64,000 bases of DNA from NCBI RefSeq assembly GCF_012530535.1, contig NZ_CP051299.1, positions 1,984,001-2,048,000 of the forward strand, written 5' to 3'. Origin of the DNA: Microcella flavibacter (lineage in GTDB: Bacteria; Actinomycetota; Actinomycetes; Actinomycetales; Microbacteriaceae). The translations under genes were made by a program, and so were the position numbers. Below the pieces are notes generated by a model, which worked only from the letters and a program-made list of their open reading frames with translations, did no database searches and had not been told where the DNA came from. Each line of letters starts with the position of its first letter. Position 1 is the stretch's first letter. Shown piece by piece: positions 1 to 64,000 of this stretch.

Positions 1-453
1 GCGGTAGTAGCCGGCGACGGCGCCGATGACGGTTCCGATGATCGTCGCGATGCCGCCGATGAGGAACATGATGAGGATCGAGTTCTGGATGCCCCGCATG
101 ACCTGCGCGAAGTAGTCGCGGCCGATGCGGTCCTGACCGAAGGGATGCTCGCCCAGGCTGATGCCGTCACCGCCGGCCCACTCGGGCACGACCGACAGGG
201 TCGGCGCACCGCCGGGCAGGAACTGGTCGTTGAGCTGCACCCAGTTGTACTTCCACCATCCGGGGATGGGGCCGAGGCCGATGGCGCTCACCGAGAACGC
301 CCCGACCAGGACGAAGATGACGAGGGCGGCCATCGCGACCTTGTTGCGCACGAAGCGCCGGAAGATGAGGCGGCCCTGGCTGAGGCCCTCCTCGCTGCGG
401 TCGCGGGGCAGGGGGGCGGGCGCGGTCGCGCCCGGATCGATCACGGAGGTCAT
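1..453 (-). CDS. Peptide/nickel-type ABC transporter permease, DppC/OppC family (3' end outside window)
   Basis: The 151 visible residues start MTSVIDPG and form the N-terminal part of an OppC/DppC-like inner-membrane permease: a polar arginine-rich leader, a first membrane span (VAMAALVIFVLVGAF), then the family's external loop with FGQDRIGRDYFAQVMRG and a second span running off the window edge. With its DppB-like partner it would form the channel for oligopeptides or similar solutes. The ATG overlaps the stop of the upstream permease (ATGA), so the two are probably translationally coupled. The C-terminal half, with the EAA loop, is not visible. The substrate cannot be inferred. Confidence 0.9.
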   Translation of the reverse strand, partial: MTSVIDPGATAPAPLPRDRSEEGLSQGRLIFRRFVRNKVAMAALVIFVLVGAFSVSAIGLGPIPGWWKYNWVQLNDQFLPGGAPTLSVVPEWAGGDGISLGEHPFGQDRIGRDYFAQVMRGIQNSILIMFLIGGIATIIGTVIGAVAGYYR

Positions 454-1991
454 CAGCGCACCCGCACTCTCGGGTCGAGGGCCGCGTAGGCCAGGTCGGC
501 GAAGAAGTTGAACGCGATCGCGACCACCGCGATCACGACGAAGTAGCCCATCACGGGGTTCGGGTCGGTGCGCCCGAGCGAGGTGAAGAACAGGGCCCCC
601 ATGCCGGAGATCGCGAAGATCTGCTCCGTGATGATCGCGCCGCCGAGGATGGCGCCGATGTCGGCAGCCACGATCGTCGTGATCGGGATGAGCGAGTTGC
701 GGAACGCGTGCCGCACGACGACGACGCGCTTCGACAGGCCCTTCGCCCGCGCGGTGCGGATGTAGTCCTGGTTGAGCGTGTCGAGCATGCCGGCGCGGGC
801 GTACCGCGTGTAGCCGGCGAAGGAGATGAGCAGCAGCGTGAGCGTCGGCAGCGCGAGGTGGGTGAAGCTGTCGAGGCCGAGCACCCAGAAGTCGCCCGCG
901 AGGCCCGGGGTCTCCGACCCCACCGTCGCGATGGGTCGGCCTCCGATGCGAGGGCTCGAGGCGTACGTCTGCCAGGACTGCATGAAGCGGTCGAGGATGA
1001 CGAGGGCGTAGAGGCTCAGCGCGGTGATCGCGCCGACCCGCATGGAGACGCCGCGGTCGAAGCCGCCGGCGAGCCAGCCGCTCGCGAGGCCGACCGCGAC
1101 GAGCACGACGCCGATGATGATGATCGTGCCGAGCGTCGAGATGTCGAGCAGGCCCTGGAGCGTGAAGTAGACCACGACGCCGATCAGCGCGTTGACGCCC
1201 GCGACGATGAGGGCGCGCCGGTTCTCGAGGCCGGCCAGGAGCGCGGTGATGCCGACGGCGAGACCGACGGCCGCGAGCACGATGACGACGGGGCCGAGGC
1301 TCGGATTCGTGAACCAGTCGATGCCCTGCATGACGGCGAGCACGAGCGCGGTGACGAGACCGGAGCCGACGAAGACGACGAGGCGGCGGCGGAGGTCTCC
1401 CCCGACGAGCACCTGCCAGATCGCTCCCGCGATGATGCCGATGAGGACGATCGCCCACACGGGGATCTCGGGGTTCTGCAGGAAGTCGTTGAAGCCGATG
1501 GCCACGAAGACCTTCAGCAGCACGGCCACCCAGAACGACGGCAGCGAGTACAGCAGGAAGGAGAGGAAGGTGACCGAGTAGTCGAAGCCGGTGTCCTTGC
1601 GCAGCGCGGAGACAATGCCGACCGTGACGCCGAGGAGGATCGCGAGGATCGTCGCGGCGGTGACGAGCTGGAGCGTCGAGGCCATGGCCCGCGGCAGCAG
1701 GGTGGCGACCTGCGCGTTGGCGAGGTTGACGCCGAGGTCGCAGAGGTTGGCGAAGGGGACGAGGCATCCGGCAGCGCCGCCGAGCCAGTCGAGCCATCGC
1801 ACGGGGATGGGGAGATCGAGGTTGAGCGCGTCGATGCGCTGCGCGATCAGAGTGTCGCGGTTGGGATTGCGGCTCTCGTAGAACTCCTGGAGCGGATCGC
1901 CGGAGAGCGCCGTGAGCGTGTACATGATCAGGGAGGCCCCGATCAGGATGAGGATCGAGACGCCGACGCGTCTCATGATGTAGGCGAACAT
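453..1991 (-). CDS. Peptide-type ABC transporter permease, DppB/OppB family, enlarged
   Basis: Inner-membrane permease that pairs with the DppC-like subunit. The N-terminus (YIMRRVGVSILILIGASLI) and the C-terminal half (LALPTLTLLLISFAGYTRYARAGMLDTL, then DYIRTARAKGL, the EAA contact loop for the ATPase, then the GALFFTSLGRTDPNPVMGY end) are typical of the family. It is 512 aa against about 310-340 aa usually. The excess lies in the middle, around residues 170-330, and is made of several extra hydrophobic segments. A ribosome binding site (GAGGTAGACC) precedes the ATG. It lies downstream of the binding-protein gene, separated by a strong hairpin, and overlaps the next permease by 3 nt. Confidence 0.92.
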   Translation of the reverse strand: MFAYIMRRVGVSILILIGASLIMYTLTALSGDPLQEFYESRNPNRDTLIAQRIDALNLDLPIPVRWLDWLGGAAGCLVPFANLCDLGVNLANAQVATLLPRAMASTLQLVTAATILAILLGVTVGIVSALRKDTGFDYSVTFLSFLLYSLPSFWVAVLLKVFVAIGFNDFLQNPEIPVWAIVLIGIIAGAIWQVLVGGDLRRRLVVFVGSGLVTALVLAVMQGIDWFTNPSLGPVVIVLAAVGLAVGITALLAGLENRRALIVAGVNALIGVVVYFTLQGLLDISTLGTIIIIGVVLVAVGLASGWLAGGFDRGVSMRVGAITALSLYALVILDRFMQSWQTYASSPRIGGRPIATVGSETPGLAGDFWVLGLDSFTHLALPTLTLLLISFAGYTRYARAGMLDTLNQDYIRTARAKGLSKRVVVVRHAFRNSLIPITTIVAADIGAILGGAIITEQIFAISGMGALFFTSLGRTDPNPVMGYFVVIAVVAIAFNFFADLAYAALDPRVRVR

Positions 1992-2079
1992 GGTCTACCT
2001 CGCGGTCGGAGCCGACGCATCGGGCCCTCGTGGGGCGCGTCGGCGGGGAGTGTTCGGGTCCGGTCCCCCAGCAGGAAGC

Positions 2080-2112
2080 GGGGCGCCGGATCCGTTTCGG
2101 ATCCGGCGCCCC
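2080..2112 (-). terminator. Perfect 15-bp hairpin between binding protein and permease
   Basis: GGGGCGCCGGATCCG (2080-2094), loop TTT, then the exact complement (2098-2112). It lies 51 nt after the stop of the binding-protein gene and about 90 nt before the permease start. There is no T-run on the minus strand. In an operon that continues downstream, such a hairpin most likely attenuates transcription or protects the 3' end of the binding-protein mRNA, giving excess binding protein; this role is inferred. Confidence 0.65.
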
Positions 2113-2163
2113 ACCCTATTCCCTGCGGTTCAGAACCGTGGAGCGGGGGTGTCAGTCAGCTGA

Positions 2164-3948
2164 TCAGCCGACGACGTTCCACTCCCAGAAGTTCCAGAAC
2201 ACCCCGGTCTGACCCGGGTACTGCGTGATGCCCTCGACCGCGGACGAGTGGGCGGTGACGCCCGGGCCCTGGAAGAGCGGCAGGCCGTACGCGTCGGCGA
2301 AGAGGAGCGCGTCGATCTGCTGCTGCAGCTCGACCTGCGCCTCGGGGTCGACCTCGACGACGAGCTCGGCCGCCAGAGCGTCGACCTCGGGGTTCGAGTA
2401 CCCGTTGTAGTTGCCGCCGCCGTTGCTGGCGAAGATCTGCGGAACGCCGCTCACGCCGACACCGGTGGAGACCCAGCCGAAGATCGACGCGTCGTAGGTG
2501 CCGGAGCCCAGGAGCGAGCCCCACTCGGGCGTGCCCTGCGCCTCGACCACGAAGCCGGCCTCAGCGGCCGAGGCCGCGATGGCCTCGAAAGCGTCGACGC
2601 GGTTCGGGTTCTCGCTGTTGTAGAGGATGTTGACCGTCGGGGTGGCACCGGCGAGCAGCTCGATGGCGCCCTCGATGTCGACCTCGGCGTAGGCGTCGGA
2701 ACCGTTGCCGGCGACCGACGTGTCGTAGGCCTCGCCCACGGTGGGGACGAAGATCTGCGAGTCGAGCACAGCGGCCTCGGGGTTCACCGGGGTCACGATC
2801 GCGTCGAGGATCTGCTGACGCGGGATCGTCTTGAGGAAGGCCTCGCGGACGTTCTGGTCGGCGAAGACGCCCGAGAAGCTCAGGTCGATGTGGTCGTAGT
2901 TGAACTCATCGCCCTGCAGCACCGTCGCGTCGGCGATCGCCTCGAGCGAGGAGATCGTGTCGGCGGAGGCTTGCGGCTTGATGATGTCGACCTCGCCGTT
3001 CTGGAGGGCCGTCACCTGCGCGTTCGCGTCACCGATGAAGCGGATGACGATCTGGTCGTACGAGGGCTCGAGACCGCCCGTGTACTCCGGGTTGCGCTCG
3101 AGGGTGATCGACTGGGTCGGCTCCCACGCAGTGAGGATGAAGGCACCGCTCGAGACGAGCAGGTTCTCGTTCGACGGGAACTCCGAGATGTCGTAGCCGG
3201 TGTTCCAGAAGTCGGCCACGGCGCGGATGGTCGCGTTCTCCTCGGCCGGGGCGTCGGGGTTGCCGCGCGGGGTCGACGCGAAGGCCTCGCGGACCTCCTC
3301 GACGGTGACGCCGGCCTCCTCGGCGACGATGTGCATCGGACGGTCGAGCAGACCGACGTACTGCCAGTCGGCGTAGGGCTCGTTGTAGTTGAGCGTCAGC
3401 GAGAGGTTGTCCTCGCTGATCTCGGGGAACTCGGTGAGCGCGAGGCCCGAGGTGTCGCCGGCGTAGGTGAAGTAGCTGTTGCCGCCGGTGACGGCGCCCT
3501 CCTCGTCGAACGACGCGTCGTCGTAGTAGCCCGACTGCACGGCCCAGTTGAGGAGGAGGTCGTCGGCGCTGATCTGCGTGCCGTCGGACCAGACCTGACC
3601 CTCGTTGATCGTGTACGTGACGACCAGCGGGTCCTCCGAGACGAGCTCGACGGTGCCGAAGGTCTCGTTCGGGATGAGCTCGAGCTGGTCGTCGAGGTAG
3701 TTGAAGCCCGAGGTGGTGAGGTAGGCGACCTTGCCGTTGATGTCGAGGTTGCCCGACGGGGTGGCCTGGTTGAGCGAGGTGAGCTCGTTGACCTCGGCGG
3801 CGGTGATGGTGCCGCCGGTCTCCTCGCCGCCCGTGCCGCCTCCGTTGGTGGCGGGGTCGGCGGTGCAGGCCGTCAGCGCGAGCGCGACGATGCCGGCACC
3901 GGCGAGCGCGACGAGCCCCCGGGGCCGCCGGTTCGTAGTGGTGATCAA
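2164..3948 (-). CDS. ABC transporter substrate-binding lipoprotein, family 5 (OppA/DppA-like)
   Basis: Extracellular solute receptor of the import system. Residues 1-28 are a lipoprotein signal peptide: basic NRRPRG, hydrophobic LVALAGAGIVALA, then lipobox LTAC with the cysteine to be lipidated. The mature protein has the family-5 layout, including VWSDGTQISADDLLLNW near residue 125, and is of usual length (594 aa). The start is TTG, not ATG: AGGAGGAAAA lies just before it and the signal peptide follows directly. Promoter-like and palindromic sequences lie upstream. The three genes form an importer operon, but no ATPase gene is visible; it may lie beyond the left edge. The substrate is unknown. 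Confidence 0.92.
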   Translation of the reverse strand: MITTTNRRPRGLVALAGAGIVALALTACTADPATNGGGTGGEETGGTITAAEVNELTSLNQATPSGNLDINGKVAYLTTSGFNYLDDQLELIPNETFGTVELVSEDPLVVTYTINEGQVWSDGTQISADDLLLNWAVQSGYYDDASFDEEGAVTGGNSYFTYAGDTSGLALTEFPEISEDNLSLTLNYNEPYADWQYVGLLDRPMHIVAEEAGVTVEEVREAFASTPRGNPDAPAEENATIRAVADFWNTGYDISEFPSNENLLVSSGAFILTAWEPTQSITLERNPEYTGGLEPSYDQIVIRFIGDANAQVTALQNGEVDIIKPQASADTISSLEAIADATVLQGDEFNYDHIDLSFSGVFADQNVREAFLKTIPRQQILDAIVTPVNPEAAVLDSQIFVPTVGEAYDTSVAGNGSDAYAEVDIEGAIELLAGATPTVNILYNSENPNRVDAFEAIAASAAEAGFVVEAQGTPEWGSLLGSGTYDASIFGWVSTGVGVSGVPQIFASNGGGNYNGYSNPEVDALAAELVVEVDPEAQVELQQQIDALLFADAYGLPLFQGPGVTAHSSAVEGITQYPGQTGVFWNFWEWNVVG

Positions 3949-4017
3949 TTTTCCTCCTGTGCAAGATGGGCACGTACCGGCGCGTTTCCGAGCGCACCGT
4001 CACGCCTAATGGGGTCG

Positions 4018-4047
4018 ACCCTATGGACGGGGTCGCATCCCCGGCAA
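4018..4047 (-). promoter_or_regulatory. Candidate promoter for the peptide ABC operon
   Basis: On the minus strand TTGCCG (4047-4042) is followed after 18 nt by TAGGGT (4023-4018), which fits an actinobacterial housekeeping promoter. It would give a leader of about 60 nt carrying the AGGAGG site. Called by eye only. Confidence 0.4.
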
Positions 4048-4061
4048 ACTGTAAGGGGATT

Positions 4062-4079
4062 CGTTACACAGCAGTAACG
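4062..4079. promoter_or_regulatory. Inverted repeat CGTTAC-N6-GTAACG, possible operator
   Basis: A perfect 6-bp inverted repeat (4062-4067 and 4074-4079) with a 6-nt spacer, 14 bp upstream of the candidate -35 of the ABC operon. It stands in a locally AT-richer stretch. The spacing suits a dimeric helix-turn-helix regulator, but no regulator gene is adjacent, so the binder is unknown. Confidence 0.4.
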
Positions 4080-4270
4080 CGCGTCCGCAGGCATCCGGCG
4101 CCACGCGCGATTATTGCGCGCCAGCCCCGCATTCGTGCACCGATCGTGTGTTGCTGATCGGTCCTTGCCACACGAATGCCTGCTAGCGCACCCGACTATC
4201 CGGCGCGAGTCCCCGTACGGGGCTCGTGCGCCCGGAGCCCGCGCACGGGCGAGCAGGGGATACTGCGGGG

Positions 4271-5068
4271 ATGAGCCACCTGAGTCCCGCGGCGCCCGAG
4301 CCGGGCATCCCGGATCGGGGCCGTCTGCGGGCCGAGATCATCATCGTGCTCGCGCTCTCTCTCGGAGCCAGCGCCGTGTACTCGGTCGTCGCGATCGTGA
4401 ACAGGATGACGCGCGATGTGGCGCTCTCGGAGCAGACGGCGACGCTCAACCGCTCGCTCGACCAGCGCGAGGTCTTCGACCTGATCTACCAGCTGCTCGC
4501 GATCGCGACCGACCTGGCGCCCGTCGCGCTCGTCGGGTTCCTTCTGTGGAGCGTGCGCCGACCGCACCTCGCTCGGCTCGGCATCGACGGCGAACGGCCC
4601 TGGCGCGACACCCGCGACGGGTTCGGGCTCGCGCTGATCATCGGCGCCGGCGGCCTCGGTCTGTACCTCGCCGGACGCGCGCTCGGCGTGACGGTGGGAG
4701 TCGACCCGGCGGGGCTCGAGAGCTACTGGTGGACGATCCCGGTGCTGCTCATGCGGGCCGCGCTGGCCGGCATCACCGAGGAGGTGATCGTGATCGGCTA
4801 CCTCTTCGCGCGGCTGAAGGATCTGCGCTGGGGCCCGTGGGCCATCATCCTCACCTGTGCGCTGCTGCGCGCCACCTACCACCTCTATCAGGGGGTGGGG
4901 GCGTTCGTCGGCAACTTCCTGATGGGGGTGATCTTCGGCCGCCTCTACCTGCGCACCGGCCGCGTGCTGCCGTTCGTGATCGCCCACACGATCATCAATG
5001 CCGTGATCTTCGTGGGATATCCCTGGGCAGCCGCCGTTTTCCCGACGCTTCTCGGCGTCGGCGCTTAA
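4271..5068 (+). CDS. CPBP-family intramembrane glutamic protease (CAAX/Abi)
   Basis: Polytopic membrane protein of 265 aa with the CPBP (formerly Abi/CAAX) signature: paired glutamates in GITEEVIVIGYLF (residues 170-171), RATYHLYQG with His204, and FVIAHTIINA with His239, the presumed catalytic or metal-binding set. Bacterial members are thought to cleave membrane substrates; the target here is unknown. The start is set at ATG 4271, because GATACT (4259-4264) lies exactly 6 nt before it and there is no ribosome binding site, suggesting a leaderless mRNA. An in-frame upstream ATG would start before that -10. The peroxiredoxin follows after 9 nt. Confidence 0.88.
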   Translation: MSHLSPAAPEPGIPDRGRLRAEIIIVLALSLGASAVYSVVAIVNRMTRDVALSEQTATLNRSLDQREVFDLIYQLLAIATDLAPVALVGFLLWSVRRPHLARLGIDGERPWRDTRDGFGLALIIGAGGLGLYLAGRALGVTVGVDPAGLESYWWTIPVLLMRAALAGITEEVIVIGYLFARLKDLRWGPWAIILTCALLRATYHLYQGVGAFVGNFLMGVIFGRLYLRTGRVLPFVIAHTIINAVIFVGYPWAAAVFPTLLGVGA

Positions 5069-5077
5069 CCTCGCGCT

Positions 5078-5596
5078 ATGCCGCAGCCCGAGATCGGTCA
5101 GACCGCCCCCGACTTCACCCTCCCCGGCGTCGTCATTGACGGCGCGGATGCCCTGACTCGGCACTTCTCGTTGCGCGAGCAGCGCGGCGCACCTCTCGTG
5201 CTCGCGTTCTACCCGGCCGACGCCTCCCCCGGCTGCACCGCGCAGCTCTGCAACTACCAGAGCGAGCTCGCCGGCTTCGAGGCGCTCGGCGCGACCGTGT
5301 GGGCGATCAGCCGGCAGTCGACCGAGTCGCACGAGAGCTTCGCCCGCAAGCAGGGGCTCGCCTTCCCCCTGCTCGCCGACGAGCGCGGCGACGTCGTCGA
5401 CGCCTACGGGGTCGGCATGTTCGGCGTCGGCGTGCGCCGCTCGATCTTCATCATCGACGCCGAGGGGGTCGTGCGCTGGAAGCACGTCGCCCTCATCGGC
5501 GTCACCTACCAGAGCGCCGCGGTCATCCGCGCGGAGCTCTCGCGCATCACCGGACCGGGCGCCGACGGCGCCTCGCGGAGCGCCGCCGCCTCGTAA
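5078..5596 (+). CDS. bcp: Peroxiredoxin, Bcp/AhpC-TSA family
   Basis: Thiol peroxidase of 172 aa that reduces H2O2 and organic peroxides in the cytoplasm. The active-site block FYPADASPGCTAQLCNY has the peroxidatic Cys53 and a likely resolving Cys58, the five-residue spacing of Bcp-type (atypical 2-Cys) enzymes. The APDFTLPG start and the VYGVGMFGVGVRRSIFIID C-terminal core fit the family. TAACCT (5066-5071) ends exactly 6 nt before the ATG and uses the TAA stop of the protease gene, so this gene probably has its own leaderless promoter as well as read-through. Confidence 0.93.
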   Translation: MPQPEIGQTAPDFTLPGVVIDGADALTRHFSLREQRGAPLVLAFYPADASPGCTAQLCNYQSELAGFEALGATVWAISRQSTESHESFARKQGLAFPLLADERGDVVDAYGVGMFGVGVRRSIFIIDAEGVVRWKHVALIGVTYQSAAVIRAELSRITGPGADGASRSAAAS

Positions 5597-5618
5597 CGAC
5601 GGCCCCGCCCCACGATCG

Positions 5619-5657
5619 ACGGGCGCCTGCGGAGAGATCGGCTCCGCAGGCGCCCGT
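5619..5657 (+). terminator. Terminator hairpin after the peroxiredoxin gene
   Basis: A perfect 16-bp stem, ACGGGCGCCTGCGGAG (5619-5634) against 5642-5657, with a 7-nt loop, 23 nt past the stop codon. It lacks a clear T-run, as is common in GC-rich actinobacteria. Confidence 0.8.
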
Positions 5658-5856
5658 CTTGCGCGCCAGGGTAGTCGGGTTCGGGATGCGCGGCGCGGGT
5701 CACTGCGCCGTGAGCAGCCGCGCCGGCCTCACCCGCCGCGCCGAGCCTCGCCCTCGGTGCCGAGTTGCGCGTTCCGAAGGCGCAGGTCGACGGAAAGCCT
5801 CAAGTCGGCGAGGGGTCGTGAGGCTCGGGACGCCGATCGAGGCGGTCGCCGCTAGG

Positions 5857-5883
5857 TGTACTCGGTCATGAGGTTGGTGACAC
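5857..5883 (+). repeat. IS left terminal inverted repeat
   Basis: This 27-bp end pairs with the right end at 6908-6934. Read inward from each end both give TGTAC(T/C)CGGTCA, then 4 variable bases, then GTTGGTGACAC, so 5 of 27 positions differ or fewer. The transposase stop codon (5866-5868) lies inside this repeat. Confidence 0.9.
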
Positions 5884-6843
5884 TCGACTGATCGGGGGCA
5901 GGTCTTTGCAGGCGGTGTGGGGTCGATCGTAGTTGTAGTGGTCAAGCCAGGGCGCGAGGGCGTTGGCGCGTTCCTGGTTCGAGGTGAACGCGTGTCGATA
6001 TGCCCACCCCTCCTGGAGGGTGCGATTGAAGCGTTCGGCTTTCCCGTTCTGCCAGGGCGAATACGGTCTCGTGAGCACGTGGGTGGCCGCCAACGACTCC
6101 ATAACGCTTCGGAAGGCTGCGGAGTTTCGGTAGTTCAAGGCGTTGTCGGTCATGACCTGCCGGATCCTGATCCCGTGTCCGGTGAAGAACGCAGCAGCGT
6201 TGGCGAGGAACGCCGCGCAGGTTTCGCCCTTTTCATCCGGCAGCACCTGCGCGAACGCGAGCCGCGAGTGGTCATCGACCGCGACGTGGACGTAGTCGAA
6301 GCCGAGCCTCACGGATCGTTTCCGGCCGATGTTGTGCTCGATCGTTCCCAGACCGTTCAGGCGCCATCCGCCGCCGTCAGGGATGCGGCCGAGCTTCTTC
6401 ACGTCGATATGGATCAGATCACCCGGCTGCTCGCGCTCGTATCGAAGACGGGTCCGGCGGCCTTGACGGATGCGAGTCCCGGTGACCGGGTCCAACTCAT
6501 GCAGGGCAGGCAAGCCGGCCCGGGCGATCAACCGGGACGCGGTCGAAGGGCTCACCGCGAAGCGTCGGGCGAGCTCATCGCGGCCGAGCCTGTCGTGTTC
6601 CCGGGACGCGATCAGCGCTGCGGCCAGCTGCGGGGAGGTGGTGGTGGGTGAGCGGTGCGGCCTGGAGGAGCGGTCCTCCAGCGCGCGGATTCCGTGCTCG
6701 CGGAAGCGGGTCACCCAGCGGTGAGCGCACTGGCGTGATACTCCGAGCTCTTTCGCGACATGCGAGACAGGCCGGCCGGACAGCACCCGTCGGACCAGGA
6801 TCAGTCGGCCGGCGGGAGCAAGGGGAGCGTTACGGTGGACCAC
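5866..6843 (-). CDS. IS481-family transposase
   Basis: A 325-aa DDE transposase. N-terminal helix-turn-helix: LSGRPVSHVAKELGVSRQCAHRW (about residues 21-43). The rve/RNase H catalytic core has Asp147 in HIDVKKLG, Asp233 in VMTDNALNY and Glu270 in NGKAERFNRT, giving the DD37E-type spacing of this family. The GTG at 6843 is chosen because GAGGAAGG lies just upstream and the frame upstream of it leaves the element. No frameshift or early stop is seen, so the element is probably active or recently so. Confidence 0.93.
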   Translation of the reverse strand: MVHRNAPLAPAGRLILVRRVLSGRPVSHVAKELGVSRQCAHRWVTRFREHGIRALEDRSSRPHRSPTTTSPQLAAALIASREHDRLGRDELARRFAVSPSTASRLIARAGLPALHELDPVTGTRIRQGRRTRLRYEREQPGDLIHIDVKKLGRIPDGGGWRLNGLGTIEHNIGRKRSVRLGFDYVHVAVDDHSRLAFAQVLPDEKGETCAAFLANAAAFFTGHGIRIRQVMTDNALNYRNSAAFRSVMESLAATHVLTRPYSPWQNGKAERFNRTLQEGWAYRHAFTSNQERANALAPWLDHYNYDRPHTACKDLPPISRVSPTS

Positions 6844-6907
6844 GAGAAGGCCTTCCTCTTCAGGGCGTTTAGACACCACCCAGAATGAAGGCCTTCTCCT
6901 CTGCCTT

Positions 6908-6934
6908 GTGTCACCAACGTGCTGACCGGGTACA
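6908..6934 (-). repeat. IS right terminal inverted repeat
   Basis: Complement of the left end; reads TGTACCCGGTCAGCACGTTG inward on the minus strand and continues GTGACAC. It lies about 65 nt upstream of the transposase start and probably contains or adjoins its promoter. Confidence 0.9.
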
Positions 6935-7083
6935 GCTAGGCGAACGCTTCGCCAGGCGTGCCGCAGGCGCGCCCGACAGGCACAGCCGGGACGCCGATCG
7001 GGGCGGTCACTAGGCGAACGCCTCGCCAATCGTGCCGGAGGCGCGCCAGACAGGCACAGCCGGGACGCCGATCGAAGCGGTCG
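6935..7083. repeat. Tandem repeat, about 74 bp, carrying copies of the gcvP tail
   Basis: Two adjacent units of about 74 bp (the core GGGACGCCGATCG begins at 6988 and at 7062), and a third partial one on the other side of the IS (5827). Each unit contains, on the minus strand, GGCGAAGCGTTCGCCTAG or a close variant, which mirrors the real gcvP end GAAGCGTTCGCGTAG (Glu-Ala-Phe-Ala-stop). With the IS and one target copy removed, the units have periods of 77 and 74 bp. The array therefore arose by duplications that include the last codons of gcvP. Confidence 0.8.
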
Positions 7084-9972
<2,889 letters not shown>

Positions 9973-9984
9973 GGGGCGGGGCTC

Positions 9985-10356
9985 CTACTGGCCGATGAGG
10001 GCGCGGTACTCGGCGGGGCTGAGCAGGGCGGGGTCGCCCGCGATGCGCAGCTTGACGAGCCAGCCCTCGCCGTACGGGTCGGCGTTGATGGTCTCGGGGC
10101 TGTCGACGACGCCGGCGTTGGACTCGACGACCTCGCCGTCGAGGGGCGCGTAGAGCTCGCCGACCGACTTGGTCGACTCGACCTCGCCGACGATCGCGCC
10201 GGCCGCGAGGGTCGCGCCGACGGCGGGCAGGTCGACGTAGACGACGTCGCCGAGGGCGTCGGCCGCGTACTGGGTGATGCCGACCGTGGCGATGTCGCCG
10301 TCGAGGCGGATCCACTCGTGCTCGGCGGTGTACTGCAGGTCGTCGGGGACGCTCAT
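9985..10356 (-). CDS. gcvH: Glycine cleavage system H protein
   Basis: Lipoyl carrier of the glycine cleavage system, 123 aa. It shuttles the methylamine group from GcvP to Gcv[22 protein letters not shown] and [15 protein letters not shown] are the family hallmarks; Lys63 is the lipoylation site. The start is ATG 10356, two nucleotides past the gcvT stop; a longer open frame upstream merely overlaps gcvT. Length and fold match bacterial GcvH. Confidence 0.97.
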
Positions 10357-10358
10357 GG

Positions 10359-11531
10359 TCAGGCCTCTCGTCGGTAGAAGGGAAGGGCGACGACGGTCGC
10401 GGGGATGCGGCTGCCGCGGACGTCGAGATCGAGCACGGCGCCGGGCGCCGCGTGGTCGGGGTGCACGAAGGCCATCGCGATGGGGTGGCCGAGCGTCGGG
10501 GAGAGCGCGCCCGAGGTGACCTCGCCGACGACCTCCTCGCCGCTCATGACGGGGTAGCCGGCACGGGCGGCGCGGCGCCCCTCGGCGGCGAGACCCACGA
10601 GCACGGGGGCGTCGTCGCCGGGGCCCCGCTCGATCGCGGCCTTGCCGACGAAGTCGTCCTTGGCGGTCACGACGACGCGGCCGAGGCCGGCCTGCGAGGG
10701 CTGGATGCTCAGCCCGAGCTCGTGCCCGTAGAGCGGCATGCCGGCCTCGAGCCGCAGGGTGTCTCGCGCGGCCAGCCCCGCGGGCACGAGCCCGTGCGGC
10801 TGCCCGGCGGCGAGCAGCGCGCGCCACAGGGCCGGAGCGTGCTCGGCCGGCAGGTAGAGCTCCACGCCGTCCTCGCCCGTGTAGCCCGTGCGGGCGACCA
10901 TGACGTCGGCGCGGGCATCCCCCCAGCCGAAGGCGCCGTCGCTGTAGGCGTAGTAGCGCAAGCTCTCGAGCGCCTCGATCTCGAGGCCCGGCGTCTCGGC
11001 GAGGATGGCGGCCGAGGCGGGGCCCTGCAGGGCGATGAGGGCGATGCGGTCGGTCTGGTCGTCGAGCACGACATCGTGGCCCGCGGCCCGCTCGGTGAGC
11101 GCGGCGACGACGGCGTCGCGGTTCGCGGCGTTCGCCACCACGAGGTAGTCGTCGTCGGCGCGTCGGTAGACGATGAGGTCGTCGATGACACCGCCGGACT
11201 CGGCGAGCACGAGCGAGTACTTCGCGTGGCCGACCGCGAGGGCGGAGAGGCGGCCGGCGAGCGCGTGGTCGAGGAAGCCGGCGGCGCCGGCGCCCGTGAC
11301 GGCGATCTCGGCCATGTGCGAGATGTCGAAGAGGCCCGCCTGCGATCGCACGGCGTGGTGCTCGGCGAGGTCGGAGGAGTAGCGCACCGGCATCTGCCAG
11401 CCGGCGAAGTCGGTGAAGGATGCGCCGAGCGCGACGTGCTCGTCGTGCAGGGGCGAGCGGCGCGCGGTCGCGGGCGCCGCGGCGGGCGGCGGTGCCTGCG
11501 ACGGTGCAGCGGGGTCGGGCTGATCGATCAC
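10359..11531 (-). CDS. gcvT: Aminomethyltransferase, T protein
   Basis: T protein, 390 aa: releases ammonia from the lipoyl-bound aminomethyl group and gives 5,10-methylene-tetrahydrofolate. Seen: [25 protein letters not shown], then FDISHMAEI, and the typical C-terminal barrel ([23 protein letters not shown]). The start is GTG 11531, preceded by AGGAGA at good spacing; an ATG 48 nt upstream would overlap the riboswitch. The N-terminal 25 residues are Ala/Pro-rich and not part of the fold. First gene of the operon. Confidence 0.96.
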
Positions 11532-11565
11532 GGAGTTCTCCTGACGCGCTGAAGGCCGGTGGAAC

Positions 11566-11775
11566 TCCCCCTCTGTCATCGTGCCTGAGAGCTTCGCGGC
11601 GCCCCGGGTCGAGGGGGCGCGGCTTTCACCATGGGCGAGCGGGGATGGAGCATCCGCTGCTTTTCAGAGCGGCCTGATCGATGCGGTACACGTACCTGAG
11701 AGATTGGCGGGGAGGCTTGCTCCTTCGGTGCCGGTGGCGGCTCGCGCCCCTCCGGCTCTCCCGCATCGCGTTGCG
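11566..11775 (-). promoter_or_regulatory. Tandem glycine riboswitch (gcvT element)
   Basis: The gcvT leader contains two glycine aptamer-like blocks. Aptamer 1 (about 11690-11770) has GGGAGAGCC, CACCGAAGGAGCAAGCC and AATCTCTCAGGTAC. Aptamer 2 (about 11566-11685) has CGCTCTG, GGTGAAAGCC, GAAGCTCTCAGGCACGATG and ACAGAGGGGG. CTCTCAGG plus the ACAGAGGGGG tail are the most conserved family signatures. Cooperative glycine binding is known to switch on gcv genes in this class. Here the second block ends about 35 nt before the start, close enough to act on the ribosome binding site or on a terminator; the mechanism is not resolved. Confidence 0.93.
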
Positions 11776-11779
11776 GCCC

Positions 11780-11807
11780 GGTATTCGGTTGTGTCGTGCC
11801 GATGCAA
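11780..11807 (-). promoter_or_regulatory. Candidate promoter of gcvTHP
   Basis: TTGCAT (11807-11802) and AATACC (11785-11780), 16 nt apart, lie just upstream of the riboswitch and in the only non-coding space available. Weak match, by eye. Confidence 0.3.
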
Positions 11808-11840
11808 CCAGTTCGTGCTCGTTCGAGCGGGGTCAGCGTA

Positions 11841-12446
11841 TCAACTGCGGGGCGCGCCGGAGGTCTCGGACTCGCTGCCCGTCGGCGGCGGGTCGGCGGG
11901 TGCCTGCGGCGGGGGCCACGCGGCCGACACCGGGGAGGGCGGCGGCGGCGTCTCGCCCGGGTCGCGCTCGCCCGCGAGCACGGAGCGCGCGCGGCCGGTG
12001 AGCTGCGGATCGATGATCAGCTGGTAGTTCGAGGCGAGCACCTGGTGGGTGGTCGTGAAATCGCGGCGGCGCCGACCGGCCGCGTAGGTGACGACGCTGA
12101 ACAGCAGGCCGAAGGCGGCGCCGATGAGGGCGGCGGCGAGGATGAAGGAGAAGTTCGGCTCGGGCGAGAAGAGCACGAGCAGCAGGCCGATGAAGAGGCC
12201 GAACCAGGCTCCGCTCGCCGATCCGGCGAGCGCCGCGCGCGCGTAGGTGAGGCGCCCGGTGACGCGCTCGACCGTCTTGAGGTCGTTGCCGACGATCGAG
12301 ATCTTGCCGACCGGGAAGTCGGCCTTGGCGAGCGTGTTGACGACCTTCTGCGCCTCGGGGTAGCTGTCGTAGGTGCCGAGCACGTCGCCGCGCGGCAGGG
12401 TGGGAGGCGCCGGGGTGCGGCGGGCGAAGGGGCTGGCGTTCGTCAC
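11841..12446 (-). CDS. General stress protein-like membrane-associated protein (YflT/GSP17M-type N-terminus)
   Basis: 201 aa. Residues 20-60 (GDVLGTYDSYPEAQKVVNTLAKADFPVGKISIVGNDL) resemble the GSP17M/YflT domain found in actinobacterial 'general stress proteins'. Two membrane spans follow (SGAWFGLFIGLLLVLF and FILAAALIGAAFGLLFSVV), and the C-terminus is a Pro-rich tail that is probably disordered. The GTG start lies 35 bp from the divergent CBS-domain gene; on this strand TACCGT sits about 19 nt before it. This gene usually neighbours MgtE-N/CBS and DUF1003 genes, as here. The molecular role is not known. Confidence 0.75.
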   Translation of the reverse strand: MTNASPFARRTPAPPTLPRGDVLGTYDSYPEAQKVVNTLAKADFPVGKISIVGNDLKTVERVTGRLTYARAALAGSASGAWFGLFIGLLLVLFSPEPNFSFILAAALIGAAFGLLFSVVTYAAGRRRRDFTTTHQVLASNYQLIIDPQLTGRARSVLAGERDPGETPPPPSPVSAAWPPPQAPADPPPTGSESETSGAPRS

Positions 12447-12481
12447 GCGGTCATCATCGCAGGCGACGGTAAGGTTTGACC

Positions 12482-13819
12482 GTGAGCGCGGCGAAGGTAT
12501 TCGTGGCCCGGTTGAGCGGGTGCTCCGTCTTCGACCCCGCGGGCGATCGCGTCGGCAAGGTGCGCGACGTCCTCGTCGTCTACCGCCGGTCGGATGCCCC
12601 CCGCGTCGTCGGCCTCATCGTCGAGGTGCCCGGCCGACGCCGGGTGTTCCTCTCCATCGGCCGCGTCACGAGCATCGGCTCGGGGCAGATCATCACCACC
12701 GGGCTCATCAATCTGCGCCGCTTCGAGCAGCGCGGCGGCGAGGTGCGCGTGCTCGCCGAGCTGGTCGGCCGCCGGGTGACGCTGCGCGACGGCGGGTCGG
12801 GGCCCTCGGGCGCCGCCGCCACGATCGAGGACGTCGCGATCGAGGAGAAGGGCCCGGGCGAGTGGTCGGTGAGCCAGCTCTTCCTGCGCCGCCCGCGCAC
12901 CTCCCCCGCGCCGTTCGGCAAGGGCTCGACGGTCTTCGCGCAGTGGGCCGACGTCGTGGAGGACGACTCGGGCGACGAGGCGCAGAGCGCCGAGCAGCTC
13001 ATCGCCGCGTACAGCGAGCTGCTGCCGGCGGACCTCGCGACCACGCTTCTGGAGCTGCCGGAGGAGCGCCGCCTGGAGGTCGCGCAGGAGCTCTCGGACG
13101 ACCGGCTCGCCGACGCCCTCGAGGAGATGCCCGAGCGCGACCAGGTGCAGATCCTGTCCGAACTCGACGACGACCGCGCCGCCGATGTTCTCGAGAGCAT
13201 GGAGCCCGACGACGCGGCCGACCTCATCGCCCAGCTCTCCGACGCCCGGGGCGAGACGCTGCTCGAGCTCATGAACCCGGAGGAGGCGGAGGACGTCCGC
13301 TTCCTGCTCGCCTACGACGCCGACACCGCCGGCGGCCTCATGACGACCGAGCCGATCATCGTCTCGGCCGACGCGACCGTCGCCGAGGGCCTCGCGCTCA
13401 TCCGCCGGCACGAGCTGGCCCCCGCGATCGGCGCCGCGATCTGCGTGACCCTGCCCCCGTACGAACCGCCGACCGGCCGGTACCTCGGCATGGTGCACTT
13501 CCAGCGCATGCTGCGCTACCCGCCGCACGAGCGCCTGGGCACCATCCTCGACCAGAGCATCGACCCGGTGACGCCCGAGACCTCGGCCGCCGAGGTCTCG
13601 CGCCGGCTGGCGAGCTACGACCTCGTCTCGCTGCCCGTCGTCGACGAGACGGGCCGGCTCGTCGGCCTCGTCACGATCGACGACGTGCTCGACTACCTGC
13701 TGCCGAGCGACTGGCGCAACGCCGACAGCGACGACCCGCTGCCGCGCGTGCGCCGCCGCCCACTGAGCACGACCCGGGCCGTGCCGACCAACTCGAGGAG
13801 GACCGATGGCCGCGGCTGA
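12482..13819 (+). CDS. Soluble MgtE-N/CBS-domain protein with N-terminal PRC-barrel-like region
   Basis: 445 aa. Order: a PRC-barrel-like region (residues 1-100, DPAGDRVGKVRDVLVVY), an MgtE N-domain of acidic helical repeats (about 170-290, LPEERRLEVAQELSDDRLADALEEMPERDQ), then two CBS motifs (about 290-420). The membrane part of the MgtE magnesium channel is absent, so this is a stand-alone sensor-like protein, perhaps responding to Mg2+ or nucleotides. GTG 12482 is chosen because TAAGGT (12470-12475) ends exactly 6 nt before it (leaderless); a TTG two codons earlier would fall inside that spacer. DUF1003 overlaps its 3' end. Confidence 0.82.
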   Translation: MSAAKVFVARLSGCSVFDPAGDRVGKVRDVLVVYRRSDAPRVVGLIVEVPGRRRVFLSIGRVTSIGSGQIITTGLINLRRFEQRGGEVRVLAELVGRRVTLRDGGSGPSGAAATIEDVAIEEKGPGEWSVSQLFLRRPRTSPAPFGKGSTVFAQWADVVEDDSGDEAQSAEQLIAAYSELLPADLATTLLELPEERRLEVAQELSDDRLADALEEMPERDQVQILSELDDDRAADVLESMEPDDAADLIAQLSDARGETLLELMNPEEAEDVRFLLAYDADTAGGLMTTEPIIVSADATVAEGLALIRRHELAPAIGAAICVTLPPYEPPTGRYLGMVHFQRMLRYPPHERLGTILDQSIDPVTPETSAAEVSRRLASYDLVSLPVVDETGRLVGLVTIDDVLDYLLPSDWRNADSDDPLPRVRRRPLSTTRAVPTNSRRTDGRG

Positions 13820-14390
13820 GCGCTCGTCCCGCGCCTCCCGCGCGCCTCGCTCCGAGCGCCTCGATGCGCCGAAGTCGGCCTCCCGCGGATTCCGGATCCC
13901 CGGCCTGACGTTCCAGAGCAAGGACCGCATGGGGCGGTTCTCCGAGGCCTTCGCCCGCGGCATGGGCACGCCGTGGTTCCTCGTCGGCATGAGCGTCTTC
14001 GTCATCGCCTGGCTCAGCTACAACACCTTCGCCCCGCCCGAGGCGCAGTTCGACCCGCGCGCGCTCAACTACACGCTGCTGACGCTCATCCTCTCGCTGC
14101 AGGCGAGCTACGCCGCGCCGATGATCCTGCTCGCGCAGAACCGGCAGGACGACCGCGACCGGGTGCAGATCGAGCAGGACCGCCAGCGCGCGGAGCGCAA
14201 CCTGGCCGACACCGAGTACCTCGCCCGCGAGGTCGTCGCGCTGCGGCTCGCCATGAAGGACATGGCGACGAAGGAGTTCATCCGGGCGGAGCTGCGCTCG
14301 CTGCTCGAGGAGCTCGAGCGGTCGGACCGCCCCGGCTCGGCGGACGACGACGGCGCGACGGGCGGCGCGAGCCGCGCATCCCGTGGCTGA
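13806..14390 (+). CDS. DUF1003 family membrane protein
   Basis: 194 aa. A basic N-terminal tail, then GTPWFLVGMSVFVIAWLSYNTF and YTLLTLILSLQASYAAPMILLAQNRQDDRDR, the two membrane segments and conserved loop of DUF1003, then a charged coiled-coil-like tail (KDMATKEFIRAELRSLLEELE). GAGGAGGA precedes the ATG, which overlaps the upstream CBS gene by 14 nt, and mrp starts 8 nt before its end. The three are one translationally coupled unit. Function unknown; the link with Mg-domain proteins is by context only. Confidence 0.85.
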   Translation: MAAAERSSRASRAPRSERLDAPKSASRGFRIPGLTFQSKDRMGRFSEAFARGMGTPWFLVGMSVFVIAWLSYNTFAPPEAQFDPRALNYTLLTLILSLQASYAAPMILLAQNRQDDRDRVQIEQDRQRAERNLADTEYLAREVVALRLAMKDMATKEFIRAELRSLLEELERSDRPGSADDDGATGGASRASRG

Positions 14391-15492
14391 GGCGCCCCTC
14401 GCCGCGACGGAGCAGGCCGTGCGGGCCGCGCTCGCCGGCGTGATCGACCCCGAGCTGCGCCGCCCCGTCACCGAGCTCGACATGGTGCCGCGGGTGGCCG
14501 TCGACGGCGATCGCGTGACCGTCGGCCTCGAGCTGACGATCGTGGGATGCCCGGCCGCCGATCGCATCGAGGCCGACGTGCGCGCCGCCGCCGCCTCGGT
14601 GCCCGGGGTCGCCGCGGTCGACGTCGAGGTGGGCGTCATGGACCGCGCCACGCGCGATGCGCTCATCGCGCGCTTGCGCGGCGGCAAGCCGGCGATGCCG
14701 TTCACCGCCGACTCGCTCACGCGCGTGATCGCCGTGACGAGCGGCAAGGGCGGGGTCGGCAAGTCGACGATCACCGCGAACCTCGCCGTCGCCCTCGCGC
14801 AGCAGGGCCTGCGCGTCGGGCTCGTCGACGCCGACGTCTTCGGCTTCTCGATCCCGGGCCTGCTCGGCATCCCCGAGGCGAAGCCGACGCGCGTCGGCGA
14901 GGCGATCATGCCGCCGCGGGCGCACGGCGTCGCCGTCATCTCCATCGGCATGTTCGTGGATGCCCGCACCGCGGTCTCGTGGCGCGGCCCGATGCTGCAC
15001 CGCACCGTGCAGCAGTTCCTCACCGACGTGTACTTCGGCGACCTCGACGTGCTCGTGCTCGACATGCCGCCCGGCACGGGGGATGTCGCGATCTCGGTGG
15101 GTCAGCTGCTTCCGCACGCCGAGGTGCTCGTCGTCACGACCCCGCAGCGCGCGGCCGCCGACGTCGCCGAGCGCTCGGCGATGGTCGCCCGTCAGACGGG
15201 GCAGACCGTGATCGGCGTCGTCGAGAACATGGCGGGGCTCGCGCAGCCCGACGGCAGCGTGCTCGAGCTGTTCGGCGCGGGCGGCGGGGCCGAGACGGCC
15301 GCGCGGCTCGAGGTGCCACTGCTCGCGCAGGTGCCGCTCTCGATCGCGCTGCGCGAGGGCGGCGACGAGGGGCGGCCGATCGTGCTCGACGCCGAGGACC
15401 CGGCGGGGGCGGCGATCCGCGGACTCGCGGAGAGCGTGGCCGCGCGCGGGCGCGGGCTCGCGGGGCGCTCGCTGCCGTTCAGCCCGCGTTAA
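14383..15492 (+). CDS. Mrp/NBP35-type P-loop ATPase, iron-sulfur carrier family
   Basis: 369 aa: an N-terminal MIP18/DUF59 domain (about 1-95) followed by a MinD/Mrp-type ATPase with deviant Walker A SGKGGVGKST (about residue 123) and LDMPPGTGDVAIS. The family binds and transfers Fe-S clusters in the cytosol. The C-terminal CPHC motif of proteobacterial Mrp is absent: VENMAGLAQPDGS stands in its place, as I recall from actinobacterial members, so a cluster-carrier role is less certain. The GTG start overlaps the DUF1003 gene by 8 nt. Confidence 0.9.
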   Translation: MAEAPLAATEQAVRAALAGVIDPELRRPVTELDMVPRVAVDGDRVTVGLELTIVGCPAADRIEADVRAAAASVPGVAAVDVEVGVMDRATRDALIARLRGGKPAMPFTADSLTRVIAVTSGKGGVGKSTITANLAVALAQQGLRVGLVDADVFGFSIPGLLGIPEAKPTRVGEAIMPPRAHGVAVISIGMFVDARTAVSWRGPMLHRTVQQFLTDVYFGDLDVLVLDMPPGTGDVAISVGQLLPHAEVLVVTTPQRAAADVAERSAMVARQTGQTVIGVVENMAGLAQPDGSVLELFGAGGGAETAARLEVPLLAQVPLSIALREGGDEGRPIVLDAEDPAGAAIRGLAESVAARGRGLAGRSLPFSPR

Positions 15493-15547
15493 CGCCGAGT
15501 CGCGGGCGCGGGGCGCCGGCTCGGGAGCGCGGCGCGCCGACCGTCGC

Positions 15548-15661
15548 TCAGCGCTGGAAGAGCGCGGGCACCCGGCCGTAGCCGTCGCGAGCGGTCAGCA
15601 CGGTGGTCCCGGTGACGGCGGCGATCGAGAGGGCGGCGAGGGTGATGAGCAGGGCGGTCAT
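15548..15661 (-). CDS. Tiny membrane peptide of 37 aa, divergent to LysR
   Basis: MTALLITLAALSIAAVTGTT followed by VLTARDGYGRVPALFQR: one membrane span and a short tail with DGYGRVP. AAAGGA lies 11-16 nt upstream of the ATG. It is transcribed away from the LysR-type regulator, 94 bp between starts, sharing its control region. It would usually escape annotation. The reading frame is short, but the clean span-plus-tail design, ribosome binding site and divergent placement support a real gene. The function is unknown. Confidence 0.6.
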   Translation of the reverse strand: MTALLITLAALSIAAVTGTTVLTARDGYGRVPALFQR

Positions 15662-15741
15662 GGCGGTGGTGTCCTTTCGTGAACAGTCATATTCCACCAG
15701 CCGCAACCGTGCAGCACCAGCGATTGCTCCTTCAGTGATCT

Positions 15742-15756
15742 TGTAGTCTGACTACA
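15742..15756. promoter_or_regulatory. Perfect palindrome TGTAGT-CTG-ACTACA over the LysR start
   Basis: The palindrome covers the -10 hexamer TAGTCT (15744-15749) and ends on the A of the LysR start codon. A protein bound here would block the regulator's own leaderless promoter, so autorepression is a natural reading. LysR sites often have the T-N11-A form; TGTAGTCTGACTACA has T-N13-A overall with T-N11-A nested. Confidence 0.5.
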
Positions 15757-16673
15757 TGGACGTGCGCCGACTGGAACTGCTGCGCGAGCTCGCCGATCGC
15801 GGCTCGATCACCGCGGTCGCGCAGGCGACGCACCGCACGCCGAGCGGGGTCTCGCAGCAGCTCAAGCGCCTCGAGCAGGAGGCCGGCGTACCTCTGACCG
15901 CGCGGGTCGGCCGGGGCATCCAGCTCACCGATGCCGGCGAGGCGCTCGCCGAGACGGCCCGCCGCATCGCGCTCGCGACCGCCGAGGCCGAGTCCCTGTG
16001 GCAGGAGTTCACGCGCAGCCCGACCGGCACCGTGACCCTCACGACCTTCCCCACCGCCGGCCAGATGCTGCTGCCCGGCCTGCTCACCCGGCTCGGCGAG
16101 GAGCCCGGGCTCGACGTCGTCGTCACCGACCACGATCTCGCGCTGCCCGACTTCGCCGAGCTGGCCCCCGACTTCGACGTCGTCATCGCCGACAGCCAGG
16201 GCGTGCCCCGGCACTGGAGCGAGCGCGGGCTCACGGTCGTGCCGCTCATGGTCGAGCCCTTCGACATCGCCATGCCCGAGGACCACCCGCTCGCGCAGAA
16301 GACGGTCATCCGCCCGGCCGACGTCGTCGGCGCCTCGTGGATCGGCTCGCCCGTCGGCTACCCCTACGACCGCGTGCACGACGCGCTCGCCGCCGTCACC
16401 GGGCGCGCCCCGCGCATCGTGCAGCGCGTCATGGACAACCTCATCGTCGAGGCGCTCGTCGCGGCGGGCGTCGGGCTCGCCATCCTGCCCCGCTTCACCA
16501 CCCGCAGCCACGGCAACGGCCTCGTCACCCGGCCGATCTCGGGCGTCGCCGCCGAGCGCCAGATCTCGGCGATCCTGCGCGCCGACCGCGCCGTGCGGCC
16601 GAGCGTGCGCCGCGTCGTGCAGCTGCTGCGGGAGGAGGCGGAGCTCGTCTCCTCCCGGTACCGCACGCCCTGA
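15756..16673 (+). CDS. LysR-family transcriptional regulator
   Basis: 305 aa. Winged helix-turn-helix at residues 1-60 (MDVRRLELLRELADRGSITAVA then TPSGVSQQLKRLEQEAG) and a LysR substrate-binding domain from about residue 90, beginning GTVTLTTFPTAGQMLLP. There is no ribosome binding site; TAGTCT ends 6 nt before the ATG, so the mRNA is probably leaderless. The inducer is unknown. The nearest likely target is the divergent 37-aa membrane peptide gene, together with itself. Confidence 0.9.
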   Translation: MDVRRLELLRELADRGSITAVAQATHRTPSGVSQQLKRLEQEAGVPLTARVGRGIQLTDAGEALAETARRIALATAEAESLWQEFTRSPTGTVTLTTFPTAGQMLLPGLLTRLGEEPGLDVVVTDHDLALPDFAELAPDFDVVIADSQGVPRHWSERGLTVVPLMVEPFDIAMPEDHPLAQKTVIRPADVVGASWIGSPVGYPYDRVHDALAAVTGRAPRIVQRVMDNLIVEALVAAGVGLAILPRFTTRSHGNGLVTRPISGVAAERQISAILRADRAVRPSVRRVVQLLREEAELVSSRYRTP

Positions 16674-16696
16674 ACACGTCCGCCCAGGGGACTCGG

Positions 16697-17080
16697 CTAG
16701 GTCGCCTCGGTGTCGAAGGGCGCCGGGCGCCCCTCCCGCAGCAGGCGCTGCCGCTGCGCGTACGCCGACTCGCGCACGGGCGCCGAGACGACCGCCGCCG
16801 CCGTCGGCTTCACCGGCTTCGCGTCGTCCTCGAGCAGCGTCTCGCGGATGATGCGGCGCGGGTCGTACTGGCGGGGGTCGAGCTTCTTCCAGTCGACGTC
16901 GTCGTAGTCGGGGCCCATCTCCTCGCGCATGCGCTCCTTCGCCCCGTTCGCCATGTCGCGCAGCGAGCGGATCAGGCGCGCGAACTGGGCCGCGTACCCG
17001 GGCAGCCGATCGGGCCCGATGAGCAGCACGGCGATGAGCCCGATGAGCAGCAGCTTCTCGAACGTCAGACCGAAGGACAC
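16697..17080 (-). CDS. tatB: Sec-independent translocase subunit TatB-like
   Basis: 127 aa: a short N-terminal membrane span with the Tat motif FEKLLLIGLIAVLLIGPDRLP, an amphipathic helix (AAQFARLIRSLRDMANGAKERM) and a polar tail. TatB with TatA/TatC exports folded proteins. The tail is longer than in TatA. The GTG start is preceded at exactly 6 nt by TATTCT (17092-17087), suggesting a leaderless mRNA. It diverges from the O-methyltransferase gene. Confidence 0.88.
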   Translation of the reverse strand: MSFGLTFEKLLLIGLIAVLLIGPDRLPGYAAQFARLIRSLRDMANGAKERMREEMGPDYDDVDWKKLDPRQYDPRRIIRETLLEDDAKPVKPTAAAVVSAPVRESAYAQRQRLLREGRPAPFDTEAT

Positions 17081-17144
17081 CCGGTCAGAATAGCCGGGCG
17101 AACCCGAGCGCCGCCCCTAGGCTGGCTGCGCGAAGGAGAGTGCC

Positions 17145-17777
17145 GTGGCCGGGAAAGAACTGAGCTGGAAGTACGTCGAGGAGTCGGTGGTCGAACCCGA
17201 CGAGATCGTCGCCGCGCGCGCGCACTCGCTCGAGCAGGGCGTCGAGCCCATCAGTCCCGCGACGGGCGCTCACCTCGCCCTCGCCACGGCCGCCATCGAC
17301 GCGCAGAGCATCATCGAGATCGGCACCGGCCTCGGCGTCAGCGGGCTGTGGATGCTCCGCGGCGCCCCGCACGCCCACCTCACCTCGATCGACGTCGAGG
17401 CCGACCACCAGGCCGGCGCGCGCCGCTTCTTCACCGACGCCGGGCATCCCGCCGCCCGCGTGCGCCTCATCACCGGCCGCGCGATCGACGTGCTGCCGCG
17501 CATGAACGAGGCGAGCTACGACGTCGTGCTCGTCGACGCCGACCCCAAGGGCCTGCTCGAGAGCCTCGAGCACGCGCTGCGGCTCGTGCGCGTCGGCGGC
17601 CTCGTCGCCATCACCCACGCGCTCTGGCGCGACACCGTGCCCGACCCGGCCAAGCGCGACGGCGTCACCCGCGAGTTCCGCAGCGTGATCGGCGAGCTCG
17701 TCGCCTCGGACGCGGTGCACGTGGCGCTCTCGCCCGTCGGCGACGGCCTGCTGCAGCTCGTCAAGCGCTCGGCCTGA
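17145..17777 (+). CDS. O-methyltransferase, class I SAM-dependent (COG4122 type)
   Basis: 210 aa with the SAM-binding motif IIEIGTGLGVSGLWMLRGAP (residues 50-69), the acidic LTSIDVE and the metal-site-like YDVVLVDADPKG. It resembles caffeoyl-CoA-type O-methyltransferases; the substrate is unknown. GAAGGAGAG precedes the GTG start, and TAGGCT (17118-17123) is a fair -10 upstream. It is often next to tatB in this family of organisms. A hairpin after the gene ends both this and the convergent DUF3117 transcript. Confidence 0.88.
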   Translation: MAGKELSWKYVEESVVEPDEIVAARAHSLEQGVEPISPATGAHLALATAAIDAQSIIEIGTGLGVSGLWMLRGAPHAHLTSIDVEADHQAGARRFFTDAGHPAARVRLITGRAIDVLPRMNEASYDVVLVDADPKGLLESLEHALRLVRVGGLVAITHALWRDTVPDPAKRDGVTREFRSVIGELVASDAVHVALSPVGDGLLQLVKRSA

Positions 17778-17864
17778 GGCCGGGCATCCCCTCGCCGCAT
17801 CGTCGGCGACGCCGAGACGCGCCCGCTGCCGAACGCCGCCTGCCGAACGCCCCCCGTTAACGAC

Positions 17865-17900
17865 CGAGCGGGGCCGAGCCCGAAGGCCCGACCCCGCTCG
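17865..17900. terminator. Bidirectional terminator hairpin between convergent genes
   Basis: CGAGCGGGG (17865-17873) pairs with CCCCGCTCG (17892-17900), with further partial pairing of CCGAGCC with GGCCCGA and loop CGAA. It lies between the stops of the O-methyltransferase (87 nt away) and DUF3117 (18 nt away). The position suits mainly the minus-strand gene. Confidence 0.75.
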
Positions 17901-17918
17901 ACGCGGATGATGCTGTCG

Positions 17919-18086
17919 TCAGGAGATGGCGGCTGCGAGCGCGCCGTGCAGCTCGCGCGCCTCGTCGTCGTTGACGGAGACGACCAGTCGGCCGCCGCCC
18001 TCCAGCGGGACGCGCACGATGATGAGGCGTCCTTCCTTGACAGCCTCCATCGGTCCGTCGCCGGTTCTCGGCTTCATGGCGGCCAT
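17919..18086 (-). CDS. DUF3117 family small protein
   Basis: 55 aa, MAAMKPRTGDGPMEAVKEG then RLIIVRVPLEGGGRLVVSV and a helical end. This is the highly conserved actinobacterial DUF3117 family; its function is unknown. The start ATG 18086 has GGGGAGA upstream; the open frame extends 12 codons further but without a site. A promoter is visible upstream. Confidence 0.92.
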   Translation of the reverse strand: MAAMKPRTGDGPMEAVKEGRLIIVRVPLEGGGRLVVSVNDDEARELHGALAAAIS

Positions 18087-18120
18087 AGTGGTCTCCCCTT
18101 TCGATGAAAGCTCCTCGATC

Positions 18121-18149
18121 ATTATCCGCTATGAATGCGCTGACGCTAA
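18121..18149 (-). promoter_or_regulatory. Candidate promoter of the DUF3117 gene
   Basis: TTAGCG (18149-18144), 17-nt spacer, GATAAT (18126-18121): the best -10 match in this part of the window, in an AT-richer patch, about 35 nt before the start codon. Confidence 0.6.
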
Positions 18150-18177
18150 ATCGACGGCCGCCCCGACGAGGGGATGC

Positions 18178-19272
18178 TCAGCCGGCGGCGAGCCAGGCGC
18201 GCAGCCCGCGCGCGCAGTCGACGATCTGCTGCACGTCGACCCGCTCGTCGTCGGCGTGGGCGAGCGAGGGATCCCCCGGTCCGTAGTTGACCGCGGGGAT
18301 GCCGAGCTCGCTGAAGCGGGCCACGTCCGTCCAGCCGTACTTCGGAGCGGGGGCACCGCCGACGGCGGTGAGGAAGTGCTGCGCGAGCGGGGCATCCAGC
18401 CCGGGGCGGGCGCCCGCGGCGGCGTCGGTGACGACCACCTGGACGCTCTCGGTCTCGAAGAGCTCGCGCATCAGCCACTCGGCCTCGGCTGCGGACTTGT
18501 CGGGCGCGAAGCGGTAGTTGACCTCCATGACGGCGGCGTCGGGGATGACGTTGCCGGCCACCCCGCCCGTGATGCCGACGGCGTTGAGCCCCTCGCGGTA
18601 GTCGAGGCCGTCGACGGTCACCGTCGCGGGAGCGTAGCCGGCGAGCGCGGCGAGCGCGGGCTCGAGGGCGTGGATGGCGTTGACGCCCTTCCACGCGCGG
18701 GCCGAGTGCGCGCGGCGGCCGGTCGTGCGCAGCTCGACGCGCAGGGTGCCGTTGCAGCCGCCCTCGACCGTGCCGTTCGACGGCTCGCCGAGGATGGCGA
18801 AGTCTGCCTCGAGCAGCTCGGGGCGCGTGCGGGCGAGGCGGCCGAGTCCGTTGAGGTCGCTCGAGACCTCCTCGTGGTCGTAGAAGACCCAGGTGACGTC
18901 GTAGGCGGGCTCGACGAGCTCGACGGCGAGGCTCAGCAGCACCGCGCAGCCGCCCTTCATGTCGACGGTGCCGCGGCCGTGCAGCACGCCCTCCTCGAGG
19001 CGGGTGGGCAGGTTGTCGTTGATCGGCACGGTGTCGATGTGTCCGGCGATGACGACGCGCTGCGGCCGGCCGAGCGCGGTGCGGGCGACGATCGCGTCGC
19101 CGTCGCGCACGAGCTCGAGGTGCGGGGCGTGGGCGCGCAGGGTCGCCTCGATCGCGTCGGCGATGGCGCGCTCGTCGGAGGAGACGCTGGGGATGTCGCA
19201 GAGCGCCGCGGTGAGGGCGACGGGGTCGGCGAGGAGGGCGCGGGGGAAGGGTTCCTGGGCAGTCTGCATCAC
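18178..19272 (-). CDS. dapE: Succinyl-diaminopimelate desuccinylase
   Basis: About 364 aa, M20 family metallopeptidase. It hydrolyses N-succinyl-L,L-diaminopimelate in lysine and cell-wall synthesis. Metal-ligand motifs: VVIAGHIDTVPIND, GRGTVDMKGGCAV, FYDHEEVSS and the C-terminal NYGPGDPSLAHADDE. dapD diverges from it, 56 bp away. Start: TAGGCT (19285-19280) ends 7 nt before GTG 19272, suggesting a leaderless start there; ATG 19269 is the next codon and an equal alternative. The longer open frame upstream overlaps dapD and is rejected. Confidence 0.93.
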   Translation of the reverse strand: MMQTAQEPFPRALLADPVALTAALCDIPSVSSDERAIADAIEATLRAHAPHLELVRDGDAIVARTALGRPQRVVIAGHIDTVPINDNLPTRLEEGVLHGRGTVDMKGGCAVLLSLAVELVEPAYDVTWVFYDHEEVSSDLNGLGRLARTRPELLEADFAILGEPSNGTVEGGCNGTLRVELRTTGRRAHSARAWKGVNAIHALEPALAALAGYAPATVTVDGLDYREGLNAVGITGGVAGNVIPDAAVMEVNYRFAPDKSAAEAEWLMRELFETESVQVVVTDAAAGARPGLDAPLAQHFLTAVGGAPAPKYGWTDVARFSELGIPAVNYGPGDPSLAHADDERVDVQQIVDCARGLRAWLAAG

Positions 19273-19328
19273 CCGATCGAGCCTAGTTCTCAGCGCCCGC
19301 CCTCCTGCCGCGCCGGTAGCCTGGAGCC

Positions 19329-20291
19329 ATGCCCGAGACCTCTCTTCACGCCTGGGGCTACGGCCTCGCCACCGTCCGCGTCGCCGATGGCGAGGTGCTC
19401 GACACCTGGTACCCCTCCCCCGCGCTCGGCACGCTGCCCGCGGGTCGGGATCCGCACATCGTGCCCGCCGAGATCGAGCACCTGCAGGGGGACGACGAGC
19501 GCCGGGGCGTGCGCCTCGAGGTGCGCACGGTCGAGATCGCGCTCGACGCGGCTCCGGCATCCACGCCCGATGCCTACCTGCGCCTGCACCTGCTCTCGCA
19601 CCGCCTCGTCGAGCCGAACGGGCTGAACCTCGACGGCGTCTTCGGCCACCTGCCCATCGTCATGTGGACGACGGCCGGGCCCGTGCACCCCGACGACTTC
19701 GCCGCGCACCGGCCCGCGCTGCAGCGGGCGGGCGTATCGCCGCTCGGCATCGACAAGTTCCCGCGCCTGCTCGACTACGTCGCCCCGCCGCGCGTGCGCA
19801 TCGCCGACGCCTCGCGCGTGCGCCTCGGCGCCTACCTCTCCCCCGGCACGACCGTCATGCACGAGGGCTTCGTCAACTTCAACGCCGGAACCCTCGGCGC
19901 CTCGATGGTCGAGGGCCGCATCAGCCAGGGCGTCGTCGTCGGCGACGGCAGCGACATCGGCGGCGGCGCCTCCATCATGGGCACCCTCTCCGGCGGCGGC
20001 ACCCACCGCGTGTCGATCGGCGCCCGCGCCCTCCTCGGCGCGAACTCGGGCATCGGCATCTCGATCGGCGACGACTCGGTCGTCGAGGCGGGCCTCTACG
20101 TCACCGCCGGCACGAAGGTCGTCGTGCTCGATGGCTCGGTCTCCCCGGATGGCGAGCCCCGCACGGTGAAGGCCGCGCAGCTCTCGGGCGTGGCGGGGCT
20201 GCTGTTCCGCCGCAACTCGCTCACCGGCGCGGTCGAGGTGCTGCCCCGCACGGGCGCGGGCGTGCAGCTCAACGAGGCCCTGCACGCGTAG
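19329..20291 (+). CDS. dapD: 2,3,4,5-tetrahydropyridine-2,6-dicarboxylate N-succinyltransferase
   Basis: 320 aa, actinobacterial DapD with a C-terminal left-handed beta-helix of hexapeptide repeats ([54 protein letters not shown]). It transfers succinyl from succinyl-CoA to tetrahydrodipicolinate, the step that leads to dapC and dapE, both in this window. TAGCCT (19317-19322) ends exactly 6 nt before the ATG, so it is probably leaderless. A hairpin follows the stop. Confidence 0.96.
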
Positions 20292-20302
20292 GCCGGGGCG
20301 GC

Positions 20303-20325
20303 GGGATGCCCGGCTCGGGCATCCC
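20303..20325 (+). terminator. Hairpin GGGATGCCCG-GCT-CGGGCATCCC after dapD
   Basis: A perfect 10-bp stem with a 3-nt loop, starting 12 nt after the dapD stop. A related copy with 7-bp arms (GGGATGC, 20725-20731, and GCATCCC, 20741-20747) lies about 420 bp on, near the gltA end. Probably the dapD terminator. Confidence 0.65.
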
Positions 20326-20770
20326 GGATCGCGGGGTTCCAGCGGCGGATCCCCCGCGCCCGTCCGCGTGATCGCGACACCTCGCGAGCGCCCCTCCGTG
20401 GCGCGTGAGCCGTCTCGCCATGGCTGCGTCTCACCGCGCTCGCGCGCGGGCGGCCCTCGCCATGGCGTCCCTTCCACAACCTCGGATCGGGTGAACGGAG
20501 TTCACCGTGTCTGGAGGTCGAGGCGCCGGGGTGCACGTGCGACGCTGTCCACGTGGCGCGGTCGACTCGGCGGCTCGCCGGCGTCAGCGGGCCGGGGTCG
20601 GCGTGTCGACGGCTGACCCGCGCTCCGCGGACACGCCTGCGTCGGCAGGCATCGGCGCGCACCTCGGCCGCATCACGAGACGCGCGCACCCCGGCGCGCG
20701 AGCGGGCTGAGCCCGCGCGGCGGCGGGATGCCCGGCGCGAGCATCCCGGATCGGACGTCGCACAGCACGA
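20326..20770. other. Non-coding spacer between dapD and gltA
   Basis: About 440 bp with no convincing gene: every open frame is short, Arg/Pro/Ala-rich and without a ribosome binding site. It holds the second GGGATGC/GCATCCC inverted repeat (20725-20747) and a GCGGGC-TGA-GCCCGC hairpin (20702-20716). The dapD and gltA genes converge on it. The base composition is as GC-rich as the coding DNA, which is unusual for a spacer, so a decayed gene is possible. Confidence 0.5.
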
Positions 20771-20801
20771 ACCCCCGCCGGCCGGAGAGGCGAGCGGGGG
20801 T
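20771..20801 (-). terminator. Terminator of gltA
   Basis: ACCCCCGC (20771-20778) pairs with GCGGGGGT (20794-20801), loop 15 nt, 22 nt past the gltA stop on the minus strand. Confidence 0.6.
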
Positions 20802-20823
20802 GCGCGGTCGGGCGGCGCGAGCC

Positions 20824-22107
20824 CTAGCGCTGCGGCCAGTCGCGCGCGGCCGAGCCGATGTAGAGCTGCTGGGGGCGGCCGATCTTCGTCTGCGGGTCGG
20901 AGTTCATCTCGCGCCAGTGGGCGATCCAGCCGGGGAGGCGCCCGATGGCGAAGAGCACCGTGAACATGCGGGTCGGGAAGCCCATGGCCTTGTAGATGAC
21001 GCCCGTGTAGAAGTCGACGTTCGGGTAGAGCCGGCGCTCCTTGAAGTAGTCGTCGTCGAGGGCGATCTGCTCGAGCTCGCGCGCGATGTCGAGCAGCGGG
21101 TCGTCGATGCCGAGGTCGGCGAGCACGGCGTCGGCGCTCTCCTTCACGAGCTTGGCGCGCGGGTCGTACGACTTGTAGACCCGGTGGCCGAAGCCCATGA
21201 GCTTGATGCCGTCCTCCTTGTTCTTCACCCGCTCGACGAAGCGCTCGACGCTCTCGCCGCTGTCGCGGATGCGGCCGAGCATCGTCAGCACCGACTCGTT
21301 GGCGCCGCCGTGCAGCGGGCCCGAGAGGGCGTTGATGCCGGCGGAGATGGAGGCGAACATGTTGGCCTCGGTCGAGCCGACGAGACGCACCGTCGAGGTG
21401 GAGGCGTTCTGCTCGTGGTCCTCGTGCAGGATCAGCAGGCGCTCGAGCGCCGTCGAGAGCACGGGGTTCACCTGGTACGGCTCGGCCATCGTGCCGAAGT
21501 TGAGGCGCAGGAAGTTGTCGACGAAGCTCAGCGAGTTGTCGGGGTACAGGAACGCCTGGCCGACCGACTTCTTGTGCGCGTAGGCCGCGATGACGGGCAG
21601 CTTCGCCAGCAGGCGGATGGTCGAGATCTCGACCTGCTCGGGGTCGTGCGGGTCGAGCGAGTCGCCGTAGTACGTCGACAGCGCGCTGACCGCGCTCGAG
21701 AGCACCGACATCGGGTGCGCGTTGTGCGGCAGCGAGTCGAAGAACCGCTTGAGGTCCTCGTGCAGCAGCGTGTGACGGCGCACGCGCTCGTCGAAGGCCG
21801 CGAGCTCGGACGGGCTCGGCAGCTCGCCGTAGATGAGCAGCCAGGCGACCTCGAGGAAGCTCGCGTTCGCCGCGACGTCCTCGATGGCGTAGCCGCGGTA
21901 GCGCAGCACGCCGTTCTCGCCGTCGATGTAGGTGATGGCGCTCTTGGTCGAGGCCGTGTTCACGAAGCCGTAGTCGAGGGCCGTGTAGCCGGTCTGCTTG
22001 GTGAGGGTGGAGAAGTCGATGCTGGATGCGCCGTCGACGCTGGTCAGGATCGGGAACTGCGCCGTTCCTCCTGGGAACTGCAGTTCGGCCTTGTCGGCGT
22101 CGCTCAC
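20824..22107 (-). CDS. gltA: Citrate synthase
   Basis: 427 aa, hexameric type II size. Condenses oxaloacetate and acetyl-CoA, the entry of the TCA cycle. Active-site motifs: the LHEDHEQNASTSTVR His, GPLHGGANE and KLMGFGHRVYKSYDPRA with the catalytic histidines, and VDFYTGVIYKAMGFP near the end. The start is GTG with GAGGAGG upstream. TAGGCT at 22200-22195 is a plausible -10, giving an 80-nt leader. Single-gene transcript with its own terminator. Confidence 0.97.
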   Translation of the reverse strand: MSDADKAELQFPGGTAQFPILTSVDGASSIDFSTLTKQTGYTALDYGFVNTASTKSAITYIDGENGVLRYRGYAIEDVAANASFLEVAWLLIYGELPSPSELAAFDERVRRHTLLHEDLKRFFDSLPHNAHPMSVLSSAVSALSTYYGDSLDPHDPEQVEISTIRLLAKLPVIAAYAHKKSVGQAFLYPDNSLSFVDNFLRLNFGTMAEPYQVNPVLSTALERLLILHEDHEQNASTSTVRLVGSTEANMFASISAGINALSGPLHGGANESVLTMLGRIRDSGESVERFVERVKNKEDGIKLMGFGHRVYKSYDPRAKLVKESADAVLADLGIDDPLLDIARELEQIALDDDYFKERRLYPNVDFYTGVIYKAMGFPTRMFTVLFAIGRLPGWIAHWREMNSDPQTKIGRPQQLYIGSAARDWPQR

Positions 22108-22258
22108 TGCGCCTCCTCGCGTTGGGGTGGTCGGGGGTGGTGGCGGGATGCCCGCGGCGCGCGGGGTGGCGGCGCCGGGCGGGGGCCCGGCTACAGCCTA
22201 GGCGCAAACGCTGACCAGTACCGCATCGGCCAAGAGCCGTGCGGCCCGCTTGTGGAGA

Positions 22259-22282
22259 GCCTCCAGAACCCCTCGTGGAGGC
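22259..22282 (-). terminator. Hairpin after dapC
   Basis: GCCTCCA (22259-22265) and TGGAGGC (22276-22282) form a perfect 7-bp stem with a 10-nt loop, starting 13 nt after the dapC stop on the minus strand. Confidence 0.5.
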
Positions 22283-22295
22283 CGACAGCGAGGGC

Positions 22296-23420
22296 TCAGA
22301 ACGCCGCGAGACGTGCTACGGCCGCGGCGATGCGCTCGTCGGTCGCGGTGAGCGCGAACCGCACGTGCGTCGAGCGCTCGCCCTCGTAGAAGGAGCCGGG
22401 GGCGACGAGGATTCCGAGGGCGGCGAGCCGCTCCACGGTGTCCCAGCAGGGCTCGTCGCGGCTCGCCCAGAGGTAGAGCCCGGCCTCGGAGCGGTCGATG
22501 CGGAAGCCCGCGCCCTCGAGGGCGGTGCGCAGGGCATCCCGTCGCGCGCGGTAGCGCTCCTTCTGCGCGGCGACGTGGGCGTCGTCGTCGAGCGCGGCGA
22601 TCATGGCGGCCTGCACGGGCGCGGGCGGGATGAGCCCGGCGTGCTTGCGGGCCTCGAGCAGGGAGCGCACGAGGGCGCGGTCGCCGGCGACGAAGGCCGC
22701 GCGGTACCCGGCGAGGTTCGACTGCTTCGACAGCGAGTAGACCGCGAGGACGCCCGCGTGATCCTCGCCGACGATCTCGGGGGCCAGGATGCTCGGCACG
22801 CGCTCGGGAGCGCTCGAGTCGGCGTGCGCCCACCCCTCCGCCTCCCAGCCGAGCTCGCCGTAGCACTCGTCGTTGACGATCACGGCCCCGAGCTCGCGCG
22901 CCCGCCGCACCGCGGCGCGCAGCGCGTCGACCCCGAGCACGGCGCCGTCGGGATTGCCCGGGCTGTTGAGCCACACGAGCCGCGTGCCCTCGGGCCAGCG
23001 CGCCGGGTCGTCCTCGGCGACGGCGCGCGCCCCGATGAGCGCGGCGCCGACGGCGTAGGTCGGGTAGGCCGTGCGCGGGTGCACGACGACGTCGTCGGGG
23101 CCGAGTCCGAGCAGCAGCGGCAGCAGGGCCACGAGCTCCTTCGAGCCGATCGTCGGCAGCACGGAGTCGGGGCCGCTGAGCGTCACGCCGCGGCGCCGCA
23201 GGAACCAGCGGGCGATCGCCTCGCGCAGCTCGGGCGTGCCCATCGTCTGCGGGTAGGCGTGCGCGTCGGTCGCGGCCACGAGCGCCTCGCGCACGATGTC
23301 GGGGGTGGGGTCGACGGGCGAGCCGACCGAGAGGTCGACGATCCCCTCGGGATGCTCCCGCGCACGCGTCGCGAAGGGTGCGAGCGAATCCCAGGGGAAG
23401 TCGGGCAGCTGCAGCGCCAC
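22296..23420 (-). CDS. dapC: Succinyldiaminopimelate aminotransferase, fold-type I PLP enzyme
   Basis: 374 aa, actinobacterial DapC. It makes N-succinyl-L,L-diaminopimelate from the keto-acid, between DapD and DapE. Motifs: SVGSPVDPTPDIV, LVWLNSPGNPDGAVLG, VNDECYGELGW, and the PLP-lysine region YSLSKQSNLAGYR. The GTG start (MALQLPDFPWDSL) is 14 nt after the ferredoxin stop; the longer open frame overlaps fdxA and is rejected. Linkage to fdxA is the conserved actinobacterial arrangement. Last gene of the ilvE-DUF-fdxA-dapC unit. Confidence 0.93.
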   Translation of the reverse strand: MALQLPDFPWDSLAPFATRAREHPEGIVDLSVGSPVDPTPDIVREALVAATDAHAYPQTMGTPELREAIARWFLRRRGVTLSGPDSVLPTIGSKELVALLPLLLGLGPDDVVVHPRTAYPTYAVGAALIGARAVAEDDPARWPEGTRLVWLNSPGNPDGAVLGVDALRAAVRRARELGAVIVNDECYGELGWEAEGWAHADSSAPERVPSILAPEIVGEDHAGVLAVYSLSKQSNLAGYRAAFVAGDRALVRSLLEARKHAGLIPPAPVQAAMIAALDDDAHVAAQKERYRARRDALRTALEGAGFRIDRSEAGLYLWASRDEPCWDTVERLAALGILVAPGSFYEGERSTHVRFALTATDERIAAAVARLAAF

Positions 23421-23434
23421 GGCTCGGAGGGGGA

Positions 23435-23752
23435 CTAGGCCTGCGGGGGCAGCGCGGTGATCACCGCGTGGTCGGAGTGGATGACGCCGACCTTGGCCGC
23501 TCCGCCGGGCGAGCCGATCTCCTGGAAGAACTCGACGTTCGCGGTGTAGTAGTCGCTCCACTGCTCGGGCAGGTCGTCCTCGTAGTAGATCGCCTCGACG
23601 GGGCACACCGGCTCGCAGGCGCCGCAGTCGACGCACTCGTCGGGGTGGATGTAGAGCATCCGGTCGCCCTCGTAGATGCAGTCGACGGGGCACTCGTCGA
23701 TGCAGGCGCGGTCTTTCACGTCGACGCAGGGAAGGGCGATCACGTAGGTCAC
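23435..23752 (-). CDS. fdxA: Seven-iron ferredoxin [3Fe-4S][4Fe-4S]
   Basis: 105 aa electron carrier. Cysteines at 9, 17, 21, 40, 43, 46 and 50 fit the FdxA pattern: Cys9, Cys17 and Cys50 for the 3Fe-4S cluster, Cys21, Cys40, Cys43 and Cys46 for the 4Fe-4S cluster (CVDVKDRACIDECPVDCIYE, DECVDCGACEPVCPVEAI). The GTG start overlaps the upstream gene's stop by 4 nt, so translation is coupled. Confidence 0.97.
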   Translation of the reverse strand: MTYVIALPCVDVKDRACIDECPVDCIYEGDRMLYIHPDECVDCGACEPVCPVEAIYYEDDLPEQWSDYYTANVEFFQEIGSPGGAAKVGVIHSDHAVITALPPQA

Positions 23753-24171
23753 GGCGCTGTCGGTTCCTTTTCTTCAGGGGACTCGTAGATGCTACTGGGC
23801 GCGGCGCGGTGAGGCCGCTGAACGTCGGGCCAGGCGAGCGCGAGCAGCGCGATGACGCCCACGCCGACGACCCAGGAGTAGCCGAGCAGGTTGCCGGGGA
23901 TGACGACGCTGCCGCTCGGGCTCACGGGGGCGAGCAGGGCGATGACGACCCCGAGCAGCGCCGCGGCGGCGACCGTCGGCAGGCGGCCCCGCGTCGTCAC
24001 GCGCACGCCGGTGAGCAGCATCGCCGCCGTGCCGAGGGCGAGGACGATGCCGAGCGGCGGCAGCGACTGATGGGTGAACGAGCCGACGATGCCGAGCACG
24101 GCGCCGGCGAGCGCGGCGAGCGCCGTGGAGCCCGCTCGGGCGAGCAGCGCGGCGAGGCGGCGGTCAGGCAT
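23749..24171 (-). CDS. Small four-span membrane protein (DUF6113-like)
   Basis: 140 aa with about four hydrophobic segments (ALAALAGAVLGIVGSF, LPPLGIVLALGTAAMLL, PTVAAAALLGVVIALLAPV, SWVVGVGVIALLALAW) and a short charged end (YESPEEKEPTAP). It resembles the DUF6113 membrane proteins found beside fdxA in this family. It starts 8 nt inside the ilvE 3' end and ends 4 nt inside fdxA. No catalytic motif; function unknown. Confidence 0.8.
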   Translation of the reverse strand: MPDRRLAALLARAGSTALAALAGAVLGIVGSFTHQSLPPLGIVLALGTAAMLLTGVRVTTRGRLPTVAAAALLGVVIALLAPVSPSGSVVIPGNLLGYSWVVGVGVIALLALAWPDVQRPHRAAPSSIYESPEEKEPTAP

Positions 24172-25288
24172 CGAGGCGGAGCATCCACCCGTGCGGATCG
24201 GGGCGGCGGCCGTACTGGATGTCGGTCAGCTCCTGGCGCAGCGACATGGTGAGCTCCCCGGGGACGGCGTCGGCCGAGCCGACCTCGAAGGGCTCGCCGT
24301 CGACGACGCCCTTCAGCAGGCCGATCGGCGTCACCACGGCCGCGGTGCCGCAGGCGAAGGCCTCGACGATCTCGCCGCTCGCGACGCCGTCGCGCCACTC
24401 CTGCAGCGAGACGGGGCGGCGCTCGACGCGGTGCCCGCGATCCTCGGCGAGCTGCAGGATCGAGTCTCGCGTGATGCCCTCGAGGATCGAGTGGCTGTGC
24501 GGGGTGATGAGCGTGCCGTCCTTCGTGACGAGCACGACGTTCATGCCGCCGAGCTCCTCGAGCCAGACGCCCTCGACAGAGTCGAGGAACAGCACCTGCT
24601 GGCAGCCGTGCTCGGCCGCCTCGGCCTGCGCGACGAGCGAGGCCGCGTAGTTGCCGCCGGTCTTGGCGGCGCCGGTGCCGCCCTTGCCCGCGCGGGAGTA
24701 CTCGGTCGAGAGCCAGATCGAGACGGGGTTCACGCCGCCGCTGAAGTAGGCGCCCGCGGGCGAGGCGATGACGTAGTAGTTGACCTTGTTCGCCGGCCGC
24801 ACGCCGAGGAAGGCCTCCTTCGCGAACATGAAGGGGCGCAGGTAGAGGCTCGTCTCGGGGGCGCTGGGCACCCAGTCGCCGTCGACGGCGATGAGGCGGC
24901 GGATCGACGCGAGGAAGTGCTCGGTGGGCAGCTCGGGCAGGGCCATCCGGCGGGCGGAGCGCTGCAGGCGGCGGGCGTTGGCATCGGGGCGGAAGCTCCA
25001 GATGCCGCCGTCGGCGTGCCGGTAGGCCTTGAGGCCCTCGAAGATCTCCTGCCCGTAGTGCAGCACCGCGGCGGAGGGGTCGAGCGCGATGGGGCCGTAG
25101 GGCTGCACGCGGGGGCGGTGCCAGCCGCCGCGCTCGCTCCAGCAGATGTCGACCATGTGGTCGGTGAAGTGCTTGCCGAAGCCCGGATCCGCGAGGATCG
25201 CCTCGCGCTCCTCGACCGACCGCGGGTTCTCGGAGCGCAGGGTCTGGAACATCAGGCTCTGAGAGGCCATCTGCAGGGGGATCGTCAT
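24164..25288 (-). CDS. ilvE: Branched-chain amino-acid aminotransferase
   Basis: 374 aa, fold-type IV PLP enzyme: interconverts the keto-acids and valine, leucine and isoleucine. Motifs: LHYGQEIFEGLKAYRH, RPDANARRLQRSARRM, SPAGAYFSGGV, and the PLP lysine in AAKTGGNYAASLVAQ. The C-terminal CGTAAVVTPIG loop is present. The ATG has a GGAGG-poor but purine-rich leader; TACCCT (25351-25346) is a candidate -10. It heads an operon with a membrane protein, fdxA and dapC. Confidence 0.96.
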   Translation of the reverse strand: MTIPLQMASQSLMFQTLRSENPRSVEEREAILADPGFGKHFTDHMVDICWSERGGWHRPRVQPYGPIALDPSAAVLHYGQEIFEGLKAYRHADGGIWSFRPDANARRLQRSARRMALPELPTEHFLASIRRLIAVDGDWVPSAPETSLYLRPFMFAKEAFLGVRPANKVNYYVIASPAGAYFSGGVNPVSIWLSTEYSRAGKGGTGAAKTGGNYAASLVAQAEAAEHGCQQVLFLDSVEGVWLEELGGMNVVLVTKDGTLITPHSHSILEGITRDSILQLAEDRGHRVERRPVSLQEWRDGVASGEIVEAFACGTAAVVTPIGLLKGVVDGEPFEVGSADAVPGELTMSLRQELTDIQYGRRPDPHGWMLRLDA

Positions 25289-25354
25289 GGTCGTCCTCGA
25301 GGGTCGCCGGTGCGGGGATGCTCCCCGCCGGTGGAGTGTGGATTCAGGGTACTC

Positions 25355-25370
25355 CCCGCGGGTTCGCGGG
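25355..25370 (-). terminator. Small hairpin CCCGCG-GGTT-CGCGGG between leuB and ilvE
   Basis: A perfect 6-bp stem with a tetraloop, 59 nt past the leuB stop and upstream of the candidate ilvE promoter. Short, so only a possible terminator. Confidence 0.35.
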
Positions 25371-25428
25371 ACTCTTCGGGCGCGGCGCCGGCTGGGCGGC
25401 CGTCGCCGGAGCGAGGTGCGGCGGCGTC

Positions 25429-26481
25429 TCAGCCCCGCGCGAGCGCGGCGACGATCGCGTCGCCGACCTCGCTCGTCGTGCGCCGGGCATCCCCCCGCGA
25501 CGCGAGGTCGTCGGCCACGGCGCGCTCGACGCGCGCCGCCGCCTCGGCGAGGCCGGTCTGCTCGAGCAGCAGCGCCACCGAGAGGATCGCCGCGGTGGGG
25601 TCGGCCTTCTGCTGCCCCGCGATGTCGGGGGCGGAGCCGTGCACGGGCTCGAACATGCTGGGGAACGCACCCGAGGGGTTGAGGTTGCCCGAGGCGGCGA
25701 GCCCGATGCCGCCGCTGATGGCGGCCGCGAGGTCGGTGAGGATGTCGCCGAAGAGGTTGTCGGTGACGATGACGTCGAAGCGCGCGGGATCGGTGACGAG
25801 GAAGATCGTCGCCGCGTCGACGTGCAGGTAGTCGACCGTCACCTCGGGGAACTCGGCCGCGACGCGGTCGACCGTGCGCTGCCAGAGCGCCCCCGCATTG
25901 ACGAGCACGTTGGTCTTGTGCACGAGCGTGAGGCGCCCGCGACGCCCCTGCGCCTGCGCGAAGGCGAAGCGCACGACGCGCTCGACCCCGTAGGCGGTGT
26001 TGACGCTCGTCTCGTTCGCGACCTCATGCGGGGTGCCGACGCGGATGCTCCCGCCGTTGCCGACGTACGGGCCCTCGGTGCCCTCGCGCACGACGACGAA
26101 GTCGACCGCGCCGGGGTTCGCCAGCGGGCTCGTGACGCCGGGCAGGATGCGCGTCGGGCGCAGGTTCACGTGGTGGTCGAGCGCGAAGCGCAGGCGCAGG
26201 AGCAGGCCGCGCTCGATGATGCCGCCGGCCAGTCGCGGGTCGCGGGGGTCGCCGCCCACCGCCCCGAGCAGGATCGCCTCGTGCCGCCCGAGGGCCTCGA
26301 GCGTCTCGTCGGAGAGGATCTCGCCGGTCTCGAGGAAGTGCGCGGCGCCGAGCGGGTAGTGCGTCTCGCGCACCTCGGCGGCGCCGTCGACGGCCGCCCG
26401 CAGCACCGTGAGCGCCTCGGCGATGACCTCGGGGCCGATGCCGTCGCCGGGGATCACGGCCAGGTCGATGGTGCGGGTCAC
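25429..26481 (-). CDS. leuB: 3-isopropylmalate dehydrogenase
   Basis: 350 aa, third step of leucine synthesis: oxidises and decarboxylates 3-isopropylmalate with NAD+. Seen: [47 protein letters not shown], the substrate Lys in LVHKTNVLV, the metal Asp in [16 protein letters not shown], and [14 protein letters not shown]. The start is GTG with GAGAGG upstream. It stands alone, with ilvE downstream on the same strand. Confidence 0.96.
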
Positions 26482-26669
26482 GGCGGGGCCTCTCGCAGGG
26501 GGATGGGACGGGCATCCAGCAGAATCTCAGATTGGGCGCGGATCGGCGGATTCCCGGGGCGCGCGCTGGCCCAGGCTATCGGTTCCGCCGCGCCGCCGGA
26601 TCGGCGGTGGTGGCCGCGAATACACAGGAAACGCTAAAGTCAGGCCCTGAAACGAAAGGAGCTCCCCCT

Positions 26670-26915
26670 ATGAGCATCGGTTTCGGAATCTTCCTGTTCG
26701 CGGTGGGCGCCATCATGGCCTTCGCCGTCAACGTCAGCCTCGACTGGATCGAGCTGTCGACCATCGGGTACATCCTGATGGCCGCCGGTGCCGTGACGGT
26801 CATCATCGGCATCGCGCTCATGGCGCGGCGCCGCTCGGCGGTCTCCACGGAGCACCGCCGCACCGACCCGGTCAGCGGCGAGAGCGTCACGCGTCGCGAG
26901 TCCGACGTCATCTAG
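26670..26915 (+). CDS. Small two-span membrane protein (DUF6458-like)
   Basis: 81 aa: MSIGFGIFLFAVGAIMAFAV and IGYILMAAGAVTVIIGIALM are two membrane spans, followed by a basic tail (RRRSAVSTEHRRTDP). It resembles the DUF6458 family of actinobacterial membrane proteins. GAAAGGAG lies 12 nt before the ATG; TAAAGT (26635-26640) is a plausible -10. It is followed by a strong hairpin. Function unknown. Confidence 0.85.
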   Translation: MSIGFGIFLFAVGAIMAFAVNVSLDWIELSTIGYILMAAGAVTVIIGIALMARRRSAVSTEHRRTDPVSGESVTRRESDVI

Positions 26916-26929
26916 AGCTCCTCGAACGA

Positions 26930-26967
26930 CGAACGGCGCCGCACCCCTCGGGGGGCGGCGCCGTTCG
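26930..26967. terminator. Bidirectional terminator between DUF6458 and agmatinase genes
   Basis: CGAACGGCGCCGC (26930-26942) and its exact complement (26955-26967) form a 13-bp stem; the loop ACCCCTCGGGGG can itself fold. It starts 15 nt after one stop and lies 32 nt beyond the convergent agmatinase stop. Confidence 0.85.
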
Positions 26968-26998
26968 CATGCGCGGCCGCATCCGGCCGTGCGCGCGC

Positions 26999-27946
26999 TC
27001 AGTCGCGCGGCGCCATCGCCGAGATGAGCTCGTACGCGACGTGGGCGGCGGCGACCGCCGTGAGCTGCGCGTGATCGTAGGCGGGGGCGACCTCGACGAC
27101 GTCGGCACCGATGATGCGGTGGGGGGCGAGAGCGCGCACCATGCCGAGCAGCTCGCGGCTCGTCATGCCGCCGGCCTCGGGCGTGCCCGTGCCCGGGGCG
27201 TGCGCGGGATCGAGCACGTCGATGTCGATCGAGACGTAGAGGGGGGCATCCCCCAGGCGGGCGCGCATGCGCTCGATCGCGCGCGGCAGCCCCTCGTCCT
27301 GCAGGTCGTCGGAGGTGATGACGGCGAAGCCGAGCCGCTCGTCGTCGCGCAGATCCTGCCGGCTGTAGAGCGGGCCGCGGATGCCGACGTGGAGGCTCGC
27401 CGTCGTATCGATGAGCCCCTCCTCGCTCGCGCGGCGGAACGGGGTGCCGTGCGTGACGGGAGCCCCGAAGTAGGTGTCCCAGGTGTCGAGGTGCGCGTCG
27501 AAGTGCACGACCGCGACCGGCCGGCCCGCGCGCTCGGCCGCCACCCGCAGCAGCGGCAGCGCGATCGTGTGGTCGCCGCCGATGGTGACGAGCCGCGTGC
27601 CGTCGGCGGTGAGCTCGCGCGCCGCCTGCTCGATGGCCGCGACGGCCTCGCCGAGGTCGAAGGGGTTGGCGGCGATGTCGCCCGCATCCACGACCTGCTG
27701 CGTCGAGAACGGCGCGACGTCCTGTGCGGGATTGTAGGGCCGGAGCAGGCGCGAGGCCTCGCGCACGTGGGCCGGGCCGAACCGGGCGCCCGGGCGGTAG
27801 CTGACGCCGGAGTCGAAGGGCACGCCGACCACGGCGATGTCGGCGCGGTCGACCTCGTCGAGGCGCGGCAGTCGCGCGAAGGTGGCGATGTCGGCGTAGC
27901 GCGGGCGCCGGCTCGCGTCGGCGGGGCCTACGGGCTCGGGGGGCAT
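26999..27946 (-). CDS. speB: Agmatinase or related ureohydrolase
   Basis: 315 aa, arginase/agmatinase family with the binuclear Mn site: [20 protein letters not shown] and [19 protein letters not shown]. Splits agmatine (or a related guanidino compound) to putrescine and urea; exact substrate cannot be read from the motifs. ATG 27946 has AGAGGAA upstream. It is divergent from an XRE-cupin regulator, a pairing typical of polyamine or amino-acid catabolism; TACTCT lies upstream as a likely -10. Confidence 0.9.
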
Positions 27947-28110
27947 GCGATTCCTCTCGTCGCGACGGGCGGGCGCCGCGGTCGCTCCAGAGTAGTCACC
28001 GCGGGTGCCCATGTGATGCTTCCTGGTGAACATGAGCGGAGACCGAATAGTCTGTGCCCCAGCACGTGCTCGACCCGTACCCGCTCGACCCGACCGCTGC
28101 CGGAGGCGCC

Positions 28111-28695
28111 GTGAGACCCGTCCACCCCACCGCGAGCCGCGAACCCGTGCGCATCGGAGCCCGACTGCGGGCATCCCGACTCGCGCAGGGCCTCACGGTC
28201 GCGCAGGTCGCCGAATCGGCCGGCCTCACCCGCGGCTTCCTCAGCCGGGTCGAGCGCGACGAGACCTCGCCGAGCGTCGCGACCCTCATCACCGTCTGCC
28301 AGGTGCTCTCGATGCCCGTCGGCGACCTCTTCGAGAGCGTCGAGAACGACCTCGTGCGGCTCGCCGAGGCGCCGCTCATCAACATGGGCGGCACGGGCGT
28401 CGAGGAGCGGCTGCTGACCCCCCGCGGGCAGGGGCGCGTGCAGCTGCTGCGGTCGATGCTGCAGCCCGGCGCCTCGGGCGGGGCCGAGCCGTACACGATC
28501 AACTGCGACGTCGAGGTGCTGCACGTCGTCTCGGGGGTGCTCGAGCTGCGGCTCGGCAACGAGGTCTCGCTGCTGCGGGCGGGCGATACGGCGACCTTCC
28601 CCGGTCGCGAGCCGCACACGTGGCGCAACGGCCACGACGGCGTCACCGAGACCGTGTGGGTGCTCGTGCCCGCAGCGTGGAGCGGGTCGAGCTAG
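28111..28695 (+). CDS. XRE-family regulator with C-terminal cupin
   Basis: 194 aa: helix-turn-helix at about residues 14-70 ([20 protein letters not shown] then [19 protein letters not shown]) and a cupin sensor at about 110-185 ([40 protein letters not shown]). Probably controls the divergent agmatinase gene. GTG 28111 is chosen because GGAGG lies 4 nt upstream; the frame is open to GTG 28054, but that codon directly abuts the -10-like TAGTCT (28048-28053) and could not be on the transcript. The two alternatives differ by 19 residues. Its TAG stop overlaps the convergent gene's stop. Confidence 0.82.
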
Positions 28696-29108
28696 AAGCC
28701 GGTCAGGGAGACGGCCGCGGAGGAGACCGCGCTCGTGACCACGCCGCCGACGACCAGCACGGTCAGCATGGCGCCCGCGCCGATGCCGGCGGCGGCCCGG
28801 CGCCCCGCACCGGTGCCCGAGCGCAGGGCGATCACGCCGACGACGATCGCCGCCACGCCGAGCACGACCTGCAGCAGCGAGCCGCCGAGCTGCATGATCT
28901 GCACGAACGCGAAGGAGAAGCGGCTTCCGCCGCCCCAGGAGAACGGCAGCACCACCAGCAGGAACTGGGTGACCAGAGCGATCACCGCCGCGGCCCCCGC
29001 GAGCGCGAGCGACAGGGTGCCCGCGGCGGAACCCGCGACGAGACCGGCGGGATCGCGGGGCGCCGAGGAGCCGTCGGGCGAGTCGGAGGTCGAGGAGTGC
29101 TCGGTCAT
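28692..29108 (-). CDS. Hypothetical membrane protein, three to four spans
   Basis: 138 aa: polar N-terminus (MTEHSSTSDSPDGSSAPRD), then GTLSLALAGAAAVIALVTQF, a loop GGGSRFSFAFVQIM, LLQVVLGVAAIVVGVIAL, and a last span ending AAVSLTGF. The ATG 29108 follows GGGGAGC. The SLTGF end resembles the end SLSGF of the 136-aa membrane protein at 31297, and both have similar layouts, so they may be paralogues. Function unknown. Convergent with the XRE gene; both stop codons lie in one CTAG. Confidence 0.65.
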   Translation of the reverse strand: MTEHSSTSDSPDGSSAPRDPAGLVAGSAAGTLSLALAGAAAVIALVTQFLLVVLPFSWGGGSRFSFAFVQIMQLGGSLLQVVLGVAAIVVGVIALRSGTGAGRRAAAGIGAGAMLTVLVVGGVVTSAVSSAAVSLTGF

Positions 29109-29171
29109 GCTCCCCACTGTACGCACGCGGTCGACGCCCTGCGGGCGCTCAGCGCCGGAGCGCGGGCCCGA

Positions 29172-30764
29172 TCAGTTCTCGACGACCGTGATCGCGCGCA
29201 TGAGGTCGGCGTCGATCGCGGCGCCGACGCGCTCGAGCAGGGCGTCGGGCACGCGGTTGTCCACCGTGAGCACGCTCAGCGCCGGGCCGCCCGCGCGGTG
29301 GCGGGCGATCTGCATGCCGGCGATGTTGATGCTCGCCTCGCCGAACTCCTTGCCGTAGACCGCGACGATGCCGGGGCGGTCGGTGTAGAGCATGACGATG
29401 AGGTGCTCGGCCATCGGCACCTCGACGTCGTAGCCGTTGATGGCGACGATCTTCTGCGCCTGCTTCGCGCCCACGAGGGTGCCCGAGACGCTCAGCTGCG
29501 TGCCGTCGGCGAGCGCACCGCGGATGGTGAGCAGGTTGCGGTACTCCTCGCTCGTCGCCTCGGTGAGGAGGCGCACGGCGACGCCGCGCTGCTCGGCGAG
29601 CAGCGGCGCGTTGACGTAGCTGACCTGCTCGCTCGAGATGCTGCTGAAGATGCCCTTGAGCGCGGCGAGCTTGAGAACGCCGACGTCGTGCGCCGTGATC
29701 TCGCCGCGCACCTCGACGTCGATGCTCGCGAAGGGGTGGTCGGCGAGGCCCGCGAAGACCTGGCCGAGCTTCTCCATGAGCGGGATGCCCGGACGCACGC
29801 TCGGATCGATGACGCCACCGGCGACGTTGACCGCGTCGGGGACGAGCTCGCCGTCGAGGGCGAGGCGCACCGAGCGGGCCACCGAGACGCCCGCCTTCTC
29901 CTGCGCCTCGTCGGTCGAGGCGCCGAGGTGCGGGGTGAGCTGGATGCCCGGAGCCCCGATGAGGGGCGAGCCGACGGGGGGCTCGCTGACGAAGACGTCG
30001 AGACCGGCGCCCGCGATGCGGCCGGCGACGAGGGCCTCGTGCAGGGCATCCTCGTCGATGATGCCGCCGCGGCTGGCGTTGACGATGCGCAGGGAGGGCT
30101 TCGCCTTCGCGAACTGCGCCGCCCCGATGAGGCCCGTCGTCTCCGCCGTCTTCGGGATGTGGATGGTGATGAAGTCGCTGCGCTCCATGAGCTCGTCGAG
30201 GCTCAGCAGGGTGACGCCGAGCTGCTGCGCACGGGCCGGCGGCACGAAGGGGTCGTAGCCGACGAGCTCGACGCCGAAGCCGGCGAGGCGCTGGGCGACG
30301 AGGGTGCCGATGCGGCCGAGGCCGACGATGCCGACGGTCTTCTCGTAGAGCTCGACGCCGGTGAAGGCGGAGCGCTTCCACTCCCCCGCCTTCATCGAGG
30401 TGTCGGCGGCGGGGATGTGGCGCGAGAGCGCCAGCAGGTGCCCCACGGCGAGCTCGGCGGCCGAGACGACGTTCGACGTGGGCGCGTTGACGACCATGAC
30501 GCCCGCGGCCGTGGCCGCCTTGACGTCGACGTTGTCGAGGCCGACGCCCGCGCGGGCGACGACCTTGAGCCCGGTGCCGGCGGCGATCGCCTCGGCGTCG
30601 ATCTGGGTCGCCGAGCGGATGAGCACGGCCTGCGCCTCGGCGAGCGCCGCGAGCAGCGCGGGCCGGTCGGTGCCGTCGACGTGACGGATGTCGAAGTCGG
30701 GCCCGAGGGCGTCGACGGTGGCGGGCGACAGAACTTCGGCGATGAGCACGACCGGCTTGGTCAC
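29172..30764 (-). CDS. serA: D-3-phosphoglycerate dehydrogenase
   Basis: 530 aa, first step of serine synthesis. Order: catalytic and NAD domains (GIVGLGRIGTLVAQRLAGFG, RAGVGLDNVD, VNASRGGIIDEDAL, TPHLGASTDEAQEKAG), an ASB intervening domain (about 315-450) and a C-terminal ACT domain (about 455-530, VMLYTDRPGIVAVYGKEFGE) that usually gives serine feedback control. This is the long actinobacterial form. GTG 30764 with AAGGAC upstream is the start; the much longer open frame upstream is an Arg-rich shadow that overlaps the divergent DoxX-like gene. Confidence 0.96.
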   Translation of the reverse strand: MTKPVVLIAEVLSPATVDALGPDFDIRHVDGTDRPALLAALAEAQAVLIRSATQIDAEAIAAGTGLKVVARAGVGLDNVDVKAATAAGVMVVNAPTSNVVSAAELAVGHLLALSRHIPAADTSMKAGEWKRSAFTGVELYEKTVGIVGLGRIGTLVAQRLAGFGVELVGYDPFVPPARAQQLGVTLLSLDELMERSDFITIHIPKTAETTGLIGAAQFAKAKPSLRIVNASRGGIIDEDALHEALVAGRIAGAGLDVFVSEPPVGSPLIGAPGIQLTPHLGASTDEAQEKAGVSVARSVRLALDGELVPDAVNVAGGVIDPSVRPGIPLMEKLGQVFAGLADHPFASIDVEVRGEITAHDVGVLKLAALKGIFSSISSEQVSYVNAPLLAEQRGVAVRLLTEATSEEYRNLLTIRGALADGTQLSVSGTLVGAKQAQKIVAINGYDVEVPMAEHLIVMLYTDRPGIVAVYGKEFGEASINIAGMQIARHRAGGPALSVLTVDNRVPDALLERVGAAIDADLMRAITVVEN

Positions 30765-30884
30765 AGGAGCGTCCTTACAGGGGGCACGAGAGTGCGGCGG
30801 GAGTCGCGGCGGCGGTGGCGCAGAGGGTGGTCGCGGTCGCCGCGCGCGCGGGGCGGCCGGTGCCCCCAGGCTATCGCAGGCAGA

Positions 30885-31286
30885 ATGGCGGGCATGACGC
30901 CCGAGACGCCGGTCATCGCCGCCCGCATCGTGACCGCCGTCGTCTTCATCGCGATGGGCGCGCTGCACTTCGTCCCCGCGGCGGGGCGGGGCATGGCCGC
31001 GATCATCCCGCCCGGGATGCGCGGCCGCCCCTTCTCGGCGAAGACCCTCGTGCGACTCACCGGCGTCGCCGAGATCGCGGGCGGCGTCGGGCTGCTCATC
31101 GAGCCGACGCGCGCCGCGGCCGGGATCGCCCTCGCGGTCTTCCTCGTCGCCGTCTTCCCGGCCAACGCCTACGCCGCGCGCCACCCCGAGCGCTTCGGCC
31201 GCATCGCCATCCCGTTCTGGCCGCGCCTCATCGGGCAGGTCGTGCTCATCGCCCTCGTGCTGTGGGTGGGGCTCTCGCCGGTCTGA
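30885..31286 (+). CDS. DoxX-like membrane protein
   Basis: 133 aa with four predicted spans: ARIVTAVVFIAMGALHFV, LVRLTGVAEIAGGVGLLIEP, AAAGIALAVFLVAVFPANAY and RLIGQVVLIALVLWVGL. ALHF, GVAEIAGG and FPANAYAA are the DoxX-like signature. Function not established. The start is either ATG 30885 or ATG 30894; the first is kept because TATCGC ends 7 nt before it, a weaker form of the leaderless arrangement seen elsewhere here. Divergent from serA. Confidence 0.82.
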   Translation: MAGMTPETPVIAARIVTAVVFIAMGALHFVPAAGRGMAAIIPPGMRGRPFSAKTLVRLTGVAEIAGGVGLLIEPTRAAAGIALAVFLVAVFPANAYAARHPERFGRIAIPFWPRLIGQVVLIALVLWVGLSPV

Positions 31287-31296
31287 GCGCGGTCGG

Positions 31297-31707
31297 CTAG
31301 AAGCCGCTGAGGCTCGCGGCGGCCGCGATGAGGCTGAGGCGCGTGGTCGCGATCGTCGCGAGGGCGACGATGAGCGCGAGCGTGAAGCGCGTCACCGACT
31401 GCCGGCGGGCGAGCAGGATGCCCAGGCCGAAGATCAGCGGCGGTGCCACCACCCCGGCCACGAGCACGACCCAGGGCGTACGGTCGGCGATGCCGAGGGC
31501 CTCGTACTGGGCCGGCAGGCCGACGAGGCTCGAGAGGCCGTCCCAGAGGAACCAGGCGACGAGCAGACCGAGGAGCACGGCGACGATCGCGCGGGCGGCG
31601 CCGAAGCGCGGGCGGTCGACGGGGCCGGCAGCGGCATCCCGACCGCTCTCGTCGGCGGAGGATGCGGCGCGCGCCTCGTCGGGCAGCGGCGGCGGGGCGG
31701 CGGTCAT
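31297..31707 (-). CDS. Hypothetical membrane protein
   Basis: 136 aa: polar Ala-rich N-terminus, then three spans (AARAIVAVLLGLLVAWFLW, PWVVLVAGVVAPPLIFGLGILL, RFTLALIVALATIATTRLSL) and the end AAASLSGF. Its ATG overlaps the stop of the next upstream gene (ATGA), so it is translated with the 163-aa membrane protein. Not recognised as a named family. Confidence 0.65.
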   Translation of the reverse strand: MTAAPPPLPDEARAASSADESGRDAAAGPVDRPRFGAARAIVAVLLGLLVAWFLWDGLSSLVGLPAQYEALGIADRTPWVVLVAGVVAPPLIFGLGILLARRQSVTRFTLALIVALATIATTRLSLIAAAASLSGF

Positions 31708-32195
31708 GCGAGCACTCCGAGGAGGAAGGGCCACGGCACGAGCACGAGCGCGCCGAGGGCGAGCCAGCCGAGGCGCGCGGCCGGGCGCCCGCCGCGGGTG
31801 AGGGCGAGGGTCGTGGCGAACCAGAGCGCGGAGGCGATGATCGCGAGGAACTCGCCGAACTGGTACATGATCTCGATGAGCAGCGTCGGCCCGTTGAGCG
31901 AGAGCAGCTGCAGGCCGAGGATCCAGCCGACGGAGTACATGAGGTAGACGCCGCCGAGCACGCCGGTCGCGGCGGTGACGGCCGCCCGGCGGCGGTCGCC
32001 GGGCGCGCGCGCGGCGGCGGCCGCTCCGGACGGGTCGCCGGCCGCCGGATCGGCGTCGGCGCGATCGGTGCCGGCGCGATCGGTGCCGGCGCGATCGGTG
32101 CCCGCGCGATCGAGGTCGTCGCGCCCCGGGTCGACGTAGCTCGCGTCGGCCTCGTCGCCCCAGCTCAGTGCGTCGTCGGGGCGGTCGGAGCTCAT
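31704..32195 (-). CDS. Hypothetical membrane protein with acidic repeat N-terminus
   Basis: 163 aa: an acidic N-terminus (MSSDRPDDALSWGDEADASY), a short repeat DRAGT DRAGT DRAGT (coded by a 15-bp DNA repeat), then three spans with GVYLMYSVGWILGLQLLSL, IIASALWFATTLALTRGG and LGWLALGALVLVPWPFLLGV. Similar proteins in Microbacteriaceae carry a doubtful 'DNA polymerase III gamma/tau' label in databases, as I recall; nothing here supports a polymerase role. The start ATG 32195 is 76 nt from the modC stop. Confidence 0.7.
   Translation of the reverse strand: MSSDRPDDALSWGDEADASYVDPGRDDLDRAGTDRAGTDRAGTDRADADPAAGDPSGAAAAARAPGDRRRAAVTAATGVLGGVYLMYSVGWILGLQLLSLNGPTLLIEIMYQFGEFLAIIASALWFATTLALTRGGRPAARLGWLALGALVLVPWPFLLGVLA
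32061..32110. repeat. 15-bp tandem repeat coding for DRAGT
   Basis: GCGATCGGTGCCGGC repeats at 32061, 32076 and 32091 (the last with one change) and starts a fourth time at 32106. It keeps the reading frame and lengthens a disordered segment. Confidence 0.85.
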
Positions 32196-32271
32196 GCGGT
32201 CAGCATAGCGACGACCGACGGGGAGCCGGCTGCGGGGGCGGGGAGGCCGGGGACGACCGAGGACGGAGCCG

Positions 32272-33003
32272 TCATCGCGCGAGCAGCCGCGCCACGAAGT
32301 CGGTGGCCGGGGCCTCCGCGAGCTGCGCGAGCGCACCCTCCTGCACGACGCGCCCGCCCTCGAGCACGAGCACGCGGTCGGCGAGGGCCAGGTCGGCGGG
32401 GTGATGGCTCACGAGCAGCACCGCGCCGCGGAACCCGCCCAGATGCACGGCGAGGTGCTCGCGCACCGCCGTGCGGGCCTCGACGTCGAGGGCCGCCAGG
32501 GGCTCGTCGAGCAGCAGCACCTCCGGATCGGCCGCGAGGGCCCGGGCGATGGCGGCGCGCTGGGCCTCCCCGCCCGAGAGCTCGTGCGGGCGGCGGCGGG
32601 CGAGCCCGGCGATGCCGAGGCACTCGAGCCAGCTCCGAGCCCTCGCGGCGGCCTCGTGCCGGGGGGCGCCGTGCGCGCGCGGGCCGAAGGCGACGTTGTC
32701 GAGCACGGAGAGGTGGGGGATCAGCAGGGGCTGCTGGAAGACCATCCCGACCCGACGGCGCTCGATCGGCACCGCCCGACCGCCGCCCGCCGCATCGACG
32801 ACGCGCCCGCCGATCTCGACGCTGCCCGCCGCGATCGGCAGGTCGCCGAGCACGGCGTGCAGCAGCGTCGACTTGCCCGCGCCGTTCGGGCCGACGATGC
32901 CGAGCACCCGCCCGGCCGGCACGGCGAGCGCCGCCTCGAGCGCGAACCCCGAACGGTGCACGGTCGCGTCGACGCGGAGCGCGGGCGGGAGGCCGGAGGT
33001 CAT
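32272..33003 (-). CDS. modC: Molybdate ABC transporter ATP-binding protein
   Basis: 243 aa cytoplasmic ATPase: Walker A GPNGAGKST, signature LSGGEAQRAAIARALA, Walker B EVLLLDEPLAALD and the switch histidine in VLLVSHHPADL. It ends at about residue 240, so the regulatory TOBE/MOP domain of longer ModC proteins is missing. Start ATG 33003 overlaps modB by 4 nt. The identification as molybdate rather than sulfate or thiosulfate transport rests on the ModB partner and on the Mo cofactor genes next door. Confidence 0.85.
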   Translation of the reverse strand: MTSGLPPALRVDATVHRSGFALEAALAVPAGRVLGIVGPNGAGKSTLLHAVLGDLPIAAGSVEIGGRVVDAAGGGRAVPIERRRVGMVFQQPLLIPHLSVLDNVAFGPRAHGAPRHEAAARARSWLECLGIAGLARRRPHELSGGEAQRAAIARALAADPEVLLLDEPLAALDVEARTAVREHLAVHLGGFRGAVLLVSHHPADLALADRVLVLEGGRVVQEGALAQLAEAPATDFVARLLAR

Positions 33004-33857
33004 GCGCGCAGCCCCGGGGTCCAGCGGTCGCGCAGCGCGATGAGCACGACGACCGAGAGGCCGACGAGCAGCAGCGAAAGCGCGATCGCGGCAGGACGGT
33101 CGTCGGGCAGCTGCTCGTAGATCGCCATCGGCAGCGTGCGCGTGACGCCCGGCACGCTGCTCGCGAAGGTGACCGTCGCCCCGTACTCGCCGAGGGCGCG
33201 CGCGAAGCAGAGGGCCGCCCCGGCGGCGATGCCCGGGCCGGCGAGGGGCAGCGTCACGCGGACGAGCACGCGCAGCGGCGAGGCGCCGAGCGAGGCCGCG
33301 GCGAGCTCGGTGCGGCGATCGGCACCCCGGACGGCCCCCTCGGCGGCGAAGACCAGGAACGGCATCGCGACGAAGGTCTGGGCGAGCACGACCGCGGCGA
33401 TGCTCGGCGCGATCGCGATACCCGTCGCGTCGAGCAGCGGCGCGCCGAGCAGCCCCTGCGGCCCGAGCAGGGCGAGCAGCGCCACCCCGCCCGCGACGGG
33501 CGGCAGCACCACGGGCACGGTGATGAGGGCCCGCACCGCGCGCCGGGCGCGCGACGGGCGCTCGACCCGGCGCCCGTCGGCGAGCACGAGTGCGAGCGGC
33601 ACGCCCAGCAGCAGGCTCAGCAGCGTCGACACGGCGGCGGTGCCGAGCGACATCGCGAGCGCCGCGAGCGCCGCCGAGCCGCCGAGGATCTCGACGAGGC
33701 GCGACCACGGCGCCTGCACGACGAGCGCGAGCAGCGGGGCCGTCACGAGGGCGATGGCGAGCCCCGCGAGCACGGCGACCGGCATCGGGATGCGCGCGCC
33801 CCGCGCACGCCCCCGCGGTGCGCGCAGCGGGCGCGCGCCGCCCTCGGTTCCGGTCAT
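33000..33857 (-). CDS. modB: Molybdate ABC transporter permease
   Basis: 285 aa with about six spans and the inner-loop motif ELAAASLGASPLRVLVRVTLPLAGPGI (EAA-like contact with ModC) plus FARALGEYGATVTFASSVPG near the end, the ModB/CysT-like hallmark. Basic N-terminal tail. GAGGAGCG is before the ATG. It is the first gene of the unit. No binding protein (modA) lies upstream, where moeB diverges 101 bp away, nor downstream. Confidence 0.88.
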   Translation of the reverse strand: MTGTEGGARPLRAPRGRARGARIPMPVAVLAGLAIALVTAPLLALVVQAPWSRLVEILGGSAALAALAMSLGTAAVSTLLSLLLGVPLALVLADGRRVERPSRARRAVRALITVPVVLPPVAGGVALLALLGPQGLLGAPLLDATGIAIAPSIAAVVLAQTFVAMPFLVFAAEGAVRGADRRTELAAASLGASPLRVLVRVTLPLAGPGIAAGAALCFARALGEYGATVTFASSVPGVTRTLPMAIYEQLPDDRPAAIALSLLLVGLSVVVLIALRDRWTPGLRA

Positions 33858-33958
33858 GACCCACGCTCCTCGCCGTGCCGCGCTCGACGATAGCCGCCGC
33901 GGGTCGCGGCATCCCCGCGACGCGGCCGCCGCCCGGCCGGGGGTGCGAGACTGCGGGG

Positions 33959-35077
33959 GTGATCGACGCCGCCCTGCACGCCCGGCAGCTCGCGCTGCCG
34001 GGGTTCGAGCCCCGCAACCAGCAGGCCCTCGCCGATGCCCGGGTGCTCGTGATCGGCGCCGGCGGGCTGGGCAGCGCCGTGCTGCCCGCTCTCGCGGCCG
34101 CCGGCGTCGGCACGATCGGGATCATCGACGACGACGTCGTCGAGCGCTCCAACCTGCACCGCCAGACCGTGCACGCCGCGGCCGACGTCGGGCGGCGGAA
34201 GGTCGACTCGGCGGCCGAGCGGCTCGTCGCGATCGCGCCGGCGGCGGAGGTCATCCGGCACCCCTCCCGGTTCGAGGGCGAGGCGGCGCTCGCGCTCGCC
34301 CGCGACTACGACCTGATCGTCGACGGCAGCGACACCTTCGCGACGCGCTACCTCGCCGACGACGTCGCGAGCATCACCGGGCGGCCGCTGGTGTGGGGCG
34401 CGGTGCTCGCCTACGGCGGGCAGGCGGGCGTCGGCCGGCTCGCCGGCGGCCCGGGCTACCGCGACCTGTTCCCGAGCCCTCCCCCGCCCGGGACGGTGCT
34501 CGACTGCGCGCGCGGCGGCGTGCTGCCGACGGTGTGCGGCATCGTCGGCTCGATCATGGCCACCGAGGTGATCAAGATCATCACCGGGATCGGGCAGCCC
34601 CTGACCGGCCGCGTCACGACGTACGACGCGCTGACGGGCGCGTTCCGCGAGCTCGCGTACGCCGCGGACCCGACCGCCGAGCCGGTGACGGGGCTCATGG
34701 ACTACGCCGCGTTCTGCGGGGTCGACGCGGGCGGCGATCCCGAGGCGGCGGGCACCGATGCGCTGACCGCCCCGCAGCTCGCCGCGCGGCTCTCGGCCCC
34801 CGGCGGCGCCGAGCGCGTGCAGCTCGTCGACGTGCGGGAGGAGTGGGAGTTCGCGATCGGCAGCATCCCCGGCGCGCGGCTCATGCCGCTCGGCGCCCTG
34901 CCCGCGATGCTCGACGTGCTCGACGCCGACCGGCCCGTCATCGCGTACTGCCACCACGGCATCCGGTCGCTCACCGCGCTCGCCGTGCTGCGCGCGGCGG
35001 GGTTCGACGCGCAGCACCTCGAGGGCGGCATCGACGCCTGGTCGGCGCAGGTCGACCCCGACGTCGCCCGCTACTGA
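33959..35077 (+). CDS. moeB: Adenylyltransferase MoeB/ThiF with C-terminal rhodanese domain
   Basis: 372 aa. ThiF/MoeB domain (about 1-250): VLVIGAGGLGSAVLPALAAAGVG, DDDVVERSNLHRQT, and DGSDTFATRYLADD. A rhodanese domain follows (about 275-370) with VQLVDVREEWEFAIGSIPGA and the active-site Cys in AYCHHGIRS. It activates the C-terminal Gly-Gly of MoaD-type sulfur carriers (moaD is at 40153) and may load sulfur itself. GTG 33959 lies exactly 6 nt after GAGACT (33947-33952), a leaderless arrangement. MOSC follows after 9 nt. Confidence 0.92.
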   Translation: MIDAALHARQLALPGFEPRNQQALADARVLVIGAGGLGSAVLPALAAAGVGTIGIIDDDVVERSNLHRQTVHAAADVGRRKVDSAAERLVAIAPAAEVIRHPSRFEGEAALALARDYDLIVDGSDTFATRYLADDVASITGRPLVWGAVLAYGGQAGVGRLAGGPGYRDLFPSPPPPGTVLDCARGGVLPTVCGIVGSIMATEVIKIITGIGQPLTGRVTTYDALTGAFRELAYAADPTAEPVTGLMDYAAFCGVDAGGDPEAAGTDALTAPQLAARLSAPGGAERVQLVDVREEWEFAIGSIPGARLMPLGALPAMLDVLDADRPVIAYCHHGIRSLTALAVLRAAGFDAQHLEGGIDAWSAQVDPDVARY

Positions 35078-35086
35078 GGAGGCCCG

Positions 35087-35617
35087 ATGACCGATGCGAC
35101 CCCGACAACCCCGCGCACGATCGAGCTCGTGCACCTGCTCGCCTCCCCGCTGCACCGCTACGAGGGCCGGCCGGCCGAGGGCGCGCTGCCCGCCGCGGGC
35201 GAGGAGCTGCACGACCGCATCGAGCTGCGCGAGGGTCTCGGGATCGTCGGCGACCGCTACTTCGGGCACCGGGCTCACGTCGGCGCCGCCGTGACCCTGC
35301 TCGCCATGGAGACGATCGACGAGCTCGCCGAGCGCTTCGGGCTCAACCCCGAGCAGGCCGCGCGCCGCGCTCGGCGCAACATCCTCACGCGCGGGCTCGA
35401 CGTCGACGCGCTGCGCGGCGCGACCATCCGCCTCGACACCGGCGAGGGCGAGGTCGTGCTGCGCGCGACGCGCCCGGCGAACCCCTGCGCGTGGATGGAT
35501 GCCGAGCTCGCGCCCGGCGCGTTCCGAGCCCTGCGCGGCCGCGGCGGGATGCGCTGCGCCGTGCTCTCGAGCGGTGCGCTGCACCGCGGTCAGGCGACCT
35601 GCACGATCACGCCGTGA
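35087..35617 (+). CDS. MOSC-domain protein
   Basis: 176 aa, a MOSC (Mo cofactor sulfurase C-terminal) fold: GIVGDRYFGH, NILTRGLDVDALRGATIRL, and the conserved Cys in RPANPCAWMD that may carry sulfur. GAGGAGG precedes the ATG. Probably in an operon with moeB. Its 3' end overlaps the convergent molybdoenzyme gene by 28 nt. Confidence 0.88.
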   Translation: MTDATPTTPRTIELVHLLASPLHRYEGRPAEGALPAAGEELHDRIELREGLGIVGDRYFGHRAHVGAAVTLLAMETIDELAERFGLNPEQAARRARRNILTRGLDVDALRGATIRLDTGEGEVVLRATRPANPCAWMDAELAPGAFRALRGRGGMRCAVLSSGALHRGQATCTITP

Positions 35618-37293
35618 TACCCCTCGGCGCCATCGGGCGCCACGGGCACCTGCGTGGATCGCTGCGTCATGCCGGCGGCGTCCGTCGCCCGCACCTCGAG
35701 CAGGTGCGAGCCGCTCGTCGCGTCCCACTCGTAGACCCACTGCCGCCAGGTGTCGATCGAGATCGCGTCGGCGAGCCGGGCGCGGGCCCACGGCCCGCCA
35801 TCCACCCGCACCTCGACGCGCTCGATGCCGGTGTGCTGCGCCCAGGCGATGCCCGCGACCGCGACGGTGCCCTGCCCGACGGAGGAGAAGGCGCGCGGCA
35901 CATCGATGCGCGAGTGGGTCTTGACCGGGCCGCGCTCGGACCAGCCGCGCGTGCTCCAGTAGGCGAGGTCGGCGTCGAAGCGGGTCACCTGCAGCTCGAC
36001 GACCCACTTCGTCGCGGAGACGAAGCCGTAGAGGCCCGGCACGACCATGCGCACGGGGAACCCGTGCTCGAGCGGCAGGGGCTCGCCGTTCATGCCGATC
36101 GCGAGCAGGGCATCCCGATCGGGATCGGTCAGCACGTCGAGAGGCGTGCTCGCCGTCCAGCCGTCCTGACTGCGCGAGAGCACCATGTCGGCCTCGGGCA
36201 GGGGCCGCGCCATCGCGAGCACGTCGCGGATGGGGTGGCCCAACCAGAGCGCGTTGCCGGTGAGATCGCCGCCGACCTCGTTCGACACGCACATGAGGGT
36301 GACGTACGACTCCTGCAGGGGCATCGCGGCGAGCTCGTCCCAGCCGATCTCGACCTCCTGCTCGACGAGGCCCGTGACGCGCAGGCGCCACTGGCTCGCA
36401 TCGATGCTCGGCACCTGCAGGGCCGTGTCGATGCGGTAGAAGTCGGCGTTCGGAGTGACGAGCGGGGTGATGCCCGGCACGTCGAGCGCGGTGCCGGCCG
36501 CGAGCGGGGCGGCGGCGGATGCGGCGGCCGGCAGCACGATCGCGTCGCGGGCGCGCTGCGCCATCGCGGTGGCGGAGGCGATCGCGCGCGATCCGAGCCC
36601 GACGACGACCGCGCCCGCGGCCGTCGCCGTGAGCATGCCGAGGAAGCCGCGGCGGCCGAGATCGGCGGGGGTGCGGGCGGCGGGATCCGAGCGGGCGGGG
36701 CGGCGCGGGGCCGTCGCGATCGCGGTCGGGACGCCGGGGGCGAAGGGGCCGCGGGCGGGGGTCGCGGGGACGGGAGTCGCGGAGGCGGGAGTCGCGGGGG
36801 CGGCGGCCCCGCGCACGGGCGCTGCGGGGGCGGCGGCCGTCGCGGCCGCCTCCTCCCAGACGCGCAGCCGCGCCGTGAGCAGGCGCAGCACGAGCACCCC
36901 GACGACGAAGCCGATCGCGGTCGGCGCCGCCCAGAGCGAGGTCGCCTCGGCCCGGGTGAGCACGGCGACGAGCGCGACGATGCCGACCACGCCGACCGTC
37001 ACGGCGCCCCACGGCGGGCGGCGGCGCTCGAGCAGCCCGGCGATCACGGCGAGCACGGCGACGAGGAGGCCGACGATGATGAGTAGCACGAGCTTGTCGT
37101 TGACGCCGAAGAGCGCGATCATGACGTCCTTCAGCCACGGCGGCGCGAGATCGATCGCCAGCGCTCCGACCGCGAGCACCGGACTGCTGGCCGGCGCCAG
37201 CAGCAGCGCCAGCAGCTCGGTCGTCGCGAGCGCCGCCCCCGCGGCGACCGCGCCGGTGAGAGCGGCCCAGAGGGTGCGTGCGCGTGCGGTCAT
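35590..37293 (-). CDS. Membrane-anchored molybdopterin-dependent oxidoreductase, sulfite-oxidase fold
   Basis: 567 aa. The N-terminal 150 residues hold about four to five spans (ALTGAVAAGAALATTELLAL, LLIIVGLLVAVLAVIAGLL, GAVTVGVVGIVALVAVL, AIGFVVGVLVLRLL). A low-complexity Ala/Pro/Thr linker follows (about 150-200), then a twin-arginine-like LGRRGFLGMLTATAAG segment, then the SUOX-type Mo domain (about 280-470, Mo-ligand Cys in LMCVSNEVGGDLTGNALW) and a dimerisation domain to the end (VEVRVDGGPWARARLADAIS). The catalytic part should lie outside the cell, exported through Tat; TatB is in the window. Substrate unknown. Confidence 0.88.
   Translation of the reverse strand: MTARARTLWAALTGAVAAGAALATTELLALLLAPASSPVLAVGALAIDLAPPWLKDVMIALFGVNDKLVLLIIVGLLVAVLAVIAGLLERRRPPWGAVTVGVVGIVALVAVLTRAEATSLWAAPTAIGFVVGVLVLRLLTARLRVWEEAAATAAAPAAPVRGAAAPATPASATPVPATPARGPFAPGVPTAIATAPRRPARSDPAARTPADLGRRGFLGMLTATAAGAVVVGLGSRAIASATAMAQRARDAIVLPAAASAAAPLAAGTALDVPGITPLVTPNADFYRIDTALQVPSIDASQWRLRVTGLVEQEVEIGWDELAAMPLQESYVTLMCVSNEVGGDLTGNALWLGHPIRDVLAMARPLPEADMVLSRSQDGWTASTPLDVLTDPDRDALLAIGMNGEPLPLEHGFPVRMVVPGLYGFVSATKWVVELQVTRFDADLAYWSTRGWSERGPVKTHSRIDVPRAFSSVGQGTVAVAGIAWAQHTGIERVEVRVDGGPWARARLADAISIDTWRQWVYEWDATSGSHLLEVRATDAAGMTQRSTQVPVAPDGAEGYHGVIVQVA
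36756..36800. repeat. Three 15-bp repeats in the molybdoenzyme linker
   Basis: Units CGGGGGTCGCGGGGA, CGGGAGTCGCGGAGG and CGGGAGTCGCGGGGG, in frame. They encode the Ala/Thr/Pro linker (ATP-type repeats) between the membrane part and the catalytic part and can change linker length without a frameshift. Confidence 0.8.
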
Positions 37294-37403
37294 GGTCAGA
37301 GGCTACGCATGAGCAGCTGAGGGCGCCCTCCGTAAACCTTTCCGATTCCTTACGGTGCGCCGAGCCCCCGCGCCCGCGCCGGACTCGCCGCGATACTGAG
37401 GGC

Positions 37404-38666
37404 ATGAGCCAGCTCTCCGCCGCCGCGCAACCCGCCGGCGCCCCGCGCCGCAGCGTCGACGAGCACCGGCGCGCCGTCGCCGCCCTGCTCGCCACCGCGC
37501 CGCCCGCCCGCACCGAGTCGGCGCCGCTCGTCGAAGCCCTCGGGCGCGTCACCGCCGCCGCGATCGCCTCCCCCGTCGACCTGCCGCTGTTCCGCAACGC
37601 GCAGATGGACGGTTACGCCGTGCGCGCCGCGGACGTCGCCGCCGCCGGACGCCCGGTCGCGGGCTCCCCCGACGGCGTCGTCGTCGAGCTGCCGGTCGTC
37701 GGCGTCGTCGCCGCCGCCGCGGGCCGCGTCGAGCCGCTCGCCCCGGGCACCGCGGTGCGCATCATGACGGGGGCGCCCGTTCCCGAGGGGGCCGACGCGG
37801 TGGTGCCGGTCGAGGACACCCGGCCGGGAGGATCCGGCTCGAGCGTCGGCATCGTGCGGGCGCGGGCGGCAGGCGAGTACGTGCGGGAGCGGGGGGACGA
37901 TCTGCGGGCGGGCTCCGAGCTGCTGCCGGAGGGCATCCGTCTCGCCTCGCGCCACCTCGCCGCGATCGCCGCCGCGGGCATCGAGCGCGTCGCCGTGACG
38001 GCCCGCACGCGCGTCGCGGTGATCACCACCGGAGCGGAGCTCGTCGCGCCGGGCGCGGCGCCGCAGCCGGGCCAGGTGCACGACGCGAACGGACCGGCGC
38101 TCGTCGCCGCGGTCACCGAGGCCGGCGCCGAGGTGTCGTACCGCGCGCGGGTCGGCGACGACGCCGACGAGCTGCTCGCCGCGCTGGACGCGGCCGCGAC
38201 GGTGAGCGACCTCATCCTCACCTGCGGCGGCATCTCGAAGGGCGACTTCGAGGTCGTGCGCATGGTGCTCGAGCCCCGCGGCGCTTGGGTGGGCTCCGTC
38301 GCGATGCAGCCGGGCGGCCCGCAGGCGACGGCCGTGCACGCGGGAGTGCCGGTCGTCTGCGCTCCCGGCAACCCGGTCAGCGCGCAGCTGACCGTCGAGC
38401 TCTTCGTCGCCCCGCAGCTGCGCGCGGCCGCCGGCCTGCCCCCCGCGGGGCGGGAACGGCGCACCCTCACGCGCGATGTGCGCTCGATCCCCGGCGTCGT
38501 GCAGCTGCTGCGCGCCCGGGCCGTCGACGGCGGCCGCATCGAGCCCGTCGCCGGGCCCGGCTCGCACCTCGTCGCCGCGATGGCCCGGGCCGACCGCATC
38601 ATCGAGATCCCGGCCGAGGTCGAGCGGCTCGACGCCGGGGACGAGGTGCGAGCATGGGTGCTGTGA
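37404..38666 (+). CDS. moeA: Molybdopterin molybdenumtransferase
   Basis: 420 aa. Inserts molybdenum into adenylylated molybdopterin. Seen: LPLFRNAQMDGYAVRA, AVRIMTGAPVPEGADAVVPVEDT, VITTGAELVAPG, LTCGGISKGDFEVV and APGNPVSAQLTVELFV. Domain order is that of MoeA/gephyrin E. GATACT (37392-37397) ends exactly 6 nt before the ATG, so the mRNA is probably leaderless. It heads moeA-moaC/mog-moaE, all overlapping. Confidence 0.95.
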   Translation: MSQLSAAAQPAGAPRRSVDEHRRAVAALLATAPPARTESAPLVEALGRVTAAAIASPVDLPLFRNAQMDGYAVRAADVAAAGRPVAGSPDGVVVELPVVGVVAAAAGRVEPLAPGTAVRIMTGAPVPEGADAVVPVEDTRPGGSGSSVGIVRARAAGEYVRERGDDLRAGSELLPEGIRLASRHLAAIAAAGIERVAVTARTRVAVITTGAELVAPGAAPQPGQVHDANGPALVAAVTEAGAEVSYRARVGDDADELLAALDAAATVSDLILTCGGISKGDFEVVRMVLEPRGAWVGSVAMQPGGPQATAVHAGVPVVCAPGNPVSAQLTVELFVAPQLRAAAGLPPAGRERRTLTRDVRSIPGVVQLLRARAVDGGRIEPVAGPGSHLVAAMARADRIIEIPAEVERLDAGDEVRAWVL

Positions 38667-39652
38667 ACGAGCGACCGGGTCTCAGCCATCTCGACGCCGA
38701 CGGCCGGGCCCGCATGGTCGACGTGGGCGGCAAGCCGGTCACCGCGCGGGTCGCCACCGCGACGGGCCGGTACCGCACCCGCCCCGACGTCATCGCCCTC
38801 GTGCGCGGCGACGGACTTCCGAAGGCCGACGTGCTCGCGACCGCGCGCCTCGCCGGCATCGGCGGGGCCAAGCGCACGAGCGAGCTCATCCCGCTGTGCC
38901 ACCCGCTGCCCCTCGACGCGGTGTCGATCGACTTCGAGCTCGACGACTCGAGCATCCTCATCACGGCCACCGCGCGCACCACCGGTCGCACGGGCGTCGA
39001 GATGGAGGCCCTCACCGCCGTCGCCGTCGCGGGCCTCACGCTGCACGACATGGTGAAGGCGGTGGATGCGCACGGCACGCTCACCGACGTGCGCCTCGAG
39101 GCGAAGACGGGCGGGCGCAGCGGCGAGTGGATGCGCGATGACGCGCCCGTCGAGGCCCCCACCCCGGCGCCCGCCGTGCGACCTCGCACCGCCGCCGTCA
39201 TCGTCGCCTCGACCCGCGCCGCCGCGGGCACCCGCCCCGACGAGACGGGCCCGGCGATCGCCGCGTGGCTCGGCGAGCACGACTTCGCCGTGGACGCCGT
39301 CACCGTCGTCGCCGATGCGGCCGTCGGCGAGGCCCTCGACGCCGCGCTCGCGACCGCTCCCGCCGTCGTGCTCGTCACGGGCGGCACGGGCGTCGGCCCC
39401 TACGATCGCACCCCCGAGGCCGTCAGCGCCCGTCTCGACACCGCCCTGCCGGGCATCGCCGAGGCCGTGCGCGCCCGCGGCCTCGCTGCCACCCCGACCG
39501 CCGCGCTCAGCCGCTGCGTCGCGGGCATCGCGCGCGGCGCGGTCGTCGTCGCCCTGCCCGGCTCGCGCGGCGGCGTGCGCGACGGGCTCGCCGTGCTCGA
39601 GGGGCTGCTCGACCACCTCGTCGACCAGCTCGCGGGCGGCGACCATGGCTGA
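38654..39652 (+). CDS. moaC: MoaC-MogA fusion: cyclic pyranopterin monophosphate synthase plus molybdopterin adenylyltransferase-like domain
   Basis: 332 aa. Residues 1-155 are MoaC: LSHLDADGRARMVDVGGKPV, ARLAGIGGAKRTSELIPLCHPLPL and MEALTAVAVAGLTLHDMVKAVD. A Pro-rich linker follows, and residues 170-332 are MogA/MoaB: VVLVTGGTGVGPYDRTPEAV and VVVALPGSRGGVRDGL. The fusion thus covers an early and a late Moco step. The ATG overlaps moeA by 13 nt; a GTG at 38663 that overlaps the moeA stop (GTGA) is an equally good start. This fusion is known in actinobacteria. Confidence 0.93.
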   Translation: MGAVNERPGLSHLDADGRARMVDVGGKPVTARVATATGRYRTRPDVIALVRGDGLPKADVLATARLAGIGGAKRTSELIPLCHPLPLDAVSIDFELDDSSILITATARTTGRTGVEMEALTAVAVAGLTLHDMVKAVDAHGTLTDVRLEAKTGGRSGEWMRDDAPVEAPTPAPAVRPRTAAVIVASTRAAAGTRPDETGPAIAAWLGEHDFAVDAVTVVADAAVGEALDAALATAPAVVLVTGGTGVGPYDRTPEAVSARLDTALPGIAEAVRARGLAATPTAALSRCVAGIARGAVVVALPGSRGGVRDGLAVLEGLLDHLVDQLAGGDHG

Positions 39653-40109
39653 GGGCGCGGCCGAGGCCGGCGCGCTCGTTGATGCCGGCGCCGACGCCGG
39701 CGCTGTCCTCGCTCGCGTCACCGCCGAGCCGCTCGACGCGGACGCCGTCGAGCGCTGGGTCGCCACTCGATCCGACGGCGCCGTCGTGACCTTCCGCGGA
39801 GTCGTGCGCGACCACGACCGCGGGCACGCGGTGACCGGGCTCGAGTACCAGGCGCATCCCGAGGCCGAGGCCCTGCTCGCGCAGACCTGCGCCCGCGCGA
39901 GCGCCGCCTCCGGCCTGCGCATCGCCGCCGTGCACCGCACCGGGGCGCTCGAGGTCGGCGATCTCGCCCTCGTCGCCGCCGTCGCCTCCCCGCACCGGGC
40001 CGAGGCCTTCGCGACCCTCGCCGCGCTCATCGACGCCATCAAGACCGAGGTGCCCATCTGGAAGCGCCAGCACCTCGCCGACGGCGCGACGGAGTGGGTC
40101 GGGCTCTAG
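39645..40109 (+). CDS. moaE: Molybdopterin synthase catalytic subunit
   Basis: 154 aa. Makes molybdopterin from precursor Z with thiocarboxylated MoaD. Seen: GAVVTFRGVVRDHDRGHAV, LEYQAHPEAEALL, IAAVHRTGALEVGDLAL, and the active-site lysines in IKTEVPIWKRQHLADG. An Ala-rich N-terminal tail of about 20 residues is extra. The ATG overlaps the moaC-mog stop by 8 nt. Confidence 0.94.
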   Translation: MAEGAAEAGALVDAGADAGAVLARVTAEPLDADAVERWVATRSDGAVVTFRGVVRDHDRGHAVTGLEYQAHPEAEALLAQTCARASAASGLRIAAVHRTGALEVGDLALVAAVASPHRAEAFATLAALIDAIKTEVPIWKRQHLADGATEWVGL

Positions 40110-40152
40110 TCCGGGCGCCGGGCGGCGTCGGCGGGCGCCCGGCCCGCGGCGA

Positions 40153-40422
40153 TCATCCCCCGGCGAAGGGCGGCAGCACGTCGATGCGCGCCCCCGCGTC
40201 GACGGCGAGGGGATGCCCGTCCTCGCGCCGCACGACCCCGTCCACCAGGAACGAGCCCTGCGCCAGCACCGCCTGCATCGCCGGGCCGTAGCGGGCGACG
40301 AGGTGCGCGCGCACGGCGCCGACGGTCGTCAGCGCCCGTGCCTCCTCGCCGGTCAGCCGCTCCTCCTCGCGGCCGGCGGCGTCCGCGGCCGCCGCGAAGT
40401 ACCGCAGTCTCAGCTCAGCCAC
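40153..40422 (-). CDS. moaD: Molybdopterin synthase sulfur carrier subunit
   Basis: 89 aa, ubiquitin-like fold with the essential C-terminal Gly-Gly (DVLPPFAGG). The GG end is adenylylated by MoeB and thiocarboxylated. Its start overlaps moaA by 8 nt, so moaA-moaD form a unit convergent with moeA-moaC/mog-moaE. Confidence 0.92.
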
Positions 40423-41482
40423 CGATCGCCCCCATCGTGCGCACCGGGCGCTGGAAGCCCTCGCGCTCCATGCCGTGCCCCGCCTGCTTGCCCCACATCG
40501 CCGCGCGCCAGAGATCGGCGAGCGCCCCGTCGCCCGCGCCCGCGCGCAGCGCCCCGCGCAGATCCGTCTCGTCGTCGCCGAAGAGGCACGAGCGCACGGT
40601 GCCCTCGGCGGTGAGGCGGGTGCGGTCGCAGGCCGAGCAGAACGAGCGCGTCACGGAGGCGATGATGCCAACGCGCGCCGGGCCGCCGTCGACGAGCCAC
40701 GACTCGGCCGGGGCGTGCGGGTCGTCCCGGTGCGGGGCGGTGAGCACGAAGCGCGGGGCGAGGCTCGCGACGAGCTCGGCGGCGTCGACCATGTTCTCGC
40801 GCACCCAGGCCTCGTCGGCGTCGAGCGGCATCTGCTCGATGAACCGCAGCTCGACCCCGTGCTCGAGCGCCCAGGCGAGGAGGTCGCCGGCGCCGGCGAG
40901 GGTGTCGCGCATGAGCACGGCGTTGATCTTGAGCGGGGTGACGCCCGCCCGCCTGGCCGCCTCGATGCCGCGCAGCACGGCCGGCAGCCGATCGCGGCGG
41001 GTGAGGCGCGCGAAGTGGTCGCGGTCGACGGTGTCGAGCGAGATGTTGAGGCGCGTGAGCCCCGCGGCGAGCAGCGCGTCGATGCGGCGCTCGAGCCCGA
41101 TGCCGTTCGTCGTGAGCGAGATCGAGGCGGTGCCGGCGACGCGCGCGCTGCGCTCGATGACGTCGACGAGGTCGGGCCGCAGCAGCGGCTCGCCTCCCGT
41201 GAACCGCACGTCGACGACGCCGAGCTCGTCGATCGCGATGCGCACAAGCCGGGCGATCTCGTCGGCGGTGAGCAACCGGCCCGTCGGCACGACGGGCAGC
41301 CCCTGCTCCGGCATGCAGTACGTGCAGCGCAGCGAGCAGGCCGTCGTGAGCGAGATGCGCAGGTCGCGGGCCGTGCGACCGAAGCGGTCGATCAGCGCGG
41401 TCGTGGCGGGTCGACCGGCGGTGCCGGGCGGCCCGGGGGCGGCGCGGCGCGCGGCGGGCATCCCGAGGCCGATCGTCGACAT
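40415..41482 (-). CDS. moaA: GTP 3',8-cyclase
   Basis: 355 aa radical-SAM enzyme, first step of Mo cofactor synthesis from GTP. The SAM cluster motif is [11 protein letters not shown] (about residue 49-59), with [12 protein letters not shown] and [10 protein letters not shown]. The second cluster is shown by [19 protein letters not shown]. The protein ends in GAIGG, the conserved GG needed for activity. TACGGT (41494-41489) ends exactly 6 nt before the ATG, so it is probably leaderless; the far longer open frame upstream lies over the divergent gene. Confidence 0.95.
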
Positions 41483-41575
41483 GCCGCCACCGTAGGGCCG
41501 TTCGCTGTGCGCGGCCCGCAGCCCGGATGGGGATGCCGCGACACCGTGTCGGCGGCGACGACTAGCGTGACCGGG

Positions 41576-42385
41576 GTGAGGCCGCTGCAGCTCCGGCGGC
41601 GGGCAGGGGGATGCACCGCGATGCCGTTCGAGACCGTGGAGGGGGCGCCGCTCGACGGCGTGCCGCTGCTGTACCGGATGGGCCGCGAGTTCCAGGTGAC
41701 GCGGCCCTTCGCCTACCGCGACCCGCGCGACGGCGTGGTGACGCTCGTGCCCGCTCATGACACCGCGCGGCCGCCGACCTCGGGCAACTCGACCGACTTC
41801 GCCTCGGTGCCGCCGTTCCTGTGGGGCCTCATCGCGAACTACGGGCCGCAGACGCTGCCGGCGATCCTGCACGACGCGATGGTCGAGCAGGCGCGGCGGG
41901 CCCCCGAGCCCGAGCGGCTGGCGCGCCGGCGGGTCGCCGACGACCTGTTCCGCCTCGCGCTCGTCGACAACGGCATCCACCTGCTGCGCGCGCGGGTCAT
42001 GTGGGCGGCGGTGGGTCTCGAGAGCCGCTGGCGGCACGGCGGCCTCGGCGGGCGCATCCTCATCGCCCAGGTCGCGCTCGGCGCGCTCGCGCTCATCGCC
42101 GCGGTCGTGCTCGGCATCCTGCTGACGCCGTGGTGGATGCTCGGCCTCGCCCTGCCCGCCACCCTGGCGCCCCTCCAGCGCACGTCCGCGCCCCTCGTCG
42201 TCGCCGCCACCTACCTCGGCGCGCTCTACGCCCCGCTCGTGCTCGGAGCCTTCCTGGCCGCGCACGTCGAGGGCCTCATCGCGCTCGTCGTCTGGCTCGC
42301 GACCGGCCGCCGCGGCCCGCGCCCGCAGGCCGAGCCGACGATCGTCTGGAAGGCCGAGTACGGCCCGGAGCGCCTCACCCGTTGA
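41576..42385 (+). CDS. DUF1353-family membrane protein
   Basis: 269 aa. Residues 17-130 match DUF1353: [34 protein letters not shown] and [15 protein letters not shown]. Two or three spans follow ([40 protein letters not shown]). DUF1353 is otherwise seen mostly in phage and hypothetical proteins, and its role is unknown. GTG 41576 is chosen because TAGCGT (41563-41568) ends 7 nt upstream. It diverges from moaA and ends in a strong hairpin. Confidence 0.8.
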
Positions 42386-42390
42386 CGCGG

Positions 42391-42422
42391 AACGGCCGCC
42401 GCCCCGAGGGGCGACGGCCGTT
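42391..42422 (+). terminator. Terminator of the DUF1353 gene
   Basis: AACGGCCGCCGCCCC (42391-42405) pairs with 42408-42422 in 14 of 15 positions, with a very small loop, 5 nt after the stop. Confidence 0.75.
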
Positions 42423-42444
42423 CACCCTGCTACTGCGTCAGCGC

Positions 42445-43646
<1,202 letters not shown>

Positions 43647-44156
43647 TCAGTTCTTGAGCACGCGCTCGCTGATGCTCTTCGAGCCGCGGCCGATGGCGAG
43701 CAGGCCCGACTGCGCGATCTCCTTGATGCCGTAGGGCTCGAGCACGCGCAGCATGGCCTCGACCTTGGCGGTGTCGCCGGTCACCTCGATGACGAGGGCG
43801 TCGGTGGCGACGTCGACGACCCGCGCGCGGAACAGCGTGGTGGCCTCGAGGATCTGCGAGCGGGTGGTGTTGTCGACGCGCACCTTGATGAGCATGTGCT
43901 CGCGCTGCACCGACTGGCCGGGGTCGAGCTCGACGATCTTGAGCACGTTGATGAGCTTGTTGAGCTGCTTGGTCACCTGCTCGAGGGGCAGGCCCTCGAC
44001 CTCGACGACGACCGTGATGCGCGAGAGCCCGGGCACCTCGGTCGTGCCCACGGCGAGCGAGGTGATATTGAAGCCGCGTCGGGCGAAGAGCCCCGCGACG
44101 CGGGTGAGCAGGCCGGGCTTGTCCTCGACCAGCAGCGAGAGCACGTGGTAGGTCAT
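43647..44156 (-). CDS. ilvN: Acetolactate synthase small (regulatory) subunit
   Basis: 169 aa: N-terminal ACT domain (HVLSLLVEDKPGLLTRVAGL, FARRGFNITSLAVG) that binds valine for feedback control, and the C-terminal ALS-SS domain (ILEATTLFRARVVDVATDAL, IEVTGDTAKVEAML). ATG 44156 is 3 nt past the ilvB stop, so they are coupled; ilvC starts 78 nt on. Confidence 0.96.
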   Translation of the reverse strand: MTYHVLSLLVEDKPGLLTRVAGLFARRGFNITSLAVGTTEVPGLSRITVVVEVEGLPLEQVTKQLNKLINVLKIVELDPGQSVQREHMLIKVRVDNTTRSQILEATTLFRARVVDVATDALVIEVTGDTAKVEAMLRVLEPYGIKEIAQSGLLAIGRGSKSISERVLKN

Positions 44157-44159
44157 GGC

Positions 44160-45959
44160 TTACTCCCTCTCCCACTCGGGGGCGTGGTCGCGGGCGTACT
44201 GCACCGAGGAGTTGCCGACGCCCTGGGGCACCATCGGCCACACCATCGCGTCACGGCTGACGATGAAGTCGATGACGACGGGGCGGTCGTTGGTCTCCAT
44301 GGCGAGGCGGATGGCCGGCTCGACCTCCTCGGGCGTCCGCACGCGGATGCCGAGGGCGCCGTAGGCGTCGGCCATCTTCACGAAGTCGGGCACCATCACG
44401 GTGTCGTGCCCCGTGTTGAGGTCGGTGAAGGAGTGCCGGCCGTCGTAGAACAGCGTCTGCCACTGCCGCACCATGCCGAGCGAGGAGTTGTTGATGACCG
44501 CGACCTTGATGGGGATCTTGTTGATCGTGCAGGTCGCGAGCTCCTGATTGGTCATCTGGAAGCAGCCGTCGCCGTCGATCGCCCACACGAGGCGGTCGGG
44601 CTCGGCGACCTTGGCGCCCATGGCGGCGGGCACGGCGTAGCCCATCGTGCCCGCGCCGCCCGAGTTGAGCCAGGCGCCGGGTCGCTCGTACTTGATGAAC
44701 TGCGCGGCCCACATCTGGTGCTGGCCGACGCCGGAGGCGTAGACGGCCTCGGGGCCCGAGAGCTCGCCGATCTTCTCGATGATCCACTGCGGCGAGAGCA
44801 GGCCGTCGTCGGGCATCGTGTAGCCGAGCGGGTACTGGTCGCGCAGCGTCTCGAGGCGCTTCCACCAGTCCGCGTAGTCGGGCTGGTGGGCGGCGGCCGC
44901 CTGGCGGAAGACCGGCAGCAGGTCCGCGAGCACCTCGCGGGCATCCCCCACGATCGGAACGTCGGCGGCGCGGATCTTGCCGATCTCGGCGGGGTCGATG
45001 TCGACGTGGATGACCTTCGCCCCGGGCGCGAACTCGCTCACCTTGCCCGTGACGCGGTCGTCGAACCGGGCGCCGAGGGCGATGAGCAGGTCGCTCTCCT
45101 GCAGGCCGAGCACGGCCGGAACGGTGCCGTGCATGCCGGGCATGCCGAGGTGCTGCTGGTGCGAGTCGGGGAAGGCGCCGCGCGCCATGAGCGTCGTGAC
45201 GAGGGGGGCGCCGGTGGCCTCGGCGAAGGCGAGCAGCTCGCGGTGCGCGCCGGCGCGGATGACGCCGCCGCCGACGTAGAGCACGGGCTTCCGCGCCTCG
45301 ACGATGAGCTGCGCCGCCGCCTGGATCTGCTTGCCGTGCGCCTTGGTGACCGGGCGGTAGCCGGGCAGCTCGACCTTCGGCGGCCAGTGGAACGGCGCGG
45401 ACTTCTGCTGGGCGTCCTTCGTGACGTCGACGAGCACGGGGCCGGGGCGACCGGTCGTGGCGATGTGCACGGCCGCGGCGAGCACCGCGGGCACGTCCTC
45501 CGGCTTGGTGACGAGGAAGGAGTGCTTGGTGATCGGCATCGTGATGCCGGTGATGTCGACCTCCTGGAAGGCGTCGGTGCCCATCGAGGTCGAGAACACC
45601 TGACCGGTGATCGCGAGCATCGGCACCGAGTCCATGTAGGCGTCGGCGATGGCGGTGACGAGGTTCGTCGCGCCCGGGCCCGAGGTGGCGATGCAGACGC
45701 CGAGCCGACCGCTCGAGGCGGCGTAGCCCTCGGCAGCGTGGCCGGCGCCCTGCTCGTGGCGCACGAGGATGTGGCGGATGGCCGTGGAGGCCATGAGCTC
45801 GTCGTAGAAGGGCATGATGGCGCCGCCGGGCAGGCCGAACACGTCCGTCACGCCGAGCTTCTCGAGAGAGGCGAGGATCGCGCCCGACCCGGTGAGCATC
45901 GGCGGTTCAGTGCGTGCGGACTGCGCGGGACTCGGCACGGGGGTCGATTCCGTGGGCAT
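44160..45959 (-). CDS. ilvB: Acetolactate synthase large subunit
   Basis: 599 aa ThDP enzyme, committed step of valine, leucine and isoleucine synthesis. Seen: [23 protein letters not shown], the catalytic Glu in [30 protein letters not shown], and the ThDP site [24 protein letters not shown] precedes the ATG; ilvD ends 48 nt upstream, leaving no room for a leader-peptide attenuator, so expression probably follows ilvD. Confidence 0.97.
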
Positions 45960-46007
45960 GGGGAGACGTCCTTGTGATCGTGATCGAGTGGCGGGAACGC
46001 CGAGGCG

Positions 46008-47702
46008 TCAGCCCGTGATCGCGCCCTTCGCGGCGGACTGCACGAGCTTCGTGTACTTGGCGAGAACGCCCCGGGTATAGCGCGGGGGAAGGGGCGCCCA
46101 GCCGGTGCGGCGCGCCTCCAGCTCGTCTGCGTCGACCAGTACGTCGAGGGAGCGAGCAGCGATATCGACCCGTATGAGATCACCATCGCGCACGAAGGCG
46201 ATCGGACCTTCGTCGACCGCTTCGGGAGCTATATGGCCGATGCAGAGGCCGGTTGTGCCGCCCGAGAATCGTCCGTCCGTCAAGAGTAGTACATCCTTGC
46301 CGAGCCCCGCCCCCTTGATGGCGGCGGTGATGGCGAGCATCTCGCGCATGCCGGGGCCGCCCTTGGGGCCTTCGTAGCGGATGACGACGACGTCGCCGGC
46401 GCTGATCTCGCCGGCCGTCAGCGCGTCCATCGCGGCGCGCTCGCGCTCGAAGACGCGGGCCGGGCCCTCGAAGACCGCGGCGTCGAATCCGGCGGTCTTG
46501 ACGACGGCGCCCTCGGGGGCGAGCGAGCCCTGCAGGATCGTGATGCCGCCGGTGGCGTGGATGGGGTTGTCGAGCGTGCGCAGCACCTCGCCGTCGAGCG
46601 GGTCGGGGTTCAGCTCGGCGAGGTTCTCGGCCATGGTGCGCCCCGTGACGGTCATGACGTCGCCGTGCAGGAGTCCGGCATCCAGCAGCGCCTTCAGCAG
46701 CACGGGCAGGCCGCCCTGCCGGTCGACGTCGTTCATGACGTACCGGCCGAAGGGCTTGAGGTCGCCGATGTGGGGCACGCGCTCGCCGATGCGGGTGAAG
46801 TCGTCGAGGGTGAACTCGACCTCGGCCTCGTTGGCGATCGCGAGGATGTGCAGCACGACGTTCGTCGAGCCGCCGAGCGCCATCGCCACCGTGACGGCGT
46901 TCTCGAAGGCCTCCTTGGTGAGGATCTGCCGGGCCGTGATGCCGTGGTTGAGCAGGTTGACGACGGCCTCGCCCGAGCGGTGCGCGTACATGTCGCGGCG
47001 GCGATCGTAGGATGCCGGGCTCGCCGACCCCGGAAGGCTCAGGCCGAGCGCCTCGGCGACGGAGGCCATCGTGTTGGCGGTGTACATGCCGCCGCAGGCG
47101 CCCTCGCCCGGAGCGAAGGCGCACTCGATGCGGTGCGCGTCCTCGGCGCTCATCCGGCCGGCCTTGACCGCGCCCACCGCCTCGAAGGAGTCGATGATCG
47201 TGATCTCCTTCTCGGTGCCGTCGCTGAGCTTGACCCAGCCGGGGGCGATCGAGCCGGCGTAGAGGAAGACGCTCGAGAGGTCGAGGCGCGCCATCGCCAT
47301 GAGCATGCCGGGGATCGACTTGTCGCAGCCGGCGAGCAGCACCGAGCCGTCGAGGCGCTCGGCCTGCATGACGACCTCGACGCTGTCGGCGATGACCTCG
47401 CGGCTCACGAGCGAGAAGTGCATGCCCTCGTGGCCCATCGAGATGCCGTCGCTCACGCTGACGGTGCCGAACTGCAGCGGGTACCCGCCGCCGGCGTGCA
47501 CGCCCTCCTTCGCGGCCTGCGCGAGGCGCGCGAGCGAGAGGTTGCAGGGGGTGATCTCGTTCCACGAGCTGGCGATGCCGACCTGCGGCTTGTCCCAGTC
47601 GTCGTCGCCCATGCCGACCGCGCGCAGCATGCCGCGCGAGGTGGTGGCTTCGATGCCGTCGGTGACGACGCGGGAACGGGGCTTGGGGTCGATCGCGGAC
47701 AT
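46008..47702 (-). CDS. ilvD: Dihydroxy-acid dehydratase
   Basis: 564 aa Fe-S enzyme that dehydrates dihydroxy-acids to the keto-acids. Cluster-binding cysteines appear in [26 protein letters not shown] and [35 protein letters not shown] is the conserved C-terminal motif. TAAACT (47714-47709) ends exactly 6 nt before the ATG, so the gene is probably leaderless and its -10 contains the TAA stop of mnhG. The 3' part (about 46100-46310) uses rare codons ATA, CTA, GTA and TTG unlike the rest. First gene of the ilv operon. Confidence 0.96.
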
Positions 47703-47711
47703 GGGCCGAGT

Positions 47712-48212
47712 TTACGCCGGGCCCGGGTCCTTCCCTGACGGCCCGGCGGCCCGTCCGGCGGCGGGCTCCGCGGCCGGCTCGGCACCGGGCTCGACGCTCG
47801 GCGCGAGCGCTGGGTCGGGCACCTCGGCCTCGCCGCCGGGCAGGTCGCCGCGCCCCGCCGAGGCGATGTCGTCGGCGAGCTCGTCGGTGATGAGCGTGCC
47901 CGCGTCGAAGTCTCCTGTTCGGTAGCCCGCGCGCCCGACCATGTGCGCCGCGATGGGCGCCGTCAGCATCTGGAACACGACGACGGGGATGAGCAGCAGC
48001 AGCACCGCGCCGCTGCGCGCGCTGAGCGCGAGGGCGAGCACGACGAAGACGAGGCCGAGGATCTGCGGCTTCGTCGCGGCGTGCAGTCGGCTCAGCGCAT
48101 CGGGGAACCGGTTGAGGCCGATGCCCGCGGCGAGCGAGAGGAACCCGCCGAGCACGAGCAGCACGCCCGCGGCGATGTCGAGCGCCTCGACCACGGGGGC
48201 GTCGGGGGTCAT
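47712..48212 (-). CDS. mnhG: Mrp antiporter subunit G
   Basis: 166 aa: three spans (AAGVLLVLGGFLSLAAGIGLN, ILGLVFVVLALALSA, AVLLLLIPVVVFQMLTAPIAAHMV) with the family motif NRFPDALSRLHAATKPQILG, then an acidic Ala/Pro-rich tail of about 60 residues absent from most MnhG. Last gene of the Mrp operon; its start overlaps mnhF by 4 nt. Confidence 0.9.
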   Translation of the reverse strand: MTPDAPVVEALDIAAGVLLVLGGFLSLAAGIGLNRFPDALSRLHAATKPQILGLVFVVLALALSARSGAVLLLLIPVVVFQMLTAPIAAHMVGRAGYRTGDFDAGTLITDELADDIASAGRGDLPGGEAEVPDPALAPSVEPGAEPAAEPAAGRAAGPSGKDPGPA

Positions 48213-48532
48213 GAGGCCTCCTCCCCCGTCGCGGCGGTCGGGTTCTCAGCGCCGAGCCCCGGGGCGACGCGGGTGTCGTCGGGCCGCGTCACGAAGCGCG
48301 CGACGGCGACGGTGCCGAGGATGGCGGTGGCCGCCATGACCACCATGAGCGGGATCGTGCGGGTGTGCTGGTTCGCGACCATCTCGGCGCCGACGACGAG
48401 GATCAGGGTCGTCAGCAGCACGTCGCTCGCGATGATGCGGTCGACGATGCTCGGCCCGCGGATCACGCGCAGGATCGCGAGCAGCGCCGTCACCGAGAAG
48501 AGGGCGCCAGCGATCCAGAGCAGCACGGTCAT
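48209..48532 (-). CDS. mnhF: Mrp antiporter subunit F
   Basis: 107 aa, three spans with the conserved block LAILRVIRGPSIVDRIIASD VLL and TAILGTVAVARFV. The extended C-terminal tail is polar. Start ATG 48532 overlaps the mnhE stop by 4 nt. Confidence 0.92.
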   Translation of the reverse strand: MTVLLWIAGALFSVTALLAILRVIRGPSIVDRIIASDVLLTTLILVVGAEMVANQHTRTIPLMVVMAATAILGTVAVARFVTRPDDTRVAPGLGAENPTAATGEEAS

Positions 48533-49074
48533 CGCACGGCCTCCCATTCCTCGCGCGAGCCGAGCGCCCGCAGGATGCGCCGCTCGTAGGCGAGCACGCT
48601 GTCGTGCGCGTGCGCCACCTGCTCGGGCGTCTCGATGCCGAGGCTGTGGATGTAGAGCACCGAGTGCGGGCGGTCGACCTCGAGCACGACCGAGCCGGGC
48701 ACGAGGCTCACGGCGAGCGCCGTGCCCGTGAGCACAAAGTCGTTGCGGGTCGTGAGGTCGACCCGGATGACCGCGTTGCGCGTGACGCCCCGCGGGCGCA
48801 TCGCCTGCCAGGCGACCTCGAAGGATGCCCGCACGAGGTCGACCGCGAACCGGCCGAGCAGCACGAGGAACCACCACGGGTTGAAGCGGCCCGAGAGCTC
48901 GACGGGCGGCAGGTAGAACGCCCGCGTGACGAGCAGCGCCACGACGACGCCCGTGACGATCGTGAACGGCGTCACCGACCCCCAGAGCATCATCCACAGC
49001 AGCACGAGGGCCAGCAGCAGCGGCGACTGCTGCAGCAGGGGCACCCGCTCGCGCTCGCGGCGCTTGTCATTCAC
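48529..49074 (-). CDS. mnhE: Mrp antiporter subunit E
   Basis: 181 aa: two N-terminal spans (LLLALVLLWMMLWGSVTPFT, TGVVVALLVTRAFYL), then ARFAVDLVRAS-type helix and a soluble end with TALAVSLVPGSVVLEVD and LYIHSLGIETPEQV. Fits MnhE. GTG start overlaps the mnhD stop by 8 nt. Confidence 0.9.
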   Translation of the reverse strand: MNDKRRERERVPLLQQSPLLLALVLLWMMLWGSVTPFTIVTGVVVALLVTRAFYLPPVELSGRFNPWWFLVLLGRFAVDLVRASFEVAWQAMRPRGVTRNAVIRVDLTTRNDFVLTGTALAVSLVPGSVVLEVDRPHSVLYIHSLGIETPEQVAHAHDSVLAYERRILRALGSREEWEAVR

Positions 49075-50647
49075 GCGGCTCCCCCTCCTCGGTGCTCGTG
49101 GGGAACACGGTCTGGATGTACGCCCCGGGCCCGTCGAGGTTGCCGCCCGCGCGGTCGGCGAGCGCGTAGACCGGCCCGGCGAAGACCGTGAGCGCGAGGC
49201 TCACGGCGACCATCCCGGCCGTCGCCGCGGTCATGAGGCGCGGGGTCGCGCGGGTGACGGCGATCGTCGACGTGCTGAGGGGCGCCTCCTCGACGGAGCG
49301 GAGCAGGCGCGACTCATCGCCCTCCACCGCATCGGCCGAGCGCCAGAACACGAGGTTCCAGACGCGGATGAGCGCGTAGAGGGTGAGGAGGGAGACGAGG
49401 GCTCCGGCGCCGATCAGGGTGTAGGCCAGGGCATCCCCCTGCTCGGCGGTCGCCCGGAACAGGCCGAGCTTGCCGATGAAGCCCGAGAACGGGGGGATGC
49501 CGCCGAGATTGAGCGCGGGGATGAAGAAGAGCGCCGCCACCATCGGGGCGCTCGCGAGCAGCCCGCCGATGCGCGTGATCGAGGTGCTGCCGGCCTCGCG
49601 CTCGATGAGGCCCGCGGCGAGGAAGAGGGTCGTCTGCACGACGATGTGGTGGGCGATGTAGTAGATCGCCGCCGCGGTGCCCTCGACGGTGCCGAGGGCG
49701 ACGCCGAGGATCATGTAGCCGATGTGGCTGACGAGCGTGAACGACAGGATGCGCTTGATGTCGGCCTGCGCGACGGCGCCGAGCGCGCCGACCACCATCG
49801 TCAGCAGCGCGAGCACCATGAGCCAGGGGTTGAGCTCGGGGCCGGGGAAGATCACCGTCTCGACGCGGATGATCGCGTAGACGCCGATCTTGGTGAGCAG
49901 TCCGGCGAAGGCCGCGGTCACCGGCGCGGGCGCCGACGGGTACGAGTCGGGCAGCCAGAACGACAGCGGGAACACGGCCGCCTTGATGCCGAAGCCGACG
50001 AGGAGCATGACGTGCAGCACGATCTGCACGTCGAGCGGCAGATCGCCGATGCGCTGGGCGATCTGGGCGATGTTGACCGTGCCGAGCGCGCCGTAGATCA
50101 TCGCGATCGCGGCGAGGAACAGCAGCGACGACAGCAGGCTGACGATGACGTACGTGACGCCGGCGCGGATGCGCGACACCGTGCCGCCGAGGGTGATGAG
50201 CACGTAGCTCGCGACGAGCAGGATCTCGAAGCCGACGTAGAGGTTGAAGAGATCGCCCGAGACGAAGGCGACCATGACGCCCGTGGTGAGGATGAGGTAG
50301 GTCGGGTTGTAGATCGACACCGGGGTCTCGTCGTCGCCGTCGGCGAGACCCTGGCCGACCGAGAACACCAGCACCGCGAGCAGCACGATCGACGAGACCA
50401 GCACCATGAGCGCCGAGAGCCGGTCGACGACGAGCACGATGCCGAAGGGCGCCTGCCAGCCGCCGACCTCGACGACGAGCGGGCCGCCCGCGTCGACCGC
50501 GACGAGCATGACGGCGCCGAGCGCGAGCTCGATGACGAGGGCCGTGATCGCGATGATCCGCTGCGGGCGCGCCCGGCGGCCGACGACGAGCGTCGCGGCG
50601 GCGCCGAGCAGCGGCACCAGCACGACGAGGGGCACGAGGAAGGTCAC
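49067..50647 (-). CDS. mnhD: Mrp antiporter subunit D
   Basis: 526 aa polytopic protein of the NuoL/M/N-like family with about 14 spans and the conserved charged sites in NLYVGFEILLVASYVLI (Glu), GFGIKAAVFPLSFWLPDSYP (Lys) and QADIKRILSFTLVSHIGY (Lys). Forms part of the proton pathway. The GTG start overlaps the mnhC stop; an upstream extension of the frame lies inside mnhC. Confidence 0.94.
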   Translation of the reverse strand: MTFLVPLVVLVPLLGAAATLVVGRRARPQRIIAITALVIELALGAVMLVAVDAGGPLVVEVGGWQAPFGIVLVVDRLSALMVLVSSIVLLAVLVFSVGQGLADGDDETPVSIYNPTYLILTTGVMVAFVSGDLFNLYVGFEILLVASYVLITLGGTVSRIRAGVTYVIVSLLSSLLFLAAIAMIYGALGTVNIAQIAQRIGDLPLDVQIVLHVMLLVGFGIKAAVFPLSFWLPDSYPSAPAPVTAAFAGLLTKIGVYAIIRVETVIFPGPELNPWLMVLALLTMVVGALGAVAQADIKRILSFTLVSHIGYMILGVALGTVEGTAAAIYYIAHHIVVQTTLFLAAGLIEREAGSTSITRIGGLLASAPMVAALFFIPALNLGGIPPFSGFIGKLGLFRATAEQGDALAYTLIGAGALVSLLTLYALIRVWNLVFWRSADAVEGDESRLLRSVEEAPLSTSTIAVTRATPRLMTAATAGMVAVSLALTVFAGPVYALADRAGGNLDGPGAYIQTVFPTSTEEGEPRE

Positions 50648-51072
50648 TTCTCGACCTCCAGGGGGAAGTCGGTGGTGCTGGCCTCGAATGCCGTCTCCTC
50701 CGAGGGCATCGCCACGGTGCCCTCGCGCAAGGCGACGTCGTCGGCGTCGTCGCTGAGGTCGTCGGCGTTCGCGAGCCGCCAGGAGCGGTAGATGAGGGCG
50801 AGCAGGAACGAGGAGACCGCGAAGGTGATGACGATCGCGGTGAGGATGAGCGCCTGCGGCAGCGGGTCGGTGTACTCCTCCGGCGCGAGCGACTCGTCGA
50901 AGATCGGGGCGACGCCGGCCTCGCCCGCCATGATCAGGATGAGCAGGTTGGTGGCGTTGCCCGCGAGCAGGAACCCGAGCAGCACGCGGGTGAGGCTGCG
51001 CTCGAGCAGCAGGTAGACGGCGCAGGCGTACATCGCCGACATGACGATCACGAGCACGAGCGAGACGGTCAT
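50644..51072 (-). CDS. mnhC: Mrp antiporter subunit C
   Basis: 142 aa, NuoK-like: spans LVLVIVMSAMYACAVYLLLE, LTRVLLGFLLAGNATNLLIL and ALILTAIVITFAVSSFLLAL; the N-terminal half has the conserved ERSLTRVLLG. Its tail is acidic. ATG overlaps the mnhA stop by 4 nt. Confidence 0.92.
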   Translation of the reverse strand: MTVSLVLVIVMSAMYACAVYLLLERSLTRVLLGFLLAGNATNLLILIMAGEAGVAPIFDESLAPEEYTDPLPQALILTAIVITFAVSSFLLALIYRSWRLANADDLSDDADDVALREGTVAMPSEETAFEASTTDFPLEVEK

Positions 51073-54020
51073 CCGCGGCCTCCTCGGCTGTCGATGCCGA
51101 CGCCCGTGCCGTCGGCGCCCGATGCATCGACGGGCTCGGCCGCCTCGTCCGGCACGCGGAACTCGGGGTCGCCCTGCCGGTCGACCTCGGCGCCGAGCGA
51201 GCGCAGCACGTCGAGCACCAGGCCGACGACGACGAGGTAGACGCCGACGTCGAAGATCGTCGACGTGACGAACTTGATCTCGCCGAGCAACCAGACCTCG
51301 CCCTCCCAGTAGGCGGAGGTCAGGGCATCCGCCCCGAGGAGGAGCGGCACGATCGCGGTACCGACGGCGAGCAGCAGGCCGGTGCCGAGCAGCGTACCGG
51401 CGCCGATCGGGGCGGCCGCGCCCAGCTCGTAGCGCCCGCCGGCGAGGTAGCGGGCGACGAGCGCGAGGCCCGCCACGAGGCCGCCCGCGAAGCCGCCGCC
51501 GGGCAGGTTGTGGCCGGCGAAGAGCAGGTAGAGGGAGACGACGATGAGCGCGTGGAAGAGCAGGCGCACCACCACCTCGAGCAGGATCGAGCGGTTGCGC
51601 GGGTCGAGGGTGGGGCCGGCGAGGATCCACGCGTTGCGCAGCTCGCCCGGGGCCGCCTGCTCCTTGACCCGCACGAGGCGGTCCTCGACCCGCTGGCGCA
51701 TCGCGCCGCGGCGGGCGCGGGCGGGGGTGTCGGCCCGGCCCCGGATGAAGAGCAGGCTCGCGACGCCGGTCGCGGCCGCGATGACGACGGCGAGCTCGCC
51801 CATGGTGTCCCAGGCGCGGATGTCGACGAGGGCGACGTTGACGATGTTGCGCCCTTGGCCGTCGACGTAGGCGAGCTCGGGCCATTCCAGCGAGATCGGC
51901 AGGGCGACGCGGGCGCCCGAGGCGACGATGGCGATGACGCCCATGACGACGCCGACGGCGATGCCGAGCAGCGCCCTCACGAGCTTGCGGGTGCTGCCGT
52001 GCTTGTCGCCGAGCGAGGCGGGCAGGCGGCGCAGCACGAACACGAAGGCGATGAGGGTGACGAGCTCGACGAGGATCTGCGTGATGGCGAGATCGGGGGC
52101 GCCCATGAGCGCGAAGATCGCCGACATGCCGAATCCGGTGACGCCGACGACGACGACCGCGGTGAAGCGCTTATGCGCGCGGGTGGCCGCGACCGCGGCG
52201 ATGATCATGACGAGCCCGATGGCGGCCTGGGCGGGGTGGTCCCAGAGGCGGAACTCGTCGGGCCAGGTGTCGCCGAGCAGCAGCGCGCTCGTCGTGACGA
52301 CGACGAAGACGACGAGGATGACGCCGAGGTAGAAGGGCAGCGAGCCGCGCTGGGTGACCCCCGTCACGCGCACGGCGAGCCGGTCGACGGCGCCGACCGA
52401 GTCCCAGTAGAGCTCGGAGGCGCTCACGGGGCTGTGCACCCGCGCCTGCAGGCGGGCGAGCGGCTCGCGGGCGAGGAACAGGGCCGCGCCGAGCACGAGC
52501 GCGAGCACGGAGAGGCCGAGCTCGAGGGTGAGGCCGTGCCAGAGCTCGAGGTGGTAGTCGGTGCCCTGATCGGGGAAGGCCGCCGCCACGGGAGCGATCG
52601 CCCCGTCGGCGAGCGCCGCGAGCGGGCCGAGGGCGAGGCTGGCGACGGCGAGGATCGCCGGGGCGATGAGGAAGCTCGGGACGACGGGCGCCGACTGCTC
52701 GACCGGGTCGACGCCCGGCTTGCGGGCGAAGGCCCCCCAGAAGAAGCGGATGCTGTACGCCGTGGTCAGCACCGAGCCGAGCAGCACGCCCACGACGGCG
52801 GCGAGGGCGAGACCATCGCCGGCCTCGGCATCGACGATGAGGCCGTGCAGCACCGCCTCCTTCGCGACGAAGCCGAACAGGGGCGGCAGCCCCGCCATGC
52901 TGGCGAGGGCGAGCGCCGCTATGGTCGCGAGCACGGGCGCCCGCCGGCCGAGCCCGCTCAGCTTGCGCAGGTCGCGCGTACCCGTCCCGTGGTCGATGAT
53001 GCCGACGACGAGGAAGAGAGTGGCCTTGAAGAGCGCGTGCGCGACGAGCAGGGCCGTCGCCGCGAGCGCGGTGTCGCGCGTGCCCCACCCGGTGACCACC
53101 ATGAGGAACCCGAGCTGGCTCACCGTGCCGTAGGCCAGCAGCAGCTTGATGTCCGTCTGACGCAGCGCCGCCCATCCGCCGAGCAGCATCGTGGCGATGC
53201 CCAGCCCGATGAGCAGCTCTCGCCACGCTGGGGTCTCGGCGAACCCGGGGGCGAGACGCGCGACGAGGTAGACGCCCGCCTTCACCATGGCGGCGGCGTG
53301 CAGGTAGGCGCTCACGGGGGTCGGAGCCGCCATGGCGCCCGGCAGCCAGAAGTGGAAGGGCACGATCGCCGACTTCGAGATCGCCCCGACGAGGATGAGC
53401 ACGATCGCCGCGGTCGTGAGCGCGCCCGAGGGCGAGGTCGACACGATCACCGTCAAGCTCGTGCTGCCGGCCTCGACCGCGAGCAGCACGAGGCCCACGA
53501 GCATGACGAGGCCGCCGAGCGTCGTGGTGATGAGCGCCTGCAGAGCCGCTCCGCGACTCGCCTTGCGCCCCTGGTAGTGGCCGATGAGCAGGTACGAGAG
53601 CACGCTCGTGAGCTCCCAGAACACGAAGAGCAGGAAGACGTCCTCCGCGAGGATGAGCCCGTACATCGCGCCCGCGAACGCCGTCAGCGTGCTCGCGAAG
53701 CGGCCGATGCCCTCGCTGTCGGGGCCGAAGTAGCGCGCGCAGTACAGCATGACGAGCGCCCCGACCCCGGTGACGACGAGCGTCAGCACCCACGCGAGCG
53801 GGTCCATGCGCAGGTCGAGCGTGAGCCCGAGCTCGGGGATCCACGGCAGGCGCTCGACGAGCTCCGTGCCGGCGAGCACCGAGGGCCCGACGACGAGCGC
53901 GTGCACGAAGCCGGCGAGCGGCACGAGCGCGCCGAGCAGGAAGACGCCGCGCTTCACATACGGTGTCAGGAATACGAGGCCGATCGCGGCCGCTCCGAAC
54001 ACCAGCAGGACGAGGAGCAT
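51069..54020 (-). CDS. mnhA: Mrp antiporter subunit A fused to subunit B
   Basis: 983 aa. The first ~780 residues are MnhA (NuoL-like, with LLFVFWELTSVLSYLLIGHY, AISKSAIVPFHFWLPGAMAAPTPVSAYLHAAAMVKAG and LLAYGTVSQLGFLMVV, followed by the C-terminal MnhA extension ALMGAPDLAITQILVELVTL). The last part (about 830-960) is MnhB: LLEVVVRLLFHALIVVSLYLLFAGHN, LPGGGFAGGLVAGLALVARYLAGG and FVTSTIFDVGVYLVVVGLVLD. AB fusions are known in actinobacteria. ATG 54020 with GGGAGGA. Heads mnhA-C-D-E-F-G, the sodium/proton antiporter. Confidence 0.95.
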   Translation of the reverse strand: MLLVLLVFGAAAIGLVFLTPYVKRGVFLLGALVPLAGFVHALVVGPSVLAGTELVERLPWIPELGLTLDLRMDPLAWVLTLVVTGVGALVMLYCARYFGPDSEGIGRFASTLTAFAGAMYGLILAEDVFLLFVFWELTSVLSYLLIGHYQGRKASRGAALQALITTTLGGLVMLVGLVLLAVEAGSTSLTVIVSTSPSGALTTAAIVLILVGAISKSAIVPFHFWLPGAMAAPTPVSAYLHAAAMVKAGVYLVARLAPGFAETPAWRELLIGLGIATMLLGGWAALRQTDIKLLLAYGTVSQLGFLMVVTGWGTRDTALAATALLVAHALFKATLFLVVGIIDHGTGTRDLRKLSGLGRRAPVLATIAALALASMAGLPPLFGFVAKEAVLHGLIVDAEAGDGLALAAVVGVLLGSVLTTAYSIRFFWGAFARKPGVDPVEQSAPVVPSFLIAPAILAVASLALGPLAALADGAIAPVAAAFPDQGTDYHLELWHGLTLELGLSVLALVLGAALFLAREPLARLQARVHSPVSASELYWDSVGAVDRLAVRVTGVTQRGSLPFYLGVILVVFVVVTTSALLLGDTWPDEFRLWDHPAQAAIGLVMIIAAVAATRAHKRFTAVVVVGVTGFGMSAIFALMGAPDLAITQILVELVTLIAFVFVLRRLPASLGDKHGSTRKLVRALLGIAVGVVMGVIAIVASGARVALPISLEWPELAYVDGQGRNIVNVALVDIRAWDTMGELAVVIAAATGVASLLFIRGRADTPARARRGAMRQRVEDRLVRVKEQAAPGELRNAWILAGPTLDPRNRSILLEVVVRLLFHALIVVSLYLLFAGHNLPGGGFAGGLVAGLALVARYLAGGRYELGAAAPIGAGTLLGTGLLLAVGTAIVPLLLGADALTSAYWEGEVWLLGEIKFVTSTIFDVGVYLVVVGLVLDVLRSLGAEVDRQGDPEFRVPDEAAEPVDASGADGTGVGIDSRGGRG

Positions 54021-54099
54021 GCGTCCTCCCTCGGGTGTCGGTGCGGCACGGGCGGGGGTGAGGGCGGCGGGCCTGAGCGGGCGCGCGGTCGGAACGAGT

Positions 54100-54927
54100 T
54101 TACCGAGTGGTCGGAGGGTTCTCGCGCCGAGCATCCAGCAATCGTTCGAGCACCCGTGCCATCGCGCGCGGGTCGGCCACGCGATGGGGGGCGACGGTGC
54201 CGGCCGGGCCGACCTTGATGCCGAGATCGCCGTCGACGAGCGCCTGCAGGCCGTCCTCGTCGGTGACGTCGTCGCCGGCGAAGAGCACGGCCGGCTGCCC
54301 GAGCCGCTCGCGCAGCACGCGCAGGCCGTCGCCCTTGGTCGCATCGCGCGCGGCGAACTCGACGACGTTCTTGCCGTCGCGCACGGTGAGCCCCGCGTCC
54401 TGCGCGGCCGCCTCCGCCCGCACCGCCTCGATGAGGGATGCCGCTGCCGCGGCATCCTCGACGATGCGGGTGTGCACGGCGAACCCGGCCGGCTTCTGCT
54501 CCATCCAGGCCCCGGGCACCGCGTCCACGAGCGGCTCGAGCCGGAGCCGCAGCAGCCGCACGCGCTCCCGGTCCTGCGGGGTCGCGGCCGGCAGCACCTC
54601 CCCGTCGCCGAGGCGCACCTCGAGCCCGTGCGAGCCCACCAGCGGCACCTTCGCGGGCATCTCCCCCACGGCGGCGAGGCTCTCGAGCGAGCGCCCGCTG
54701 ACGAGGGCGACGGTCGTGGCGGGCAGGGCGTGCAGCGCGAGCAGGGCGGCGTGCGCCTCCGGCAGCGCGCGGGCGGCCTGCGGGTCGTCGACCTCGGGGG
54801 CGAGGGTGCCGTCGAAGTCGAGGGCGACGAGCAGCGCGGGCGCGGCGGCGAGCCGATCGATCGCCGCGGCGAGCGCGGGGTCGAGGGCGGGCTCGAACGC
54901 GGCCTCGGCGGCGGGCTCGGCCGTCAT
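54100..54927 (-). CDS. otsB: Trehalose-6-phosphate phosphatase
   Basis: 275 aa HAD phosphatase. Motif I LVALDFDGTLAPEVDDP, motif II TTVALVSGRSLESL, GSHGLEVRLGDG, and VLFAGDDVTDEDGLQAL (motif IV). Removes phosphate from trehalose-6-phosphate. ATG 54927 shares a base with the otsA stop. Last gene of the pair. Confidence 0.95.
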   Translation of the reverse strand: MTAEPAAEAAFEPALDPALAAAIDRLAAAPALLVALDFDGTLAPEVDDPQAARALPEAHAALLALHALPATTVALVSGRSLESLAAVGEMPAKVPLVGSHGLEVRLGDGEVLPAATPQDRERVRLLRLRLEPLVDAVPGAWMEQKPAGFAVHTRIVEDAAAAASLIEAVRAEAAAQDAGLTVRDGKNVVEFAARDATKGDGLRVLRERLGQPAVLFAGDDVTDEDGLQALVDGDLGIKVGPAGTVAPHRVADPRAMARVLERLLDARRENPPTTR

Positions 54928-56351
54928 CAGCGGCTCTTCCGGGCGGCGCTCTCGAGCGTCTCGAGGAAGGTGTGCGACCAGTGCGAGACGTCGTTGTCGC
55001 GCAGGCGGCGGCGCAGCGCGCGCATGCGGCTCGAGCGCTCGCGCTTCGGCATCGCGACGGCCTGCATCATCGACTCCTTGAGCCCCTCGATGTCGTGCGG
55101 GTTCACGAGCAGCGCGTTCTTCAGCTCGTCGGCGGCACCCGCGAACTCGCTCAGCACGAGCACGCCGTCCTCGTCGTGGCGGCAGGCCACGTACTCCTTG
55201 GCCACGAGGTTCATGCCGTCGCGCAGCGCGGTCACGAGCATGATGTCGGCGGCGAGGTACAACGCGACCATCTCCTCGCGCGGGTAGCCCTGGTGCAGGT
55301 AGGCGATCGCGCCGTGGCTGATGGTGGCGTAGTCGCCGTTGAGCCGGCCGACGGTGAGCTCGATCTCGTCGCGCAGCTGCATGTAGGCCTCGACGCGCTC
55401 GCGGCTGGGGCTCGCGACCTGCACGAGGATGGCGTCGCCGACCGTGATCGAGCCCGAGCTCAGCAGCTCGCCGTAGGCCTTCAGCCGGTGGCCGATGCCC
55501 TTGGTGTAGTCGAGCCGGTCGACGCCGAGCATGATCGTCGTCGGATTGCCGAGATCCTCGCGGATCTGCCGGGCGCGCTCGATGATCTCGGGGCGCTTGG
55601 CCATCTGCTCGAAGCTCTCGACGTCGATCGAGATCGGGAACGCCTTCGCGACGACGGTGCGGTGCCCGCCGCCCTCGAGCGGCACGCGGATCTCGGGGCT
55701 CTTCGTCGCGTAGCCGAACAGGCGGCGCACGGCCCGAGAGAAGTTGCCGGCGTCGGCCACCCGCTGGAACCCGATGACGTCGGCCCCGAGCAGCCCCTCG
55801 ACGATCTGCCGGCGCCAGGGCAGCTGCGCGTAGATGCCGTAGGGCGGGAAGGGGATGTGGTTGAAGAACCCGATGGTCAGGTCGGGCCGCAGCTCGCGCA
55901 GCATCGCCGGCACGAGCTGCAGCTGGTAGTCCTGCACCCAGACCGTCGCGTTCGGCGCGGCGATCGCGGCGCTGGCCTCGGCGAAGCGGCGGTTGACGGC
56001 CCGGTACGACTCCCACCACTCGCGGTGGAACGCCGGCGGCGAGATGACGTCGTGGTAGAGCGGCCAGAGCGTGTCGTTGCTGAAGCCCTCGTAGTACTGC
56101 TCCACCTCGAGCGCGCTCAGCGGCACGGGCACGATGTGGATGCCGTCCTCCGTCGACGGGGGCAGCTCGAGGTCCGGCTTGCCCGCCCAGCCGACCCAGG
56201 CGCCGTCGGCCTCGCGCATGAGCGGCTCGAGCGCGGTGACGAGGCCTCCGGGCGAGCGGCGCCAGGCCGGCTCCCCGTCGACGTCGATGATGCGGTCGAC
56301 CGGCAGGCGGTTCGAGACGACGATGAAGTCGTACTCGGTGTTCTTCGGCAT
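54927..56351 (-). CDS. otsA: Alpha,alpha-trehalose-phosphate synthase
   Basis: 474 aa GT20 glycosyltransferase: FIVVSNRLPVDR, SPGGLVTALEPLM, WVQDYQLQLVP, GFFNHIPFPPYGIYAQLPWR, MLGVDRLDYTKGI and LRDGMNLVAKEYVACR. Joins UDP-glucose and glucose-6-phosphate. GGGAGCG lies before the ATG. Trehalose is a stress protectant; proximity to the Na+/H+ antiporter suggests an osmotic context but this is inference. Confidence 0.96.
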   Translation of the reverse strand: MPKNTEYDFIVVSNRLPVDRIIDVDGEPAWRRSPGGLVTALEPLMREADGAWVGWAGKPDLELPPSTEDGIHIVPVPLSALEVEQYYEGFSNDTLWPLYHDVISPPAFHREWWESYRAVNRRFAEASAAIAAPNATVWVQDYQLQLVPAMLRELRPDLTIGFFNHIPFPPYGIYAQLPWRRQIVEGLLGADVIGFQRVADAGNFSRAVRRLFGYATKSPEIRVPLEGGGHRTVVAKAFPISIDVESFEQMAKRPEIIERARQIREDLGNPTTIMLGVDRLDYTKGIGHRLKAYGELLSSGSITVGDAILVQVASPSRERVEAYMQLRDEIELTVGRLNGDYATISHGAIAYLHQGYPREEMVALYLAADIMLVTALRDGMNLVAKEYVACRHDEDGVLVLSEFAGAADELKNALLVNPHDIEGLKESMMQAVAMPKRERSSRMRALRRRLRDNDVSHWSHTFLETLESAARKSR

Positions 56352-56471
56352 CGGTTCGCTCCCGTGTCGTCGGCCGCAGCCGTCGCGGCGAGCGGCGCCC
56401 TCGACGGTATCAGCCGCATCTCACCGTCCTCTCAGCGGACGATCGGCTGCGGCCGCGCCTAGGCTGACCGC

Positions 56472-57263
56472 GTGACGCGCATCGGTATGGGCACGACGAG
56501 CGTGCTGCCGCGGCGGCTCGAGGCGGCGTTCCGGCTCGCCGCGGATGCCGGCTTCGACGGCATCGAGGTGATGGTCACGAGCGATCCGGCGACGCAGAGC
56601 GCGCGCGGCATCGCTGCGCTGGCGTCGCGGTTCGGGATGCCCGTGCTGAGCATCCACGCCCCCGTGCTGCTCTTCAGCGCCCTCGCCTTCGGCCGCGACC
56701 CGCGCACGAAGCTCGAGCGGGCCGCCCGGCTGGCCGCCGACCTCGGAGCGACCACGGTCGTCGCCCACCCGCCCTGGCGCTGGCAGGGTCGCTGGGCCGA
56801 GCGCTTCGAGCAGGCCGTCGGCGGGATCGCCGCACGGCACGGGGTCGTCGTCGCGGTCGAGAACATGTTCCCGCTGACCGCGGGCGGTCGCGCGCGGCAG
56901 GCCTTCGCGCCGCACTGGAACCCGGGCGAACTCGCCGTCGACCGCCTCGTGCTCGACGTCTCGCACGCGACCATGGCGCGGCGCTCGGCGCTCGAGCTCG
57001 CCGAGCAGTGGGGCGACCGCCTGCACCACGTGCACCTGTGCGACGCGGCCGCGCCCGAGGCCGGCGGCCGCCTGCACGATGCGCACCTCGTGCCCGGGCG
57101 GGGCGGTCAGCCGGTCGCGGCGCTGCTGCGGCACCTCGCCGCCTCGGGCTTCACCGGCGACGTCGTCGCCGAGCTCAACACCCGGCACTGCGGCCGAGAC
57201 GACGCCGCACGGCTCGCCGAGCTGCGCGAGACGGTCGCCTTCGCCCGCGAGCACCGGGGCTGA
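56472..57263 (+). CDS. Sugar phosphate isomerase/epimerase family protein (xylose isomerase-like TIM barrel)
   Basis: 263 aa AP-endonuclease-2/xylose isomerase fold: AFRLAADAGFDGIEVMVTSD, LSIHAPVLLFSALAFG, ATTVVAHPPWRWQG, VVVAVENMFPL and VHLCDAAAPEAGG-RLHDAHLVPGRGGQPV carry the typical His/Glu/Asp metal ligands. Substrate unknown. TAGGCT (56460-56465) ends exactly 6 nt before the GTG, so it is probably leaderless. Divergent from otsA. Confidence 0.85.
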   Translation: MTRIGMGTTSVLPRRLEAAFRLAADAGFDGIEVMVTSDPATQSARGIAALASRFGMPVLSIHAPVLLFSALAFGRDPRTKLERAARLAADLGATTVVAHPPWRWQGRWAERFEQAVGGIAARHGVVVAVENMFPLTAGGRARQAFAPHWNPGELAVDRLVLDVSHATMARRSALELAEQWGDRLHHVHLCDAAAPEAGGRLHDAHLVPGRGGQPVAALLRHLAASGFTGDVVAELNTRHCGRDDAARLAELRETVAFAREHRG

Positions 57264-57309
57264 GCGCCCCGCCGCCCGGCACGGCCCGCTGCCCGCGGCC
57301 CGGCCGGGC

Positions 57310-59172
57310 TCAGGCGAGCGCGGGGGCGAAGGCCTCCCGCGCCTCGCGCCTCTGCGCCCGCCCGACCGCGACGCGGGCGACGAGCACGGAGGCGAGCCCG
57401 AGCACGAGCATCGCGCCGACCATGGCGACGATGCGCGCCGCATCGCCTCCCGCGAAGAGCGCCTGCAGCCCATCGACCGCGGCCCGCAGCGGCAGCACCC
57501 CGCTCAGCGCCGGGAACGGGTCGGCGAGCGCCGCCACCGGGATGATGCCGCCCGTGACGATGATCTGCAGGTCGAGCAGCAGCAGCGAGACGACGAGCCC
57601 GCCCCGGCCGAGCGCCAGGGTGAGCGCCGCGTGCAGCGCCGTGAAGGCGAGCGCGATGAGCGCCGTGAGGGCGAGGGTCGCCGGCAGCAGCATCCACTCG
57701 ATGCCGGCGGCGGCGTGCACGAGCAGGCTGACGAGCACCGCCTGGGCGAGCGCGATGAGGGATGCCCGACCGAGGCTGCGCCGCAGCACGACCCCGGCGC
57801 CCGTCGCCGAGCCCACCACGGCCCCGCCCGCGGGTCGCAGGGCCAGGAACGTCGCGAGCGCGCCGACCCACAGGCCGATCGGCACGAGCGTCGAGGCGAT
57901 GACCTGCCCGACCCCGTCGATCGCGTTGACGCGCTGGGTGTCGACCGCGACGGGGTCGAGGGCGACGGCTGAGCCGGTGGCGCCCGGCACCTGCTCGGCG
58001 CCGTCGGCGAGTCCGGTGGCGAGCTCCTCGGCGCCGGCCGCGAGCTCGCGCGAGCCCGCGGCGGCCTCGCCCGCGCCGGTGCCGAGGGCGCCGAGCCCGT
58101 CGGCGAGCGCATCGGCGCCCGAGACGAGCGACGGGCCGCCGGCGGCGAGCTCGCGCGCGCCCGCGGCGCTCTGCGCGATGCCCGACTGCACGCCGTCGAT
58201 CGCGGGGCCCATCTGCCCGTTCAGCTGCGCGGCACCGCCGGAGAGCTGCTGCGCGGCGGCGACGAGCGCCTGGTAGGCGCCCTGCTGCTCGGGCGGCAGC
58301 CCCGAGGCGGCGATCGCCGGGGCGAGGGCCTGCAGCCCGCCCGCGAGCTGCGCGCTGCCGCCGGCGAGGCCGCCGACCGCGCCCGTGAGCTGGTCGAGCC
58401 CTGCGGCGCCCGACTCGAGCTGCCCGAGCCCGGAGGAGAGGGAGGAGACGCCGCCCGTGTAGGCGCCGAGCCCGTCGGCGAGGCTGCGCGCGCCGGCCGT
58501 CGACTGCTCCGCGCCGACGCGCAGGGCGTCGAGCCCGGTGCCGAGCTCGGTGTTGCCGTCGCCGATCTGCGCCGCGCCGTCGGAGGCGTCGCCGAGGGCC
58601 GAGCCGAGCTGATCGATGCCGCCGAGCAGCCCGTCGACGTACTGCTCGGTGACGACGTCGCCGAACTGGGCCGCGAGGCTCTCGCCGACGCTCTGCACGA
58701 CCGAGCCGGCGAGGTAGCTGTGCGCGTCGTCGGTCTCGACCTCGAGCTGCGCCTGCACCGCCTCGGGCGTGCCGATGGTCAGCACCGAGGCGGAGAAGTC
58801 GTCGGGGATGGTGACGACCGCGTAGACCTCGCCCGCGGCGAGCGCCGCCTCGGCCTCCTCGGCGTTGGTGACGCGCCAGTCGAAGCCGGCCGCCTCGGGC
58901 GCGGTGAGCTCGGTGACGAGCTGGCGCCCCGCGAAGACGACCTGCTCCTCGCCGTCGGGGCCCGTGGTGGTGAGCAGCTCGTCCTCGTTCACGACGGCGG
59001 CGGGGATGCGGTCGAGCGCGGCCTCGCCGTCGTCGCCGATCGCCGCGAGGGCGAGGCCGACGAGCGCGAGCGGCACGAGCAGGGCGCCCGCGATCACGGC
59101 GCCGCGGCCGCGGCCGGGGCGACGGCGGGCTGCAGAGGGCGCGGCGGCGGGGGATGCGGATGCTGCGGTCAT
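57310..59172 (-). CDS. YhgE/Pip-family membrane protein
   Basis: 620 aa. One N-terminal span (GAVIAGALLVPLALVGLALAAI), a large extracellular part (45-400), then about five C-terminal spans (IASTLVPIGLWVGALATFLAL, LIALAQAVLVSLLVHAAAG, TLALTALIALAFTALHAAL, GLVVSLLLLDLQIIVTGGIIP, IVAMVGAMLVLGLASVLVARV). The central part is full of short heptad-like repeats (SLADGL, GLGQLESG, ELATGL) that predict a long coiled coil, as in YhgE/Pip/EsaA proteins. These have an ABC-2-permease-like topology. The ATG overlaps the MMPL stop by 4 nt. It is coupled to the MMPL gene and TetR. Confidence 0.9.
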   Translation of the reverse strand: MTAASASPAAAPSAARRRPGRGRGAVIAGALLVPLALVGLALAAIGDDGEAALDRIPAAVVNEDELLTTTGPDGEEQVVFAGRQLVTELTAPEAAGFDWRVTNAEEAEAALAAGEVYAVVTIPDDFSASVLTIGTPEAVQAQLEVETDDAHSYLAGSVVQSVGESLAAQFGDVVTEQYVDGLLGGIDQLGSALGDASDGAAQIGDGNTELGTGLDALRVGAEQSTAGARSLADGLGAYTGGVSSLSSGLGQLESGAAGLDQLTGAVGGLAGGSAQLAGGLQALAPAIAASGLPPEQQGAYQALVAAAQQLSGGAAQLNGQMGPAIDGVQSGIAQSAAGARELAAGGPSLVSGADALADGLGALGTGAGEAAAGSRELAAGAEELATGLADGAEQVPGATGSAVALDPVAVDTQRVNAIDGVGQVIASTLVPIGLWVGALATFLALRPAGGAVVGSATGAGVVLRRSLGRASLIALAQAVLVSLLVHAAAGIEWMLLPATLALTALIALAFTALHAALTLALGRGGLVVSLLLLDLQIIVTGGIIPVAALADPFPALSGVLPLRAAVDGLQALFAGGDAARIVAMVGAMLVLGLASVLVARVAVGRAQRREAREAFAPALA

Positions 59173-62147
59173 GAGCGGGTGTCCTTCGCCGTGGGGGCCG
59201 CCGCGCGGGCGAGCGGGGCGGGATCGGGGTGCGGGGCGGGATCGGGGTGCGGGGCGGGATCGGATGCCGGCGCCGAGTGCGCGGGCGCCGCGCCCGCCGA
59301 GCGGCGCACCGGCGAGAGCCGGGCGACCGTCGTGCCGGGCCGGGGCTCGCCGCCCTCGGGGCGACCCCAGATGCGCACGGTGCCGCGCGGGGCGAGCGCG
59401 ACCACGAGGGCGTCGACGAGGTCGGTGCCGGTCTCGTCGAGCGCGTCGTCGCGATGGTCGAGCACGATCACCGGCGTGCGGTCGATGGTCGCGACGGCGG
59501 CCAGCAGCAGGGCGCGAGTGCGCCCGTCCAGCGCCGCGACCGGCGCGGTGGGGTCGCGCAGCGCGCGAGCGCTCGCCGCGGCCTGCTCCCCCATCCCGCG
59601 CAGCGCGGCGTCGAGCTCGGCGAGCCAGTCGCGGGTGAGCTGCGCGCGGCGCGGGCGACCCGAGGCGAGCGCGAGCCGCTCGGCGACGAGCGTTCGCACC
59701 GTCACCTCCGGGGCGATGCGGTCGCCGCCGACGTCGACCAGGGCGACCCGGCGGGCGGCCCGACCGGCCTCGGAGGGCAGCAGCGCGCCCGCCACGAGCG
59801 CGCGCCCGGCCGCCGGCTCCACGTGCCCGGCGAGGGTCGCGGCGGCGAGGCGGCGCAGAGCGGAGGGGCCGGCGAGGTGCACGCGATCGCCCGCGGCGGC
59901 GTGCAGCTCGAGAGAGGCATCCACCCCCTGGAGCGCGAGGCCCTCGGTGACGACGACGCCCTGCCGACCGGATGCCCACTCCACGTCGTCGCGGTGGTGG
60001 CGCAGCTTCTCGCCCTCGATGTCGAGGTCGGGCAGCGCCCGGTCGAAGGAGCGCGGGAACCACCATCCCGCCCGGCCGAACAGCGTCATGAGGGCGGGGC
60101 CGAGCGTCATGCGCACGACGAAGGCGTCGACCGCGATGCCGACGGCGAGGCCGAGCGCGATGGGCTTGATGACGCCCGCCCCCTCGGGCACGAACGCCGC
60201 GAAGACGAACACCATGATGAGCGCGGCCGCCGTGACGACGCGGGCGCCGTTCGCGAAGCCGTCCTCGATGGAGCGCTTCGCGTCGCCCGTGCGCACGAAC
60301 TCCTCGCGCATGCCCGAGACGAGGAACACCTCGTAGTCCATGGCGAGGCCGAACAGCACCGCCATGAGGATGATCGGCATGAAGCTCAGGATCGGCCCCG
60401 ACTCGGCCTGCAGCAGCTCGGCGCCCCAGCCCCACTGGAACACCGCGACCGTCACGCCCATGCCGGTGCCGACCGAGAGCAGGAACCCGAGGGCCGCCTT
60501 GACCGGCACGAGCACCGAGCGGAAGACCGCCATCAGAAGCACGATCGAGAGCCCCACGACGATGAGGGCGAAGGGCACGAGCGCGTTCGTCAGCCGGGTC
60601 GAGATGTCGATGCCGACGGCCGTGACGCCCGTGACCGCGAGCGGCGTGCCGTACTCGTCCTCGATGTCGCCGGCGATCGCGCGGATGTCGGCGACCACCT
60701 GCTTCGTCTCGGGCGCATCGGGGGCGAACTCGGGCGCGACCTGCAGGATCGCCGTCTCGAGCCCCGGCGAGGGGATGCCCTGGCCGACGCTCGCGACGCC
60801 GTCGACCTGCTCGAGCTCGCCCCGGATCGCGTCGAGATCCTCGAGCACATCGACGGTCTGCGTGATGTCGAGCGTGACCAGGAGCGGGCCCGCGGTGCCC
60901 GGACCGAACGCGTCCGCGATGAGGTCGTAGGCCTCGCGCTGGGTCGAGCCGGCCGGCTCGCTGCCGCCGTCGGGCAGGTTGAGGTCGAGGGAGAAGGTCG
61001 GGATCGAGAGCGTGCCGAGCACGGCGACGACCGCGACGGTCGTCACGATCGGGCGCTTCATGACGCCGCGCACCCAGCGCCGGCCCATGGTCGGGCGCGA
61101 GGAGGCGACCGGATGCGCGCGCGTCCAGGCGCGCGAGCCCTCCTTCGGCGCGAGCTTCGCCCCGGCGAGGCCGAGCATCGCCGGCACGAGGGTGACGGCC
61201 GCGGCGATCGCGATGAACACCGCGACGGCGGCGCCGACGCCCATGACGGAGAGGAACGGGATGCCGACGACGAGGAGGCCGAGAAGGGCGATGATCACGG
61301 TCACGCCGGCGAAGACGACGGCGCTGCCGGCGGTGCCGACGGCGATCGCGGCCGACTCCTCCGGGTCCTCCCCGCGGGCGAGCTGCCCGCGGTGCCGCGA
61401 CAGGATGAAGAGGGCGTAGTCGATGCCGACCGCGAGGCCGATCATGAGCGCCAGCAGGGGCGCCGAGCTCGAGACGGGCGTCACCGCGGTGAGCGCGATG
61501 ATCGCGCCCATGACGATCGCGACGCCGACGAGCGCCGAGACGAGCGGCATGCCCGCGGCGCGCAGCGAGCCGAAGGTGATGACGAGCACGACGCCGGCGA
61601 AGACGACGCCGAGCACCTCGATCGGCGTGATGCCCACCGTCGTGTCCTGGAAGACCTGCCCGGCGAACTCGACCCGCGAGTCGAGGCCGTCGCCGCTCGC
61701 GGTCAGCGCCTCGAGCGAGTCCTCCGAGATGTCGGTGGCGACGCCGTCGAGCTGCACCTGCACGATCGCGACGGTGCCGTCGTCGCTCACCTGGTCGCCG
61801 GCGAACTCGTCGAACGGCCCGAGCACGTTCGCCACCTGGTCGACGTCGCCGAGGCGCTCGATGAGCTGGTCGATCTCGTCCCGCACGGCGGGATCGTCGA
61901 CCCGTTCGCCCTCCGGCGCGACGACGACGGCCTGCGCGCTCGCGCCCGACACCTCGGGGAACAGCGCGTCGAGGGTGTCGAGCGCCTCCTGCGACTCGGT
62001 GCCGGGGATGGTGAAGGTCTCGTCGAACTGCCCGCCGAGGGCCAGCCCGCCGCCGAGCACGGCGACGACGACGAGCGCCCACGTGGTGATGACGAGCCAG
62101 GCGCGCCGGTAGGCGGCGCGACCGAGACGGTAGAGGAGGGTGGCCAC
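59169..62147 (-). CDS. MMPL-family transporter fused to a degenerate ABC-ATPase-like domain
   Basis: 992 aa. Residues 1-716 are an MMPL (RND-type) transporter: N-terminal span (RAWLVITTWALVVVAVLGGG), two periplasmic loops, and two blocks of spans (ALLVVGIPFLSVMGVGAAVA...; IILMAVLFGLAMDYEVFLVSG). Residues about 728-930 look like an ABC ATPase that lost its chemistry: GDRVHLAGPSALRRLAAATLAG (757-778) stands where Walker A should be but has no GKS/T, LDGRTRALLLAAVATIDRT (about 873-891) is at the signature position, and PVIVLDHRDDALD is Walker-B-like with His instead of Glu. The tail 947-992 has DPAPHP repeats. It overlaps the YhgE gene; TetR is 10 nt upstream. Confidence 0.85.
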   Translation of the reverse strand: MATLLYRLGRAAYRRAWLVITTWALVVVAVLGGGLALGGQFDETFTIPGTESQEALDTLDALFPEVSGASAQAVVVAPEGERVDDPAVRDEIDQLIERLGDVDQVANVLGPFDEFAGDQVSDDGTVAIVQVQLDGVATDISEDSLEALTASGDGLDSRVEFAGQVFQDTTVGITPIEVLGVVFAGVVLVITFGSLRAAGMPLVSALVGVAIVMGAIIALTAVTPVSSSAPLLALMIGLAVGIDYALFILSRHRGQLARGEDPEESAAIAVGTAGSAVVFAGVTVIIALLGLLVVGIPFLSVMGVGAAVAVFIAIAAAVTLVPAMLGLAGAKLAPKEGSRAWTRAHPVASSRPTMGRRWVRGVMKRPIVTTVAVVAVLGTLSIPTFSLDLNLPDGGSEPAGSTQREAYDLIADAFGPGTAGPLLVTLDITQTVDVLEDLDAIRGELEQVDGVASVGQGIPSPGLETAILQVAPEFAPDAPETKQVVADIRAIAGDIEDEYGTPLAVTGVTAVGIDISTRLTNALVPFALIVVGLSIVLLMAVFRSVLVPVKAALGFLLSVGTGMGVTVAVFQWGWGAELLQAESGPILSFMPIILMAVLFGLAMDYEVFLVSGMREEFVRTGDAKRSIEDGFANGARVVTAAALIMVFVFAAFVPEGAGVIKPIALGLAVGIAVDAFVVRMTLGPALMTLFGRAGWWFPRSFDRALPDLDIEGEKLRHHRDDVEWASGRQGVVVTEGLALQGVDASLELHAAAGDRVHLAGPSALRRLAAATLAGHVEPAAGRALVAGALLPSEAGRAARRVALVDVGGDRIAPEVTVRTLVAERLALASGRPRRAQLTRDWLAELDAALRGMGEQAAASARALRDPTAPVAALDGRTRALLLAAVATIDRTPVIVLDHRDDALDETGTDLVDALVVALAPRGTVRIWGRPEGGEPRPGTTVARLSPVRRSAGAAPAHSAPASDPAPHPDPAPHPDPAPLARAAAPTAKDTRS
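59213..59263. repeat. 18-bp tandem repeat in the MMPL gene tail
   Basis: GCGGGGCGGGATCGGGGT at 59213, 59231 and (partial) 59249, coding on the minus strand for DPAPHP repeats in the C-terminal tail. A length-variable, probably unstructured segment. Confidence 0.85.
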
Positions 62148-62156
62148 GGGATGCTC

Positions 62157-62741
62157 CTAGGCGGTTTCAGCGGAGGGGGCGGTCGGGGTGCGGTGGTCGT
62201 GCGGCACGAGCAGCTCGAGCATCACGTCGATGAGGGCCTGCCGGATCTCGTCGACGGGCGGCTCGTCGATGCCGAGCTCCTCGGCTGCGGCGAGCGAGTA
62301 GGCCGCCCCGCCGAAGGCGACGCCGAGGCGCAGCTTCTCGGCTGTGGAGGTGCCGTAGCTGTGGAAGAAGCTCGCGAGCCGGTTCATGAGCGCCTGCGCG
62401 CGGTCGATGGCGGGGGTGTCGACGATCGTCGCCTGCTGGTTGATGACGAGGTGCACCTGCTGGCGGTGGGCGAGCAGGAAGTCCACGAAGCCGAGGATGA
62501 ACGCCTCGCGGTTCTCGACCGAGAAGCCGGCGTCCTCCGCCGTCGCGACGAGGCCGTCGAGGGCGTCGAGCGCGGGGCCGATGGCCGCCTCGAGCAGCTG
62601 CTCCTTCGAGGAGTAGTGGTAGAGCACGCTCGCCTTCGAGGTACCGGCCAGGTCGGCGATGCGCTGCAGCGAGGTGGCGGCGTAGCCCGCGGCGGCGAAC
62701 TCGGCGAGCGCGATCTCGCGCAGGTCATCGTGTCGGGACAT
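62157..62741 (-). CDS. TetR-family transcriptional repressor
   Basis: 194 aa. Helix-turn-helix at about residues 20-50: EFAAAGYAATSLQRIADLAGTSKASVLYHYSSKEQLL, the classic TetR form; the C-terminal ligand domain is unassigned. TATTCT (62754-62749) ends 7 nt before the ATG and there is no ribosome binding site, so it is probably leaderless. Two 14-bp palindromes lie immediately upstream. It is upstream of and on the same strand as the MMPL and YhgE genes, 9 nt apart, so it should control the operon and itself. Confidence 0.93.
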   Translation of the reverse strand: MSRHDDLREIALAEFAAAGYAATSLQRIADLAGTSKASVLYHYSSKEQLLEAAIGPALDALDGLVATAEDAGFSVENREAFILGFVDFLLAHRQQVHLVINQQATIVDTPAIDRAQALMNRLASFFHSYGTSTAEKLRLGVAFGGAAYSLAAAEELGIDEPPVDEIRQALIDVMLELLVPHDHRTPTAPSAETA

Positions 62742-62756
62742 GCCCTCGAGAATACT

Positions 62757-62770
62757 TGACCGATCGGTCA
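62757..62770. promoter_or_regulatory. TetR operator 1: TGACCGATCGGTCA
   Basis: Perfect 14-bp palindrome directly upstream of the -10 (62754-62749) of the tetR-MMPL-yhgE transcript, where binding would block RNA polymerase. Confidence 0.75.
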
Positions 62771-62774
62771 GTCC

Positions 62775-62788
62775 TGACCGCTCGGTCA
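62775..62788. promoter_or_regulatory. TetR operator 2: TGACCG-CT-CGGTCA
   Basis: A second copy with perfect 6-bp arms and CT at the centre, 18 bp from the first, so both lie on nearly the same face of the DNA and could bind cooperatively. It covers the expected -35 region. Confidence 0.72.
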
Positions 62789-62919
62789 GATTCTCGGACG
62801 GCGCTGGCCGGGCTCCCAGGTTCGCGGGTCGGGGCGAGGGCTGGATGCGCGCTGGGCCCCGGCTGCGCGCCGCGTGCCGGCTCGACTAGCGTGGGAGGCC
62901 GACGCGAGAGGGAGCATCC

Positions 62920-63120
62920 ATGCGCAAGTACATCTTCAACGGAGCCATCATCAACGCCGCCTTCTCGGCGGTCGGCGTCATCAACGCGACCCGCAAGGGC
63001 CCCCACGACTGGCGCCTCGCGCTCATGTGGGCCAGCTGGGGCATCAGCGTCGCCATCGCCGTCGGCACGATCATCGAGGACCAGAACAACCCGGGCGACC
63101 CGGCCTTCCAGCTGAAGTAG
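62920..63120 (+). CDS. Small membrane protein, 66 aa
   Basis: MRKYIFNGAIINAAFSAVGV then WRLALMWASWGISVAIAVGTIIED: two hydrophobic segments with polar ends. GAGAGGGAG precedes the ATG; TAGCGT (62885-62890) is a fair -10. No recognised domain. The function is unknown. Confidence 0.75.
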   Translation: MRKYIFNGAIINAAFSAVGVINATRKGPHDWRLALMWASWGISVAIAVGTIIEDQNNPGDPAFQLK

Positions 63121-63127
63121 CCGGCGC

Positions 63128-63760
63128 TCAGGAGCGCGAGGCGAACGCCATCGCGGCTCCGAGCCCGATGAGCGCGACGCCGCCCGAGGCGCGCAGGCCG
63201 CTCAACCGACCGGGGTTCGTCGCGAACCAGGCCCGGGCCGATCCGGCGGCGACGCCGTAGAGCCCGTCCGAGACGATGCCGATCGCGAGGAAGATCGCGC
63301 CGAGCGTCAGCATCTGCACGACGACGCTGCCGGCCGCGGGGTCGACGAACTGCGGCAGGGCCGCGGCGAAGAACACGATCGTCTTCGGGTTCGTGATGCC
63401 GACCAGGAAGCTCTCGCGCAGCAGTCGGCGCACCGTCGGCGCCCGCTCGTCGAGGTCGGCCGCGGGCATGTCGCGCCGGTGCCGGATCGACTGGATGCCC
63501 AGCCACACCAGCACGAGGGCTCCGACGATCTTCAGCGCGAGGAACAGCACCTCCGACTGCGCGACGAGCACGCCGAGCCCTGCCGCCACCGCGACGATCT
63601 GGAGCGCGCCGCCGCACGCCGCCCCGAGCACGCTGATCAGCGCGCCCCGGGTGCCGTGCGCGAGGGCCCGCCCGATGACGAAGAGCACCCCGGGCCCGGG
63701 CACGACGATGATGATGAGCGCCGCCACGAGGAAGGCGAGCAGTTCGGGGAGCGGCACCAC
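63128..63760 (-). CDS. LysE-family transporter (amino-acid/threonine-type exporter)
   Basis: 210 aa, six-span exporter of the LysE/RhtB superfamily: LLAFLVAALIIIVVPGPGVLFVIGRALAHGTRGAL, LKIVGALVLVWLGIQSI, and FLVGITNPKTIVFFAAALPQFV. VPGPG and NPK are hallmarks. The start is set at GTG 63760, giving the usual length, with TAGCAT ending 8 nt upstream; the longer frame begins with an Arg-rich stretch that is not part of the family. Substrate unknown. Confidence 0.88.
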   Translation of the reverse strand: MVPLPELLAFLVAALIIIVVPGPGVLFVIGRALAHGTRGALISVLGAACGGALQIVAVAAGLGVLVAQSEVLFLALKIVGALVLVWLGIQSIRHRRDMPAADLDERAPTVRRLLRESFLVGITNPKTIVFFAAALPQFVDPAAGSVVVQMLTLGAIFLAIGIVSDGLYGVAAGSARAWFATNPGRLSGLRASGGVALIGLGAAMAFASRS

Positions 63761-63858
63761 GAAGTGCGATGCTACCGGCCGCGGACGGGCCGCACGGCGA
63801 CGCCGGCCACGGTCGCGCGACGAGGACAGCCGACAGCTGAGGTCGGTGAACACAGAGA

Positions 63859-63893
63859 AAACCCCGGCTGCTGGCGAGAGCGAACCGGGGTTT
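63859..63893 (-). terminator. Terminator of the tRNA-Lys transcript
   Basis: AAACCCCGG (63859-63867) and CCGGGGTTT (63885-63893) form a 9-bp stem. On the minus strand it lies 3 nt after the tRNA and is followed by TTTCTC; with the paired Ts there is a short T-run. Confidence 0.7.
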
Positions 63894-63895
63894 CG

Positions 63896-63968
<73 letters not shown>

Positions 63969-64000
63969 GCATCCCGCAAGCGGAACGAGAGGAAACACTA

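Follow-up and report, generated by a model that had tools for sequence, protein, structure and literature searches.

Residues ~729–930 of an MMPL-family protein (P0001) of Microcella flavibacter are confirmed, by sequence profile and alignment, as a degenerate ABC nucleotide-binding domain (NBD), fused to the end of an MMPL core and encoded immediately before a gene for a YhgE/Pip protein (P0002). We think it reasonably likely that this TetR-regulated operon makes a proton-driven MMPL transporter whose catalytically dead ABC domain docks on, and couples it to, the YhgE/Pip protein.

Organization of the operon

The window, the whole stretch of DNA analysed, is 64,000 nucleotides of contig NZ_CP051299.1. 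The features below are given with window coordinates and the evidence for each.

57310–59172, strand −, YhgE/Pip protein (P0002), 620 aa; TIGR03061/TIGR03062
59169–62147, strand −, MMPL protein with pseudo-NBD tail (P0001), 992 aa, GTG start; MMPL (Pfam), 292.6 bits
59213–59263, strand −, 18-base tandem repeat, 2.8 copies, 100% matches; repeat search
59358–59963, strand −, pseudo-NBD, degenerate ABC ATPase domain, residues 729–930; profile, alignment and Foldseek
59448–59471, strand −, former Walker B, VIVLDHRD, Asp kept and catalytic Glu gone; alignment
59517–59531, strand −, former signature motif, LDGRT replacing LSGGQ; alignment
59847–59870, strand −, former Walker A, GPSALRRL, Arg765 at the lysine position; alignment
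59997–62147, strand −, MMPL/RND core, residues 1–717; Pfam, ends of plasmid MMPL alignments, GIDY and MDY motifs
62157–62741, strand −, TetR-family regulator (P0003); TetR_N (Pfam), 49 bits
62757–62770, no strand, putative TetR-type operator 1, perfect palindrome TGACCGATCGGTCA; palindrome pattern
62775–62788, no strand, putative TetR-type operator 2, TGACCGCTCGGTCA, one central mismatch; palindrome pattern

The MMPL and YhgE/Pip genes overlap by 4 bases (ATGA), and the TetR gene lies 9 bases upstream of the MMPL gene. A preliminary description of this DNA had drawn the system at 59169–62788 and named YhgE/Pip as the product of the next gene; P0002 indeed passes both NCBIfam models (TIGR03061, 113.1 bits, cut-off 96.15; TIGR03062, 105.7 bits, cut-off 102.2), and its gene lies outside that interval. 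The same description spoke of two strong TetR operators. Both palindromes are present in front of the TetR gene, 18 bases apart, and the chance expectation of the pattern is 0.01 per window, but the second has a central mismatch and only the first can be called perfect. With a TetR_N domain and palindromes (putative operators) near its own gene, P0003 appears to be a member of the TetR class, and a homologue is present in 51 of the 60 loci chosen from the same family. Gene spacing and palindromes together suggest that all three genes would be under TetR control.

The 18-base repeat encodes the Pro/Asp-rich C-terminal end of P0001, beyond the pseudo-NBD. The middle of the YhgE gene (58013–58168) is made of imperfect 21-base repeats, and NCBIfam recognizes xxxLxxG heptads (TIGR03057) in P0002. 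Upstream of the operon lie a gene for a membrane protein that by eye resembles a LysE-type exporter (63128–63853) and one for tRNA-Lys (63895–63968).

The MMPL core and the YhgE/Pip protein

Two MMPL stretches of P0001 are matched by PF03176, at 292.6 bits against a gathering score of 20.5. In MMPL transporters Asp-Tyr motifs in TM4 and TM10 form the proton relay, a role known from MmpL3. These motifs read GIDYALF and MDYEVF in the window, and all 75 of the fused MMPL cores have the patterns GIDYxLF and MDY[EQ]xF. To judge from its sequence, the MMPL part of P0001 looks like a complete proton-driven pump. A similar MMPL protein occurs in 253 plasmid records, none of which covers 80% of P0001.

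The membrane part of P0002, described earlier as ABC-2-like, scores 52.7 bits against the Pfam family ABC2_membrane_3 (cut-off 31.6); it resembles ABC-2 permeases, and docking of an NBD is its predicted function. The match of P0002 to EsaA of type VII secretion is weak (38.4 bits, cut-off 122), and solved structures include no relative at E<=0.01. One paper describes the N-terminal domain of YhgE/Pip proteins as having no known function (PMC4999554).

The tail of P0001 is a degenerate ABC nucleotide-binding domain

Used alone, the window domain had no Pfam match at E<=1. NCBIfam returned a marginal match to NodI (E 6e-4, tail residues 43–221), the PDB gave weak and unrelated matches to the single sequence (best E 0.011), and a single-sequence scan of genome contigs found one partial relative, L001. 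Profile A1 was built from 42 of 61 collected tails, the window and 41 relatives. It matched 210 PDB sequences at E<=0.1, and the best 60 of the 210 are all ABC proteins; the top match, EcfA1 (PDB 9kym, E 1.9e-7), spans positions 3–201, the whole length of the domain. With profile A2, made from 8 further tails of a short form, 390 PDB sequences were matched at E<=1, and the best 60 of these 390 are again all ABC proteins. A structure prediction for the tail, proposed earlier as a check, pointed the same way. The AF2 model, built on a two-row alignment and used as weak support, is of low confidence (pLDDT 63, pTM 0.61) and weak in residues 1–32; a Foldseek search with it returned only ABC proteins among the best 50 of 464 matches, the best having E 0.019 and probability 1.00, with none below E 0.001 among the matches listed.

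Individual A1 members rarely reveal this ancestry: PF00005 is matched by just 2 of the 42 at E<=0.01, and DUF2064 by one. The order of ABC motifs is plainer in L038 and L050, which have SGEPGERRLLAATLGGRLDPVAG, then LPQLERA, then PVVMLDQLDAF. The fused domain of L212, whose Walker A reads GPSGSGKT, reaches 61.3 bits with PF00005 (cut-off 25). When aligned with A1 by hhalign (194 columns, probability 98.6%, E 1.2e-15), it places Arg765 of the window beneath the Walker A lysine. Because MMPL-fused relatives in other families keep an intact Walker A, and one of them, L212, passes ABC_tran, the link between the tail and ABC proteins is closed. Homology is significant over the whole domain (profile A1, L212 and Foldseek), which makes the tail an ABC NBD by descent. 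The marks of a functional ABC ATPase are absent from the window, which has GPSALRRL at Walker A, LDGRT in place of LSGGQ, and LDHRD without the Walker B glutamate. The preliminary description, which by eye had assigned about 200 residues to the ABC order and declared the key residues lost (no GK[ST], LDGRT, LDHRD), is thus upheld on both counts, as the motifs fall in the correct alignment columns. With all three catalytic motifs gone, the tail is expected to be dead, incapable of ABC-type ATP hydrolysis.

Distribution of the fused domain and of its stand-alone relatives

When 299 genomes of the same family were searched with the tail at E<=0.001, 164 genomes and 63 of 85 genera were matched; the query takes in the end of the MMPL core, and some matches are in short frames, which could represent truncated genes or ordinary ABC ATPases. 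The MMPL core is present in all of the 60 family loci, a subset of the 164 matching genomes picked by the tail. Together with 15 further fused loci these make 75, in 74 of which the profiles recognize the tail, and by its sequence the fusion extends beyond the window's family. In fused loci picked by the tail, YhgE is the next gene on the same strand in 60 of 60 and a further 9 of 9 cases. Tail-less MMPL loci, in comparison, have YhgE in 0 of 26 cases, with 2.5–5.2 kb of downstream sequence in view except at L281 (0.3 kb). The tail-less L257 (also L277) has another C-terminal extension, of 144 residues past the MMPL core; on sequence, therefore, other domains are added at the same place in MMPL relatives.

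A search with TIGR03061 found YhgE in 161 of 248 genomes of the order and 81 of 246 genomes of the class. From these matches 60 Actinomycetes loci were chosen, mostly one or two per genus. The preliminary description had suggested looking for relatives with the parts as separate genes, and these are common: the gene directly upstream of YhgE is a stand-alone ABC-like gene in 46 loci, an MMPL gene in six and neither in eight. The six MMPL proteins comprise four with a short tail (L133, L152, L154, L155), one with the full domain (L212) and one, L213, whose tail the profiles do not recognize. At L125, L126, L153 and L159 there are paired YhgE genes, with no ABC-like partner or MMPL detected beside them. 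A named example of the stand-alone pair, found in the plasmid search, is WP_068523519.1 of Tsukamurella tyrosinosolvens, annotated ‘hypothetical protein’ and followed by YhgE/Pip; a match of that search in Streptomyces sp. NBC_00525 proved to be an ordinary ABC operon.

The association also holds in the reverse direction. Of 64 domain matches, 49 are in genomes that were also searched for YhgE (the 15 elsewhere were left out), and 47 of these 49 immediately precede YhgE; the other two have the lowest scores. Profile A1 scores stand-alone YhgE partners at up to 112 bits. The stand-alone set was first gathered without frames bearing LSGGQ/E, and later without frames above 85 bits with a canonical-ABC profile; nevertheless, among the unfiltered matches listed for the 60 YhgE loci, no LSGGQ/E-bearing gene lies directly upstream of YhgE. 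L225, a candidate stand-alone partner, and the long frames L218 and L219, candidate fusions, are canonical ABC genes and were not counted.

Stepwise loss of the catalytic motifs

Walker A is lacking in 69 of the 75 fused loci and complete in five (L212, L214, L215, L216 and L217, from two families of other orders); in one the domain was not detected. Arginine occupies the P-loop lysine position in 42 of 42 A1 domains, and Arg765 is among the only three invariant columns (R, G, L); the Walker B Asp is nearly invariant. In the window itself the P-loop is one residue shorter and its later glycines are gone. Since five fused proteins in two other families keep an intact Walker A, it was probably after the fusion, in the window's lineage, that the P-loop lysine disappeared, as far as these sequences tell.

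Stand-alone domains were counted in 62 loci (54 of the 60 YhgE loci and 8 later picks by domain), 8 of which had no such domain or gene. Among the remaining 54 the P-loop reads GxxGxGK[ST] in 9, has Arg for the lysine in 27 and His in 5, and is none of these in 13. Four stand-alone proteins tested against PF00005 scored 33.9–46.4 bits (cut-off 25). None of the 74 fused domains and none of the 54 stand-alone ones has LSGGQ, so that every domain seen lacks the signature motif. The five partners with His for the P-loop lysine (L127, L140, L141, L157 and L209) have GHGHT or GTGHT, and several of them have an LTLPDRHGG-like motif at Walker B; such sequences perhaps reflect a new, kept function rather than decay.

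A short form is found in 17 fused loci (L082–L084, L086, L088–L091, L133, L152, L154, L155, L220, L221, L227, L228 and L230). It has lost the region from the first lobe to Walker B, that is, the helical part and the signature region, and these loci still have YhgE as the next gene.

Origin of the fusion

In a tree of the domain, 102 YhgE-type domains were separated from 13 canonical ABC domains with a split support of 99. The fused domain is, by sequence, kin to the stand-alone ABC-like YhgE partner of Actinomycetes and probably descends from it. In a tree of MMPL cores, 37 of 37 fused cores fell in one branch (support 99) together with one tail-less member, L237, from the Actinomyces oris plasmid NZ_CP116225.1, which has a long branch and no YhgE beside it. 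A fused-only clade was marginally rejected by an AU test on the MMPL cores (p-AU 0.0475). In the free (quick) domain tree the fused domains did not come together. A tree in which they were held together was slightly better than the free one (p-AU 0.57), and the domain tree therefore neither proves nor rejects one fusion. These trees would be read most simply as one fusion event, with tail and YhgE later lost together in L237; the domain was probably fused to MMPL once, and two fusions are possible.

The preliminary description proposed that an ABC-type exporter, ATPase plus YhgE permease, had been absorbed into an MMPL machine. Absorption of an ATPase–YhgE pair fits well, because tail and YhgE travel together and the nearest kin of the tail lie directly upstream of YhgE. 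What was absorbed, however, was no ordinary ABC exporter: LSGGQ is already absent from the stand-alone partners (present in 0 of 54), most of which are also without the P-loop lysine.

Discussion

We favour docking and coupling as the best-supported role of the tail, because what the tail has retained is the association with YhgE, a protein whose membrane part is like that of ABC-2 permeases. The pseudo-NBD, at the cytosolic C-terminus of the MMPL protein, would dock on the cytosolic face of YhgE much as an NBD docks on an ABC-2-type permease, and would so hold MMPL and YhgE in one complex. The proton gradient, acting through the MMPL relay, would supply the energy in place of ATP, and TetR would release the operon upon binding the exported compound or a related signal. 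MmpL proteins carry lipids or amphiphiles, and by analogy the cargo is likely to be one or the other. An NBD normally grips its permease with the stretch that runs from the first lobe to Walker B. The short form is without that region and is still adjacent to YhgE, and therefore docking, if correct, cannot need this groove in all members. Counting against the docking model are the 8 of 60 YhgE loci with neither an ABC-like gene nor MMPL upstream. The sole experimental clue found is a hint from Saccharopolyspora hirsuta given cholesterol: F1721_04135 (YhgE/Pip) was up 3.82-fold and F1721_04140 (MMPL) 3.33-fold (PMC9782250, Table 2), the two being neighbours to judge by locus tag.

The main rival to docking and coupling is that the degenerate domain is a ligand sensor, binding a nucleotide, a phosphorylated lipid or a small ligand and gating MMPL, while YhgE acts alongside without contact through the domain. 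The invariant arginine at the P-loop lysine position (42 of 42) and the near-invariant Walker B Asp suggest that a polar site has been kept, and half of the stand-alone relatives (27 of 54) have a complete P-loop with Arg for Lys. In the window, however, the loop is short by one residue and no longer has its later glycines, even more is missing from the short form, and ligand sensing alone leaves the association of tail with YhgE unexplained. We regard a sensor as unlikely, although it deserves real weight.

The tail might instead be a functionless relic, kept since truncation would harm the end of the gene or its translational coupling to YhgE. Stepwise motif loss and the one tail-less protein within the fused clade are what such decay would produce. 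For dN/dS nine pairs were run, of which L035/L036 was too similar to inform; in the 8 informative pairs tail dN/dS is 0.04–0.52, with dS ~1 or more in some of them. These values are near those of YhgE and 0.7 to 4.3 times those of the core. In 6 of 8 pairs the ratio is higher for the tail than for the core, most markedly in L060/L063 (0.286 vs 0.067), as would be expected of a relic. Nevertheless, dN/dS is well below 1 in 8 of 8, which indicates that the tail sequence is under purifying selection; the tail is still recognizable in 74 of 75 fused loci, and R, G and L columns are invariant over 42 members. We consider a mere relic improbable.

Some ABC exporters combine a degenerate NBD with an active one, and such asymmetric pairs provide a precedent for the dead domain forming a half-site in trans with a separate active NBD, in a complex driven by ATP. 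In the window's genome the other matches to A1 are true ABC ATPases at 27.9 bits or less, with no second domain of the family; there is only one YhgE; and, as noted, no LSGGQ/E-bearing gene stood directly upstream of YhgE among the matches listed for 60 loci. An ATP-driven complex of this kind seems very improbable to us. That the tail has some other fold and resembles ABC domains by chance, as the lack of a Pfam match to the window domain alone, the weak and unrelated single-sequence PDB matches (best E 0.011) and the weak start of the AF2 model (residues 1–32) might suggest, is scarcely credible and is already contradicted by profiles A1 and A2, Foldseek, the PF00005 score of L212 and hhalign.

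Within docking and coupling, a bolder version can be put forward tentatively, and we hold it to be possible though doubtful: an ATPase of a YhgE/ABC-2 system would have turned into a passive coupling domain on an RND pump, relaying proton-driven movements of MMPL to YhgE. If so, this would be an RND–ABC hybrid machine and a third means of driving an ABC-type membrane protein, and the stand-alone partners with Arg for Lys would have stopped hydrolysing ATP without any fusion.

Two transporter superfamilies with supposedly different energy sources are linked here through surviving stages, from canonical ABC proteins to stand-alone partners that lack LSGGQ and keep an intact P-loop, to those with Arg for Lys, to MMPL-fused domains with an intact Walker A and to MMPL-fused domains with no catalytic motif. 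The YhgE/Pip family gains a partner and with it a role that can be tested, and annotations of ‘MMPL family transporter’ may hide a second, unannotated domain. A search of the open-access literature, outside whose coverage most subscription papers fall, found no description of an MMPL–ABC fusion or of the stand-alone partner family.

MMPL proteins, ABC domains and YhgE are each known families, to which the three parts belong by descent. P0001 shares with MmpL3-type MMPL/RND exporters (best match PDB 7nvh, E 7.6e-53) a core of ~700 residues, two MMPL stretches and the relay motifs; it differs in adding an ABC-derived C-terminal domain and in its pairing with YhgE. The alignments of the best 25 of the 253 plasmid MMPL proteins likewise stop at P0001 residues 715–729. 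With ABC NBDs (PF00005; nearest solved structure EcfA1) the tail shares the order of Walker A, helical, signature and Walker B regions and aligns over its whole length, whereas it lacks GK[ST], LSGGQ and the catalytic Glu and is covalently joined to an RND transporter. The Tsukamurella-type partner belongs to the same domain family and occupies the same place directly before YhgE, but as a separate gene and without MMPL. P0002, finally, differs from the YhgE/Pip family as known in being paired with an MMPL fusion protein.
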